From an uncultured Polaribacter sp. (lineage in GTDB: Bacteria > Bacteroidota > Bacteroidia > Flavobacteriales > Flavobacteriaceae): 45,636 bases of DNA. The position numbers and the translations under genes were made by a program. Of this stretch, positions 1 through 45,636 are shown one piece after another. The notes beneath the pieces are model-generated. The model ran no database searches. It was not told the origin of the DNA and saw nothing but the letters and a program-made list of their open reading frames with translations. The first letter of the stretch is position 1; each line of letters opens with the position of its first letter. The DNA lies in contig CAJQQH010000028.1 in assembly GCA_905480405.1 (NCBI GenBank), positions 1 through 45,636 on the forward strand, in the 5' to 3' direction.

Positions 1-66
1 CCAACAATGAGTGAAGCTGTTATGGAAGCAGTGGCTGACGCTTATGATGAGGTCATTCACCTATAA
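1..66 (+). CDS. lpdA: Probable dihydrolipoyl dehydrogenase, C-terminal end only
   Basis: Only the last 21 codons are inside the window, in frame 1 and ending with TAA at 64-66. The peptide begins PTMSEAVMEAVADAY and closes with VIHL. This resembles the end of the lipoamide dehydrogenase dimerisation domain, where a conserved HPT is followed by an EA-rich helix and a final IHI/IHL; the histidine just before PT would be the active-site base but lies outside the window. The family is the E3 component of pyruvate and 2-oxoglutarate dehydrogenase complexes. A strong hairpin directly after the stop indicates that the transcript ends here, so the gene is probably not part of the next operon. The assignment rests on a short peptide and is moderately confident. 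Confidence 0.6.
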   Translation, partial: PTMSEAVMEAVADAYDEVIHL

Positions 67-102
67 ACTAAGTTAATTGGTAGAAATACCTATTAACTTA
101 GT
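67..102 (+). terminator. Hairpin terminator after lpdA tail
   Basis: A 16-base arm at 67-82 pairs with 87-102 around a GAAA loop, with one T-T mismatch. It starts one base after the stop codon. The following sequence is AT-rich but has no long T run, so it could end transcription or stabilise the 3' end. Confidence 0.6.
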
Positions 103-113
103 ATAATTTATAT

Positions 114-121
114 TACTTTTG
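114..121 (+). promoter_or_regulatory. Bacteroidota -7 box (TACTTTTG) for the polysaccharide operon
   Basis: The sequence matches the TAnnTTTG consensus and sits 62 bases before the ATG at 184, directly after the preceding terminator. No convincing TTG -33 element is seen at the usual spacing. Confidence 0.5.
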
Positions 122-183
122 ATCTATAAATATAAACATCCCTCACTTTAACGATTTAATAATAATATAAATAATTATATATA

Positions 184-1314
184 ATGAGTTTCGTTGAGTG
201 GTTTCTATCCTTTATTTACAAAATAAAGACGTTTCCTTTAATAATACAAATAACAATTGTATTAACACTAACCTTTATAGTTGTTACTTTTTCTGTACTT
301 ATTACTGTCTATGTAATTAGAAGAAAACATAATAAAGTACAGAAAAAGTTAAAAGATAGTCTTCCTAAAATTGAAGACCTTTTTAATGACGTCTTATTTA
401 GCGATAAAAAATATTCTGATGAAGAAGTTTTTAACAGCTTTGAAGATATAGTTGAAGAGGTTAACTACGAATCTCTTGATACAGGTTTAGATGTATTAGT
501 AGATATAAAAAACGACTCTAATAAAGAATCTGAAAAGTACCCCTTAATAATTAGTGCTTTAAACATAATAGAACATATAGAGAGTAAATTTGACTCTCGT
601 TCAAATAGTAGAAAAATGGATGCATTTCAGCAATCATTTGTACTTGGTTTAAATAGATTTGATTCTAAAATTCTACAATACGCTTACAGTAAAAATAAGA
701 AAATTAGAACTGAGGCAAGAAATTCATATTTAGCACTAAGTGCTAATGACCCTTATCGTTTTTTTGATGAAATAGAAGGATCACTTACTAAATGGGATGA
801 AATAGAATTAATGCAATACTTACAACAACAGAATAAAAGAGGTAATTTAGAGGGATTAGGAAAATGGATTAACTATTCTAAAAACACTTCACTTGTAGTT
901 TTTCTAATTAAAATGGTTGGTTATTTTAAACAAAGAGGTATTGATGAAATTTTAATTGATAAATTAGTACATGAAGATGCTAAAGTAAGAGCAGCATCTA
1001 TTGAAACTTTAGGTGAATTAAACTTAAAGGAAACCGAACAAACATTAATTGATCGATATTATACGGAGCCAGAGCTTTGTCAAATAGCAATTATAAAAAC
1101 AATTAGAAAATTCAATTCAGGAAAATCATTAAAATTTTTAGAACAAATTTTTAATGATTCGAATAGTACTGATATGAAAAAATTAATTGCAGAAGCTATA
1201 ATAAACTATAGTTACGAAGGAAAAATGTCTTTTCAAAACTTAAAAGAAACATTAACAGGTTTTGATTTACAAATTTTAAAACATATCGAAACACCAATAA
1301 TAAAATTTAAATAA
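184..1314 (+). CDS. Membrane-anchored HEAT-repeat protein, first gene of exopolysaccharide-type operon
   Basis: The protein has 376 residues. A single hydrophobic segment at about residues 17-46 is followed by a basic stop-transfer stretch (RRKHNKVQKK), so the rest is predicted to be cytoplasmic. From about residue 130 to the end it is alpha-helical with HEAT-like repeats, visible as VRAASIETLGEL near residue 275 and IRTEARNSYLAL near 175. HEAT arrays bind other proteins; no catalytic motif is seen. The stop codon abuts the ATG of the glycosyltransferase with no gap, which suggests translational coupling and a physical partnership. A role as the inner-membrane or cytoplasmic partner of the synthase, occupying the place of PgaD or BcsB, is inferred from position only. 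Confidence 0.8.
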   Translation: MSFVEWFLSFIYKIKTFPLIIQITIVLTLTFIVVTFSVLITVYVIRRKHNKVQKKLKDSLPKIEDLFNDVLFSDKKYSDEEVFNSFEDIVEEVNYESLDTGLDVLVDIKNDSNKESEKYPLIISALNIIEHIESKFDSRSNSRKMDAFQQSFVLGLNRFDSKILQYAYSKNKKIRTEARNSYLALSANDPYRFFDEIEGSLTKWDEIELMQYLQQQNKRGNLEGLGKWINYSKNTSLVVFLIKMVGYFKQRGIDEILIDKLVHEDAKVRAASIETLGELNLKETEQTLIDRYYTEPELCQIAIIKTIRKFNSGKSLKFLEQIFNDSNSTDMKKLIAEAIINYSYEGKMSFQNLKETLTGFDLQILKHIETPIIKFK

Positions 1315-2844
1315 ATGTTTGACATTTTTGTAAAGGTTTACGAATATTTTATATTCTTCTACGCAACTGCTTTAATACTTAGTTATATGGTGTTAGCTGT
1401 TTTTTCTTTTATATCAATAAATAGATATAAAAGTTATAATACAGATATCGATGACGAAGAGCTACTAAACTCTGAACTTGCACCGGGAATTTCTGTAATT
1501 GCACCTGCATATAACGAAGAAAAAACAATTATAATTAATGTAAAATCGCTATTAACGTTAAACTATCCGCTTTTTGAGGTAATTATTGTAAATGATGGTA
1601 GTAAAGACGATACTTTAGATTTACTAATTAAAGAATTTGATTTAGTTGAAGCACCTTTTGCATATGTAGAAAAAATTAAATCAAAGCCTTATAAAAGAAC
1701 TTTTAAATCTCAAAACCCTAAATACGATATATTAACAGTAATTGATAAAGAAAATGGTGGTACTAAAGCTGATGCATTTAATGCTGGTTTAAACGCTTCT
1801 GTATTTCCTTACTATTTAAATACTGATGTAGATTGTATTCTTGCAAGAAACACTTTATCTAAAATGATTAAGCCTGTTTTAAATTCTAAAACTAGAGTTA
1901 TTGCTGTAGGTGCTACCTTAAGAATGTCTAACAACTGTGATATTGAAGAAGGTGTAATTACACGTGTAAGACCACCAAAGGCATTAATTCCTCGTTTTCA
2001 GGAATTAGAATACATTAGGTCTTACCTTTTAGGAAAAATGGGATGGGAACTTATTAATGCTGTTCCTAATGTTTCTGGAGGCTTAGGTATGTTCGATAAA
2101 GAAATTGCCATTAAAGCCGGTGGTTATGGTGCCGATTCACATGCAGAGGACATGGATATGATGACTCGTATGGCGGTTCACATGATGAATAATAAGATTC
2201 CATATAAAATTGGATATATTCCTCTTTCATGCTGTTGGACAGAAGGACCTCCTAATATTCAAATTTTAGGACGTCAACGAACAAGATGGGCATCCGGTTT
2301 GTTTCAAATGTTTAGTGATCATAGAAAAATTTTATTTAATCCGAAGTACAAAAATTTAGGATTAATTACTTTTCCATATGTATTTATTTTTGAATTTCTA
2401 GCTCCAATTATTGAGGCTTTTGGTATTCTATTTACAATATTTTTGATATTTTTTGGTCAGGTTAATTGGACATTTGCTCCTTTAATTTTATTCTATTCCT
2501 ATGCATTTGCTGTTATGATTTCATCTATCGTAATAATTTGGGATCAGATGACGTTTAAATATTATAATACAACAAGAGAAGTATTAAAGTTATTTGTAAT
2601 TGCTTTAATAGAACCTTTTTTATATCATCCAATGATTATGTTCTTTTCTTTAAAAGGATATTTTAGTTTTATTACTTCTAGAGAATTAGCTTGGGGTACA
2701 ATGACTAGACAAGGGTTTGAAAAAGATAAAGATGGTAATGATAAAAATTCTGGAGATAAAGGTAATGATGAAACAAAACCTGGTATTTTTAGTAAATTAA
2801 AAAAGAATAAAGAATCAGATACATTTGAAGAGATTAAACCTTAA
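1315..2844 (+). CDS. Processive family 2 glycosyltransferase (polysaccharide synthase)
   Basis: This 509-residue inner-membrane GT2 has all hallmarks of processive synthases of the BcsA/PgaC/NodC/HasA kind. There is one N-terminal membrane segment (about 10-34), a GT-A domain with VNDGS at 92-96 (Asp94), the TDVD metal-binding motif at 170-173, AED at 277-279 supplying the catalytic base, and Q321-R-T-R324-W325 (QxxRW). Several membrane segments follow at about 350-450. A charged, low-complexity tail (470-509, rich in Lys, Asp, Gly) is probably cytoplasmic. No PilZ domain is seen, so direct c-di-GMP binding as in BcsA is unlikely. The product is probably a repeating homopolymer or disaccharide made from a nucleotide sugar; the sugar cannot be told from sequence. 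It lies between the HEAT protein and the TPR-barrel protein. Confidence 0.9.
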   Translation: MFDIFVKVYEYFIFFYATALILSYMVLAVFSFISINRYKSYNTDIDDEELLNSELAPGISVIAPAYNEEKTIIINVKSLLTLNYPLFEVIIVNDGSKDDTLDLLIKEFDLVEAPFAYVEKIKSKPYKRTFKSQNPKYDILTVIDKENGGTKADAFNAGLNASVFPYYLNTDVDCILARNTLSKMIKPVLNSKTRVIAVGATLRMSNNCDIEEGVITRVRPPKALIPRFQELEYIRSYLLGKMGWELINAVPNVSGGLGMFDKEIAIKAGGYGADSHAEDMDMMTRMAVHMMNNKIPYKIGYIPLSCCWTEGPPNIQILGRQRTRWASGLFQMFSDHRKILFNPKYKNLGLITFPYVFIFEFLAPIIEAFGILFTIFLIFFGQVNWTFAPLILFYSYAFAVMISSIVIIWDQMTFKYYNTTREVLKLFVIALIEPFLYHPMIMFFSLKGYFSFITSRELAWGTMTRQGFEKDKDGNDKNSGDKGNDETKPGIFSKLKKNKESDTFEEIKP

Positions 2845-2865
2845 AATGTACTCCAAAATATAAGT

Positions 2866-5838
2866 ATGAAAACGAACAAGTTATTTTACATCTTTGTCTT
2901 ATTTGCATTAAGTCAATTAAATACCTACTCACAAGTATTTGATTCTTCAGATTTATATTTTGAAGAAGCAAGAGCAGATATTAGAGCACAAAATTTTACA
3001 AAAGCGGCCAAAATGAGTTGGAGAGGTTTACAACTAGCTCCAGAAGACTTAGATTTAAAGGCTGTTTTAGGTAAAGCGAACTTAGAGCTTGGTAGATATG
3101 ATACTGCAAGATATGTATTAAAACAAGTTTATTTAAAAAGAAGAAAAGATCCAGAAATATTACAATATCTAGTTAAAATTGAACACACAACAAAAAGGTA
3201 TTCTGATGCCATTTGTTTTGTAAATGAATTATTAGAGATTACACCTTATAGTAGAGGTTGGTGGATGCGTAAAATTGTTATCTATGAAGAAATGGGTAAT
3301 TATGAAGAAGCAGAAAGGGCTTTAGAGAGATTATATCAACTGTATCCTAATGATACTGAAATTAAAAACCAATTCAACTATATAAAACTTAGAGATGCAA
3401 ACACAGCATTAGAAGGTAAAAACTATAACAAATCTAACGAAATTTATAAAACAATTATAGATAATACACCAGATAATAAAGACGCATACTTAGGTATTAT
3501 TAGAAACGAATTAGCAAAAGGAAACCCAGAAGCAGCTTTACAATACACTAATAGATCTTTATTAGAGTTACCTGGAGATAGGGTTTTAATTGAAAAAAAA
3601 ATTGGTTTATTAGAAACATTAGGTAGGCATGCAGAAGCAATTTCTTTTATAAATAGTAAGAACGTACCAAAAGATAAATTTCCTGACATACATTCTAGAA
3701 CTTTACCATATCTAATGCAACAAACTGCTAGCTTTAATGAGTATAACGATTCTTATGAAGTTAACAAAAGATTAGTTGAACTTAACGGAAATTCAGAATC
3801 ACAAGATTATGTTATAAAAAATTCACTAGGAAAAGGGTACGATGTAGATGCAGAATATTTTATAAAAAAAGCATTAAAGAGAAGTCCTAACAATAAGAAG
3901 TTAAGAATTCAATTAATGGAGCTTTATAAGCCCATGAAAACTAGAGAAAATTTTGAAAGAGAGGTTAAATTAAATCACGAACAATTTCCTAATGATTCTG
4001 ATGTAACTTTTGCCTTTAATACAATGATGTATAGAAAAGGTAAAGAATATACAGAAAACAAACAGTACGATCTTGCATTGCCAATTTTCACAGAATTAAC
4101 TTCTTTTCCAGATTTTACAAAAGAAGCAGAACAACAAATTTTTGGAATTCTTTTAGAATTGGGTAGACTTGATGAAGCAGAAGACCAAATAGATAAATTA
4201 ATAGGTTTAGACCCTGAAAACCCTGATTATTTATTAAGGAAATCTACGTTATACCAAGGAATGGGGCTTTATGACGATGCTTTAGATATTACAAGAAGTC
4301 TTGAACAGAAATTTCCTTTAAACGTAAGATACCCATCTGTTTATGTTAGCCAAGTAGAAGCTTATGCTACTTTTTTAATGAAAGAACAGCGTTATAGTAA
4401 AGTATTACCAGTAATTGAAGATGGATTGACCAGAGAAAATAATAACAAAAGACTATTAGATATGGCTATAAATGCCTCTTCTGCTATACCAGATTATCCA
4501 AAAGGAATTAATTATAGTTTAAGTGCATTAAGTTTTTACCCAAAAAACAAAAACTTTAAATTAAAGTTAACCAACTTATATACACAAAATAAAGAATACG
4601 ATAAGGCTTTAGTAATTTTAGATACTTTAAAAACAACTTACCGCTATGACAGAAAAATAAAGAATGCTGAAGCTGAAATTTTATTTTTTAGAGCAAAAAA
4701 TCAAGAAGAAAACGGTTTAGTAGATGAAGCTATTACTAATTATGATTCTGCTTATGCATTAAACCCTAATGATGAAGGGTCTTTAATGAGAATGATTAAT
4801 TTACATATTACTCAAAAACCTTATGACGAATCTTTAGATTTCATCAATAAAAAATTGGTAAAAAGCCCTAATGACAACTTTTTAAAATATAAAAAGGGGG
4901 TTGTTTTTGAAATGCAAAAACAATATGACTCTGCTTATTATTATCAAAGTTTTAGAAAACTAGATAATCCTTATGAGCAAATCGAATGGAAACATACTTT
5001 AGAAACTATTAGATCCGAAAATCTAAAAAATGAACTTGCAGTTACTTATTTAAAAGCAACTTCAGATTCGGTTGCATTTAATACTTCTTTAGCAAGTATT
5101 AATTACAGAAGAATAGAAGGCAGAAATACATTTGGTGCAGATATTAATTATGCAGCAAGAAGATCTGGTGTAGGTATACAAGGTGGAGTTAATATATCTA
5201 GAATTCTAACAGAAACTTTATATGCAGATGCTGGTATTTTAATTGGGTCAAAATTCTTTCCTCAATTTAAATTATATGCAAATGCTTATAAAGGTTTAAA
5301 AAGTGGTTATGAAGCACAAGTTGGTGTTAGTTATGCTAGGTTACAAAACGACCAGAATTACTTTACTTTAAAATTGGGTGCAGCTAAGACCTGGCAAGAC
5401 TTTACAGTGAATGCTCGATTATCATTAATGAATACTTCTGTGCAGTTTTATGAAACAGATCCTGCTAACGGGTTATTAGTTTTAGATGCAAATGGATTAC
5501 CTATAGAAACTACATTAGAAAACTTTACATACACCAATTTAATGGTTCAAGGCCGGGTGAATTTAAATGCTAGAAAAGATTATTTTTCTTTAATTGTTTC
5601 TGGTGGTAGTGCTCCTTTTGATCAACAATTAGAGTTTCAATCAAACACGTTTTTAAATTTTACAAATGTTATGATTGGTGCAGGTTATAAATATAATATG
5701 TCACCAAGAACAGCAATTTTAGTAGACGGTACTTGGATTAACTTTCAAAGTAATCAAACATCTTTAAATTCTATAATTACGGATGTAATATTTACAAACC
5801 AATACAACCTATCTGTTTCACTAATTACTAAATTTTAA
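2866..5838 (+). CDS. TPR protein with C-terminal YaiO-type outer-membrane beta-barrel, putative polysaccharide exporter
   Basis: The protein has 990 residues. A signal peptide (about 1-22, ending NTYSQ) is followed by roughly 700 residues of tetratricopeptide repeats, with recurrent A-x-x-x-Y and P-N-D/P-E-N helix-turn signatures (for example YPNDTEIK, DPENPDYLL, NPNDEGSLM). From about residue 735 the sequence changes to alternating strands rich in Tyr, Gly and Asn and ends in Phe, as outer-membrane barrels do; it resembles the YaiO barrel family. The order signal peptide, periplasmic TPR scaffold, barrel is that of PgaA and BcsC, which move a growing glycan across periplasm and outer membrane. 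It starts 21 bases after the synthase stop. Export of the synthase product is inferred from this order and linkage. Confidence 0.85.
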   Translation: MKTNKLFYIFVLFALSQLNTYSQVFDSSDLYFEEARADIRAQNFTKAAKMSWRGLQLAPEDLDLKAVLGKANLELGRYDTARYVLKQVYLKRRKDPEILQYLVKIEHTTKRYSDAICFVNELLEITPYSRGWWMRKIVIYEEMGNYEEAERALERLYQLYPNDTEIKNQFNYIKLRDANTALEGKNYNKSNEIYKTIIDNTPDNKDAYLGIIRNELAKGNPEAALQYTNRSLLELPGDRVLIEKKIGLLETLGRHAEAISFINSKNVPKDKFPDIHSRTLPYLMQQTASFNEYNDSYEVNKRLVELNGNSESQDYVIKNSLGKGYDVDAEYFIKKALKRSPNNKKLRIQLMELYKPMKTRENFEREVKLNHEQFPNDSDVTFAFNTMMYRKGKEYTENKQYDLALPIFTELTSFPDFTKEAEQQIFGILLELGRLDEAEDQIDKLIGLDPENPDYLLRKSTLYQGMGLYDDALDITRSLEQKFPLNVRYPSVYVSQVEAYATFLMKEQRYSKVLPVIEDGLTRENNNKRLLDMAINASSAIPDYPKGINYSLSALSFYPKNKNFKLKLTNLYTQNKEYDKALVILDTLKTTYRYDRKIKNAEAEILFFRAKNQEENGLVDEAITNYDSAYALNPNDEGSLMRMINLHITQKPYDESLDFINKKLVKSPNDNFLKYKKGVVFEMQKQYDSAYYYQSFRKLDNPYEQIEWKHTLETIRSENLKNELAVTYLKATSDSVAFNTSLASINYRRIEGRNTFGADINYAARRSGVGIQGGVNISRILTETLYADAGILIGSKFFPQFKLYANAYKGLKSGYEAQVGVSYARLQNDQNYFTLKLGAAKTWQDFTVNARLSLMNTSVQFYETDPANGLLVLDANGLPIETTLENFTYTNLMVQGRVNLNARKDYFSLIVSGGSAPFDQQLEFQSNTFLNFTNVMIGAGYKYNMSPRTAILVDGTWINFQSNQTSLNSIITDVIFTNQYNLSVSLITKF

Positions 5839-5862
5839 AAATTGTAATTAAAGATTTTCTTA

Positions 5863-8043
5863 ATGAAGCTAATAAAGTACATTTATATTGTTATGTTTTT
5901 TTTAAGTCTAACTTCTTGCGCACAAAATAAAGTGACGCTTTACTCTAAAAAACATAAAATATATCCAAAAATAAATATACCACTTTCTGCTGATAAACTT
6001 TTAAGTAATGCTGCAGATGATTTTAATAAAAATTTTAGAGCACTTACAGGACAATATTTAACAGTAGAAAGAGCTAATAGTTTAAACAAAAACTATAACT
6101 ATGTTATTATTAGAGTTAACCCTACTCAAAAAGATAGTTATTGTTTATATAAAAAAGGAAGGAATATTACTATACAAGGTAAAACTACACAAGACTTAGT
6201 TTATGGTATAAATACATTTTTTAAAAAATATACTAGTTTAACATTAAACGATATAGAAAATACAATACAACAAAAAAATACTAAATCAGAAATAGAAATT
6301 CCGAATGAGTTTAGTAGTTGTTCATCTCCAGACTTTGAATATAGAGAACCTTATTTTTCTTCAAACTTTGCGCCTAATTTTAGAGGTTGGAATAAAACAA
6401 ATTATCTTGAATTAGAATGGGGAATCTGGGGACATAATCTAAAAAAAATACTAAAAGGCTACCCTTTACATAAGTCCATTTATGCGAAAGTTGGTAACAA
6501 GAGAATTGAAAGTCAATATTGTTTTACTAGCGATAGTTTATTTAAATATGTAAATAAAAAAGTAAAAGCCATATATGAAAGTGATAATGCACTTTCTAAA
6601 TATATGATATTACCTAACGATAATAATATTGTTTGTACTTGTAGTACTTGTAAAGCTGTTGGTAATACAACAGAAGATGCTGCTCCTGCAGTTTTTACGT
6701 TTTTAAATAAATTAGCTAAAAATTATAAAAAATTATCTTTCTTTACTGCCGCCTATATTACAATAAAAGAAATTCCAAAATTTAGAGTAGCATCAAATGT
6801 TGGGCTATTTTATAGTACAATAGATATTCAAAAAGGAATTCCTATAGAAAACACGAAGAACTTAAAAAAGTTTGAGAAAGAAATTACTAATTGGAGAAAA
6901 TATGTTAACAATGTATATATCTGGGATTACGCAGTTAATTATGATAATTACTTTGACATTTATCCTTCTATAAAAGTTAATCAACAAAACTTAAAACTTT
7001 ATAAAAAATTAGGGGTAAAAGGAGTTTTTGTTCATGGTAGTGAATATGGATATAGTACATTTCAAGATTTAAAATCAACCTTGTTAGCCAAACTCTTATG
7101 GAATACAGAGGTTAATATTGATGAAGAAATTAACACTTATTTTCACACAAAATTCTCAAAAAAACTAGCAAACTCATTAAGTAACTACTACTCGTTTATA
7201 GACAACTCTTTTTTTATTAGTAAAAAAGAATTAAGTATTTACAGCGGTATAGATAAGTCTATTAAAAAATATTTAGATCCAAAAGTTTTCTTTAGTTTTT
7301 ATGATGAATTTGATTTACATACGCAAACTAATAAGTACGATAAAGACTATTTAAGAATAGCTACAGCTCTTACTTTTCTAAAATTAGAAATAATGAGAGA
7401 TTCTGGTATTGGAACTTATGGTTTTGCAAACCTAAATAACGAACAAGAAATTATTGTAAAAAACGAGGCTGCATTATTATTAGATAAATTAAACGCTTAC
7501 AGTAAATCTGTTAGCCTTAAAACATACAATGAAAGGAATTATAAAATTGATGACTATATAAATAGCTGGAGAAGAACCATTTATAGATATCATAAAAGAA
7601 AACATTATTTTTATAAAAAACCTTTTGAAGTTTTATCTAAACTAGATGAAGATTATACAGATATCAGTGTTTTAAACAATGCTGCTTTTGGCTTAAAAGA
7701 TTATAATACAAATTGGCATATAAGTTCTTTAGATGATTTAATTTTAAAAATTAATAAGAAGGAAATTGCTGAATCTAAAAAAATTACATTTTCTTTTTTA
7801 CAAGATACTAAACATCATATTTATTACCCAAGTACAATTGAAATTTTAGACAAAGATTTAAATGTAATAAAAGAACATAATTTATCTTTAGATTCTGTTC
7901 TTTTAAATACAAAAGAAGTAACAATAATTTTACCTACAGAGTTTGATGATGAGCAATTACCCGAAGATTTTATTATTAAAATAAACAAACGTAAAATCGT
8001 TGGTAAAAATGCTTTAGCATGTGATGAAATCATCTTTAATTAA
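5863..8043 (+). CDS. DUF4838 glycoside-hydrolase-like lipoprotein
   Basis: The protein has 726 residues. An N-terminal signal ends in a lipobox (LTSC, Cys19); no Lys-Asp/Glu surface-export signal follows the cysteine, so a periplasm-facing outer-membrane lipoprotein is likely. Residues about 40-125 look like the small alpha/beta domain that precedes the barrel in GH20/GH67-type enzymes (ADKLLSNAADDFNKNF, then DLVYGINTFF). A TIM-barrel-like region covers about 155-420, with CTCSTC at 258-263, WDYAVNYDNYF at 354-364 and EYGYST at 394-399, all features of DUF4838. The C-terminal part (about 420-726) is helical, then strand-rich. It sits 24 bases after the barrel gene, in the slot used by PgaB or BcsZ, so it may cut or trim the polymer. 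Catalysis has not been shown for this family to my knowledge. Confidence 0.8.
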   Translation: MKLIKYIYIVMFFLSLTSCAQNKVTLYSKKHKIYPKINIPLSADKLLSNAADDFNKNFRALTGQYLTVERANSLNKNYNYVIIRVNPTQKDSYCLYKKGRNITIQGKTTQDLVYGINTFFKKYTSLTLNDIENTIQQKNTKSEIEIPNEFSSCSSPDFEYREPYFSSNFAPNFRGWNKTNYLELEWGIWGHNLKKILKGYPLHKSIYAKVGNKRIESQYCFTSDSLFKYVNKKVKAIYESDNALSKYMILPNDNNIVCTCSTCKAVGNTTEDAAPAVFTFLNKLAKNYKKLSFFTAAYITIKEIPKFRVASNVGLFYSTIDIQKGIPIENTKNLKKFEKEITNWRKYVNNVYIWDYAVNYDNYFDIYPSIKVNQQNLKLYKKLGVKGVFVHGSEYGYSTFQDLKSTLLAKLLWNTEVNIDEEINTYFHTKFSKKLANSLSNYYSFIDNSFFISKKELSIYSGIDKSIKKYLDPKVFFSFYDEFDLHTQTNKYDKDYLRIATALTFLKLEIMRDSGIGTYGFANLNNEQEIIVKNEAALLLDKLNAYSKSVSLKTYNERNYKIDDYINSWRRTIYRYHKRKHYFYKKPFEVLSKLDEDYTDISVLNNAAFGLKDYNTNWHISSLDDLILKINKKEIAESKKITFSFLQDTKHHIYYPSTIEILDKDLNVIKEHNLSLDSVLLNTKEVTIILPTEFDDEQLPEDFIIKINKRKIVGKNALACDEIIFN

Positions 8044-8063
8044 AAATTATTAAATTTACAATA

Positions 8064-8591
8064 ATGAAAAATATATTTTGGCTCTTACTAATCGTTCTTT
8101 TTTCTTCCTCTTGCGAGTTTAGAAAACCGGATATTGAAAACGTAGATAAAACGAAAATGGAAATTATAGATCCAGAACGTAGCTACTACCCTATTTTACG
8201 TGGATCAGAATTATCTACATCATATCAGTTTTACAACAGAGGTAACCAACCATTAATTATTTACGATGTACAAGCATCTTGTGGTTGTATAGAAGTAGAT
8301 TTTCCTTCTGGATCGATAGGTAAAGATGATTTTGGATATATAAATATTGATTATGACAGTGCCAAAAATATAGGTTATGTAGAGTTTTATATAACGATTG
8401 TTGCCAATACAGAAAAAGATATTTTTAGTACAATTAAGTTTGACTTAACGGTTGTTACTTCTCCACATTACACCCAAGACTACGAAGAAATATATTTAGA
8501 TAGAAGAAAGAAAAAATTAGCTGGTGAAGTTGATGGTGATTTAACACAACAAGGTTATATGACTCCTGACGAAACTAAAACAGTTAGATAA
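8064..8591 (+). CDS. DUF1573 lipoprotein
   Basis: This 175-residue protein has a lipobox at SSSC (about residue 17). The core matches DUF1573, an Ig-like domain common in Bacteroidota: YQFYNRGNQPLIIYDVQASCGCIEVDFP, here beginning near residue 55, followed by a second strand group (YVEFYITIVAN). The SCGC cysteine pair is characteristic. DUF1573 domains resemble ASPM/SPD-2/Hydin-type folds and have no assigned activity. The C-terminus is charged and not part of the domain. The gene starts 20 bases after the DUF4838 gene, so it is cotranscribed with the polysaccharide genes, and a structural or scaffolding role in the envelope complex is possible but inferred. Confidence 0.85.
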   Translation: MKNIFWLLLIVLFSSSCEFRKPDIENVDKTKMEIIDPERSYYPILRGSELSTSYQFYNRGNQPLIIYDVQASCGCIEVDFPSGSIGKDDFGYINIDYDSAKNIGYVEFYITIVANTEKDIFSTIKFDLTVVTSPHYTQDYEEIYLDRRKKKLAGEVDGDLTQQGYMTPDETKTVR

Positions 8592-8615
8592 TTTATAAAA
8601 TTAAAAAATAAAACA

Positions 8616-8990
8616 ATGAAAGCAAAATATCAAAGTGTTCTTGATTTAGGTCAAGAATTAGAAATTAAAGATGGGAATGTGAACGAAGAAAATGGTGTTT
8701 TACATGTAACAGGAACTGCTAAAAACCAATATGAAAAAAATCTTATTTGGGATAAAATTAAAGAAGTTGGTGGTGACAACCCTACAGATATAGTAGCAGA
8801 TATTTCTGTAACAGACACATCTGTATATGCAAACCATACTGTAAAAAGTGGAGATACTTTAGGTAAAATAGCAAAACAATATTATGGGAATGCAATGAAA
8901 TACACAGCTATTTTTGAAGCAAATACTAATATCTTAAAAAGTCCAGATGTAATTCATCCAGGTCAAGAATTAGTAATTCCAAACTTATAA
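8616..8990 (+). CDS. BON-LysM protein of the Kbp/YgaU type
   Basis: The protein has 124 residues. Residues about 1-70 resemble a BON fold (LEIKDGNVNEENGVLHVTGTA, then VADISV). Residues about 73-122 are a LysM domain: HTVKSGDTLGKIAKQYYGNAMKYTAIFEAN...IHPGQELVIP. This two-domain plan and length match Escherichia coli Kbp (YgaU), a potassium-binding cytosolic protein; no signal peptide is present, so the LysM is probably not meeting peptidoglycan. The gene starts 24 bases after DUF1573 and is followed by a strong terminator, making it the last gene of the operon. Whether it serves the polysaccharide system or is a passenger is unclear. Confidence 0.85.
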   Translation: MKAKYQSVLDLGQELEIKDGNVNEENGVLHVTGTAKNQYEKNLIWDKIKEVGGDNPTDIVADISVTDTSVYANHTVKSGDTLGKIAKQYYGNAMKYTAIFEANTNILKSPDVIHPGQELVIPNL

Positions 8991-9006
8991 TTAGAAATAA
9001 GATTTA

Positions 9007-9039
9007 AAAAAAACCGAAACAAATTGTTTCGGTTTTTTT
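9007..9039 (+). terminator. Rho-independent terminator of the polysaccharide operon
   Basis: ACCGAAAC and its complement pair around an AAATT loop (9021-9025), extended by an A run at 9007-9013 and a T7 run at 9033-9039. It lies 17 bases after the last stop codon. Confidence 0.9.
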
Positions 9040-9046
9040 ATATTTG
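9039..9046 (+). promoter_or_regulatory. -7 box (TATATTTG) for the small membrane protein pair
   Basis: An exact TAnnTTTG match overlaps the end of the terminator T run and lies 18 bases before the ATG at 9065. No TTG is seen at the usual -33 distance. Confidence 0.5.
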
Positions 9047-9064
9047 AATAACAAAAATTAAATA

Positions 9065-9331
9065 ATGACAACAGAAGAAAAGAAAGATAGTTTTATAAAA
9101 TATTGGGAACAAAAAAGAGAAAATAGAATTAAATATTCAATAATACAAAGTCTCTATTTTGCAATTCCATTTAGTATTATTTTTCAGGCTATAGAAGATT
9201 TAAAAGGTTTTATTACTTTACAATTTGGGTTTAAACTTCTTACTATTTTTAGTATTTATTTCTTACTTACTTATTATGTTTCTTTTAAGATTCATGAAAA
9301 AAAATACTTAAAATATAAAAATAAAGCTTAG
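9065..9331 (+). CDS. Small two-span membrane protein, unknown
   Basis: This 88-residue protein is not recognised. It has a charged N-terminus (TTEEKKDSF...WEQKRENR), then two hydrophobic segments at about 28-46 and 53-72 separated by a short loop containing EDLKG, and a Lys-rich C-terminus. Both ends are predicted to be cytoplasmic. It has its own -7 box and lies four bases before the next gene, with which it is probably cotranscribed. No motif suggests a function. Confidence 0.7.
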   Translation: MTTEEKKDSFIKYWEQKRENRIKYSIIQSLYFAIPFSIIFQAIEDLKGFITLQFGFKLLTIFSIYFLLTYYVSFKIHEKKYLKYKNKA

Positions 9332-9335
9332 AATT

Positions 9336-9938
9336 TTGATCGCTAATAAAAATAAATTTATTAAAGAAATTCTTAAAGCACTTATAAAACTAATAATTGC
9401 TGGTGTACTTATTGGTGTATTAAAACAGTATGATTTAATCATTGCTATACTCCTATTATTAAAAATTACCTATAATATTTACACAGAAATCATTCAACCA
9501 AAAACAAATAAAAATTGGTTGTTATTAGTTGGAATGTTACTAACAGGTTTTGGAGGTATTGTTGGTGAAACTTGGGGTGTTAAAAGTGGTTATTGGGAAT
9601 ATCATGAAGTTACAAGAGAACTACCGTTATGGTTACCTTTTGCTTGGATTCTTGCTTTCCATTATTTATATAAAGTAGAAAGAAATTTAATTCCGCTTTT
9701 AACAAATCAATCACAAAAAAATAAAATAGTTTTAGCAATAATTCTTGCCTTAATTTTACCTGCTTTTGGAGAAGTCGTTACTATTTATTTAGGAGTTTGG
9801 ACTTATTATTGGCCTTACCAACTACTTGGTGTTCCTTTATATGCTTTTATATGTTTAGTTTTTGTACACATGCTTGTATACACTCTTTTACATTTTATCT
9901 GTAAAAAATATAAAATAAACGATTTAGTTTTTAATTAA
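9336..9938 (+). CDS. Multi-pass membrane protein, unknown; TTG start
   Basis: The 200-residue frame opens with TTG at 9336, because an in-frame stop (9309-9311) lies between it and the nearest upstream ATG and the next internal Met is at residue 67. About six hydrophobic segments are visible. Conserved-looking features are GGIVGETWGVKSGYWEYHEV (about 73-92), PLWLPFAWILAFHYLYKVER, and a second GEVVTIYLGVWTYYWPY repeat of the same plan (about 145-161). The two G-E-x(n)-G-x-W-x-Y units suggest an internal duplication. The Glu and Trp/Tyr-rich loops recall integral-membrane cyclase or desaturase families of carotenoid type, but no match is certain. It ends at a bidirectional terminator shared with rlmF. 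Confidence 0.65.
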   Translation: MIANKNKFIKEILKALIKLIIAGVLIGVLKQYDLIIAILLLLKITYNIYTEIIQPKTNKNWLLLVGMLLTGFGGIVGETWGVKSGYWEYHEVTRELPLWLPFAWILAFHYLYKVERNLIPLLTNQSQKNKIVLAIILALILPAFGEVVTIYLGVWTYYWPYQLLGVPLYAFICLVFVHMLVYTLLHFICKKYKINDLVFN

Positions 9939-9954
9939 GGTAGGGTAAAAAAAA

Positions 9955-9983
9955 ATAACCTTTCTTCATTGAAAAAAGGTTAT
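9955..9983. terminator. Bidirectional terminator between convergent genes
   Basis: ATAACCTTT at 9955-9963 pairs with AAAGGTTAT at 9975-9983. An A-rich run precedes it and the region after it is T-rich, so it can serve both the + strand membrane protein gene and rlmF on the - strand. Confidence 0.75.
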
Positions 9984-10015
9984 ATAATTATTGTTTTTTA
10001 TTAAAAATTACCAAC

Positions 10016-10870
10016 TTAATATCTCCAACAAGCAATTCTAGTTACCTTATTTCCTTGATTCATCGAAATAGTTTTAAACTCTTTTGCACCTAGTTTTTTA
10101 GCAGACTTTTGTAAACTATCTATATTATCTTTTTTAGAAACTAAGCTTGTAAACCATTTACTAGATTCTTTAAATAAAGAGCTTTCGTATAAATAATTAT
10201 GCAAAAAAGCTTTTTCGCCACCAACATACCACAGCTCATTATTGTTACCAGAAAAATTTCTAACTGCGCTATTACCTAAATTCTTATTTTTACGTTTATT
10301 AGCTCCTTGTGCTTCTTCTGCCGATCTATAAAAGGGCGGATTACACATAATAGCAGAAAAAGAATCATCATCTTTTAAAACACCTTTTAAAATATTGTTT
10401 TCATCAAACTGCTGTCGTAATTCTATTTTATCACTAAAATTATTGTCATCAATATTATCTTGTGATGTGTCTAAAGAATCTAGATCAATATCAGTCGCAA
10501 CAAAATCCCAATTATTTTCGGCTACACCTAAAAGTGGGTAAATACACGTAGCTCCTGTACCAATATCTAAAACTTTTACATTTTCTTCTTCAGAAAGTAA
10601 ATCTGTTAAATAAAGAATGTAATCTAACCTTCCAGGAATTGGTGGGCAAAGATTTTGATCAGGAAAGTTCCAAACAGAAATCTTTTCATAAGAAAATAAC
10701 AATGCTTTATTTAATTCTTTTACGGCTTCTGGTATAGAAAAATCGATTGTAACAACATCAAATTTATTCTTAGAAACATATGCTTCTAATTTAGGATTTG
10801 TTAGTATTAATTCTTCAAAATTATATCCTTTATTAAATTTATTCTTTGGGTGAAGATTTTTTTCTTTCAT
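10016..10870 (-). CDS. rlmF: 23S rRNA (adenine-N6) methyltransferase RlmF
   Basis: This 284-residue protein belongs to the RlmF (YbiN) family, which methylates A1618 of 23S rRNA using S-adenosylmethionine. The start HPKNKFNKGYNFEEL, the AdoMet-binding motif LDIGTGA (101-107), the acidic ATDIDLDSL (about 125-133), the catalytic NPPF (177-180) and the downstream ELWYVGGEKAF segment are all typical. The Asn-Pro-Pro-Phe motif is that of N6-adenine methyltransferases. The ATG overlaps the bshC stop by one base (TAATG), so the two are translationally coupled. The start is supported by the conserved N-terminus. Confidence 0.93.
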   Translation of the reverse strand: MKEKNLHPKNKFNKGYNFEELILTNPKLEAYVSKNKFDVVTIDFSIPEAVKELNKALLFSYEKISVWNFPDQNLCPPIPGRLDYILYLTDLLSEEENVKVLDIGTGATCIYPLLGVAENNWDFVATDIDLDSLDTSQDNIDDNNFSDKIELRQQFDENNILKGVLKDDDSFSAIMCNPPFYRSAEEAQGANKRKNKNLGNSAVRNFSGNNNELWYVGGEKAFLHNYLYESSLFKESSKWFTSLVSKKDNIDSLQKSAKKLGAKEFKTISMNQGNKVTRIACWRY

Positions 10871-12463
10871 TATAATTCTACTACTGTAAATTCTAATTGT
10901 AAAGGTTTTAAAGTACCTTTTAAAACTTTAATAAATAATTCTCCATATTCTAAATAATATTCAGAAAAGTTACGCTGTCTCTCTTCTAAAGATTGATTAG
11001 GAAGTATTTTATTCTGTAATTCTGTAATTCTATCAACTAAATCTTTTTGCCTTTTCTTTTCTGCTTTTAACAAGCGTTTCTCTAGGCTTTCTAATCCTTT
11101 AATTTGTTTTCTTTCTTGTGCATTAACTGCATTTACAAAAGAAACATCCGTTTTCTTTGCAACATCTTTTAAATCTGCAAATTGATTTTGTAAAAATTGA
11201 ATTTTCTCTTTAAAATCTGTTTTTATATCTGAATTCTCAATTATTTTTTTTTGATAATAAATTATGCTGCTTTAAAAATAATTCTTCGAATGAAATATTT
11301 AGTCTTTTTAATTTTTTCGTTTGTTTTTCTGATATTACTTGTACTGAGTTACGTAATAATAAAATAGGAAAAGGAATATTTACTTTTTCAAAATATGCTT
11401 TTAACTCAAACCAATATGCCATTTCTCCACCACCACCAATATAACAAAGGTTTGGTAAGACTACTTCTTGATACAAAGGTCTCATAATTACATTTGGCGA
11501 AAAAGCTTTAGGGTTTTTATCAACTTCTGCAAGAACTTCTGCCTTTGTAAAAACAATATCTGTGTTATTTACTTTATAAACATTGTTTTCATAAATAATT
11601 CGTTCTCTAAAATTATCGCCCAAATAAAACAAATTAATTTCTCTTGGGTTTACCTGAATTTTATAATTATTCTCAAGTTCTAAAATAGATTTAGAAACTT
11701 CTTTAAATGAAATATTATTTTCTAACTCTTCTTTTACAAAGGGATTAAATAATTTCTTTAATCTTGTATCATCACCATCAATAATTACCAAACCAAACTC
11801 ACCAAACAAACTATTTGCAATAAAACGTGTTGCTTCTGCTAAATTAGAATGTTTTAAATAAGCTTCAGAAAAAAGGTTTTTTAAATATTTTGCATTTTTA
11901 GAATTACCTAAATGACCTGAAAATACTTCAAAAACATCTTTTAATCCCTCAGTAGAAAAACGACCTACAGCTCCACCATCTTTTCTATTCCAAGAAACTT
12001 TTTTACCATCAAAATTAAAATAATTTATCTCATCAAAATCATGATCTTCCGTTGCCATCCAATAAATTGGGACAAAATTTTGTTCCGGAAACTTTTCTGT
12101 TAATTCTTCACATAAATTAATCGTAGAAATAATTTTATACAAAAAATACAAAGGACCAGTAAATAAGTTTAACTGATGGCCTGTAGTAATCGTAAACGTA
12201 TTTTGTAATTTTAATAAATCTATATTTTCTTTTGTTTTTTCTGAAGTTTTAACGGCAGTATATTGATTATTTAAAGCATCAACTAAAGTAAACCTACTTT
12301 GAAGCCTAAATGATTTTTGTTTTTCTTCAATTTGATTATGGAAACCTGATATATCAGGAAAATTATTATAAAACGGTTTTATATTTTCATTTTTCTCTAA
12401 ATAATGATGCATCGTTTTAGAGAAAAAACCTGTTTTTTGAAAAGGGATTTGCGTTACTTTCAT
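10870..12463 (-). pseudogene. bshC: Bacillithiol cysteine ligase BshC, split by a frameshift in a nine-A run
   Basis: BshC adds cysteine to GlcN-malate, the last step of bacillithiol synthesis. The first part (start 12463) reads 408 residues with typical BshC sequence (ATG, TITTGHQLNLFTGPLYFLYK, VPIYWMATEDHDFDEIN, the tract ending EVVLPNLCYIGGGGEMAYW) and stops at 11237-11239 after LLSKKNN. In the coding strand, nine A's (+ strand T's at 11244-11252) precede this stop. Removing one base continues as KKIIENSDIKTDFKEKI and runs open to 10870, ending with the coiled-coil and KPLQLEFTVVEL. The joined product would be 530 residues, the normal BshC length. The tail is intact and has no other stop, so the shift is either recent, a sequencing error, or bridged by slippage on the A run. 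Overlap with rlmF is TAATG. Confidence 0.9.
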
Positions 12464-12636
12464 ATTTTAAAGGACACCGTTTTGGTAACAATCAGATTCT
12501 GAAATAGAATTCATATAGTGTTTATTTTTTTGATAAAAATACGATTATTTTATCCTTTGTCGTAAAAACAAAATCAATCTAACTAATTTTTAACATCTCT
12601 TTAAATTACCACATTTAAATAGTAGAATTTATTCCT

Positions 12637-12644
12637 TACTTTTG
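12637..12644 (+). promoter_or_regulatory. -7 box (TACTTTTG) of the M14 peptidase gene
   Basis: An exact TAnnTTTG match would place the transcription start near 12651. That is downstream of the first possible ATG at 12642 and upstream of the ATG at 12666, which therefore is the likely start. Confidence 0.55.
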
Positions 12645-12665
12645 ATTATAATCAAATCTTTATTC

Positions 12666-15146
12666 ATGAAAATTAAATTTGTTTTCTTTCTTACACTTTT
12701 TACAATTTATAACACTTTTTCTCAAAGTATAAAATCACCTTCAGAATTTTTAGGTTACGAAATTGGTACTCGTTTTACAAGACACCATAAAGTAGTAGAC
12801 TATTTTAAATACGTTAGCAATACCTTATCTAATGTAAAACTAGAAAAATATGGAGAAACGAATGAACATAGACCTTTATATTTAGCCTATATATCGTCCG
12901 AAGAAAATATAAAAAATATAGAGAATATTAGAAAGTCTAATTTATCTCAAACAGGAATTATAAAAGAAAACACTAAAAACAAAAAAGCAATTATTTGGTT
13001 AAGTTATAATGTACATGGTAACGAAGCATCTAGTACAGAAGCATCTATGCTAACCATTTATGAATTAGTAACTACTAAAAAAACTTGGTTAGAAAATACT
13101 ATGGTAATTATGGACCCTTGTATTAATCCTGATGGTAGAGATCGTTATGTTAATTGGTACAATCAAGTTAAAAGTTCTCCTTTTAATAGTACGCAAGATG
13201 CTAAAGAACATCATGAACCTTGGCCAAGTGGAAGACCAAATCATTATTTATTTGACTTAAATAGAGATTGGGCTTGGGCAACTCAAATAGAATCTAAACA
13301 AAGAATTAAAGTGTACAACAAATGGATGCCACATGTGCATGTAGATTTTCATGAACAAGGTATTAATAGTCCGTATTATTTTGCGCCTGCAGCAGAACCT
13401 TTTCATGAAATAATTTCTGATTGGCAGCGTAATTTTCAAACTCAAATTGGAAAAAATCATGCAAAATATTTCGACAAAGAAGGTTGGCTGTATTTTACAA
13501 AAGAGAGTTTCGATTTGTTATACCCAAGTTATGGAGATACGTATCCTACCTTTATGGGAGCAATTGGTATGACTTATGAACAAGCAGGACATGGAAGAGC
13601 TGGTTTAAGTATACATACTGATGAAGGTGAAGTATTAACTTTAAAAGATAGAGCAATTCATCATATGACTACAGGTTTGTCTACAATTGAAATTTCTTCT
13701 AAAAATGCGGAAAAACTAAATTCAGAATTCAGAAAATTCTTTGACGATAAAAAAGTAACCTACAAAAGTTATGTGTTAAAAAACGAAAATGATGATAAAA
13801 CAAATCGTTTAAAAAAGTTGTTAGACACACATGAAATTCAATATGAATTTGCAAATAAAGGAACTGTAAAAGGATATAATTTTAATTCTCAAAAAGAAGA
13901 AAAAATGAATACCTCTAAAGGTGATTTAGTTATTCATACCAATCAACCAAAAGGAAAAATGGTAAAAGTTTTGTTTGAACCTAAAGCAAAATTAGTAGAT
14001 TCCTTAACCTATGACATAACTGCATGGTCTTTACCATATGCATATGGATTTAATGCTATTGCTTCTAAAAATAAAGTAAATTCCTCTAATTCTTCATCAA
14101 TAAAAAACACTTTTAATAGTATTGATAAAAGCGCTTACGCTTACATTTCTAAATGGAATAGTTTAGAAGACGCTACTTTTTTAGGTGCACTATTACAACA
14201 AAATATTACACCTCGTTTTTCTAACAAATCATTTTCTATTAATAGTAAAACTTATGAAAGTGGAAGTTTAATTATTTTAAGAAATGATAATAGAAGCTTA
14301 AATTTTGATAAAAAACTGATAGAAATTGCTAACAAGAATAAAAGAGAAATTACAGCTGTTTCTTCAGGATTTGTAGATTCTGGTTTAGATTTTGGTTCTT
14401 ATTCTGTAAAACCATTTAACAAACAAAAAGTTGCTTTACTTTCTGGTAAAGGAACTTCTTCTTTAAGTTTTGGAGAGATCTGGCACTTTTTTGAAACAGA
14501 GTTAAAATACCCTTTAACCATTTTAAATTCTGATTATTTTAGTCGAATTAACTTTTCTAAATATGATGTTATTATTATTCCTAATGGTTATTATAGTAGT
14601 GTTTTAAATAAAAAAACTTTAGAGAAACTTTCTACTTTTGTGAGTTCTGGGGGTACGTTAATTGCAATCGGTAATGCATTAAGCAGTTTTGCTGATAAAA
14701 AAGGGTTTTCACTAAAAAAGAAAGAAGGTGAGAAAAAAGACACAACCAAATCTAACTTAACTCCTTATGCAAAACAAGAACGTAAAAATGTAGCAAATTT
14801 AATAACAGGAGCCATTTTTAATAGTAAAGTTGATGTTACCCACCCTTTAGCTTTTGGTTACAAAAACGAATACTTTTCTTTAAAGCTAAGTGGGTCAACC
14901 TATAATTATTTAAATAATGGAATAAATGTTGCCTATTTTGATAAAGGGACACAAAATGTTTCTGGTTATGCTGGTAGTAAAGCCATTAAAAACATTCCTG
15001 AGTCTTTGTTATTTGGAGAAGAACAAAAAGGAAGTGGTAGCATTATCTATATGGTTGATAATCCTCTTTTTAGGTCTTTTTGGGAAAACGGAAAGCTCTT
15101 TTTAGCAAATGCTGTTTTCTTACTTAACTCAGATAAACTAAAATAA
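12666..15146 (+). CDS. Secreted M14-family zinc carboxypeptidase
   Basis: The protein has 826 residues from the ATG at 12666; an ATG 24 bases upstream would lie within the promoter. A signal peptide (MKIKFVFFLTLFTIYNTFSQ) predicts export. The M14 catalytic domain covers about residues 35-350: NVHGNEASSTEA gives the HxxE zinc pair, DPCINPDGRDRY the substrate-binding segment, VDFHEQG the third zinc histidine, and MTYEQAGHGRAG the region of the general-base Glu. The C-terminal half contains an alpha/beta domain like class I amidotransferase (ALLSGKGTSS, then YDVIIIPNGYYS and FVSSGGTLIAIG) found in related Bacteroidota peptidases. It is expected to trim peptides in the periplasm or outside. It is divergent from bshC. 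Confidence 0.9.
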   Translation: MKIKFVFFLTLFTIYNTFSQSIKSPSEFLGYEIGTRFTRHHKVVDYFKYVSNTLSNVKLEKYGETNEHRPLYLAYISSEENIKNIENIRKSNLSQTGIIKENTKNKKAIIWLSYNVHGNEASSTEASMLTIYELVTTKKTWLENTMVIMDPCINPDGRDRYVNWYNQVKSSPFNSTQDAKEHHEPWPSGRPNHYLFDLNRDWAWATQIESKQRIKVYNKWMPHVHVDFHEQGINSPYYFAPAAEPFHEIISDWQRNFQTQIGKNHAKYFDKEGWLYFTKESFDLLYPSYGDTYPTFMGAIGMTYEQAGHGRAGLSIHTDEGEVLTLKDRAIHHMTTGLSTIEISSKNAEKLNSEFRKFFDDKKVTYKSYVLKNENDDKTNRLKKLLDTHEIQYEFANKGTVKGYNFNSQKEEKMNTSKGDLVIHTNQPKGKMVKVLFEPKAKLVDSLTYDITAWSLPYAYGFNAIASKNKVNSSNSSSIKNTFNSIDKSAYAYISKWNSLEDATFLGALLQQNITPRFSNKSFSINSKTYESGSLIILRNDNRSLNFDKKLIEIANKNKREITAVSSGFVDSGLDFGSYSVKPFNKQKVALLSGKGTSSLSFGEIWHFFETELKYPLTILNSDYFSRINFSKYDVIIIPNGYYSSVLNKKTLEKLSTFVSSGGTLIAIGNALSSFADKKGFSLKKKEGEKKDTTKSNLTPYAKQERKNVANLITGAIFNSKVDVTHPLAFGYKNEYFSLKLSGSTYNYLNNGINVAYFDKGTQNVSGYAGSKAIKNIPESLLFGEEQKGSGSIIYMVDNPLFRSFWENGKLFLANAVFLLNSDKLK

Positions 15147-15156
15147 TAGAAAATAA

Positions 15157-15184
15157 AAAAACCACTCTAAAAAGAGTGGTTTTT
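15157..15184. terminator. Bidirectional terminator between the M14 peptidase and the barrel protein genes
   Basis: ACCACTCT (15161-15168) pairs with AGAGTGGT (15173-15180) around an AAAA loop, flanked by A and T runs on either side. It is placed between two convergent genes. Confidence 0.9.
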
Positions 15185-15202
15185 AAGTTTAATTTATTTT
15201 GT

Positions 15203-15670
15203 TTAGAAACCGAAGCTAACTCCAAGCATTGGTAAAACTCCACCTCCATTTATTTCTGAATGATATTTTACAACCGCTAGTAAATTCATACTATCAGATA
15301 ATGAATATAAAGCTCCTGCACCTCCTGCAAATCCTGTATTACTTGCAGAGAAACCACTTGCACTTACACTATTAATAGAAATTCCTGCTGTTAAAAACCA
15401 ATTAAAGCTTTCATCACCTAAATAATAACGCGCATCTAAGTCAAATTGTGTTGAAGTAATTCCGCTACCTACAAAGTAATAGGTATAACTTGGTGCTGCA
15501 GAAATATTGTCTGCAAAAACATATTCAATTCCAGCTGTAACTCCTAAATCCGAACCGGATGCTAAAGGGTATGAAACACCTGCAAAACCATTAAAATCTC
15601 CTTTTTCTTGCGCAAGAAGCACACAAGAAAATAATAATGTAATTCCTAGTAATAATTTTTTAAAATTCAT
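15203..15670 (-). CDS. Small outer-membrane beta-barrel protein
   Basis: This 155-residue protein has a signal peptide (MNFKKLLLGITLLFSCVLLAQ) and then alternating strands with Gly, Ser, Tyr and Phe (FNGFAGVSYPLA, LGVTAGIEYVFA, AAPSYTYYFVG, FDLDARYYLG, FNWFLTAGISIN, and so on), ending in Phe (MLGVSFGF) as outer-membrane proteins do. It would form an eight-stranded barrel of OmpX/OmpW-like size. Function is unknown. Its 5' flank is AT-rich without a clear TAnnTTTG box. It is convergent with the peptidase gene. Confidence 0.8.
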   Translation of the reverse strand: MNFKKLLLGITLLFSCVLLAQEKGDFNGFAGVSYPLASGSDLGVTAGIEYVFADNISAAPSYTYYFVGSGITSTQFDLDARYYLGDESFNWFLTAGISINSVSASGFSASNTGFAGGAGALYSLSDSMNLLAVVKYHSEINGGGVLPMLGVSFGF

Positions 15671-15724
15671 ATCTAATTTTTTTAGTTAATATTCAACAAA
15701 TTAAGAAAATAAAATTGAATAAAA

Positions 15725-15746
15725 AAATACGGCATTTGCCGTATTT
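15725..15746 (-). terminator. Orphan terminator-like hairpin
   Basis: A ten-base perfect inverted repeat (15725-15734 with 15737-15746) has a T7 tail on the - strand (A's at 15721-15727 of the + strand). It lies about 190 bases after the Dph6-like gene and before the barrel gene. The rest of 15671-15938 is AT-rich with no gene seen. Confidence 0.6.
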
Positions 15747-15938
15747 GATTAAAAATTATTAATCATCTATTTTTTTAACAAAAAATTTATTCGAAATAAT
15801 AATATTCAGTCTCTAAAATATAATATGTATAAAATATATAATTTTAATATAACTCACTTCAACATCTATAAAGCATGGTTATTTGTCTCAAAAAAATATT
15901 TTCTACTTTTTCTATCAAGAAAAATTCATAACATTTTT

Positions 15939-16664
15939 TTATTTTAAGTCACAATACCAAAATTTGGTATCGTGGTTTGGTTTTTCTTTTTCTGATTGAT
16001 GGCAATTATCATCTTTATCTTTATGTAAAGTATAAGAACGTAAAACTTTTTCTCCTACAGAAAAATCAATTGGAAACTTAAAAATAGGGCCATCAAAAAC
16101 AAAAGTATGAAACTCACCATTTTCTCCACAAACATCTACATTTTTAGGTAAATCTTGTATAAATTGTTCGTCTATTACTCTACCAACAAATTCTTCTCCT
16201 AAAAGCTTCGCATTTACACATACAGTAATTGCTTTAAATCCTAAGTCTAAAAACTCTTGTAACACTTTCTTTGTATCTTTTTTCCAAAGAGGATAAACGC
16301 CACTAATATTTACTTCTGCTAATTTAGCGTCTCTATATGCTTTTAGATCCTCAAGAAAAATATCTCCAAAAATCGAATGCGAATATCCTTTTGCTAACAA
16401 AGAATCCATAGCTTGTTTCATTATTTCTGCATACGAATTCATAGTAACATCAGCAGGAAACGCTATTGTTTTTAATTTAATACCTATAGATTCTACTTGC
16501 TTAAATAACAACTCTTTTCTAAGACCATGCATAGAAACTCTATCAAAATCTTTATTAATAGTAGTTACTAATAAATCTAAATTATAATCAGGGTTTTGCA
16601 ATACTTTATAAAGTGCTAATGCAGAGTCTTTACCAGAACTCCAATTAAAATATGTTTTGTTCAT
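15939..16664 (-). CDS. Dph6-like ATP-pyrophosphatase (DUF71 / adenine nucleotide alpha hydrolase)
   Basis: This is a 241-residue cytosolic protein from the ATG at 16664; an ATG at 16679 is possible but touches the rimO terminator and adds residues not expected at the conserved NKTYFNWSSGKDSALALY start. The SGKDS P-loop of PP-loop ATPases, FGDIFLEDLKAYRD and VYPLWKKDT, followed by ENGEFHTFVFDGP, match the DUF71 family, whose eukaryotic member Dph6 amidates diphthine. Bacteria have no diphthamide, so the natural substrate here is unknown. It follows rimO in the same direction, with the rimO terminator between. Confidence 0.85.
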   Translation of the reverse strand: MNKTYFNWSSGKDSALALYKVLQNPDYNLDLLVTTINKDFDRVSMHGLRKELLFKQVESIGIKLKTIAFPADVTMNSYAEIMKQAMDSLLAKGYSHSIFGDIFLEDLKAYRDAKLAEVNISGVYPLWKKDTKKVLQEFLDLGFKAITVCVNAKLLGEEFVGRVIDEQFIQDLPKNVDVCGENGEFHTFVFDGPIFKFPIDFSVGEKVLRSYTLHKDKDDNCHQSEKEKPNHDTKFWYCDLK

Positions 16665-16679
16665 AAGAATAATTTGCAT

Positions 16680-16707
16680 AAAAAAATCCTACACTAAGTA
16701 GGATTTT
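16680..16707 (-). terminator. rimO terminator
   Basis: The - strand hairpin AAAATCCTAC / GTAGGATTTT with an ACTAA-type loop and a following T run lies directly after the rimO stop and immediately before the Dph6-like gene, so that gene depends on read-through or an internal promoter. Confidence 0.85.
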
Positions 16708-16712
16708 AATTT

Positions 16713-18065
16713 TTAATTCCTTTTTTGATGTAAAGGAACTGGTTTTTCTATTTTGATTACTGGTGTACCATGCAAATCGTAATCACCAGCATCATGAATT
16801 TTTATATCTATAAATTCACCAATTTTAATATAATGTTCTTTAGCATCTACAATAACATCATTATCTACATCAGGAGAATCAGATTCTGTTCTTCCGTAGA
16901 AAAACTCACCATCTTTTCTATCAAACAAGCATTTAAAAGTTTTGCCTATTTTTTCTTGATTCAATTCCCAAGAAATTTGAGATTGAACTTCCATAATTTC
17001 ATTTACTCTTTGAAACTTAACTTCTGCAGGTACATCATCTTCTAAAACATAAGCGCCCGTATTTTCTTCATGAGAATATTCAAAAGCACCTAAACGTTCA
17101 AAACGCATTTCTTCTACCCAATCTTTAAGTTCTTGAAACATTTCTTCAGTTTCACCAGGATAACCTACAATTAATGTAGTTCTAATGGCCATTTCTGGTA
17201 CTGCTTCTCTAAATTTATGAATTAATGCAGTCGTTTTTTCATGAGTTGTGCCACGTTTCATCGATTTTAACAACTCTGTGTTAATGTGTTGTAAAGGAAT
17301 ATCTAAATAATTACAAACTTTAGGCTCGCGTTTCATTACCTCTAAAACATCCATAGGAAAACCTGTAGGAAAAGCATAATGCATACGAATCCATTCAATT
17401 CCATCAACTTTTGCCAAAGCTTCTAATAATTGAGCTAAAGCTCTTTTTTTGTAGATATCAAGTCCGTAATAAGTTAAATCTTGTGCAATTAGCATTACTT
17501 CCTTAATACCTTTTTCTGCTAATTTTGTTGCTTCTGTTACAATATCTTCAATTGGTGTAGAAACATGTTTCCCTCGCATTAATGGAATTGCACAAAAAGA
17601 ACAAGGTCTATCGCATCCTTCTGCAATTTTTAAATATGCGTAATGTTTTGGTGTTGTAGTTAAACGTTCTCCAATTAATTCGTGTTTATAATCTGCTTCT
17701 AAAGCTTGTAAAAGATTAGGTAAATCGTGTGTACCAAAATATTGATCTACATTTGTAATTTCGGCTTCTAAATCTGGTTTATAACGCTCACTTAAACAAC
17801 CAGAGACAAAAACTTTATCTATTTCACCTGCTTCTTTTCTTTTTGCATAATGTAAAATAGTATCAATAGATTCTTCTTTGGCTTTACCAATAAAGCCACA
17901 AGTATTAATTACGACAATATTACCATCATCATTTTCATCTTCATGAACAACCTCTTTTCCATTGGCCTTTAATTGTCCCATTAACACCTCACTATCGTAA
18001 ATGTTCTTAGAACAACCTAAAGTAACAACGTTAATTTTATTTTTTTTGATGGTTTTTGTACGCAT
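16713..18065 (-). CDS. rimO: Ribosomal protein S12 methylthiotransferase RimO
   Basis: RimO is a radical SAM enzyme that adds a methylthio group to an aspartate of ribosomal protein S12. The 450-residue protein has the N-terminal UPF0004 domain with its three cysteines (VTLGCSKN, NTCGFIG, VSGCLSERY), the radical SAM CDRPCSFC motif, and a C-terminal TRAM domain (about 385-450). RimO is told from MiaB by LGCSKN and IPLMRG. I place the start at MRTKTIKKNK (18065) because a -7 box at 18088-18095 lies inside the longer frame that begins at 18098; that longer start would be upstream of the transcript. It is divergent from the serine hydrolase gene. Confidence 0.95.
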   Translation of the reverse strand: MRTKTIKKNKINVVTLGCSKNIYDSEVLMGQLKANGKEVVHEDENDDGNIVVINTCGFIGKAKEESIDTILHYAKRKEAGEIDKVFVSGCLSERYKPDLEAEITNVDQYFGTHDLPNLLQALEADYKHELIGERLTTTPKHYAYLKIAEGCDRPCSFCAIPLMRGKHVSTPIEDIVTEATKLAEKGIKEVMLIAQDLTYYGLDIYKKRALAQLLEALAKVDGIEWIRMHYAFPTGFPMDVLEVMKREPKVCNYLDIPLQHINTELLKSMKRGTTHEKTTALIHKFREAVPEMAIRTTLIVGYPGETEEMFQELKDWVEEMRFERLGAFEYSHEENTGAYVLEDDVPAEVKFQRVNEIMEVQSQISWELNQEKIGKTFKCLFDRKDGEFFYGRTESDSPDVDNDVIVDAKEHYIKIGEFIDIKIHDAGDYDLHGTPVIKIEKPVPLHQKRN

Positions 18066-18087
18066 TGTATCTTGATTTAAGCGGATG

Positions 18088-18095
18088 CAAAGATA
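18088..18095 (-). promoter_or_regulatory. -7 box (TATCTTTG) of rimO
   Basis: The + strand reads CAAAGATA, the reverse of TAnnTTTG. It would start transcription near 18081, 16 bases ahead of the chosen ATG, and so decides the rimO start. Confidence 0.6.
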
Positions 18096-18170
18096 CATAA
18101 TGATTGTTGATTAACTATTTTGTTCTATATTAAACTTTTAATCTTTATTATTGTCTAATAAATAAATTTA

Positions 18171-19247
18171 ATGAAACAATCTTTCTTCTTTTTGTTCTGT
18201 ATTGTATTGCTACTCAATTGTTCTTCTAATAATAATGAAGAACTTGTTATAGAAACCCCAATTACAGAAAGCAACTATTTTCCGCCAATAAACTCAACTA
18301 TTTGGGAAACAAAAACAATTTCAGATTTAAATTGGAATGAAAATAAATTATCTTCTTTATTAGATTTTCTTACTATAAAAAACACAAAGAGTTTTATAAT
18401 ATTACACAACGGAAAAATAGTTGTGGAAGAATATTTTAACACTCATACAGCTAGTTCTAATTGGTATTGGGCAAGTGCTGGTAAAGCTTTAACATCAACA
18501 GTTTCAGGAATAGCCCAAGACAATAATTTAATAAATATTAATAATAAAGTTTCTGATTATCTAGGGACAGATTGGACAAGTGTTTCTCCCGAAAAAGAAA
18601 ACCTAATTACTTGTAAAAATTTACTTTCTATGACATCTGGTTTAGATGATACTTTAGGTGAAGATGTTTCTTCTTCTAATTTACAATATATTGCTGATGC
18701 AAATACACGTTGGGCATATCATAATGTATATGTAAAGATGCAAGATGTAATTGCTAATGCAAGTAACTTAACTTGGAATAATTATTTTAATACTTACCTA
18801 AAAGATAAAATAGGAATGTCTGGATTATGGACAAACTTAAATAATTTAAGTGTTTATTGGAGTAATGCCAGAAGTATGGCTCGTTTTGGTTTATTAATTT
18901 CAAAAAACGGAACTTGGGAAAACAATCAAATTATTTCTAAAAACTTTATTACTGCAGCAACCAGTACTTCTCAAAACTTAAATAATTCTTACGGATATCT
19001 ATGGTGGTTAAACGGTAAATCTTCTTATCGATTACCAAATAGTCAACTTGAATTTAATGAAAAATTAATTCCAAATGCACCTGATGATATGTTTTGCGCT
19101 TTGGGAAAAAATGATCAAAAAATATATATAGTTCCAAGTAGAGAACTAGTAATCATTAGAATGGGTGAAGCCGCAGATTCTTCTAATTTTGCTTTATCTA
19201 GTTTTGATAATGATTTATGGAAAAAAATTAATGAATTGATAAATTAG
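18171..19247 (+). CDS. Class C beta-lactamase-like serine hydrolase lipoprotein
   Basis: The 358-residue protein has a lipobox (LLLNC, Cys17). The beta-lactamase/penicillin-binding fold follows: the SxxK nucleophile in WYWASAGKALTS (about residue 103), YHN for the YxN motif in RWAYHNVYVKM (about 183), and a C-terminal block LGKNDQKIYIVPSRELVIIRMG in place of the KTG strand. The family includes AmpC, D-aminopeptidases, esterases and 6-aminohexanoate hydrolases, so substrate is uncertain; resistance should not be assumed. It sits alone between divergent rimO and convergent ftsY. Confidence 0.88.
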   Translation: MKQSFFFLFCIVLLLNCSSNNNEELVIETPITESNYFPPINSTIWETKTISDLNWNENKLSSLLDFLTIKNTKSFIILHNGKIVVEEYFNTHTASSNWYWASAGKALTSTVSGIAQDNNLININNKVSDYLGTDWTSVSPEKENLITCKNLLSMTSGLDDTLGEDVSSSNLQYIADANTRWAYHNVYVKMQDVIANASNLTWNNYFNTYLKDKIGMSGLWTNLNNLSVYWSNARSMARFGLLISKNGTWENNQIISKNFITAATSTSQNLNNSYGYLWWLNGKSSYRLPNSQLEFNEKLIPNAPDDMFCALGKNDQKIYIVPSRELVIIRMGEAADSSNFALSSFDNDLWKKINELIN

Positions 19248-19262
19248 TCTGCTTCAAAAAAA

Positions 19263-19288
19263 AACTCCTTTCAAAATTGAAAAGAGTT
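19263..19288. terminator. Bidirectional terminator between the serine hydrolase gene and ftsY
   Basis: AACTC-C-TTTC at 19263-19272 pairs with GAAA-A-GAGTT at 19279-19288 with one mismatch; an A run precedes it and T runs follow within a few bases. Confidence 0.8.
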
Positions 19289-19304
19289 CTGTATATTTTT
19301 TTTT

Positions 19305-20279
19305 CTATTTAAAAAAAGAATCTACAAATTCATGCTTGTTAAACACTTGTAAATCATCAATTCCTTCTCCTACTCCTATATACTTTACTGGTATTTTAAA
19401 CTGATCTGAAATTCCAATAACAACTCCTCCCTTTGCAGTACCATCTAACTTGGTTACTGCTAAAGAAGTAACTTCTGTTGCTAATGTAAACTGTTTTGCT
19501 TGCTCAAAAGCATTCTGACCAGTAGAACCGTCTAAAACCAATAAAACTTCATGTGGAGCATCGTCTATAACTTTTTGCATTACACGTTTAATTTTAGTTA
19601 ACTCATTCATTAAATTAACCTTATTATGTAAACGACCTGCTGTATCTATAATTACAACATCTGCATTTTGTGTTACTGCTGATGCCAAAGTGTCAAAGGC
19701 CACAGAGGCAGGATCTGAACCCATTTCTTGTTTTATTATTGGCACATCTGTTCTATCTGCCCATACTTGTAATTGATCTATTGCTGCCGCTCTAAATGTA
19801 TCTGCAGCACCTAAAACTACTTTTAAACCTTGTTTTTTAAACTGTGACGCTAACTTACCAATTGTTGTTGTTTTACCTACACCATTAATTCCTACAACCA
19901 TTATAACATATGGTTTCTTACTTCCATCTTTATTTGTAGTTAAGTTAGGTATTTTAAACTCGGTTTCATTTCCTTTATTTGTTTCAGATAACAGACTCGC
20001 TATTTCTTCTCGAAGAATTTTATTTAACTCATCTGTACCTACATATTTATCTCTTGCAACACGTTCTTCTATTCTTGTAATAATTTTAAGCGTAGTATTT
20101 ACACCTACATCAGAAGCTACTAAAACTTCTTCTAAATTATCTAAAACATCATCATCTACCTTAGATTTTCCTGCAACGGCTTTAGATAATTTACCAAAAA
20201 AACTTTCTTTAGATTTTTCTAATCCTTTATCTAATGTTTCCTTTTTTTCTTTTGAAAATATATTTTTTAAAAAACTCAT
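19305..20279 (-). CDS. ftsY: Signal recognition particle receptor FtsY
   Basis: FtsY is the membrane-associated GTPase that receives SRP-ribosome complexes for cotranslational insertion. The 324-residue protein has a short, Lys-rich A region (1-40) in place of the long acidic one of Escherichia coli, then the NG domain: GINGVGKT (130-137, G1), DTFRAAA (160-166), DTAGR (212-216, G3), TKLDGTAKGG (276-285, G4). The terminator at 20487-20519 separates it from the ribosomal protein genes upstream, so it needs its own promoter; a -7 box at 20463-20470 would serve. The SRP RNA gene is in the same window, about 11 kb away. Confidence 0.97.
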   Translation of the reverse strand: MSFLKNIFSKEKKETLDKGLEKSKESFFGKLSKAVAGKSKVDDDVLDNLEEVLVASDVGVNTTLKIITRIEERVARDKYVGTDELNKILREEIASLLSETNKGNETEFKIPNLTTNKDGSKKPYVIMVVGINGVGKTTTIGKLASQFKKQGLKVVLGAADTFRAAAIDQLQVWADRTDVPIIKQEMGSDPASVAFDTLASAVTQNADVVIIDTAGRLHNKVNLMNELTKIKRVMQKVIDDAPHEVLLVLDGSTGQNAFEQAKQFTLATEVTSLAVTKLDGTAKGGVVIGISDQFKIPVKYIGVGEGIDDLQVFNKHEFVDSFFK

Positions 20280-20462
20280 TCTTTATTTTTTATACTACTT
20301 AACAATACGTTAAAAAACGTGCCATTAATTTTGATTGGTCAAATTGTCATTAAAACTGACTGTATTAGTGATTTAAACGACATCTCTTTTAATTTTTACA
20401 CAAAAAGATATAATAAAAAACACAACTTTATTCTTAATACTTTCTAAATAAAGTAATCACCT

Positions 20463-20470
20463 CAAAAATA
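20463..20470 (-). promoter_or_regulatory. Possible -7 box (TATTTTTG) of ftsY
   Basis: The + strand CAAAAATA fits the reversed TAnnTTTG consensus. It would give a leader of about 180 bases. No other gene or structure is seen between 20280 and 20462. Confidence 0.4.
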
Positions 20471-20486
20471 CGGAAATATAAGGCAC

Positions 20487-20519
20487 AAAAAAAAACTACT
20501 TTCTAAAATAAGAAAGTAG
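20487..20519 (-). terminator. Terminator after the rpmB-rpmG-DUF4295 operon
   Basis: CTACTTTCT at 20496-20504 pairs with AGAAAGTAG at 20511-20519 and the - strand then has a T9 run (20487-20495). It lies 25 bases after the DUF4295 stop. Confidence 0.92.
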
Positions 20520-20543
20520 CTTAAATATATTGTCTTTAAGTAA

Positions 20544-20696
20544 TTACTTTTTAGCTAAAAAGTCATTTACTTTAGAAGGATCCATAATTGATTCTACAAA
20601 CATGTATGCTCCTGTTTTTGGAGATCTTACCATTTTTATAGCTTTACTTAATCTTTTAGAAGAAGTTTGTAAAGATGCTACTGTTTTCTTTGCCAT
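20544..20696 (-). CDS. DUF4295 protein, 50 residues
   Basis: The 50-residue frame starts MAKKTVASLQTSSKRLSKAI and ends KVNDFLAKK. It matches DUF4295, a small basic family that is found in Bacteroidota behind rpmG. The Lys/Arg-rich composition and its place in a ribosomal protein operon suggest a ribosome-associated role, which is inference. It follows rpmG by 51 bases and ends just before the operon terminator. A + strand frame over the same bases is only its antisense shadow. Confidence 0.92.
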   Translation of the reverse strand: MAKKTVASLQTSSKRLSKAIKMVRSPKTGAYMFVESIMDPSKVNDFLAKK

Positions 20697-20747
20697 TGTG
20701 TATGATTTTTAATCTATATGCTCTGTTCTGAGTTCTAGATATATTTA

Positions 20748-20930
20748 TTATTTAATTTCTTTGTGAACAGTCATTTTCTTTAAGATAGGATTGAATTTTT
20801 TAATTTCCATTCTATCTGGAGTGTTCTTCTTGTTCTTAGTTGTAATGTATCTAGATGTACCTCTTTCTCCTGAAGCTTTATGCTCTGTACATTCTAAAAT
20901 TACCTGAACTCTGTTTCCTTTTTTTGCCAT
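20748..20930 (-). CDS. rpmG: 50S ribosomal protein L33
   Basis: The 60-residue protein is a standard bL33 ([18 protein letters not shown], then [22 protein letters not shown]). Only one cysteine is present, so it is the zinc-independent form. It follows rpmB by 27 bases in a small ribosomal operon. Confidence 0.98.
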
Positions 20931-20957
20931 CTGTATAAAATTTTAAATCGCTTGAGC

Positions 20958-21197
20958 TTATTTAGTTAAAAATCCGTTAGCTCTTGCTTCTTTTATTACT
21001 GCAGAAATTCCTTTCTTATTAATATTTTTTAAAGCAGATGCAGATACTTTTAATGTAATCCATTTATCTTCTTCTGGGATGAAAAAACGTTTGGTCATAA
21101 GATTCGCATCAAATTTCCTTTTGGTTCTATTCATAGCATGAGAAACATTGTTCCCAACCATTGCTTTTTTTCCTGTTAATTCACAAATTCTAGACAT
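20958..21197 (-). CDS. rpmB: 50S ribosomal protein L28
   Basis: The 79-residue protein matches bL28 in full (MSRICELTGKKAMVGNNVSHA, then RRF-like KRKFDANL and WITLKVSASALKNI). It is first in the rpmB-rpmG-DUF4295 operon, with a well-spaced promoter 41 bases upstream of its ATG. Confidence 0.98.
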   Translation of the reverse strand: MSRICELTGKKAMVGNNVSHAMNRTKRKFDANLMTKRFFIPEEDKWITLKVSASALKNINKKGISAVIKEARANGFLTK

Positions 21198-21237
21198 CTT
21201 CTCGACGGTATTTATAGTGTTATCTCTAAACGAGGTG

Positions 21238-21268
21238 CAAATCTACAAATAAATCTAATTGTGAACAA
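21238..21268 (-). promoter_or_regulatory. Promoter of rpmB operon: TTG, 20-base spacer, TAGATTTG
   Basis: On the - strand TTG (21268-21266) and TAGATTTG (21245-21238) are 20 bases apart, the normal Bacteroidota spacing. The promoter is between the end of cinA and the start of rpmB. Confidence 0.75.
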
Positions 21269-21278
21269 AACAATTTTA

Positions 21279-22523
21279 TTAATTTTTTAATATTTCTTTT
21301 TGAAGAATTTCTAAGGCCTTATTTACTGTTTTATCAATGACTCTTCCTCGTGGTTTTCCAAAATTAAATTCCTCTACAAAAACCTCTTTATCAGTAGCTA
21401 ACGCTATAAAAACAACTCCAACACTCTTATCATTATTATCTGTAGTTGGTCCTGCATTACCAGTAACTGCTATTGCATAGTTTGTTTGTACCTTTTCTTT
21501 GGCTTTTTTCGCCATTTCCACTGCAACCTCCTTACTAACAACAGAATACTTCTCTATAACCTGCTTAGAAACGTTTAATAAACTAATTTTTGTTTCTGCA
21601 GAATACGTAATAAAACTTCCTTTATAATATGAAGATGATCCTGAAATAGCAACTAAAGTAGCAGCAATTTTCCCTCCTGTTAAACTCTCTGCTGTACAAA
21701 TTGTTTTTCCTTTTTTGGCTAATAACTCTCCTACAGTTTGTTCAATTTTTCCTCCATCATCAATTCCTGTAATAATTTCTGGTATAATTTTATATAAATC
21801 AGAAATCTTTTCTTGCAAAGTATCTTGTAAAAGTTTTTTATGATCACCTTTAGCAGATAATCGTAAACGAACCTTACCATAATTTGGTAAATAAGCTAAC
21901 TTAATAAATGAAGGTAGGTTATTTTCGAAATCTTCTATTCTTTCTGCTAAAGAACTTTCTCCCATTCCATAAGTCATAATTGTTTTATGAATAATAAATG
22001 GTAGTTTAAATTGTTGCTGAATTTTAGGTAACACTTTATCTGCCATTAAACCTTTCATTTCATTTGGTACACCTGGTAATGAAACAAAGACTGTTTCATT
22101 TTCATAAAACCACATACCAGGAGCAGTACCTAAGTCGTTTTTAAGATACGTTGCCTTAGTAGGCATTAAACCTTGTAATCTATTTAACTCGCCAAAAGGA
22201 ATGTTATATTTTGCAAATAATGTTTTTACATGATGCACTACATCTTCATTTAACTCTAAAGTATCATTAAAATACTCTGCAATTGTATGTTTTGTAATAT
22301 CATCTTTTGTGGGACCTAAACCACCCGTAACGATAACAATATCTACGCGTTCTTGCGCTTCTTTTAATGCGTTTAGAATATGTTGTTTATCATCTTGAAT
22401 AGAAGAAATCTGATATACAGAAACTCCAATTTTATTTAATTCGGTTCCAATCCATTGTGAGTTTGTATCTACAATTTGACCGATTAAAATCTCATCTCCT
22501 ATTGTTATAATTTCTGCTTTCAT
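21279..22523 (-). CDS. cinA: CinA-family protein: COG1058 domain plus nicotinamide-nucleotide amidase
   Basis: The 414-residue protein has the full-length CinA plan. Residues 1-170 form the MoCF/COG1058 domain (MKAEIITIGDEILIGQIVDTN, TGGLGPTKDD, PGVPNEM). Residues about 255-414 form the PncC-type amidase (ICTAESLTGGKIAATLV, SGSSSYYKGSFITYS, AVTGNAGP), which turns NMN into nicotinate mononucleotide in pyridine-nucleotide salvage. The COG1058 domain has ADP-ribose pyrophosphatase activity in some homologues. Its stop is near the rpmB promoter; it lies after the FAH-family gene on the same strand, with a 103-base gap. Confidence 0.95.
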   Translation of the reverse strand: MKAEIITIGDEILIGQIVDTNSQWIGTELNKIGVSVYQISSIQDDKQHILNALKEAQERVDIVIVTGGLGPTKDDITKHTIAEYFNDTLELNEDVVHHVKTLFAKYNIPFGELNRLQGLMPTKATYLKNDLGTAPGMWFYENETVFVSLPGVPNEMKGLMADKVLPKIQQQFKLPFIIHKTIMTYGMGESSLAERIEDFENNLPSFIKLAYLPNYGKVRLRLSAKGDHKKLLQDTLQEKISDLYKIIPEIITGIDDGGKIEQTVGELLAKKGKTICTAESLTGGKIAATLVAISGSSSYYKGSFITYSAETKISLLNVSKQVIEKYSVVSKEVAVEMAKKAKEKVQTNYAIAVTGNAGPTTDNNDKSVGVVFIALATDKEVFVEEFNFGKPRGRVIDKTVNKALEILQKEILKN

Positions 22524-22590
22524 TTTTTTTTGATTTTTGTTTTAAAATAACGAAGTTAAAATAGTAGTTGAGTTAAAAAAATTCATATTT

Positions 22591-22613
22591 TACTTTGTTA
22601 CTTTACAACTTCC
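22591..22613. repeat. Copy of a dispersed ACTTTG-type intergenic repeat
   Basis: TACTTTGTTACTTTACAACT lies between cinA and the FAH gene. The same wording recurs at 28651-28695, 28922-28988 and 32571-32597. Confidence 0.5.
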
Positions 22614-22626
22614 TGCACTTTTAAAC

Positions 22627-23235
22627 TCATTTCACTCTAATATTAAATGCTTCTCTACCTTCAATAACTCCCTTTAAAACATCATTTTCTAAAACTTTAC
22701 CAACTCCTGCTGGTGTTCCTGTAAAAATAATATCTCCTTTTTTTAAAGTAAAATATTGAGAAACATAAGAAATTAATTCATCTATAGTCCACAACATTGC
22801 ATTTGTATTTCCATCCTGAACAATTTCATCATTCTTATACAGTTGAAATTTTAAATTCTCTAAATCAAATTGTTCCTTCGGATAAAACTCCCCAACAACA
22901 GCACTTCCATCAAAAGCTTTAGCTTTTTCCCAAGGCAACCCTTTTTCTTTACATTTGGCCTGTACATCTCTTGCTGTAAGATCGATTCCTAAACCAACTT
23001 CGTCATAATACTTATGCGCAAATTTTGCATCTATATGTTTACCTACTTTATTAATTTTCACTAAAACCTCAACTTCATAATGAACATCATTAGAAAATGG
23101 AGGAATAAAAAACGGATTCTTTCTTGGTAAAATTGCTGAATCTGGCTTTAAAAAAACAACAGGACTCTCTGGTCTTTCATTCGCTAATTCCTCTATATGT
23201 TTTGCGTAATTGCGCCCAATACAAATTATTTTCAT
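22627..23235 (-). CDS. Fumarylacetoacetate hydrolase (FAH) family protein
   Basis: The 202-residue protein is a single FAH domain of the short FAHD1/YcgM type. The start MKIICIGRNYAKHIEEL, the metal-binding acidic residues in VHYEVEVLV and the downstream TARDVQAKCKEKGLPWEKAKAFDGSA, and TGTPAGVG near the C-terminus are all typical. Members act as oxaloacetate tautomerases/decarboxylases, acylpyruvases or isomerases, so the substrate is uncertain; central metabolism seems more likely than aromatic breakdown, because no catabolic genes are nearby. It follows purU by 164 bases containing an imperfect inverted repeat. Confidence 0.92.
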   Translation of the reverse strand: MKIICIGRNYAKHIEELANERPESPVVFLKPDSAILPRKNPFFIPPFSNDVHYEVEVLVKINKVGKHIDAKFAHKYYDEVGLGIDLTARDVQAKCKEKGLPWEKAKAFDGSAVVGEFYPKEQFDLENLKFQLYKNDEIVQDGNTNAMLWTIDELISYVSQYFTLKKGDIIFTGTPAGVGKVLENDVLKGVIEGREAFNIRVK

Positions 23236-23236
23236 A

Positions 23237-23398
23237 AGCCCCTTTTAATTTCCCCGAAGGGTAAAAACACTCTTCTCTTTATCGTTACGAAAAAACAATT
23301 ATCTAACTAACTACTAAATTATTTTTTCAAAAAACATATTATACTCATACAATTTTTAACACAACAGTTTCTTCCCTTCGGGAAGATTAAGATAGGCT
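23237..23398. repeat. Imperfect 25-base inverted repeat flanking 112 bases
   Basis: AGCCCCTTTTAATTTCCC at 23237 onward, through GAAGGG at 23261, is matched in reverse at 23374-23398 with about 20 of 25 positions. Each arm also contains its own short CCGAAGGG or CCCTTCGGG hairpin. The space between is AT-rich with no gene. The unit fills the gap between purU and the FAH gene. Confidence 0.6.
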
Positions 23399-23399
23399 A

Positions 23400-24269
23400 C
23401 TACTCTCCTGCTTCCGGGAAAACAATAGCTCTATTACCAGAAACTATTATTTGATGATTTAAATGATTTTTCACAGCTCTTGCCAACACCAACTGCTCTA
23501 TATCTGCGCCAATTCTTTTTAATGTAAGCGGTGTACTTTCGTGTGTTACCGGTTTTACATCTTGCTCTATAATTGGCCCTTCATCTAAATCTACAGTTGC
23601 ATAATGCGCCGTTGCTCCTATCAACTTTACACCTCTTTCATAGGCTTTTTTATAAGGATTTGCTCCCTGAAAAGCAGGTAAAAAAGAATGATGGATGTTA
23701 ATTATTTTCTCTGGATAATAATTAATAAAATCGGCAGATAAAATTTGCATATATCTTGCCATAACTATCAAATCTATCTCATTACAATCTACCAGTTTTT
23801 TAACCTGCGCTTCTTGTTCTAGTTTTGTCTCCTTTGTTATTGGCAAATGATAAAAAGGGATATTAAACATATCTGCAACATATCTTAATTTGTTGTGATT
23901 GCTAATAATCATTTTTACGTTACAATCTAAACGCCCTTCTTTTGAACGCTCTAACAAATCATATAAATTATGACTTGTGTGCGAAACCATAATAGCTAGA
24001 TTTTGCTTTTTATCACCGTAATTTACAGACCAATCAATATTTAATGGTGCTGCTAATTCTAAAAATTCTCTCTCCAATACTTCCTTAGAAATATTAGTTC
24101 CGTCTGCATTTAAACGAACTCTCATAAAATAAGTATCTTCAATAGCATTTACATATTGTTGAGAACTTAAAATATTGAACCCTTTTTCATAAAAAAAACT
24201 AGTAATTTTCGCTACTAATCCTTTTTGATCTGGGCATTTTATTAAAAAAGATACTACTTGTGATTTCAT
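23400..24269 (-). CDS. purU: Formyltetrahydrofolate deformylase PurU
   Basis: PurU hydrolyses 10-formyl-THF to THF and formate and so feeds formate to PurT and balances the one-carbon pool. The 289-residue protein has an N-terminal ACT domain (1-85; FLIKCPDQKGLVAKITSFFY) and a formyltransferase domain (about 88-289) with the motifs ISNHNKLRY, MARYMQILS, NIHHSFLPAFQGANPY, and GATAHYATVDLDEGPIIEQD. The His-Ser-Phe-Leu-Pro and Asp residues are those of the active site. The length agrees with the family. It is followed by the FAH-family gene. Confidence 0.96.
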   Translation of the reverse strand: MKSQVVSFLIKCPDQKGLVAKITSFFYEKGFNILSSQQYVNAIEDTYFMRVRLNADGTNISKEVLEREFLELAAPLNIDWSVNYGDKKQNLAIMVSHTSHNLYDLLERSKEGRLDCNVKMIISNHNKLRYVADMFNIPFYHLPITKETKLEQEAQVKKLVDCNEIDLIVMARYMQILSADFINYYPEKIINIHHSFLPAFQGANPYKKAYERGVKLIGATAHYATVDLDEGPIIEQDVKPVTHESTPLTLKRIGADIEQLVLARAVKNHLNHQIIVSGNRAIVFPEAGE

Positions 24270-24368
24270 GTTTTATTATTCAAAAATTGATGATAATTCA
24301 TTCAACATATGATTCTACCGCCTTAAACGTAGCAACTGCCAATTAAAAACTAAGAACTACCTTCTGAT

Positions 24369-25208
24369 TTATGGTATCCAAACTTTAGGAAAATTTGGTT
24401 TTCTTTTTTCAAGAAAAGCGTCTCTTCCTTCTTTTGCTTCATCTGTCATATAAGCAAGTCTTGTTGCTTCACCTGCAAAAACTTGTTGTCCTACCATACC
24501 ATCATCTGTTAAATTCATTGCAAATTTTAACATTTTAATTGATGTTGGCGATTTCTCTAAAATTTCTTGCGCCCACTCATAAGCAGTGTCTTCTAATTCT
24601 TCATGTGGAATAACAGCATTTACCATCCCCATTTCATATGCTTCTTGAGCAGAATAATTTCTACCTAAAAAGAAAATTTCACGTGCTTTTTTCTGGCCCA
24701 CCATTTTTGCTAAATAAGCAGAACCATAACCTCCATCAAAAGAAGTTACATCTGCATCTGTTTGTTTAAAAATAGCATGCTCTTTAGAAGCTAACGTTAA
24801 ATCGCAAACAACATGTAAACTATGTCCGCCACCAACTGCCCAACCGGGAACTACAGCAATAACTGCTTTTGGCATAAACCTAATTAAACGCTGTACTTCT
24901 AAAATATTTAATCTATGATAACCATCTTCTCCAACATAACCTTGGTGCCCTCTTGCTTTTTGATCTCCTCCAGAACAAAAAGAATATACACCATCTTTTG
25001 TACTTGGTCCTTCTGCAGAAAGCAAAACAACACCAATAGAAGTATCTTCTCCAGCATCATAAAAAGCATCATATAGCTCTTTAGTTGTTTTAGGTCGAAA
25101 AGCATTTCTAACATTAGGCCTGTTAAATGCTATTCTTGCAACACCATTACATTTCTTATATGTAATATCTTCATATTCTTTGGCAACTTTCCATTCAGGT
25201 TGTATCAT
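24369..25208 (-). CDS. menB: 1,4-dihydroxy-2-naphthoyl-CoA synthase MenB
   Basis: MenB closes the second ring of menaquinone by Dieckmann cyclisation of o-succinylbenzoyl-CoA. The 279-residue protein (from MIQPEWKVAKEYEDI) is a crotonase with the MenB-specific segments FNRPNVRNAFRPKT, FCSGGDQKARG, VPGWAVGGGHSLH, TDADVTSFDGGYGSAYLAK and the end RKPNFPKVWIP. The start at 25208 is chosen because the promoter -7 box at 25259-25266 lies within the longer reading frame that begins at 25271. MenD is encoded 1.8 kb upstream on the same strand, with one + strand gene and a CvfB-like gene between. Confidence 0.96.
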   Translation of the reverse strand: MIQPEWKVAKEYEDITYKKCNGVARIAFNRPNVRNAFRPKTTKELYDAFYDAGEDTSIGVVLLSAEGPSTKDGVYSFCSGGDQKARGHQGYVGEDGYHRLNILEVQRLIRFMPKAVIAVVPGWAVGGGHSLHVVCDLTLASKEHAIFKQTDADVTSFDGGYGSAYLAKMVGQKKAREIFFLGRNYSAQEAYEMGMVNAVIPHEELEDTAYEWAQEILEKSPTSIKMLKFAMNLTDDGMVGQQVFAGEATRLAYMTDEAKEGRDAFLEKRKPNFPKVWIP

Positions 25209-25215
25209 ATTTTTG
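25208..25215 (+). promoter_or_regulatory. Possible -7 box (TATTTTTG) for the esterase-like gene
   Basis: A TAnnTTTG match 65 bases before the ATG at 25280 overlaps the start of menB, so the two divergent transcripts would overlap. Confidence 0.35.
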
Positions 25216-25258
25216 TATTTTGGACGTTCTTGTAAAAGAACAAAAAAATCATTACTTG

Positions 25259-25266
25259 CAAAAATA
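25259..25266 (-). promoter_or_regulatory. -7 box (TATTTTTG) of menB
   Basis: The + strand CAAAAATA fits the reversed consensus, giving a transcription start near 25252 and a 44-base leader to the menB ATG at 25208. Confidence 0.5.
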
Positions 25267-25279
25267 AACATTCTAACTT

Positions 25280-26437
25280 ATGATTAAGAACTCACTTACA
25301 TTATTATTTATTCTTTTTTATCTCTGCGGATTTTCGCAAAAAACGATTCTAAAAAAATTAGAATCTGATATGTTAGAAACTACTAGAAACATTAAAATCT
25401 ACATTCCTCAAGGATATGAAAAGGATAGTGTTAAAAATTATCCGTTAGCAATTGTTTTAGATGAAGATTATATGTTTGATTTATATGTAGGTAATTCTGT
25501 TCTTTTTTCTAAAAAAGACAAAGCTCCAAAACAAATTGTAGTAGGTATTTCTATGGAAGAAACTAAAGGAAAAGACATTTCTTTTGACAGAAACTCTGGT
25601 AGACTTACCGGAAGCGCAAAAAATTTTTACGAATTTATTAGAGATGAAGTTTTATTTTACATAGAAAGTAATTATAGAACTTCACCTTTTATAACTTTGG
25701 TAGGACAAGGATATTCGGCAAATTTAATTACACATTTCTTACAAGAAAACACTGCTTTCATAAATTCTTTTATCTGCATAAATCCTAGTTTCTCTGATTT
25801 TATTGGTGATGAATTGGTTTCTTATAATTTACCAAGATTTATAAAAGAAGACAATACTTTTTATTTTTACACAAACAATTCGGATTCATTCTCCTCTAAA
25901 AAACAAGTAAAAATTGATCAAGTACAAAAAGGGTTAGCAAACTTAGAAATAAAAAATTTTAATATTATAAATGATATTACAAATACTTCTAGCTCAGTTT
26001 CTGCAATTGGCGAGGCAATACCTAGAGCATTAACAAAAGTATTCGAAGTATACTCTTCCATTTCTAAAGAAGAATATGAAAAAAATATAAAAGAATTAAA
26101 TCCACTTGATGCAATTTCTTACTTAGAAAACAAATATTTAGAAATCGAATTTTTATTTGGTAGCGATTTAGGAATTAGAGAAAAAGATATTTATGCTATA
26201 GAAAGTATTATTATAGAAAAAGAAAACGGAGACCGTTTAAGAGATTTTGGAAAGATGATATTAAAATTATTTCCTTCTTCTCCATTAGGAGAATATTATA
26301 TTGGTAGATATTACGAATCTGGAAAAATGTTTAAGAAAGCCTTAAAGTATTACAAAATAGGATATGGGAAAATGGATCCTTCAGACAAGAATGCAGATGC
26401 ATTTTATGAAAATATTTTAAGAATTGGAGGGCAGTAA
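25280..26437 (+). CDS. Esterase D-like alpha/beta-hydrolase, apparently lacking its nucleophile
   Basis: The 385-residue protein has a signal peptide (about 1-20, ending GFSQ) and an esterase-D-like domain (TTRNIKIYIPQGYEKD, then YPLAIVLDEDYMFD, QIVVGISMEE, GSAKNFYEFIRDEVLFYIESNY). In catalytic relatives the nucleophile elbow reads GHSFGG; here it reads G142-Q-G144-Y-S-A, with Gly where Ser is expected. A shifted Ser146 is unlikely to serve. The C-terminal third is helical and ends with two TPR-like helices (PLGEYYIGRYYESGKMFKKALKYYKIG). It may be a binding or scaffold protein rather than an enzyme. It is the only + strand gene in the men region. Confidence 0.8.
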   Translation: MIKNSLTLLFILFYLCGFSQKTILKKLESDMLETTRNIKIYIPQGYEKDSVKNYPLAIVLDEDYMFDLYVGNSVLFSKKDKAPKQIVVGISMEETKGKDISFDRNSGRLTGSAKNFYEFIRDEVLFYIESNYRTSPFITLVGQGYSANLITHFLQENTAFINSFICINPSFSDFIGDELVSYNLPRFIKEDNTFYFYTNNSDSFSSKKQVKIDQVQKGLANLEIKNFNIINDITNTSSSVSAIGEAIPRALTKVFEVYSSISKEEYEKNIKELNPLDAISYLENKYLEIEFLFGSDLGIREKDIYAIESIIIEKENGDRLRDFGKMILKLFPSSPLGEYYIGRYYESGKMFKKALKYYKIGYGKMDPSDKNADAFYENILRIGGQ

Positions 26438-26492
26438 TATAGTATTCAGTAATAGTTTGTAGTATATACCTTACAGAAAACTGAATACTATA
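26438..26492. terminator. Convergent inverted repeat, probable terminator
   Basis: TATAGTATTCAGT (26438-26450) and ACTGAATACTATA (26480-26492) form a 13-base perfect inverted repeat with a 29-base loop, placed exactly between two convergent genes. It lacks a long T run, so it may instead be a mRNA-end protector or a flavobacterial TATTCAGT-type repeat. Confidence 0.6.
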
Positions 26493-26497
26493 AAATA

Positions 26498-26986
26498 CTA
26501 AACCAACTCTATTCTATCTTCTTTTATTACAATTAGCTTTTGTTTATACAAATTACCAACTGCTTTTTTAAATGCTTTTTTACTCATTTTCATATGAAAA
26601 CGAATAGAATCAGGAGAACTTTTATCTGTTAATAAAACAAAACCTTCTCTACTCTTTTTCAATTTAGAAAGTACTTTTTCTACATCAGAATCTATTACAT
26701 TTCTAAAACCTTGTGGTCTAAGAGAAACATCTATTTTACCGTCTTCACGAATTTGTTTTATATAACCCGTAACTTCCATGTTTTCTTCTAAGTCCTGAAA
26801 AACTTCGCTTCTAAAAAGTAGACCGTCAAATTCTTCATTAATTAAAACAGTATAACCTAAACCGGTTTCAGTTTCAATTACTAAACTTACTTTATCACCT
26901 TCTTTTAAGTACATTTCTTCATCTTGAGAATCATTTTCTCCGTCTTGTAACTGCTCTTCTTCGTAAAAATCTTCTTGTGAATCCAT
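26498..26986 (-). CDS. Short CvfB-like RNA-binding protein (S1 plus winged helix)
   Basis: The 162-residue protein has an acidic N-terminal tail (EDFYEEEQLQDGENDSQDEE), an S1-like segment (YLKEGDKVSLVIETETGLGYTVLINEEFDGLLFRSEVFQDLEENMEVTGYIKQIREDGKIDVSLRP) and a C-terminal winged-helix part (SPDSIRFHMKMSKKAFKKAVGNLYKQKLIVI). This order matches the C-terminal half of CvfB/YitL, which in Firmicutes is about 280 residues; two N-terminal S1-like units are missing. The ATG overlaps the menD stop by one base (TAATG), so translation is coupled to menD. No functional link with menaquinone is known. Confidence 0.8.
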   Translation of the reverse strand: MDSQEDFYEEEQLQDGENDSQDEEMYLKEGDKVSLVIETETGLGYTVLINEEFDGLLFRSEVFQDLEENMEVTGYIKQIREDGKIDVSLRPQGFRNVIDSDVEKVLSKLKKSREGFVLLTDKSSPDSIRFHMKMSKKAFKKAVGNLYKQKLIVIKEDRIELV

Positions 26987-28644
26987 TATTGTATATATTT
27001 AAAATATGCTGATAAAATTAAATCATTTTCTTCACTTGGAGTGAAAATTTCTAATATTTTTGGTTTTTCTGATGTTTTATAAAACCCTACTAATTGTTCT
27101 TTTACTGTTACTTTAGAATCTGCTTTTAAATACTGAAACCCATACATTTTACACAAATGTTCTGCAGTTAAACTATGAGGTGTTTCAAAATATTTAATTG
27201 CATTGGTAGATTTAGGTCCAGGTATAATTTTAAAAATTCCTCCACCTGAATTATTTATCAGTATAATTCTAAAATTATTAGGAATATTTGAATTCCATAA
27301 CCCATTACTATCATAAAAAAAACTAATATCGCCAGTAATAAAAGTTGTTTGATTTTTATTCGCAAAAGCTGCTCCTATTGCTGTACTTGTACTACCATCA
27401 ATTCCACTAGTACCTCTATTACAAAAAACAGTATTAGTAGCATCAATAGAAAATAATTGCGCATACCTAATAATTGAACTGTTACTAATCTGTAACTGAC
27501 TCTTTTTAGGTATACTATCTAAAACCTGCTCAAAAACTTTAAAATCTGAATGTTTAGCCTTTAACAAATACTCAGCATGTTTTAAACGTTTTTTATTACG
27601 AATTTGCAACCATTTTTGTTGATAATCACTTTCTATAATTTCAACTGAATCATTAAAATTTAAAAAGAAGTCTAAAGGTGCAGTTTGTATAAACTCTGAT
27701 AAACAAAAAAAAGTATTTGTTGCTTTTTCTGTATCAATATTCCAGTGATGTTTTGGTTGGTACTTTCTTAAAAATTGTTTTATTTTTTTAGAAATAATCA
27801 TACCTCCAAATGTAATTAACACATCTGGTTTTAAATCTTTAAACTGATTATCATCTAAAGAAAATATTAACTGATCTATAGAATCAATTGCTTTTTCATG
27901 ATGCAAATTAGAAGTAGTTTCTGTTAAAATTAGAACAGAATTATCATCTGCATAAACATCCATTAATTGATGTAATTTATTATTAGGATAATTTACACCT
28001 ACTAAAATCATTTTCTTTGAAGATGTATTCCAAATTTTAGCTAAATTATCATAATTAATATGTGAGTTATCTAAAGAACTCATACTAATGTGCGGAAAAT
28101 GAAAATCTTGTAATTTCTCTACAGTTTTATAAAGCGGCTCATCAAAAGGAACATTAATATGAACAGGACCTTTTTGTGAAACTGAAGTTTGCAGTGCTTC
28201 TCCTATTAATTGAGAATTACGGGCTTTATACTTTTCATTTTCGATCAAGTTTGCAGAAAACAAAATATGATTCTCAAATACGTTTTCTTGACGAATTGTT
28301 TGTCCGTCTCCAATATCTATCAAATGTTTAGGTCTATCTGCAGAAATTACAACTAAAGGTACATTGCTATAAAACGCTTCAGCAATTGCTGGATAATAAT
28401 TTAACAAAGCAGAACCAGAAGAACACAAAACTGCTACAGGTTTTTGTGTTTGTTGTGCAATACCTAGGGCAAAAAAAGCAGCACTTCTTTCATCTACTAC
28501 ACTTAAAGTTTCTATTTCTGGATGATTAGAAAAGCCAATTGTAAGAGGCGCATTTCTTGAACCTGGAGAAATAACAACTGTATCAATATGAAATTGAGTA
28601 CATGCAGATATAACAAGTTGTGCGAGTTCTTTTTTTGGATACAT
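26986..28644 (-). CDS. menD: 2-succinyl-5-enolpyruvyl-6-hydroxy-3-cyclohexene-1-carboxylate synthase MenD
   Basis: MenD is a ThDP enzyme that joins isochorismate and 2-oxoglutarate-derived succinic semialdehyde, the first committed step of menaquinone synthesis. The 552-residue protein has the MenD start VISACTQFHIDTVVISPGSRNAPLTIGF, VVDERSAAFFALGIAQQ, and the ThDP domain with NRGTSGIDGSTSTAIG and GDISFFYDSNGLW (metal-binding Asp and Asn). Lengths and motifs agree with the family. It is coupled to the CvfB-like gene (TAATG). A -7 box at 28681-28688 lies 37 bases upstream of its ATG, inside a repeat. Confidence 0.96.
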   Translation of the reverse strand: MYPKKELAQLVISACTQFHIDTVVISPGSRNAPLTIGFSNHPEIETLSVVDERSAAFFALGIAQQTQKPVAVLCSSGSALLNYYPAIAEAFYSNVPLVVISADRPKHLIDIGDGQTIRQENVFENHILFSANLIENEKYKARNSQLIGEALQTSVSQKGPVHINVPFDEPLYKTVEKLQDFHFPHISMSSLDNSHINYDNLAKIWNTSSKKMILVGVNYPNNKLHQLMDVYADDNSVLILTETTSNLHHEKAIDSIDQLIFSLDDNQFKDLKPDVLITFGGMIISKKIKQFLRKYQPKHHWNIDTEKATNTFFCLSEFIQTAPLDFFLNFNDSVEIIESDYQQKWLQIRNKKRLKHAEYLLKAKHSDFKVFEQVLDSIPKKSQLQISNSSIIRYAQLFSIDATNTVFCNRGTSGIDGSTSTAIGAAFANKNQTTFITGDISFFYDSNGLWNSNIPNNFRIILINNSGGGIFKIIPGPKSTNAIKYFETPHSLTAEHLCKMYGFQYLKADSKVTVKEQLVGFYKTSEKPKILEIFTPSEENDLILSAYFKYIQ

Positions 28645-28650
28645 TATTAT

Positions 28651-28695
28651 AGTTGCAAAGTTTAATTAGTTGCAAAGCTGCAAAGTTACAAAGTC
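28651..28695. repeat. GCAAAG direct-repeat cluster upstream of menD
   Basis: TTGCAAAG occurs at 28653-28660, 28670-28677, and then as GCAAAG and ACAAAG in close succession. It is part of a dispersed intergenic repeat family and contains a menD -7 box. Confidence 0.6.
28681..28688 (-). promoter_or_regulatory. -7 box (TAACTTTG) of menD, within a repeat
   Basis: The + strand CAAAGTTA is the reversed TAnnTTTG consensus. A TTG on the - strand lies about 22 bases upstream (28713-28711). The start would be near 28674. Confidence 0.5.
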
Positions 28696-28795
28696 AAAAT
28701 TTATTGAAGACAAAAAAGTCGCAAACTTTCATTTATTACTTTGAAAGTTAACGACTCTATAATTTTATTAATTAGCTATTCGTTTCTAAACAAGT

Positions 28796-28881
28796 TTAGC
28801 CCTGATTGAATGGCCTGTTTGAGCTCTTTTTTATTCTTTTTTGAATAAAAAAAGCGAGTAGTGAAAGCAGGAAATAGCTTC
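28796..28881 (+). ncRNA. Probable Flavo-1-like RNA element
   Basis: AGCCCTGATTGAA at 28798-28810 and GTGAAAGCAGGAAATAGCTTC at 28861-28881 are the ends of a recurrent flavobacterial intergenic element; CCTG (28801-28804) pairs with CAGG (28868-28871) and AGC with GCT. A central hairpin (TTTTTTATTC at 28827-28836 with GAATAAAAAA at 28843-28852) completes it. I recall this form as the Flavo-1 RNA motif, of unknown function, but cannot verify that here. Confidence 0.5.
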
Positions 28882-28921
28882 TAATAATTATATTTAGAGT
28901 TATTGGTAAGTTACAAAATGA

Positions 28922-28988
28922 CAAAGTCGCAAAGTTTAAAAACGTTTACAAATAAAACTTTGCAACTCTTTTAAACTTTGCGACTTTG
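28922..28988. repeat. 20-base perfect inverted repeat after the aldolase gene
   Basis: The arms 28922-28941 and 28969-28988 are perfect complements (CAAAGTCGCAAAG and so on) around a 27-base loop. It lies 19 bases after the - strand aldolase stop and may end transcription or be a repeat-family member. Confidence 0.8.
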
Positions 28989-29007
28989 CAACTATATTTT
29001 TTTAAAA

Positions 29008-29661
29008 CTAGTTTCCTTTTTGGTAATCTGCTAAAAACTTAGCCAAACCACTATCTGTTAAAGGATGTTTTAACAAGCCTTCAATAGCGCTTAAAGGCCC
29101 AGTCATAACATCAGAACCTAATTTTGCACAGTTAATAATATGCATTGTATTACGAACAGATGCTGCTAAAATTTGAGTTTCGAAACCATAATTATCATAA
29201 ATTAAACGAATCTCAGAAATTAAATTCATTCCGTCTGTAGAAATATCGTCTAAACGACCAATAAACGGAGAAACATATGTTGCTCCTGCTTTTGCTGCCA
29301 ATAAAGCCTGACCTGCAGAAAAAACTAACGTTACATTTGTTTTAATTCCTTTTGACGAAAAATATTTACAAGCTTTTACACCATCTTTTATCATTGGTAA
29401 TTTTACCACGATTTGAGGATTTAAAGCAGCTAAAGCTTCACCTTCTTTAACCATTCCTTCAAAATCTGTAGAAATCACTTCTGCAGAAACATCACCTTCT
29501 ACCAATTCACAAATTTCTTTGTAGTGGTTTATAATGTTGGATTCGCCAGTAATTCCTTCTTTAGCCATTAAAGATGGGTTTGTTGTTACACCGTCTAAAA
29601 TTCCTAAAGCTTGCGCTTCTTTAATTTGCTCTAAATTTGCTGTGTCTATAAAAAATTTCAT
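29008..29661 (-). CDS. fsa: Fructose-6-phosphate aldolase / transaldolase-like protein
   Basis: This 217-residue protein is of the short TalC/FSA/transaldolase class that retroaldolises fructose 6-phosphate or transfers dihydroxyacetone. Features are MKFFIDTANLEQIKEAQALGILDGVTTNPSLMAKEG, the Schiff-base lysine in IVVKLPMIKDGVKA, and NVTLVFSAGQALLAAKAGATYVSPFIGRLDDI. The start at 29661 is chosen because the -7 box at 29701-29708 lies over the longer frame beginning at 29703. Substrate is either fructose 6-phosphate or sedoheptulose 7-phosphate; sequence does not decide. Confidence 0.93.
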   Translation of the reverse strand: MKFFIDTANLEQIKEAQALGILDGVTTNPSLMAKEGITGESNIINHYKEICELVEGDVSAEVISTDFEGMVKEGEALAALNPQIVVKLPMIKDGVKACKYFSSKGIKTNVTLVFSAGQALLAAKAGATYVSPFIGRLDDISTDGMNLISEIRLIYDNYGFETQILAASVRNTMHIINCAKLGSDVMTGPLSAIEGLLKHPLTDSGLAKFLADYQKGN

Positions 29662-29700
29662 TACTATTTTGTTTAAATTCTGATAATTGATAAATTTTAA

Positions 29701-29708
29701 CAAAGTTA
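29701..29708 (-). promoter_or_regulatory. -7 box (TAACTTTG) of the aldolase gene
   Basis: The + strand CAAAGTTA is the reversed consensus; start near 29694 gives a 33-base leader to the ATG at 29661. Confidence 0.55.
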
Positions 29709-29734
29709 CGGATTTACTAAAGATTATAAATTCA

Positions 29735-29742
29735 TATTTTTG
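29735..29742 (+). promoter_or_regulatory. -7 box (TATTTTTG) of the lipoprotein gene
   Basis: A TAnnTTTG match lies 16 bases before the ATG at 29759, divergent from the aldolase promoter 26 bases away. Confidence 0.5.
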
Positions 29743-29758
29743 TAAAAAACATATTTAA

Positions 29759-30796
29759 ATGCAATTTAGAATATTACTACTCATTTTTATCACATTTATT
29801 TTTAATTCTTGTGGTTCTAAAGAAACTACAGAAGACGAAATAATAGATATTATTGAAGAACAAACAACTACTAATTGCAGTAATTCTACAATTACAATTA
29901 CAGAAAGCGATGCAATTGCATTACCAGATGCTACTAATGCAGTATATTGGAAAGGTACGTATAACGAAACTTCTGTAAAAATTGGTTATACCAAACAAGT
30001 TAGTTCAGATGGTGAGACAGAATCAATTTATTTTGTTTTTAATAAAGTTAATGAATGTCTAACAATTAATCGTGCATATAAATATTATAATGGAAATCTT
30101 GTAGACGTTTCTGCTCTTACAGAAGTAAACATAAGTAACTTTTATATTCAAGACTGGGAAACTGACACAAAATTTTCTGGAGTAATAACTTATATAGACC
30201 CACATGATAAGAGTACGTACACTAGAAAATTTTGGTTAACATTTACAACCAATGACTATTTGGAAAACACCAATGAATTCGAATCTTTTTCTGATTATTT
30301 CTCTTCAAAATTACCTATAGAAATTGATGTAAACAAAGACAATACAATAGATTTTAACTTAGAATACGAAGAGATTAGAAATAACGGAAACCAGCCTTCT
30401 TATTCAGAATTTCAAATTAAACTAACATCTTCGGACACCGTTATAAATTCAATTTTATCACCAAAAACAAGTTCTAGCCCATTTGGTATAATTTTCGAAC
30501 CGCCTTTTACAACTGAAGATGCTAGAAAACATACAACTAACCTAAAAAACACTTTAGATATTTTTTATGAATTTAACGCTCCTTATGAAGAATACAACTA
30601 CTTTTTAAATAATAATATAACTTATAAACAAACATTAAACAACACTAAAGATGATTACTTTGTTGTGTCCATGATTTTAAATGGGCAAGAATACTTTGGC
30701 TGGATCCATTTTAAATTAAACACTAGTTTATCTAATGTAGAAGTTATTGAAACTTATCTTAACACAAATGCCTACGAACATATTAATGTAAATTAA
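29759..30796 (+). CDS. Hypothetical lipoprotein
   Basis: The 345-residue protein is not recognised. It has a lipobox (IFNSC, Cys19) followed by a charged run GSKETTEDEIIDIIEEQ, which may favour surface export in this phylum. The mature part is strand-rich and hydrophilic with many Asn, Thr and Tyr (TVYWKGTYNETSVKIGYTKQ-like text near 60, FNLEYEEIRNNG near 200), suggesting a beta-sandwich or adhesin-like domain. It begins after its own -7 box and ends one base from the convergent SDR gene stop. Function unknown. Confidence 0.75.
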   Translation: MQFRILLLIFITFIFNSCGSKETTEDEIIDIIEEQTTTNCSNSTITITESDAIALPDATNAVYWKGTYNETSVKIGYTKQVSSDGETESIYFVFNKVNECLTINRAYKYYNGNLVDVSALTEVNISNFYIQDWETDTKFSGVITYIDPHDKSTYTRKFWLTFTTNDYLENTNEFESFSDYFSSKLPIEIDVNKDNTIDFNLEYEEIRNNGNQPSYSEFQIKLTSSDTVINSILSPKTSSSPFGIIFEPPFTTEDARKHTTNLKNTLDIFYEFNAPYEEYNYFLNNNITYKQTLNNTKDDYFVVSMILNGQEYFGWIHFKLNTSLSNVEVIETYLNTNAYEHINVN

Positions 30797-30797
30797 A

Positions 30798-31601
30798 TTA
30801 CATCTTATAATGATTCATTAATATCTTTTGATACAATTTATCAGGTAAAATTCGTTTTAAAACGATAGAAAACTTCTCCATAAAGCCACCAACTTTATAG
30901 TGTATTTTAGGATTATCTGTATTTATGATTTTATAAACTGTTTTTGCCATTTCTACAGGATCCATTCCACCACTTACATGAGAATCCATCAAATCTAAAT
31001 TAGATTGATACACTTCTCTATAAGCAGAGTTTTCAAAAACTGGCGTATGATATCTTCCTGCAGCAATATTAGTTGCAAAATCTCCAGGCGCCACATTTAC
31101 AACCTTAATTCCAAAAGCTTTCACCTCCATACTTGTAGCCTCAGTTACTAATTCTAAAGCACCTTTTGTAGCAGAATACAAACCTCTAAACGGCAATCCC
31201 ATATAACCTGCAATAGAAGTTACATTAAGTATAAGTCCAGATTTTTGTTTCCTCATTTGAGGTAATACAGCCTTCATTACATCTATTGCTCCAAAAAGAT
31301 TGGTATTAAAAACTGCTCTCATTTCATCAGTTGGCGTATCTTCAATAGGACCTGTAATTCCCATTCCTGCATTATTAATTAACACATCTAACCTACCTTC
31401 CTTTTTGATGATATAATCAATAGCCATATCAATCGTCTCAACTTTTAAAACATCTAAAGCAATGATTTCAAAAGAAAAATCCTCAACATTTTTGGGATTC
31501 CTACTTGTACCAAAAACCTTGTAACCTTTACTTTGTAGAAAAGTAGCAATTGATTTCCCTATTCCTGATGAAGCTCCTGTAACTAATATAACTTTAGACA
31601 T
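30798..31601 (-). CDS. Short-chain dehydrogenase/reductase (SDR)
   Basis: The 267-residue protein is a classical SDR: cofactor motif TGASSGIGK (about 8-16), NNAGMGITG (about 77-85), catalytic Ser in NVTSIAGY, and YSATKGA with Tyr and Lys of the YxxxK pair. TSRNPKN after the second strand suggests NADP preference, and the C-terminal KVGGFMEKFSIVLKRILPDKLY is unusual but common in the flavobacterial subfamily. The start at 31601 is chosen because the -7 box 31635-31642 overlaps the longer frame. Substrate is not known. It ends one base from the lipoprotein gene. Confidence 0.93.
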   Translation of the reverse strand: MSKVILVTGASSGIGKSIATFLQSKGYKVFGTSRNPKNVEDFSFEIIALDVLKVETIDMAIDYIIKKEGRLDVLINNAGMGITGPIEDTPTDEMRAVFNTNLFGAIDVMKAVLPQMRKQKSGLILNVTSIAGYMGLPFRGLYSATKGALELVTEATSMEVKAFGIKVVNVAPGDFATNIAAGRYHTPVFENSAYREVYQSNLDLMDSHVSGGMDPVEMAKTVYKIINTDNPKIHYKVGGFMEKFSIVLKRILPDKLYQKILMNHYKM

Positions 31602-31634
31602 AAAATTAATTTCTAATTTTGAATTGCGAATTAA

Positions 31635-31642
31635 CAAAAATA
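31635..31642 (-). promoter_or_regulatory. -7 box (TATTTTTG) of the SDR gene
   Basis: The + strand CAAAAATA is the reversed consensus; a start near 31628 leaves a 27-base leader to the ATG at 31601. Confidence 0.5.
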
Positions 31643-31723
31643 AAGTAAAAGTAAATGATGTAAGCCAGATTTTTAAGATATTAATCTGACAAAATTACGA
31701 GGAAAATTTAGGGCATAAAAAAT

Positions 31724-31817
31724 GGCAAGCTACCTACATCACACTGCTACAACCTAATACCCTTGCTGCGTTCCCGCCCTGGGGGATTCAAAGGGAGCTA
31801 GTTGTGTAGGACTTGCC
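31724..31817 (-). ncRNA. ffs: Signal recognition particle RNA (small bacterial type)
   Basis: On the - strand the 94-base RNA starts GGCAAGTCC and ends TAGCTTGCC, the two ends pairing. The apical domain reads CCAGGGCGGGAACGCAGC, then AAGGGTA, the conserved SRP54-binding loop and symmetric internal loop. It partners Ffh and, on the membrane, FtsY, whose gene is at 19305-20279. A T-rich stretch follows on the - strand (TTTTTTATG). The size fits the small 4.5S-type RNA of this phylum. Confidence 0.9.
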
Positions 31818-31821
31818 GCTG

Positions 31822-31851
31822 CAAATTTACAACAGATTTTTATTATAACAA
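31822..31851 (-). promoter_or_regulatory. Promoter of ffs: TTG, 19-base spacer, TAAATTTG
   Basis: On the - strand TTG (31851-31849) and TAAATTTG (31829-31822) are 19 bases apart, an exact Bacteroidota consensus. The start would fall at about 31816, the first base of the folded SRP RNA. Confidence 0.85.
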
Positions 31852-31960
31852 TTAAAAAAATATGAAATTTTTTGTAACATTTTTAACTTGCTGAATACTA
31901 ATAAGATGTTTTGTAAGTTTTCTTAAAATTAAAAAATAAAAACTATCAAAATGAAATTGA

Positions 31961-31968
31961 TATATTTG
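31961..31968 (+). promoter_or_regulatory. -7 box (TATATTTG) of the DUF4199 gene
   Basis: An exact TAnnTTTG match lies 24 bases before the ATG at 31993. Confidence 0.55.
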
Positions 31969-31992
31969 TAAAACTAACTAAATCATTAAACA

Positions 31993-32514
31993 ATGGAAAA
32001 CCAAGTAAACAGTAAAAGTATTATCTTAAACAATGGTCTTTACCTAGGTCTTATAGGTATAATTTGTCACTTAGCATTATATGCAACTGGTAGCTTATTA
32101 GAATTAAACTGGGTAAACAGTATTATTAGCTTAATTGCTATGATTGTTTTAATAGTTATGGGTATTAAAACCTATAAATTAAATAACGGTGGTTTTATTT
32201 CTTGGGGACAAGGAGTTAAAATAGGAATGGGAATAACAATGATTAGTGCTGTAATTACTGTTCTTTATATTATGATATTTATGAATTTTATAGAACCAGA
32301 TTTTCAGCAGCAGGCATTAGAGTTTCAAAAACAGGCTTGGGTTGATGCAGGTTTAACTGATGAACAAGTTGAAGCCTCTGTTGCTATGACAGAAAAATTT
32401 CAAACACCAGCTATTACTGTAGCAATGATGTTAGCATTTTCTGCGTTTATCGGATTTATTTTTTCTGCAATAACAGCAGCAATCATGAAAAAATCTGAAG
32501 AAGAAACTTATTAA
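31993..32514 (+). CDS. DUF4199 membrane protein
   Basis: The 173-residue protein has four hydrophobic segments at about 15-33, 40-59, 74-97 and 138-163 and a loop with VDAGLTDEQVEAS between the last two. The order and the G-x-x-S-W-G-Q-G-V-K-I-G (about 67-80) match DUF4199, a Bacteroidota family of unknown function that often sits beside glycosyltransferases of the DPM1 kind, as here. The hairpin after it (32549-32570) suggests that it is transcribed alone. Confidence 0.88.
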   Translation: MENQVNSKSIILNNGLYLGLIGIICHLALYATGSLLELNWVNSIISLIAMIVLIVMGIKTYKLNNGGFISWGQGVKIGMGITMISAVITVLYIMIFMNFIEPDFQQQALEFQKQAWVDAGLTDEQVEASVAMTEKFQTPAITVAMMLAFSAFIGFIFSAITAAIMKKSEEETY

Positions 32515-32548
32515 TTTTAGTTTTAACGTTTTTAAAGTAAAAAGTAAG

Positions 32549-32570
32549 AAAGTATCTACAATACTTTTTT
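32549..32570 (+). terminator. Terminator after DUF4199 gene
   Basis: AAAGTAT (32549-32555) pairs with ATACTTT (32561-32567) around CTACA and is followed by a short T run. Confidence 0.65.
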
Positions 32571-32597
32571 AACTTTACAACTTGTAACTTTACAACT
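32571..32597. repeat. 15-base tandem repeat ahead of GT2 gene
   Basis: AACTTTACAACTTGT at 32571 is repeated at 32586 as AACTTTACAACT. It belongs to the dispersed ACTTTG/ACTTTAC repeat family and ends eight bases before the ATG at 32605. Confidence 0.65.
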
Positions 32598-32604
32598 AGA
32601 AAAT

Positions 32605-33561
32605 ATGGATATTTCGGTAGTAATACCACTTCTTAACGAAGATGAATCTTTACAAGAATTACACGATTGGATTGCAAAAGTTATGCAATCCAATCGTTAT
32701 TTATATGAAATTATTTTTATTGATGATGGTAGCACAGACAATTCTTGGAATGTTATTGAGCAATTATCAACAAACAATAAAGCCGTAAAAGGGATTCGTT
32801 TTAAAAAAAATTACGGAAAATCTCAAGCATTAGATGCTGGTTTTGAACTTGCTCTTGGTAATGTTGTAATTACTATGGATGCAGACCTACAAGACAATCC
32901 AGATGAAATTCCAGAATTATACAAATTAATAATTGATAAAGATTTCGATTTAATTTCTGGATGGAAAAAAAAACGCTACGATAACGTTATCACCAAAAAC
33001 ATACCATCTAAACTTTTTAATGCAGCTGCAAGAAAAACTTCTGGACTTAAACTACACGATTTTAATTGCGGTTTAAAAGCTTACAAAAACGAGGTTATAA
33101 AAGCTGTAAAAGTTAGTGGAGAAATGCATAGATACATTCCTGTATTAGCAAAAAATGAGGGGTATACTAAAATTGATGAAATGGTGGTAAAACACCAAGC
33201 TAGAAAATACGGAGAAACAAAATATGGAATGGATCGTTTTGTTAACGGTTTTTTAGACTTAATTACCATTTCTTTTTTATCTAAATTTGGTAAAAGACCA
33301 ATGCATTTTTTTGGTCTTTGGGGTTCATTTATGTTCTTATTTGGAACAACAAGTGCTTTTTATATTGGTGCATATAAGCTTTACAAAGTATACAATGGTA
33401 TTAGAACAATTTTAGTAACAGATAACCCTTGGTTTTTTATTGCACTTACCTCTATGATTTTAGGAACTCTACTATTTTTAGCTGGGTTTATTGGCGAGTT
33501 GATTATTAAAACTAAAAGCAACGAAAAACATTATACTATAAAGGAAAAAATAAATTTCTAA
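32605..33561 (+). CDS. DPM1/ArnC-like family 2 glycosyltransferase
   Basis: The 318-residue protein has a GT-A domain (1-230) with VVIPLLNEDESL, DDGSTDNS, and TMDADLQDNPDEI, and two C-terminal membrane segments at about 237-260 and 272-300. This order matches polyprenyl-phosphate sugar transferases of the DPM1, GtrB and ArnC groups, which move a sugar from a nucleotide donor to undecaprenyl phosphate on the cytoplasmic face. It is 33 bases ahead of the T9SS cargo gene and on the same strand as the hexomutase and ABC exporter, fitting an envelope glycan role. The sugar is unknown. Confidence 0.92.
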   Translation: MDISVVIPLLNEDESLQELHDWIAKVMQSNRYLYEIIFIDDGSTDNSWNVIEQLSTNNKAVKGIRFKKNYGKSQALDAGFELALGNVVITMDADLQDNPDEIPELYKLIIDKDFDLISGWKKKRYDNVITKNIPSKLFNAAARKTSGLKLHDFNCGLKAYKNEVIKAVKVSGEMHRYIPVLAKNEGYTKIDEMVVKHQARKYGETKYGMDRFVNGFLDLITISFLSKFGKRPMHFFGLWGSFMFLFGTTSAFYIGAYKLYKVYNGIRTILVTDNPWFFIALTSMILGTLLFLAGFIGELIIKTKSNEKHYTIKEKINF

Positions 33562-33594
33562 AAGTATATATACCAAGTATTAAGCAATCAATTT

Positions 33595-34863
33595 ATGAAA
33601 TATTTTTTACTATTTTTTCTACTACTACAAAGCTTATTTTCATTTTCACAACTTCAAATATCTACGTTAGATATTCAGACAAATGATTTAGTCTATGACT
33701 CAAATACTGATAGAATTTATGTTTCTATACCTAGTTCAAACGGATCGAACGGAAATAGTATAGGAATCATAAACCCAGCTACAAGTGAAATAGAAAAAAC
33801 AATTTTTATAGGTAGTGAACCTACCGTTTTAGCTATTTCTGATAATGGAGAATATATATACAGCGGTTTTAGCGGAGCTTCATTAATAAGAAGATTTGTA
33901 GTTGCTACTCAAACATCTGGATTACAATTTAGTTTAGGAACCGATTCTACTTCTGGTTCTTATTATGCAGAAGATATAGAAGTTATGCCCAATAACCCAA
34001 CAACCATAGCTGTTTCTAGAAAAAACATTACTTCCTCACCAAGACATGAAGGAGTTGCTATTTATGATAATGATCAATTACGATCTACAACAACACCAGA
34101 TCATAGTGGAAGCAATAAAATAGAGTTTGATAATCAAAACTCACTAATTGGTTACAACAATGAAACTTCAGAATTTGGAATTAGAAATCACTCTATTAAT
34201 AATTCTGGAGTTACAACTACCAATATTACTCAAAACGTTTTATCTGGTTTTGGTGTTGATTTTATCTATCAAGGAAATAATAATAATAATAACGAAAAAA
34301 GTAATAATAGTAGAATATACTCAGATAACGGAAAAGTAATAGATACATCTAACTCTCCATTTGTCATTGGAAGTTTTCCTAATATAAATGGACCTGTAGC
34401 TTATGATACAATAAATGACCTAGTCTGTTTTGCTAATTACGAATCTGGAGTTATTAAGTTTATAAGATTTAACCCAAATACTTTTTTGCTTTTTGATAGT
34501 TTAACTGTTTCACAAACTAACGAAGAAGCTAAAAATCTAATTACTTGTGGTAATAATTGCTATGCTTTTAATACAGAAGACAATAAGATTATCATTATTA
34601 AAGATTCAAGTTTAGGAATAATAAATTCTAACATTAACAACAATATAAGTATCTCTCCTAACCCTGTAATTGATTACCTTACCATAAAAAATAGTGTATT
34701 ATTAAATGAAATTAGTATTTTAGATACTTCTGGAAGATTAGTTTTTAATAAAATTAATAGTTTAAATAAAATTTATTTAGGTAATTTGTCAAGTGGTATA
34801 TACTTTATAAAAAGTAAATACATCAATAATACAATTTCTACAAAAAAAATAATCGTTAAATAA
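33595..34863 (+). CDS. Secreted beta-propeller protein with type IX sorting domain
   Basis: The 422-residue protein has a signal peptide (MKYFLLFFLLLQSLFSFSQ). Residues about 20-340 look like a YncE-type propeller (VYDSNTDRIYVSIPSS, TVLAISDNGEYIYSGFSG, EVMPNNPTTIAVSR). Residues about 348-422 are a type A T9SS C-terminal domain: SISPNPVIDYLTIKNS, ILDTSGRLVFN, LSSGIYFIK, ISTKKIIVK. The protein should therefore cross the outer membrane by T9SS and be attached to or released from the cell. The Asn-rich loop NNNNNEKSNNS sits in the propeller. It is 33 bases after the GT2 gene. Confidence 0.9.
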   Translation: MKYFLLFFLLLQSLFSFSQLQISTLDIQTNDLVYDSNTDRIYVSIPSSNGSNGNSIGIINPATSEIEKTIFIGSEPTVLAISDNGEYIYSGFSGASLIRRFVVATQTSGLQFSLGTDSTSGSYYAEDIEVMPNNPTTIAVSRKNITSSPRHEGVAIYDNDQLRSTTTPDHSGSNKIEFDNQNSLIGYNNETSEFGIRNHSINNSGVTTTNITQNVLSGFGVDFIYQGNNNNNNEKSNNSRIYSDNGKVIDTSNSPFVIGSFPNINGPVAYDTINDLVCFANYESGVIKFIRFNPNTFLLFDSLTVSQTNEEAKNLITCGNNCYAFNTEDNKIIIIKDSSLGIINSNINNNISISPNPVIDYLTIKNSVLLNEISILDTSGRLVFNKINSLNKIYLGNLSSGIYFIKSKYINNTISTKKIIVK

Positions 34864-34901
34864 GTACCTTATATAATATCATTATCTAATTTTTAATTTC
34901 T

Positions 34902-36617
34902 ATGAAAAACTTTTTAGACCAAGCAAAACAATGGCTTACACCAACTTTTGATGCAGAAACTCAAACAGAAGTAAACGACCTAATTAACAATAATCCAGAT
35001 GATTTAGCAGATAGATTCTATAAAGACATGGAATTTGGAACTGGAGGAATGCGTGGTGTTATGGGAGCTGGAACTAATAGAATTAATAAATATACTTTAG
35101 GTAGAGCTACACAAGGTTTATCTAATTACTTAATAGAAAATGTAAAAAAAGATCAATTAAAAGTTGTAATTGCTTTTGATTGTAGACATAATAGTAAAAA
35201 GTTTGCAAAAGTTGTTGCTGATGTTTTATCTGCCAATAACATTAAAGTCTTTCTTTTTGAAGATTTACGCGCAACACCAGAATTATCTTTTGCAGTGCGT
35301 CATTTAGATTGTGATGCAGGTATTGTTTTAACAGCTTCTCATAATCCGCCAGAATATAACGGGTATAAAGTGTATTGGGCAGATGGTGGGCAAATTGTAC
35401 CTCCTCATGATAGTGGAATTATAGGAAATGTAAACTCACTAGATTTTTCTGAAATAAAATTTGACTCAAACGAAGATTTAATTGAAATTATAGGTAAAGA
35501 AGTTGATGATGTTTTTATCGAAAATTCAGTAAAAAACGGTTCATTATCAGATAAAATTGATCGAAAAAATTTAAAAATAGTTTTTACTTCTTTACACGGA
35601 ACTTCTATTGTTTCTGTGCCAGATGCATTAGCAAAAGCAGGTTATACAGATGTGCATATTGTTGAAGAACAAAGAGTACCAAACGGTGATTTCCCAACTG
35701 TAAAATCTCCAAACCCAGAAGAGCCAGAAGCTTTAAAGATGGCTACAGATTTAGCTAACAAAATTGGAGCTGATATTGTTATTGGAACAGACCCAGATTG
35801 TGATCGTTTAGGTGTTGCTGTAAGAGATACTGATGGAAATATGAAATTGATGAACGGAAATCAAACAATGGTTGTTATGACAGATTTCTTATTAAGAAAA
35901 TGGAAAGAAGAAGGAAAAATAAATGGTAAACAATTTGTAGGTTCTACGATTGTTTCTACTGAGTTAGTAAATGATGTTGCAGCTAATTATAATGTTGAAA
36001 CCAAAGTTGGTTTAACAGGTTTTAAATGGATTGCAAAAATGGTTAGAGATTTTCCTGAGCAAGATTTTATTGGTGGTGGAGAAGAAAGCTTTGGTTATAT
36101 GGTTGGCGATTTTGTAAGAGATAAAGATGCAGTTACAGCAACACTTTTGGCTTGTGAAGTTGCTGCATATGCAAAACAAAACGGAAGTTCTTTCTATAAA
36201 GAATTGTTAGATATTTATGTAAATAATAAATTCTATAAAGAGCATTTAATTTCTATTACTAAGAAAGGAATGGATGGTGCTGCAGAAATTAAGCAGATGT
36301 TAAGCGATATGCGTAACAATCCTATCACAGAAATTGATGGAGAAAAAATAGAATCACTTTCTGACTATCAAGCATCAACTAAGAAAAACTTAATTACAGG
36401 TAATGTTGAAAACATCGATTTACCTAAATCTAATGTATTAATTTATCAAACTGCAAACGGAACAAGAATTGCTGCGAGACCTAGTGGAACAGAACCTAAA
36501 ATTAAGTTCTATTTTAGTGTTAATTCTCAATTAGAAAAAGCAGAAAATGCAGACACAACAGAATCAGATTTAGACGCTAAGATTCAACGTATTATTAAAG
36601 AAATGAAACTGAATTAA
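34902..36617 (+). CDS. Phosphoglucomutase/phosphomannomutase
   Basis: The 571-residue enzyme interconverts hexose 1- and 6-phosphates and supplies precursors for nucleotide sugars. Motifs are FGTGGMRGVMG (45-55), the phosphoserine loop TASHNPP (144-150, Ser146), the metal loop DPDCDR (297-302), the sugar loop GEESFGY (393-399), and RPSGTEPKIKFY near 540 for phosphate binding. The length fits the PGM2-like group common in Bacteroidota. The TAA overlaps the next ATG (TAATG), so it is translationally coupled to the ABC exporter. Confidence 0.95.
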   Translation: MKNFLDQAKQWLTPTFDAETQTEVNDLINNNPDDLADRFYKDMEFGTGGMRGVMGAGTNRINKYTLGRATQGLSNYLIENVKKDQLKVVIAFDCRHNSKKFAKVVADVLSANNIKVFLFEDLRATPELSFAVRHLDCDAGIVLTASHNPPEYNGYKVYWADGGQIVPPHDSGIIGNVNSLDFSEIKFDSNEDLIEIIGKEVDDVFIENSVKNGSLSDKIDRKNLKIVFTSLHGTSIVSVPDALAKAGYTDVHIVEEQRVPNGDFPTVKSPNPEEPEALKMATDLANKIGADIVIGTDPDCDRLGVAVRDTDGNMKLMNGNQTMVVMTDFLLRKWKEEGKINGKQFVGSTIVSTELVNDVAANYNVETKVGLTGFKWIAKMVRDFPEQDFIGGGEESFGYMVGDFVRDKDAVTATLLACEVAAYAKQNGSSFYKELLDIYVNNKFYKEHLISITKKGMDGAAEIKQMLSDMRNNPITEIDGEKIESLSDYQASTKKNLITGNVENIDLPKSNVLIYQTANGTRIAARPSGTEPKIKFYFSVNSQLEKAENADTTESDLDAKIQRIIKEMKLN

Positions 36618-38443
36618 TGGCATACTTTAAAGACATTTTAAAATATGAGAAGAAATACAGAAAATTTACTGTTTTAAATATTCTATTCAATATTTTATAT
36701 GCCATTTTTAATGTATTATCTGTATTAGCTTTTATTCCTGTGCTAAATATATTGTTTGGCACAGAAAAAAAAGTTATCCTAAAACCTGAATATGAAGGTT
36801 TAACAAACATTGGTAGTTATCTAGAAAATAGTTTCAACCACTTTATTTATCAAAAAATTATTGATGACGGTGAAATAAACGTGCTTCTATTTATCTGTTT
36901 ATTATCACTTTCATTATTCTTTTTTAAAAACTTATTTAGGTACCTAGCTTCTTATGCTATTACTTTTTTAAGAACAGGAATCGTAAAAGATTTAAGAGAT
37001 AAACTTTATAATAAAATTGTAGAATTACCAGTTGCTTACTTTTCAGAAAAAAGAAAAGGAGATATTATTGCTCGAATGACTTCTGATGTTCAAGAAGTTG
37101 AAAACTCTATATTAACTTCTATAGAAACTATTGTTAGAGAACCATTAACAGTGATTATATCAATCACTATTATGCTTTTTATGAGTTTAAAATTAACATT
37201 ATTTGTTTTTATTTTACTACCTGTTTCTGGTTTTATAATTTCTTCGATCAGTAAAAAATTAAAAGCAAGTTCTGGTAAAGCCCAAAAAGAAACTGGAAAC
37301 TTTTTATCTTTTATAGAAGAGACATTAACTGGCTTAAGGATTATTAAAGGTTTTAATGCTGAAAGTGTGATTGAAAAAAAATTCAATAACTCTACACGAA
37401 ATTTTAGAAAATTAATGACTAGCGTTTTTCATAGACAAACCCTAGCATCTCCAATGAGTGAGTTTTTAGGTTCTGCAACAATTATTGCAATACTTTGGTA
37501 TGGTGGTGCAGAAGTTATAAACAAAACAAGCGCTTTAGATTCTAGTAAATTTCTAGGCTATATTCTTTTATTTTACACGGTTTTAAACCCTATTAAATTA
37601 ATAACAACAACATTTTACAATATTCAAAAAGGAGAAGCTTCTGCCGAAAGAATAATGACTGTTTTAAATACAGAGAATCGTATAAAAGACAAACAAGATG
37701 CAATTATTAAAGAGGAATTTAAAAGTAAAATTGAATTTAAGAACATTTCTTTTAAATACAAAGATGACTATGTTTTAAAAGACTTTTCACTAACTATTAA
37801 TAAAGGAGAAACGGTTGCTTTGGTTGGTCAGTCTGGAAGCGGAAAATCTACACTAGCAAACCTTATTACTCGTTTTTACGATGTTAATAAAGGTGATATT
37901 TTAATTGATGGAGAGAGCATTAAAAACGTTACCAAAAAATCTTTACGTAATTTAATGGGTATTGTTTCTCAGGATTCTATTTTATTTAATGATTCAATAA
38001 CGAATAATATTAAATTAGGAACACAAAGTGCAACTGACATCGCTATTTTAGAAGCTGCTAAAATTGCAAATGCAGACGAGTTTATTCAAAATTTACCAGA
38101 AAAATACAATACAAATATTGGAGATAGCGGAAACACACTTTCCGGAGGACAAAAACAACGTTTATCTATTGCTAGAGCTGTTTTAAAGAATCCGCCAATA
38201 ATGATTTTAGATGAAGCAACTTCTGCCCTAGATACAGAGTCTGAACAATTAGTACAAATTGCTTTAGAGAAAATGATGCAAAACAGAACCTCTCTAGTTA
38301 TTGCACATAGATTATCTACAATTCAAAAAGCAGATAGTATTGTCGTGATGAAAAAAGGTAAAATTGTTGAACAAGGTAAACATGATGAACTACTTGCCAA
38401 AAAAGGTGAATATTTTAAATTAGTTACTATGCAATCGCTTTAA
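36617..38443 (+). CDS. MsbA-like ABC exporter, lipid/polysaccharide type
   Basis: The 608-residue half-transporter has an ABC exporter membrane domain (about 15-335; six hydrophobic helices) and an ATPase domain (about 370-608): Walker A GQSGSGKST (404-412), Q-loop VSQDSILF, LSGGQ (508-512), Walker B MILDEATSALD (529-539) and the H-loop AHRLST. Its closest kinds are MsbA and other lipid flippases, which move lipid A core or lipid-linked glycans to the outer leaflet. A homodimer is expected. It is coupled by one base to the phosphohexomutase, and a strong terminator follows. Confidence 0.93.
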   Translation: MAYFKDILKYEKKYRKFTVLNILFNILYAIFNVLSVLAFIPVLNILFGTEKKVILKPEYEGLTNIGSYLENSFNHFIYQKIIDDGEINVLLFICLLSLSLFFFKNLFRYLASYAITFLRTGIVKDLRDKLYNKIVELPVAYFSEKRKGDIIARMTSDVQEVENSILTSIETIVREPLTVIISITIMLFMSLKLTLFVFILLPVSGFIISSISKKLKASSGKAQKETGNFLSFIEETLTGLRIIKGFNAESVIEKKFNNSTRNFRKLMTSVFHRQTLASPMSEFLGSATIIAILWYGGAEVINKTSALDSSKFLGYILLFYTVLNPIKLITTTFYNIQKGEASAERIMTVLNTENRIKDKQDAIIKEEFKSKIEFKNISFKYKDDYVLKDFSLTINKGETVALVGQSGSGKSTLANLITRFYDVNKGDILIDGESIKNVTKKSLRNLMGIVSQDSILFNDSITNNIKLGTQSATDIAILEAAKIANADEFIQNLPEKYNTNIGDSGNTLSGGQKQRLSIARAVLKNPPIMILDEATSALDTESEQLVQIALEKMMQNRTSLVIAHRLSTIQKADSIVVMKKGKIVEQGKHDELLAKKGEYFKLVTMQSL

Positions 38444-38493
38444 TTTACTTACATACAATCTAATAGACTCTTATAATTTTAACTACCATATAA

Positions 38494-38544
38494 ATAAAAA
38501 ATCACCTATAGAATTCATTTGGAATTTTATAGGTGATTTTTTAT
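38494..38544. terminator. Bidirectional 17-base terminator hairpin
   Basis: ATAAAAAATCACCTATA at 38494-38510 and its perfect complement at 38528-38544 with a 17-base loop stand between the convergent ABC exporter and pyruvate carboxylase genes, with T runs on both strands. Confidence 0.92.
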
Positions 38545-38586
38545 TCCCCTTACTTTACTTAGCTTAAAACTAGTAAATCTGTATTT

Positions 38587-41500
38587 TTACTTTAGTACTA
38601 AAATTAAATCATCTGAGTTTACCATTGTACCTTCTTTTAAAACTATCTTACCAATAACAGCATTATCTGTAGCGGTAATTGTAGTTTCCATTTTCATGGC
38701 TTCAATAATAAATAATGGTTGGTTTTTAACAATAGCATCTCCTTTTTTAACCAGTATAGTAGACAATAACCCTTGTAAAGGTGCGCCTATTTGATTAATA
38801 TCACTCTTATCTGCTTTTGCGTTTTGTACAGATACAACTTTAATCGATTCATCTTTAATTTGTACAGTTCTACCTTGTCCGTTTACTTTAAAATAAACGG
38901 TAACCATTCCATCTGAGTTAGGTTTCCCCATAGAATCAAATGTAATTAACAACGTTTTCCCTTTATCTAATTCAACAGAGATCTCTTCTCCTCTTTCCAT
39001 TCCATAGAAAAAATTTTTAGTAGGTAAGTTTGTTAAATTATCATATTTTAAATGTCTGTTATAAGCATCTGTAAATACTTTTGGGTATAATTTATAAGAA
39101 AGAAAGTCTGTAAAATCTATCTTTCTCCCTAAATCATTTTCAAATATTTTTCTAAACTCTGCATATTCATTTTCAAAATCTACAGGAGGAATATGAGCGT
39201 TTGGTCTGTCTGTAAATGGCTTTTGATCTTTTAAAATTAGCTTTTGTAATTTTTCTGGAAATCCGTTTACTGGTTGTCCTAACTCTCCTTTAAAGAAGCT
39301 AACTACAGATTGCGGAAATGAAATAGTATCTCCTCTTTCTAATACATCTTTAATAGTTAAATTATTACTTACTAAATATTGCGCCATATCACCAACAACT
39401 TTAGAACTTGGTGTAACCTTTACAATATTACCAAACAATGTATTTACATCTCCATACATTTTTGTTATTTCATGAAAACGATCTTCTAAGCCTAAAGCCT
39501 GAGCTTGTGGTTTTAAATTGGAATATTGCCCTCCAGGAATCTCATGTTTAAAAACCTCTCCAGAACCTGCTTTTAATCCAGATTCAAAAGGGTAATAATA
39601 TTCTCTAACCGTTTCCCAATAATTAGAATACTCGTTTAAAGAATCTATATTAATAGGATTTTCACGCTCATTAAACCTCATCATTTCTACAACCGAATTA
39701 AAATTAGGTTGAGATGTTAAACCAGACATACCACTTAATGCGACATCAACAACATCTACTCCAGCTTCAATTGCTTTTAAATAAGTGGCAGATTGTATTG
39801 ATGAAGTATCGTGTGTATGTAAATGAAGCGGAATATTAATTTCTGACTTTAAAGCAGTGATTAGTTCTGAAGCTGCATAAGGTTTTAACAAACCAGCCAT
39901 ATCTTTAATTCCTAAAATATGTGCTCCGGAGTTTTCTATCTCCTTGGCAAGGCTTATATAATACTTTAAGTTATATTTTGTGTTTTTAACATCTAAAATA
40001 TCTCCTGTATAACAAATAGAGCCTTCTGCTAAACCTTTTGTTTTTGTTCTTACGTGCTCAATACAAGGCGCAATTGATTTCATCCAATTTAAAGAATCAA
40101 AAACCCTAAAAACGTCTACACCGTTCTCCCAAGATTGTTCAACAAATTTTCCAATTAAATTATCGGAATATGCAGTATAACCAACACCATTAGAACCTCT
40201 AATTAACATTTGCAACAAAACATTGGGCATCTTTTTTCTAAGTAATTGCAAACGCTCCCAAGGGTTTTCTTGTAAAAAACGTAAGCAAACATCAAAAGTT
40301 GCGCCTCCCCAAACTTCCATACTAAAAATGTCTGAGTGGTTTTTAGCATACCCTTCTGCAACCTTTAACATATCAAACGTTCTCATTCTTGTAGCTAAAA
40401 GACTTTGGTGCGCATCTCGCATTGTAGTGTCTGTAAAATGAATTTTCTTTTCATTTTTTAACCATTGAGAAAATTTTTCTGGTCCTAATTCTGTTAACAA
40501 ATCCTTTGTCCCTTTTGGATAAGCAGCATTTACATCAAAGGCAGGAACTTTTGGTTTTATAAATGTTTTTGTTGCATCTACTTTTTTAACATCAGTATTT
40601 CCATTAACAGTAATTTCTCCTAGGTAGGTAATAATTTTATTTGCTCTATTTCTTGGAGCTTTAAAGATAAATAAATCAGGATTTGCCTTTATAAAATTAA
40701 CGGTAATAGCTCCTTTTCTAAAAGTATCGTGTTTTAAAATATTATCTAAAAAAGACATATTTGTTTTTACACCTCTAATTCTAAACTCACTTAAAGCTCT
40801 TCTAACTTTTCTTGTTGCACCATCTAAAGTTCTGCTATTTGCAGTAACTTTTACCAACATAGAATCGAAAAAAGGAGAAATTGTAACACCTTGATAAACA
40901 CTACCCGCATCTAAACGAATACCAAAACCAGAAGCACTTCTATAAGTAGAAATTGTTCCATAATCTGGTTTAAAACCGTTTTGAGGGTCTTCTGTTGTTA
41001 TTCTACACTGTAAAGCGTAACCAGTAATTTTAATAGTTTCTTGACTTGGTATCTTTATTTGTTGATCTGCTAATTTATAACCACCAGCAATAAACAACTG
41101 TGTTTTAACTAAATCTATATTTGTTATCACCTCTGTAACTGTGTGCTCTACTTGAATTCTTGGGTTTACTTCAATAAAATAAATAGATCCATCATCATCT
41201 ACTAAAAACTCTACAGTACCAATATTATTATAATTTACTGCTTTACAAATTTTAATTGCATAGTTGTATAATGCATCTTTAGTTTCTTGCTTTAAACCAA
41301 AAGAAGGCGCAAATTCAATTACTTTTTGATAACGTCGTTGCACAGAACAATCTCTTTCAAATAAATGAACCGTATTGCCATAATTATCTGCAACAATTTG
41401 TATTTCTATATGTTTAGGATTCTCTACAAATTTTTCTAAGAAAACGGTGTCATCACCAAAAGCATTTAAAGCTTCTCTTTTACTCTCATTAAAAGCTTTT

Positions 41501-42039
41501 TTTAACTCTTCTTCTTTTCTAATAACTCGCATTCCTCTTCCACCACCACAAGAAGCTGCCTTTAACATTAAAGGATAGCCAATTTTGTTTGCTTCAGAAA
41601 GTGCAATTTCTATATTTTCTAAAGGTTCTTTATTGCTTTTAATAATAGGAATATCATTTGCAATAGCAACTTTCTTTGCTGTAATTTTATCGCCAAGAGA
41701 TTTTAAAACAGACACCTTAGGACCTATAAAAACAATATTATTGTCTTCACATTTCTGAGCAAAATTTGCGTTTTCAGATAAAAAACCATAACCAGGATGT
41801 ATCGCATCAACATTATTTTCTAGTGCTACTTTTATAATAGCATCAATATTTAAATAAGGTTTTAAAGGTTGGTTATCTTCGCCAATTTGATAAGATTCAT
41901 CAGCTTTATATCTATGTAAAGAATATCGGTCTTCAAAAGTATAAATACCAACAGTTTTTACATTAATCTCTGTACAAGCTCTAAATATTCTAATTGCTAT
42001 CTCTCCTCTATTAGCAACAAGGACCTTCTTAATTTTCAT
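38587..42039 (-). CDS. pyc: Pyruvate carboxylase
   Basis: This 1150-residue, single-chain enzyme makes oxaloacetate from pyruvate, bicarbonate and ATP. Domains in order are biotin carboxylase (about 1-450; VANRGEIAIR, AASCGGGRGMRV, EVNPRIQVEHTVTE), carboxyltransferase (about 530-830; DTTMRDAHQSLLATRMRT, EVWGGATFDVCLRFL, LHLHTHDTS), the tetramerisation domain, and a C-terminal biotinyl domain with EAMKMET, biotin on Lys1116. The length is standard. The 5' leader holds a palindrome at 42057-42070. It provides anaplerosis, common in heterotrophic flavobacteria. Confidence 0.97.
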   Translation of the reverse strand: MKIKKVLVANRGEIAIRIFRACTEINVKTVGIYTFEDRYSLHRYKADESYQIGEDNQPLKPYLNIDAIIKVALENNVDAIHPGYGFLSENANFAQKCEDNNIVFIGPKVSVLKSLGDKITAKKVAIANDIPIIKSNKEPLENIEIALSEANKIGYPLMLKAASCGGGRGMRVIRKEEELKKAFNESKREALNAFGDDTVFLEKFVENPKHIEIQIVADNYGNTVHLFERDCSVQRRYQKVIEFAPSFGLKQETKDALYNYAIKICKAVNYNNIGTVEFLVDDDGSIYFIEVNPRIQVEHTVTEVITNIDLVKTQLFIAGGYKLADQQIKIPSQETIKITGYALQCRITTEDPQNGFKPDYGTISTYRSASGFGIRLDAGSVYQGVTISPFFDSMLVKVTANSRTLDGATRKVRRALSEFRIRGVKTNMSFLDNILKHDTFRKGAITVNFIKANPDLFIFKAPRNRANKIITYLGEITVNGNTDVKKVDATKTFIKPKVPAFDVNAAYPKGTKDLLTELGPEKFSQWLKNEKKIHFTDTTMRDAHQSLLATRMRTFDMLKVAEGYAKNHSDIFSMEVWGGATFDVCLRFLQENPWERLQLLRKKMPNVLLQMLIRGSNGVGYTAYSDNLIGKFVEQSWENGVDVFRVFDSLNWMKSIAPCIEHVRTKTKGLAEGSICYTGDILDVKNTKYNLKYYISLAKEIENSGAHILGIKDMAGLLKPYAASELITALKSEINIPLHLHTHDTSSIQSATYLKAIEAGVDVVDVALSGMSGLTSQPNFNSVVEMMRFNERENPINIDSLNEYSNYWETVREYYYPFESGLKAGSGEVFKHEIPGGQYSNLKPQAQALGLEDRFHEITKMYGDVNTLFGNIVKVTPSSKVVGDMAQYLVSNNLTIKDVLERGDTISFPQSVVSFFKGELGQPVNGFPEKLQKLILKDQKPFTDRPNAHIPPVDFENEYAEFRKIFENDLGRKIDFTDFLSYKLYPKVFTDAYNRHLKYDNLTNLPTKNFFYGMERGEEISVELDKGKTLLITFDSMGKPNSDGMVTVYFKVNGQGRTVQIKDESIKVVSVQNAKADKSDINQIGAPLQGLLSTILVKKGDAIVKNQPLFIIEAMKMETTITATDNAVIGKIVLKEGTMVNSDDLILVLK

Positions 42040-42056
42040 ATTTTATATTTTTTTTT

Positions 42057-42070
42057 AGCGAATGTTCGCT
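42057..42070. promoter_or_regulatory. Palindrome (AGCGAA-TG-TTCGCT) in pyc leader
   Basis: A six-base inverted repeat with a two-base spacer lies 18 bases upstream of the pyc ATG. It may be an operator or a chance hairpin; no TAnnTTTG box is clear nearby. Confidence 0.3.
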
Positions 42071-42140
42071 GTAAATATACAAAACGCAAATTAAGTATTA
42101 GTTTTTAAGTAAAGAAAAACATTAGAATAGGCTCAATTAA

Positions 42141-42533
42141 TTATCCTTCTTGGTATTTCATCAAAAGTTCCGCCATTTTCTGATGAATTAAATTCACCGC
42201 TTTTAACGGCCTTAGCATCACTTTAAAATTGATTATTTTACCATCAGAATTCCAAGAAATCATATCAATTCCGTTTACAATAATCCCATCAATTTCAACT
42301 TCAAATTCTAATAAAGTTTCCGTTTCATTAACAACTTCTCTTACATACTTAAAAGTATCATTAAAAAAAACTACAAATGCAGCAGACAAATACATAAACA
42401 CTATTTCCTTACCTTTCTGAGGAGTGTGCACTACAGGTGAATAAAATACAACGTCATCAGCTAATATTTTAGATAACTTTTCTTTATCTTGTTTAAGAAT
42501 TATACTATGCCAAGTTTCTAGATTAGAATTCAT
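42141..42533 (-). CDS. NTF2-like (SnoaL/DUF-type) small protein
   Basis: The 130-residue protein has the NTF2-like cone fold seen in SnoaL-type proteins: WHSIILKQDKEKLSKILADDVVFYSPVVHTPQKGKEIVFMYLSAAF, then LEFEVEIDGIIVNGIDMISWNSDGKIINFKVMLRPLKAV. The family includes isomerases and many proteins of unknown function; there is no diagnostic active-site set here. It directly follows the CCA gene with no gap, so it is the last gene of the Sua5-CCA operon, though a tRNA-related role is not implied. Confidence 0.85.
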   Translation of the reverse strand: MNSNLETWHSIILKQDKEKLSKILADDVVFYSPVVHTPQKGKEIVFMYLSAAFVVFFNDTFKYVREVVNETETLLEFEVEIDGIIVNGIDMISWNSDGKIINFKVMLRPLKAVNLIHQKMAELLMKYQEG

Positions 42534-43955
42534 TTAATTTTGTTTTAGACCTAAAGACAGCCCTTTTTTAATCATAAAATTAAAACATGCTTCATGCTCA
42601 TTAGGTATTTCTCCTTCTAAAATAGCTTCTTTAATTGCTTCTTTAATTTGACCAATCTCTCTACAAGGTTTAATATTAAAAGTTGTCATAATTTCTTCTC
42701 CCGTAACCGGTGGTTGAAAATTTCTAACTTTATCTCTTGCTTCTACTTCTTTAATCTTAGCTCTAACAATTTCAAAATTATTGTGATAACGTTTAAATTT
42801 CTTCGGATTTTTAGTTGTAATATCTGCTTCACATAACGTCATTAAAGAATTAATGTCGTCTCCAGCATCAAAAACTAAACGTCTAATTGCAGAGTCAGTT
42901 ACTTCAGAAGCTAAAACAATTGGCCTAGAACTTAAAAGCACCATTTTTTGAACAAATTTCATTTTATTATTCAATGGCATTTTTAATCGCTTAAATAATT
43001 TATATACCATTTTAGAACCAACAAATTCATGGCTATGAAAAGTCCAGCCTACTTTTTTACTAAATCTTTTTGTAGGTGCTTTACCAATATCGTGCAATAA
43101 AGCCGCCCAACGTAACCAAACATCATTGGTGTTTTCAGAGATATTATCTACCACTTCTAACGAGTGATAAAAATTATCTTTATGCTTCTGTCCTTCTACT
43201 TCTTCTACGCCTTTTAAGTCTATTAATTCAGGAAGAATCTGACGTAATAAATCTGTCTGCTCTAACAACAAAAATCCTATTGAAGGCTTTGTTGATGATA
43301 AAATTTTATTTAATTCATCAATAATTCTTTCCCTTGTAATTATTTTAAGGCGTTGTGCATTTTTATTAATTGCTGATAATGATGCTATCTCAATTTCGAA
43401 ATTTAATTGTGTTGCAAAACGAATTGCTCGCATCATCCTTAAAGGATCATCAGAATACGTAATATCAGGATCTAAGGGTGTTTTAATAATTTTACTCTCT
43501 AAATCATCAATCCCGTTAAACGGATCTAATAACTCCCCAAAATTACCTTCATTTAAACTTAACGCTAAAGCGTTAATTGTAAAATCTCGTCTGTTTTGAT
43601 CATCTTGTAAAGTTCCTTCAGAAACTTCAGGATTTCTACTATCTTCTGTATAAGATTCTTTTCTTGCTCCAACAAACTCAATTTCTACATCTTTATAACG
43701 TAACATTGCTGTTCCGTAAGTTTTAAAAACTTGAACTTTTGGTTTATTTGGTAACAACTTAGCAACCTTTTGTGCTAACTCAATTCCACTACCTACTGCT
43801 ACAACATCTATGTCTTTTGCGGTTCCTCTCTTTAAGAAAAAGTCGCGAACAAAACCTCCTATTACATAAGAGTCTATTTGTAATTGTTGAGATGCTTTTG
43901 ATATTACACTAAAAATTTCTGATGAAATTGCTTCTTTAAAGAATTGTTTTTGCAT
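42534..43955 (-). CDS. cca: CCA-adding tRNA nucleotidyltransferase with HD domain
   Basis: The 473-residue protein belongs to the class II tRNA nucleotidyltransferase family. The head has GGFVRDFFLKRGTAKDIDVV (about 32-51) with the metal-binding DxD, ENRR-like QNRRDFTINALAL (about 120-132), and DPLRMMRAIRFATQL. An HD domain (LRWAALLHDIGKAP, near 285) follows, giving phosphodiesterase or phosphatase activity as in Escherichia coli-type enzymes. It adds or repairs the 3' CCA end of tRNAs. It lies five bases after the Sua5-type gene and is adjacent to the NTF2-like gene. Confidence 0.94.
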   Translation of the reverse strand: MQKQFFKEAISSEIFSVISKASQQLQIDSYVIGGFVRDFFLKRGTAKDIDVVAVGSGIELAQKVAKLLPNKPKVQVFKTYGTAMLRYKDVEIEFVGARKESYTEDSRNPEVSEGTLQDDQNRRDFTINALALSLNEGNFGELLDPFNGIDDLESKIIKTPLDPDITYSDDPLRMMRAIRFATQLNFEIEIASLSAINKNAQRLKIITRERIIDELNKILSSTKPSIGFLLLEQTDLLRQILPELIDLKGVEEVEGQKHKDNFYHSLEVVDNISENTNDVWLRWAALLHDIGKAPTKRFSKKVGWTFHSHEFVGSKMVYKLFKRLKMPLNNKMKFVQKMVLLSSRPIVLASEVTDSAIRRLVFDAGDDINSLMTLCEADITTKNPKKFKRYHNNFEIVRAKIKEVEARDKVRNFQPPVTGEEIMTTFNIKPCREIGQIKEAIKEAILEGEIPNEHEACFNFMIKKGLSLGLKQN

Positions 43956-43960
43956 GTATT

Positions 43961-44515
43961 TTACGCTCTTAAAACTTGAATATCTTTTCCATCAATCTTT
44001 AAAATAGTTGATGATTTTGTATTCATTTTATTTTTGTGCAAATTTACTATATAATCTACACCTTCTAAAATAGGTTCACTAATTTCTTTAAATGATTTTG
44101 GCGTATCATTTCCACTAATATTTGCAGAAGTAGAAACTATCGGTTTTCCAAATCTTTTAATTAACTTTCTACAAAAAGAATCTTGCACAATTCTTATAGC
44201 AATTGTACCATCATCTGCAATTGTATTTTTTGCAAACCCTTTTGGGTTTTTATAAATTATGGTTGTAGGCTTTTTTACTTGTTTTAAAACTTCTAAAGCT
44301 TTTTTTGGTACAGTAACATGTTTTTTAAGCATATGTATAGAACTTACCAAGACAATTAAACTCTTACTTTCTGCTCTATTTTTAAGCTGATAAATTTTAG
44401 TTACAGCGTTAAAACTTGACGCATCGCAACCTAAACCCCAAACTGTGTCTGTAGGATATAAAATTACTTTCGCTTCTTTTAAATACGTATTTGTTGTTGA
44501 TATTTCTAATAACAT
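43961..44515 (-). CDS. Threonylcarbamoyl-AMP synthase (Sua5/YrdC/TsaC family)
   Basis: The 184-residue protein is a single YrdC domain: KEAKVILYPTDTVWGLGCDA (about 13-32), YQLKNRAESKSLIVLV with the KxR motif, TIADDGTIAIRI and STSANISG. It makes threonylcarbamoyl-AMP from threonine, bicarbonate and ATP for the t6A37 modification of tRNAs. The short form lacks the Sua5 C-terminal domain and corresponds to TsaC. It heads the operon with cca, which fits a tRNA-maturation unit. Confidence 0.93.
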   Translation of the reverse strand: MLLEISTTNTYLKEAKVILYPTDTVWGLGCDASSFNAVTKIYQLKNRAESKSLIVLVSSIHMLKKHVTVPKKALEVLKQVKKPTTIIYKNPKGFAKNTIADDGTIAIRIVQDSFCRKLIKRFGKPIVSTSANISGNDTPKSFKEISEPILEGVDYIVNLHKNKMNTKSSTILKIDGKDIQVLRA

Positions 44516-44580
44516 TCTAATTTCAAATAGATAATATTAATTAAAATTTTAACTAATTAATTGTATTTTTACAACTTGTA

Positions 44581-44588
44581 CAAAAATA
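44581..44588 (-). promoter_or_regulatory. -7 box (TATTTTTG) of the Sua5/cca operon
   Basis: The + strand CAAAAATA is the reversed consensus; start near 44574 would leave a 59-base leader to the ATG at 44515. Confidence 0.45.
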
Positions 44589-44615
44589 CCATATTCTTAT
44601 TAAAATAAACAGAAA

Positions 44616-45419
44616 ATGATTATTGTTAGAATTGTTGGCGGACTTGGAAATCAAATGTTTCAATATGCATATGCAAAAGCACTACAACAAAAAGGTTATA
44701 GTGTTAAAATTGACATTTCTAAATTTAAAAAATACAAACTACACGGTGGTTATCATTTAGATAAGTTTAATATTGATTTAGAAACAGCAACACCACTTTC
44801 TATTTTTTTATCTAAACTTGGTTTAAAAAAATCTAGAAAAGAAAAAAGCTTATTATTTAATAATCAGTTTTTAAATCTTAAAAAAAATGAATACGTAAAA
44901 GGCTATTTTCAAACAGAAAAATATTTTTCAGAAATAAGAGAAGTTCTATTAGAACAATTTAGTCTTAAACAAGAATACTCAAGTACAACTACTTTATACT
45001 CAAAAAAAATAAAACAAGCTTCAAATTCTTGTTCTTTACATATTAGAAGAGGAGACTATATCTTTAATAAAAAAGCAAATAGTGTTCATGGCACTTGCGA
45101 TTTAAGCTACTACAACAAAGCAATAAAACAGATAAACGAAGAATTTAATGATATTCATTTTTTTGTTTTTTCTGATGATATAACTTGGACTAAAAACAAT
45201 CTTAAAATTAAAAATGCTACTTATATAGATCATAAATGTTTACCTCATGAAGATCTATTTTTAATGAGCTTATGTAAAAATAATATTACTGCGAATAGTA
45301 GTTTTTCTTGGTGGAGTGCGTGGTTAAACACGAACAATAGTAAAACTATTATTGCTCCAAAAAAATGGTTTGTAAATAAAGAAAATGAGGTTGCCTGTAA
45401 AAGCTGGATAAAATTATGA
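44616..45419 (+). CDS. Alpha-1,2-fucosyltransferase (GT11)
   Basis: The 267-residue protein is a GT11 enzyme. The start VRIVGGLGNQMFQYAYAKAL, the HIRRGDY motif (about 145-151; GDP-fucose binding), and NSSFSWWSAWLN near the C-terminus are the family signatures. It transfers fucose from GDP-fucose to galactose in an O-antigen or capsule glycan. No GDP-fucose genes are seen in the window. It overlaps the next ORF by four bases (ATGA), suggesting a cluster continuing to the right. Confidence 0.93.
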   Translation: MIIVRIVGGLGNQMFQYAYAKALQQKGYSVKIDISKFKKYKLHGGYHLDKFNIDLETATPLSIFLSKLGLKKSRKEKSLLFNNQFLNLKKNEYVKGYFQTEKYFSEIREVLLEQFSLKQEYSSTTTLYSKKIKQASNSCSLHIRRGDYIFNKKANSVHGTCDLSYYNKAIKQINEEFNDIHFFVFSDDITWTKNNLKIKNATYIDHKCLPHEDLFLMSLCKNNITANSSFSWWSAWLNTNNSKTIIAPKKWFVNKENEVACKSWIKL

Positions 45420-45636
45420 TGTCTTATAAAGTGTATTACATAAATCTAGATAAAAGCAAAAATAGACGCGATTTTATGGAAAATCAATTTAAAAAATTGA
45501 AGGTTCCAATCACAAGAATTTCTGCAGTTTATGGCAAAGAATTAGATGCAACTATTTTAAAAAAAGAAAAAAGAAAACACAATATTTTAGCACATTTTCC
45601 TTACCCAAATGATGGAGAAATTGGTATTTGTTTAAC
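45416..45636 (+). CDS. GT25-family glycosyltransferase, N-terminal part
   Basis: The frame runs from ATG at 45416 (or 45419) to the window end: YKVYYINLDKSKNRRDFMENQF, then ITRISAVYGKEL and GEIGICL. These are the N-terminal features of LPS GT25 (LpsA/LgtB family) enzymes, which add a hexose in LPS core synthesis. The rest lies outside the window. Start overlap with GT11 suggests cotranscription. Confidence 0.85.
   Translation, partial: MMSYKVYYINLDKSKNRRDFMENQFKKLKVPITRISAVYGKELDATILKKEKRKHNILAHFPYPNDGEIGICL

Follow-up and report, generated by a model that had tools for sequence, protein, structure and literature searches.

A five-gene module of Polaribacter as a probable synthase-dependent exopolysaccharide system, one branch of a modular family in Bacteroidota

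Genes at the locus and extent of the module

The window analysed here (45,636 nucleotides, from an uncultured Polaribacter sp.) carries near its start six ORFs separated by intergenic gaps of 0–24 bp. All six are present at the place (184–8990) and on the strand given in a preliminary description, and the domains ascribed to them were recovered, namely HEAT_2, GT2, TPR with a PF19413 YaiO barrel, DUF4838, DUF1573 and LysM, the BON match lying below its cut-off. The genes are as follows.

184–1314, + strand: HEAT-repeat protein, 376 aa (PF13646, E 1.1e-8)
1315–2844, + strand: putative membrane GT2 polysaccharide synthase, 509 aa (PF00535/PF13632)
2866–5838, + strand: signal peptide, TPR superhelix and YaiO-like outer-membrane barrel, 990 aa (TPR_19; PF19413, E 2.8e-14), the proposed exporter
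5863–8043, + strand: DUF4838/GH163-like glycosidase of 726 aa carrying a lipobox-like LTSC, the proposed periplasmic trimming enzyme
8064–8591, + strand: DUF1573 (Ig-like) probable lipoprotein, 175 aa (PF07610, E 4.7e-17), the final gene of the module
8616–8990, + strand: BON-LysM protein, 124 aa, a resident neighbour outside the module

These had been described as an operon of six genes; the module proper comprises five. Among 20 Polaribacter loci picked from 56 genomes with a BshC match, 16 lack HEAT–GT2–TPR/barrel–DUF4838–DUF1573, and since the BON-LysM gene lies directly after lpdA in 14 of these 16, we regard it as a neighbour and reject it as a sixth member. It was labelled in 7 of the 21 named-genome loci that carry the five-gene order, and is perhaps co-transcribed with the module, from which it is separated by 24 bp. 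Within the Polaribacter loci the five genes are present or missing as a whole block at a single site. The contig begins 183 bp upstream of the HEAT ORF and, because its initial 66 bp encode the C terminus of lpdA, no module gene has been lost at this edge.

Features of the encoded proteins

The features that define synthase-dependent exopolysaccharide systems were taken from the accessible part of PMC9384988. An inner-membrane synthase, predicted to be polymerising, is indicated by the domains, motifs and hydrophobic segments of the GT2 protein. The motifs claimed for it beforehand (D94, DVD171–173, D279 and QxxRW) hold up well, residues D94, D171/V172/D173, E278-D279 and Q321-R322-x-R324-W325 being invariant across 12 aligned orthologues. 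A QRxRW motif marks processive enzymes, and the hydropathy profile retains the hydrophobic segments, including those at the C-terminal end of the protein that would lie in the membrane. The best NCBIfam match is TIGR03937 (PgaC). Ceramide glucosyltransferase and other GT2s are among the solved structures matched by sequence, the alignments spanning no more than the N-terminal nucleotide-binding part.

An outer-membrane TPR and β-barrel component, with a predicted pore, is indicated by Pfam matches and by an AlphaFold2 model (pLDDT 82.5, pTM 0.46) in which 39 helices (residues 28–717) are followed by a 14-stranded barrel (722–989). The YaiO barrel model PF19413 scores 53.9 bits (cut-off 23.9) and TIGR04390 scores 32.1 bits (cut-off 32). 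A Foldseek comparison of the whole model returned TPR-type proteins only among the matches listed, and no solved porin was matched to the barrel.

The DUF4838 protein (PF16126, 157.7 bits; cut-off 26.6) combines an N-terminal signal/lipobox-like stretch with a GH163-like fold, as would suit a periplasmic polymer-modifying enzyme of predicted activity. Its model resembles GH163 glycosidases, the top solved match in Foldseek being Bacteroides thetaiotaomicron BT0459 (PDB 6q63); we counted the fold as GH163 on this match, of which the TM-score is only 0.35 and the rmsd 9.4 over 492 residues, at 11–15% identity. The DUF4838 gene differs from it in lying beside a synthase gene. The resemblance was found through fold comparison only, and neither the protein nor its profile had a relative by sequence among PDB chains. 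DUF4838 is not exclusive to the module: of 40 order-level matches over the cut-off, 15 are either in a genome with no GT2-family match or separated from such a match by over 10 kb. The DUF1573 gene follows that for DUF4838 in 21 of 21 named-genome loci, and we propose that its product is an envelope accessory protein.

The HEAT protein has a single N-terminal hydrophobic segment (approximately residues 11–47 by hydropathy) and is proposed to scaffold or regulate the synthase from the cytoplasmic side. Of the 106 distinct family members, 102 have a HEAT-profile match immediately 5' of the GT2 gene and, viewed against the background of 1879 ORFs in 116 loci, 112 of 116 HEAT-labelled ORFs occupy the position just upstream of GT2.

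Conservation and the wider family

The order HEAT–GT2–TPR/barrel–DUF4838–DUF1573 is kept in all 21 named-genome loci, with some ORFs split or small ORFs interposed, and in a GT2 tree the GT2s of the module, that of the window included, form a single clade (n=29, SH-aLRT 97). The system of the window is one branch (branch I) of a larger modular family with a HEAT–GT2–TPR/YaiO-barrel core, and a second family locus is present in the same Polaribacter genome. The core without DUF4838 is found in other branches, and there are branches in which a receiver-only response regulator is encoded beside the HEAT protein. A PF00884 (sulfatase/LtaS-type) membrane enzyme accompanies the synthase in sister branches, where it is either genetically linked to it or fused with it. 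In one metagenomic ORF (P0045) the GT2 is fused to part of the TPR protein, with an internal signal-peptide-like stretch; this fusion was set aside as evidence, as loss of a stop codon or faulty assembly may explain it.

The annotated loci were a chosen subset of the order- and phylum-level matches together with all 21 five-gene named-genome loci. GT2 ORFs below 300 bits or 400 aa were dropped, after which 109 of the 116 loci contributed 110 rows, of which 106 were distinct (L035, L051, L061, L102, L104, L106 and L136 yielded no retained row); loci of the same genome fetched twice were removed only when the protein was identical. Genes around GT2 were called as HEAT above 15 bits and as YaiO/TPR above 40, and the genome-level GT2/YaiO and GT2/DUF4838 overlaps were computed from genome identifiers and match coordinates copied by hand.

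Conserved linkage of the synthase and the TPR-barrel, on which the preliminary description had staked its case, proved strong at the level of both locus and genome. In 393 genomes of the order, which are related to one another, a YaiO barrel was found in 107 of 107 with the GT2 family, as against 2 weak matches in the 286 without it; owing to this relatedness, the Fisher value exaggerates the association. For 12 of the 106 family members no barrel lies within the −4 to +5 gene window, which counts against the interpretation favoured below. Sampled across the phylum Bacteroidota, the GT2 family occurs in 99 of 392 genomes, approximately a quarter. Within Polaribacter, a branch-I GT2 occurs in 12 of 58 genomes, each of which also has DUF4838 over the cut-off; the sole further Polaribacter genome with a DUF4838 match above this threshold is 76% complete, and its match is partial.

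Proposed mechanism, alternatives and related systems

We consider it likely that the five genes constitute a c-di-GMP-independent synthase-dependent exopolysaccharide system, with export as its predicted outcome. Judging by its motifs and membrane segments, the GT2 would polymerise a nucleotide-sugar and extrude the chain across the inner membrane. The HEAT protein, membrane-anchored and on the cytoplasmic side, may control or scaffold the synthase to which it is genetically linked. In the periplasm the GH163-like lipoprotein, given its modelled fold, could cut or trim the chain, and the modelled architecture suggests that the TPR superhelix would lead it to the C-terminal YaiO-like barrel for exit from the cell. 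The Pga/Bcs-like logic that had been put forward (synthase, periplasmic glycan-acting enzyme, TPR-barrel) is backed by the domains and models. As to control, the claim that PilZ and c-di-GMP domains are missing agrees with our scans, in which no PilZ match was found in ten ORFs (184–12463) and no GGDEF match in the 92%-complete draft genome. Because PgaC is the nearest named family to the synthase and GH163 has a GlcNAc-cleaving member, we guess that the exported polymer contains HexNAc, an assignment to which we give slightly less than an even chance.

An unlikely alternative is that the product of the GT2 is no long polymer but a surface glycan that is short or lipid-linked, with the YaiO-like TPR barrel serving as an assembly or anchoring factor and not as exporter. 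The presence of ceramide glucosyltransferase among the solved GT2 matches is consistent with this, and no paper on YaiO-barrel function was found among the literature matches listed; however, the retained QRxRW motif and C-terminal membrane segments speak against it, and the pairing with the TPR/YaiO barrel in every GT2-bearing genome of the order fits export better.

It is very improbable that the module is a divergent form of Pga (PNAG) or Bcs (cellulose) instead of a separate lineage. PgaC/IcaA is indeed the best named family for the GT2 (113.9 bits), and the PgaA (TIGR03939) and BcsC (NF008520) models touch the TPR part at 59.3 and 26.4 bits, but these scores are far under the curated cut-offs of 422.3, 366.65 and 858, respectively; the BcsA model (TIGR03030, with PilZ) reaches 19 bits against 699.1. 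Membership of either system was rejected on profile scores, by these family-model cut-offs. In the ten ORFs scanned there was neither a PgaB-type deacetylase match (at E 0.01) nor a BcsB-type match, and the accessory families differ.

The Pga system (PgaABCD, poly-β-1,6-GlcNAc) is nevertheless alike in its membrane GT2, in its TPR-barrel fusion and in having a glycoside hydrolase domain in a periplasmic enzyme; the module has a GH163-like enzyme in place of the PgaB hydrolase, and HEAT and DUF1573 are extra. The barrel of PgaA has 16 strands, whereas that of the module was modelled with 14. Bcs (BcsA/B/C/Z, with BcsG in pEtN-cellulose systems) shares a synthase, a long TPR-barrel and a periplasmic glycanase, and differs in the PilZ, BcsB and GGDEF matches that the module and genome lack in the scans above. 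BcsG belongs to the PF00884 superfamily. The PF00884 enzyme linked or fused to the synthase in sister branches is reminiscent of BcsG as presented in the accessible part of PMC11379886. In Escherichia coli, yaiO-yaiX-yaiP-yaiS likewise has a YaiO barrel gene near a GT2 gene, YaiP being 23% identical to the GT2 of the window over 225 aligned positions (E 8e-8); there yaiX is interrupted by IS2, and no HEAT, TPR or DUF4838 gene is annotated. The Pfam YaiO model matches in E. coli, despite BLASTP finding no similarity between E. coli YaiO and the YaiO-type protein of the present genome.

Returning to the exopolysaccharide system, a broader reading, for and against which we see equal weight, is that it represents a large Bacteroidota lineage of its own for synthase-dependent, c-di-GMP-independent polysaccharide secretion, in which a fixed core is combined with exchangeable tailoring enzymes that set polymer chemistry. 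The core would comprise a receiver-only response regulator, a membrane HEAT scaffold, the GT2 synthase and the TPR/YaiO barrel, and tailoring would be GH163-like trimming or an LtaS/BcsG-like phospho-transferase; the branch of the window would be derived, having lost the response regulator and gained the long TPR domain and DUF1573. Across Bacteroidota the module family appears to be previously undescribed: no describing paper was found among the open-licence PMC matches listed (titles and abstract starts), the accessible part of PMC12419801 does not describe the module, and in a word search of the main text of a biofilm-operon survey (PMC7112194) Bacteroidetes, Flavobacter and YaiO were absent. 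If our interpretation is correct, about a quarter of the sampled Bacteroidota genomes hold an unrecognised exopolysaccharide secretion family, the control of which departs from the c-di-GMP paradigm. In our view the matrix of Bacteroidota, major marine degraders of algal polymers, is less known than what they degrade.

Expression data bear on a further alternative. Among the open-licence PMC papers searched, DUF4838 is mentioned in PMC9870897 only, where, in algal co-culture of P. dokdonensis, MED152_03905 (GT2) was up 8.8-fold and MED152_03915 (DUF4838/GH163) 18.5-fold, and both were placed by the authors beside evidence of GlcNAc use; MED152_03105, a response regulator labelled GT2, was up 6-fold, and GlcNAc-catabolic genes were up too. 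From locus-tag spacing and the co-occurrence of GT2 and DUF4838 in Polaribacter, MED152_03905 and MED152_03915 very probably belong to the module operon. We argue against a catabolic operon in which DUF4838/GH163 degrades external HexNAc glycans, which the co-induced GlcNAc-catabolic genes and a characterised N-glycan-degrading GH163 member (in the accessible part of PMC10154615) would favour and which we hold to be most doubtful: the ten ORFs scanned contain no SusC/SusD or other uptake family over the cut-off, DUF4838 over the cut-off accompanies the branch-I synthase in 12 of the 13 Polaribacter genomes having it, and the core occurs without DUF4838 in other branches. Should the exopolysaccharide interpretation hold, the 9- to 18-fold induction of Polaribacter genes with a phytoplankter would represent matrix building and not GlcNAc feeding.

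The lpdA–bshC site and its gene content

We show that the stretch 184–8990 of the window carries a module of five genes next to a resident neighbour, and not the six-gene operon of the preliminary description. The window stands at the beginning of contig C28 in a draft genome that, judged by the named-genome loci, is a Polaribacter. Its six co-directional ORFs, separated by 0–24 bp, bear the Pfam labels HEAT, GT2, TPR with YaiO barrel domain, DUF4838, DUF1573 and LysM. Upstream, the window opens with 66 bases of lpdA that code for its C-terminal end (21/21 residues identical to the lpdA of the comparison locus L064); lpdA likewise lies upstream of the module in related Polaribacter loci. Of 56 Polaribacter loci found via bshC, 20 were fetched and mapped from lpdA to bshC; the module is present in four and absent from 16. 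BON-LysM directly follows lpdA in 14 of the 16 module-less loci (gap 127–259 bp), no LysM gene being labelled there in the remaining two. In the four module-bearing loci HEAT starts 108–121 bp downstream of lpdA, and in the three that have LysM this gene starts 24–31 bp after DUF1573. LysM therefore belongs to the site and is ruled out as a sixth member, and these loci together indicate that the five genes are gained or lost as one block. Among the eight more distant of 21 named-genome loci (L043–L049, L052) none has LysM after DUF1573, although the L047 sequence stops just past that gene.

The interval between LysM and rlmF (9065–9938) holds a pair of short hydrophobic ORFs, of which the second weakly resembles DUF6989; kin of one or both occupy the same place in most mapped Polaribacter loci. 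Further along (10900–12463), the BshC ORF has 408 aa, against open frames of 530–567 aa in most relatives; it appears interrupted, by real mutation or assembly error.

Conservation and control of the module

The order HEAT–GT2–TPR/barrel–DUF4838–DUF1573 recurs in 21/21 named-genome loci encoding a close GT2 relative, with split ORFs in several (e.g. L035, L048, L049, L052), intervening small ORFs in some and a shorter DUF4838 ORF in L035, L046, L048, L049 and L051; it is also found in three loci of other families of the class (L209, L210, L212). The catalytic-type motifs named in the preliminary description (D94, DVD171–173, D279 and QxxRW, the last being Q321-R322-x-R324-W325) are present and, together with E278, invariant in 12 aligned GT2 orthologues that range from Polaribacter to records of Chitinophaga and F. 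columnare. In the more distant alignment rows GT2 is far more conserved (58–67% identity) than the TPR-barrel (27–34%), DUF4838 (29–31%) or HEAT protein (26–40%).

Control of the system by c-di-GMP is unlikely, because the ten ORFs scanned gave no PilZ match, in line with the preliminary description, and the window's 92%-complete genome gave no GGDEF match (control genomes matched in 8/14). The steady HEAT–GT2 adjacency and, in other branches, the response regulator encoded next to HEAT suggest that the HEAT protein is the regulatory adaptor.

The wider GT2 family and its barrel

Profile searches place the GT2 family in 107/393 genomes (33/105 genera) of the order and 99/392 genomes (53/178 genera) across the phylum. 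Among 106 distinct annotated members, 102 have a same-strand HEAT-profile match immediately upstream, 94 a TPR/YaiO barrel within −4 to +5 genes, 62 a receiver-only response regulator, 46 DUF4838 and 31 a sulfatase-type domain, either fused or on its own; the arrangement seen in the window is shared by 28. Among 1879 ORFs in 116 loci, 116 were labelled HEAT and 112 of these directly precede a GT2-family ORF, a measure of specificity rather than independence, the profile being derived from this family. In the remotest members, which come from other classes (L221, L225–L228), HEAT and YaiO give weak matches or none.

In a quick, midpoint-rooted tree the window and the 28 members sharing its arrangement form one clade (29 rows, SH-aLRT 97). 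No response regulator lies near the GT2 of this branch (0/32 rows, before removal of identical rows). On the tree built without the window row, the DUF4838 label requires six changes and the sulfatase label nine. The window's own genome holds a second, paralogous locus (L053; G000:C117:1-12000, 1780–8421) ordered REC–HEAT–GT2–sulfatase/LtaS-like with C-terminal TPRs–TPR/YaiO barrel, whose GT2 is 42% identical to that of the window. GT2 is fused to the sulfatase domain in genomes guessed to be Chryseobacterium-like (L060 and others). In three g17 genomes, Flavobacterium-like by guess (L099–L101), a GT2–sulfatase/LtaS-like fusion is followed by YaiO and DUF4838, so that both tailoring modules stand within one locus; L131 combines them similarly.

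Nine loci (L120–L128) encode HEAT proteins of 554–962 aa with extra sequence, a receiver-only protein being encoded directly upstream in 9/9. In one metagenomic ORF, P0045, GT2 runs on into the TPR protein, taking in its signal peptide and first TPRs; a lost stop codon or assembly error is the probable cause.

YaiO (PF19413) occurs in 109 of the order's 393 genomes, including 107/107 with the GT2 family; in the remaining two the match is weak (E 1.7e-4 and 5.3e-5). GT2s without a nearby barrel have one elsewhere in the genome (e.g. G102, G254, G287). Presence and absence of the pair alternate inside single genera, e.g. the window's own and g17; the Fisher value of 1.5e-95 is not a true probability, the genomes being related. 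DUF4838 pairs more loosely, with 34/40 of the order's over-cut-off matches in GT2-family genomes and 25/40 no more than 10 kb away from a match to that family. At G303:C1:3790257-3792429 DUF4838 adjoins a YaiO barrel with no GT2-family match nearby, perhaps a degraded or rearranged locus.

Function and expression

We consider it likely that the operon is a variant form of synthase-dependent exopolysaccharide secretion, with both polymer and export predicted. Among the matches listed by searches of open-licence PMC papers none described it; a description may exist elsewhere.

According to PMC9870897, co-culture of Polaribacter dokdonensis MED152 with Micromonas commoda raised MED152_03905 (GT2) 8.8-fold and MED152_03915 (DUF4838, GH163) 18.5-fold over the glucose control. 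Both very probably belong to a window-type operon, because their tags are two genes apart, the spacing of GT2 and DUF4838 in the window, and because DUF4838 passes the cut-off in 13 of 58 Polaribacter genomes, namely all 12 with a GT2 of the window's branch (862–955 bits) and one with a partial match (genome 76% complete). The paper gives the two genes as enriched CAZymes outside PULs, right after its evidence for GlcNAc use. Matrix building fits the operon better than GlcNAc use, although GlcNAc-catabolic genes rose too, as did, 6-fold, MED152_03105, a response regulator labelled GT2 and not placed relative to the GT2 family (PMC9870897).

Outside Bacteroidota, E. coli K-12 (L158, 376500–386500) carries yaiO, yaiX split by IS2, yaiP (GT2) and yaiS (deacetylase), possibly the remnant of a GT2/YaiO polysaccharide locus.
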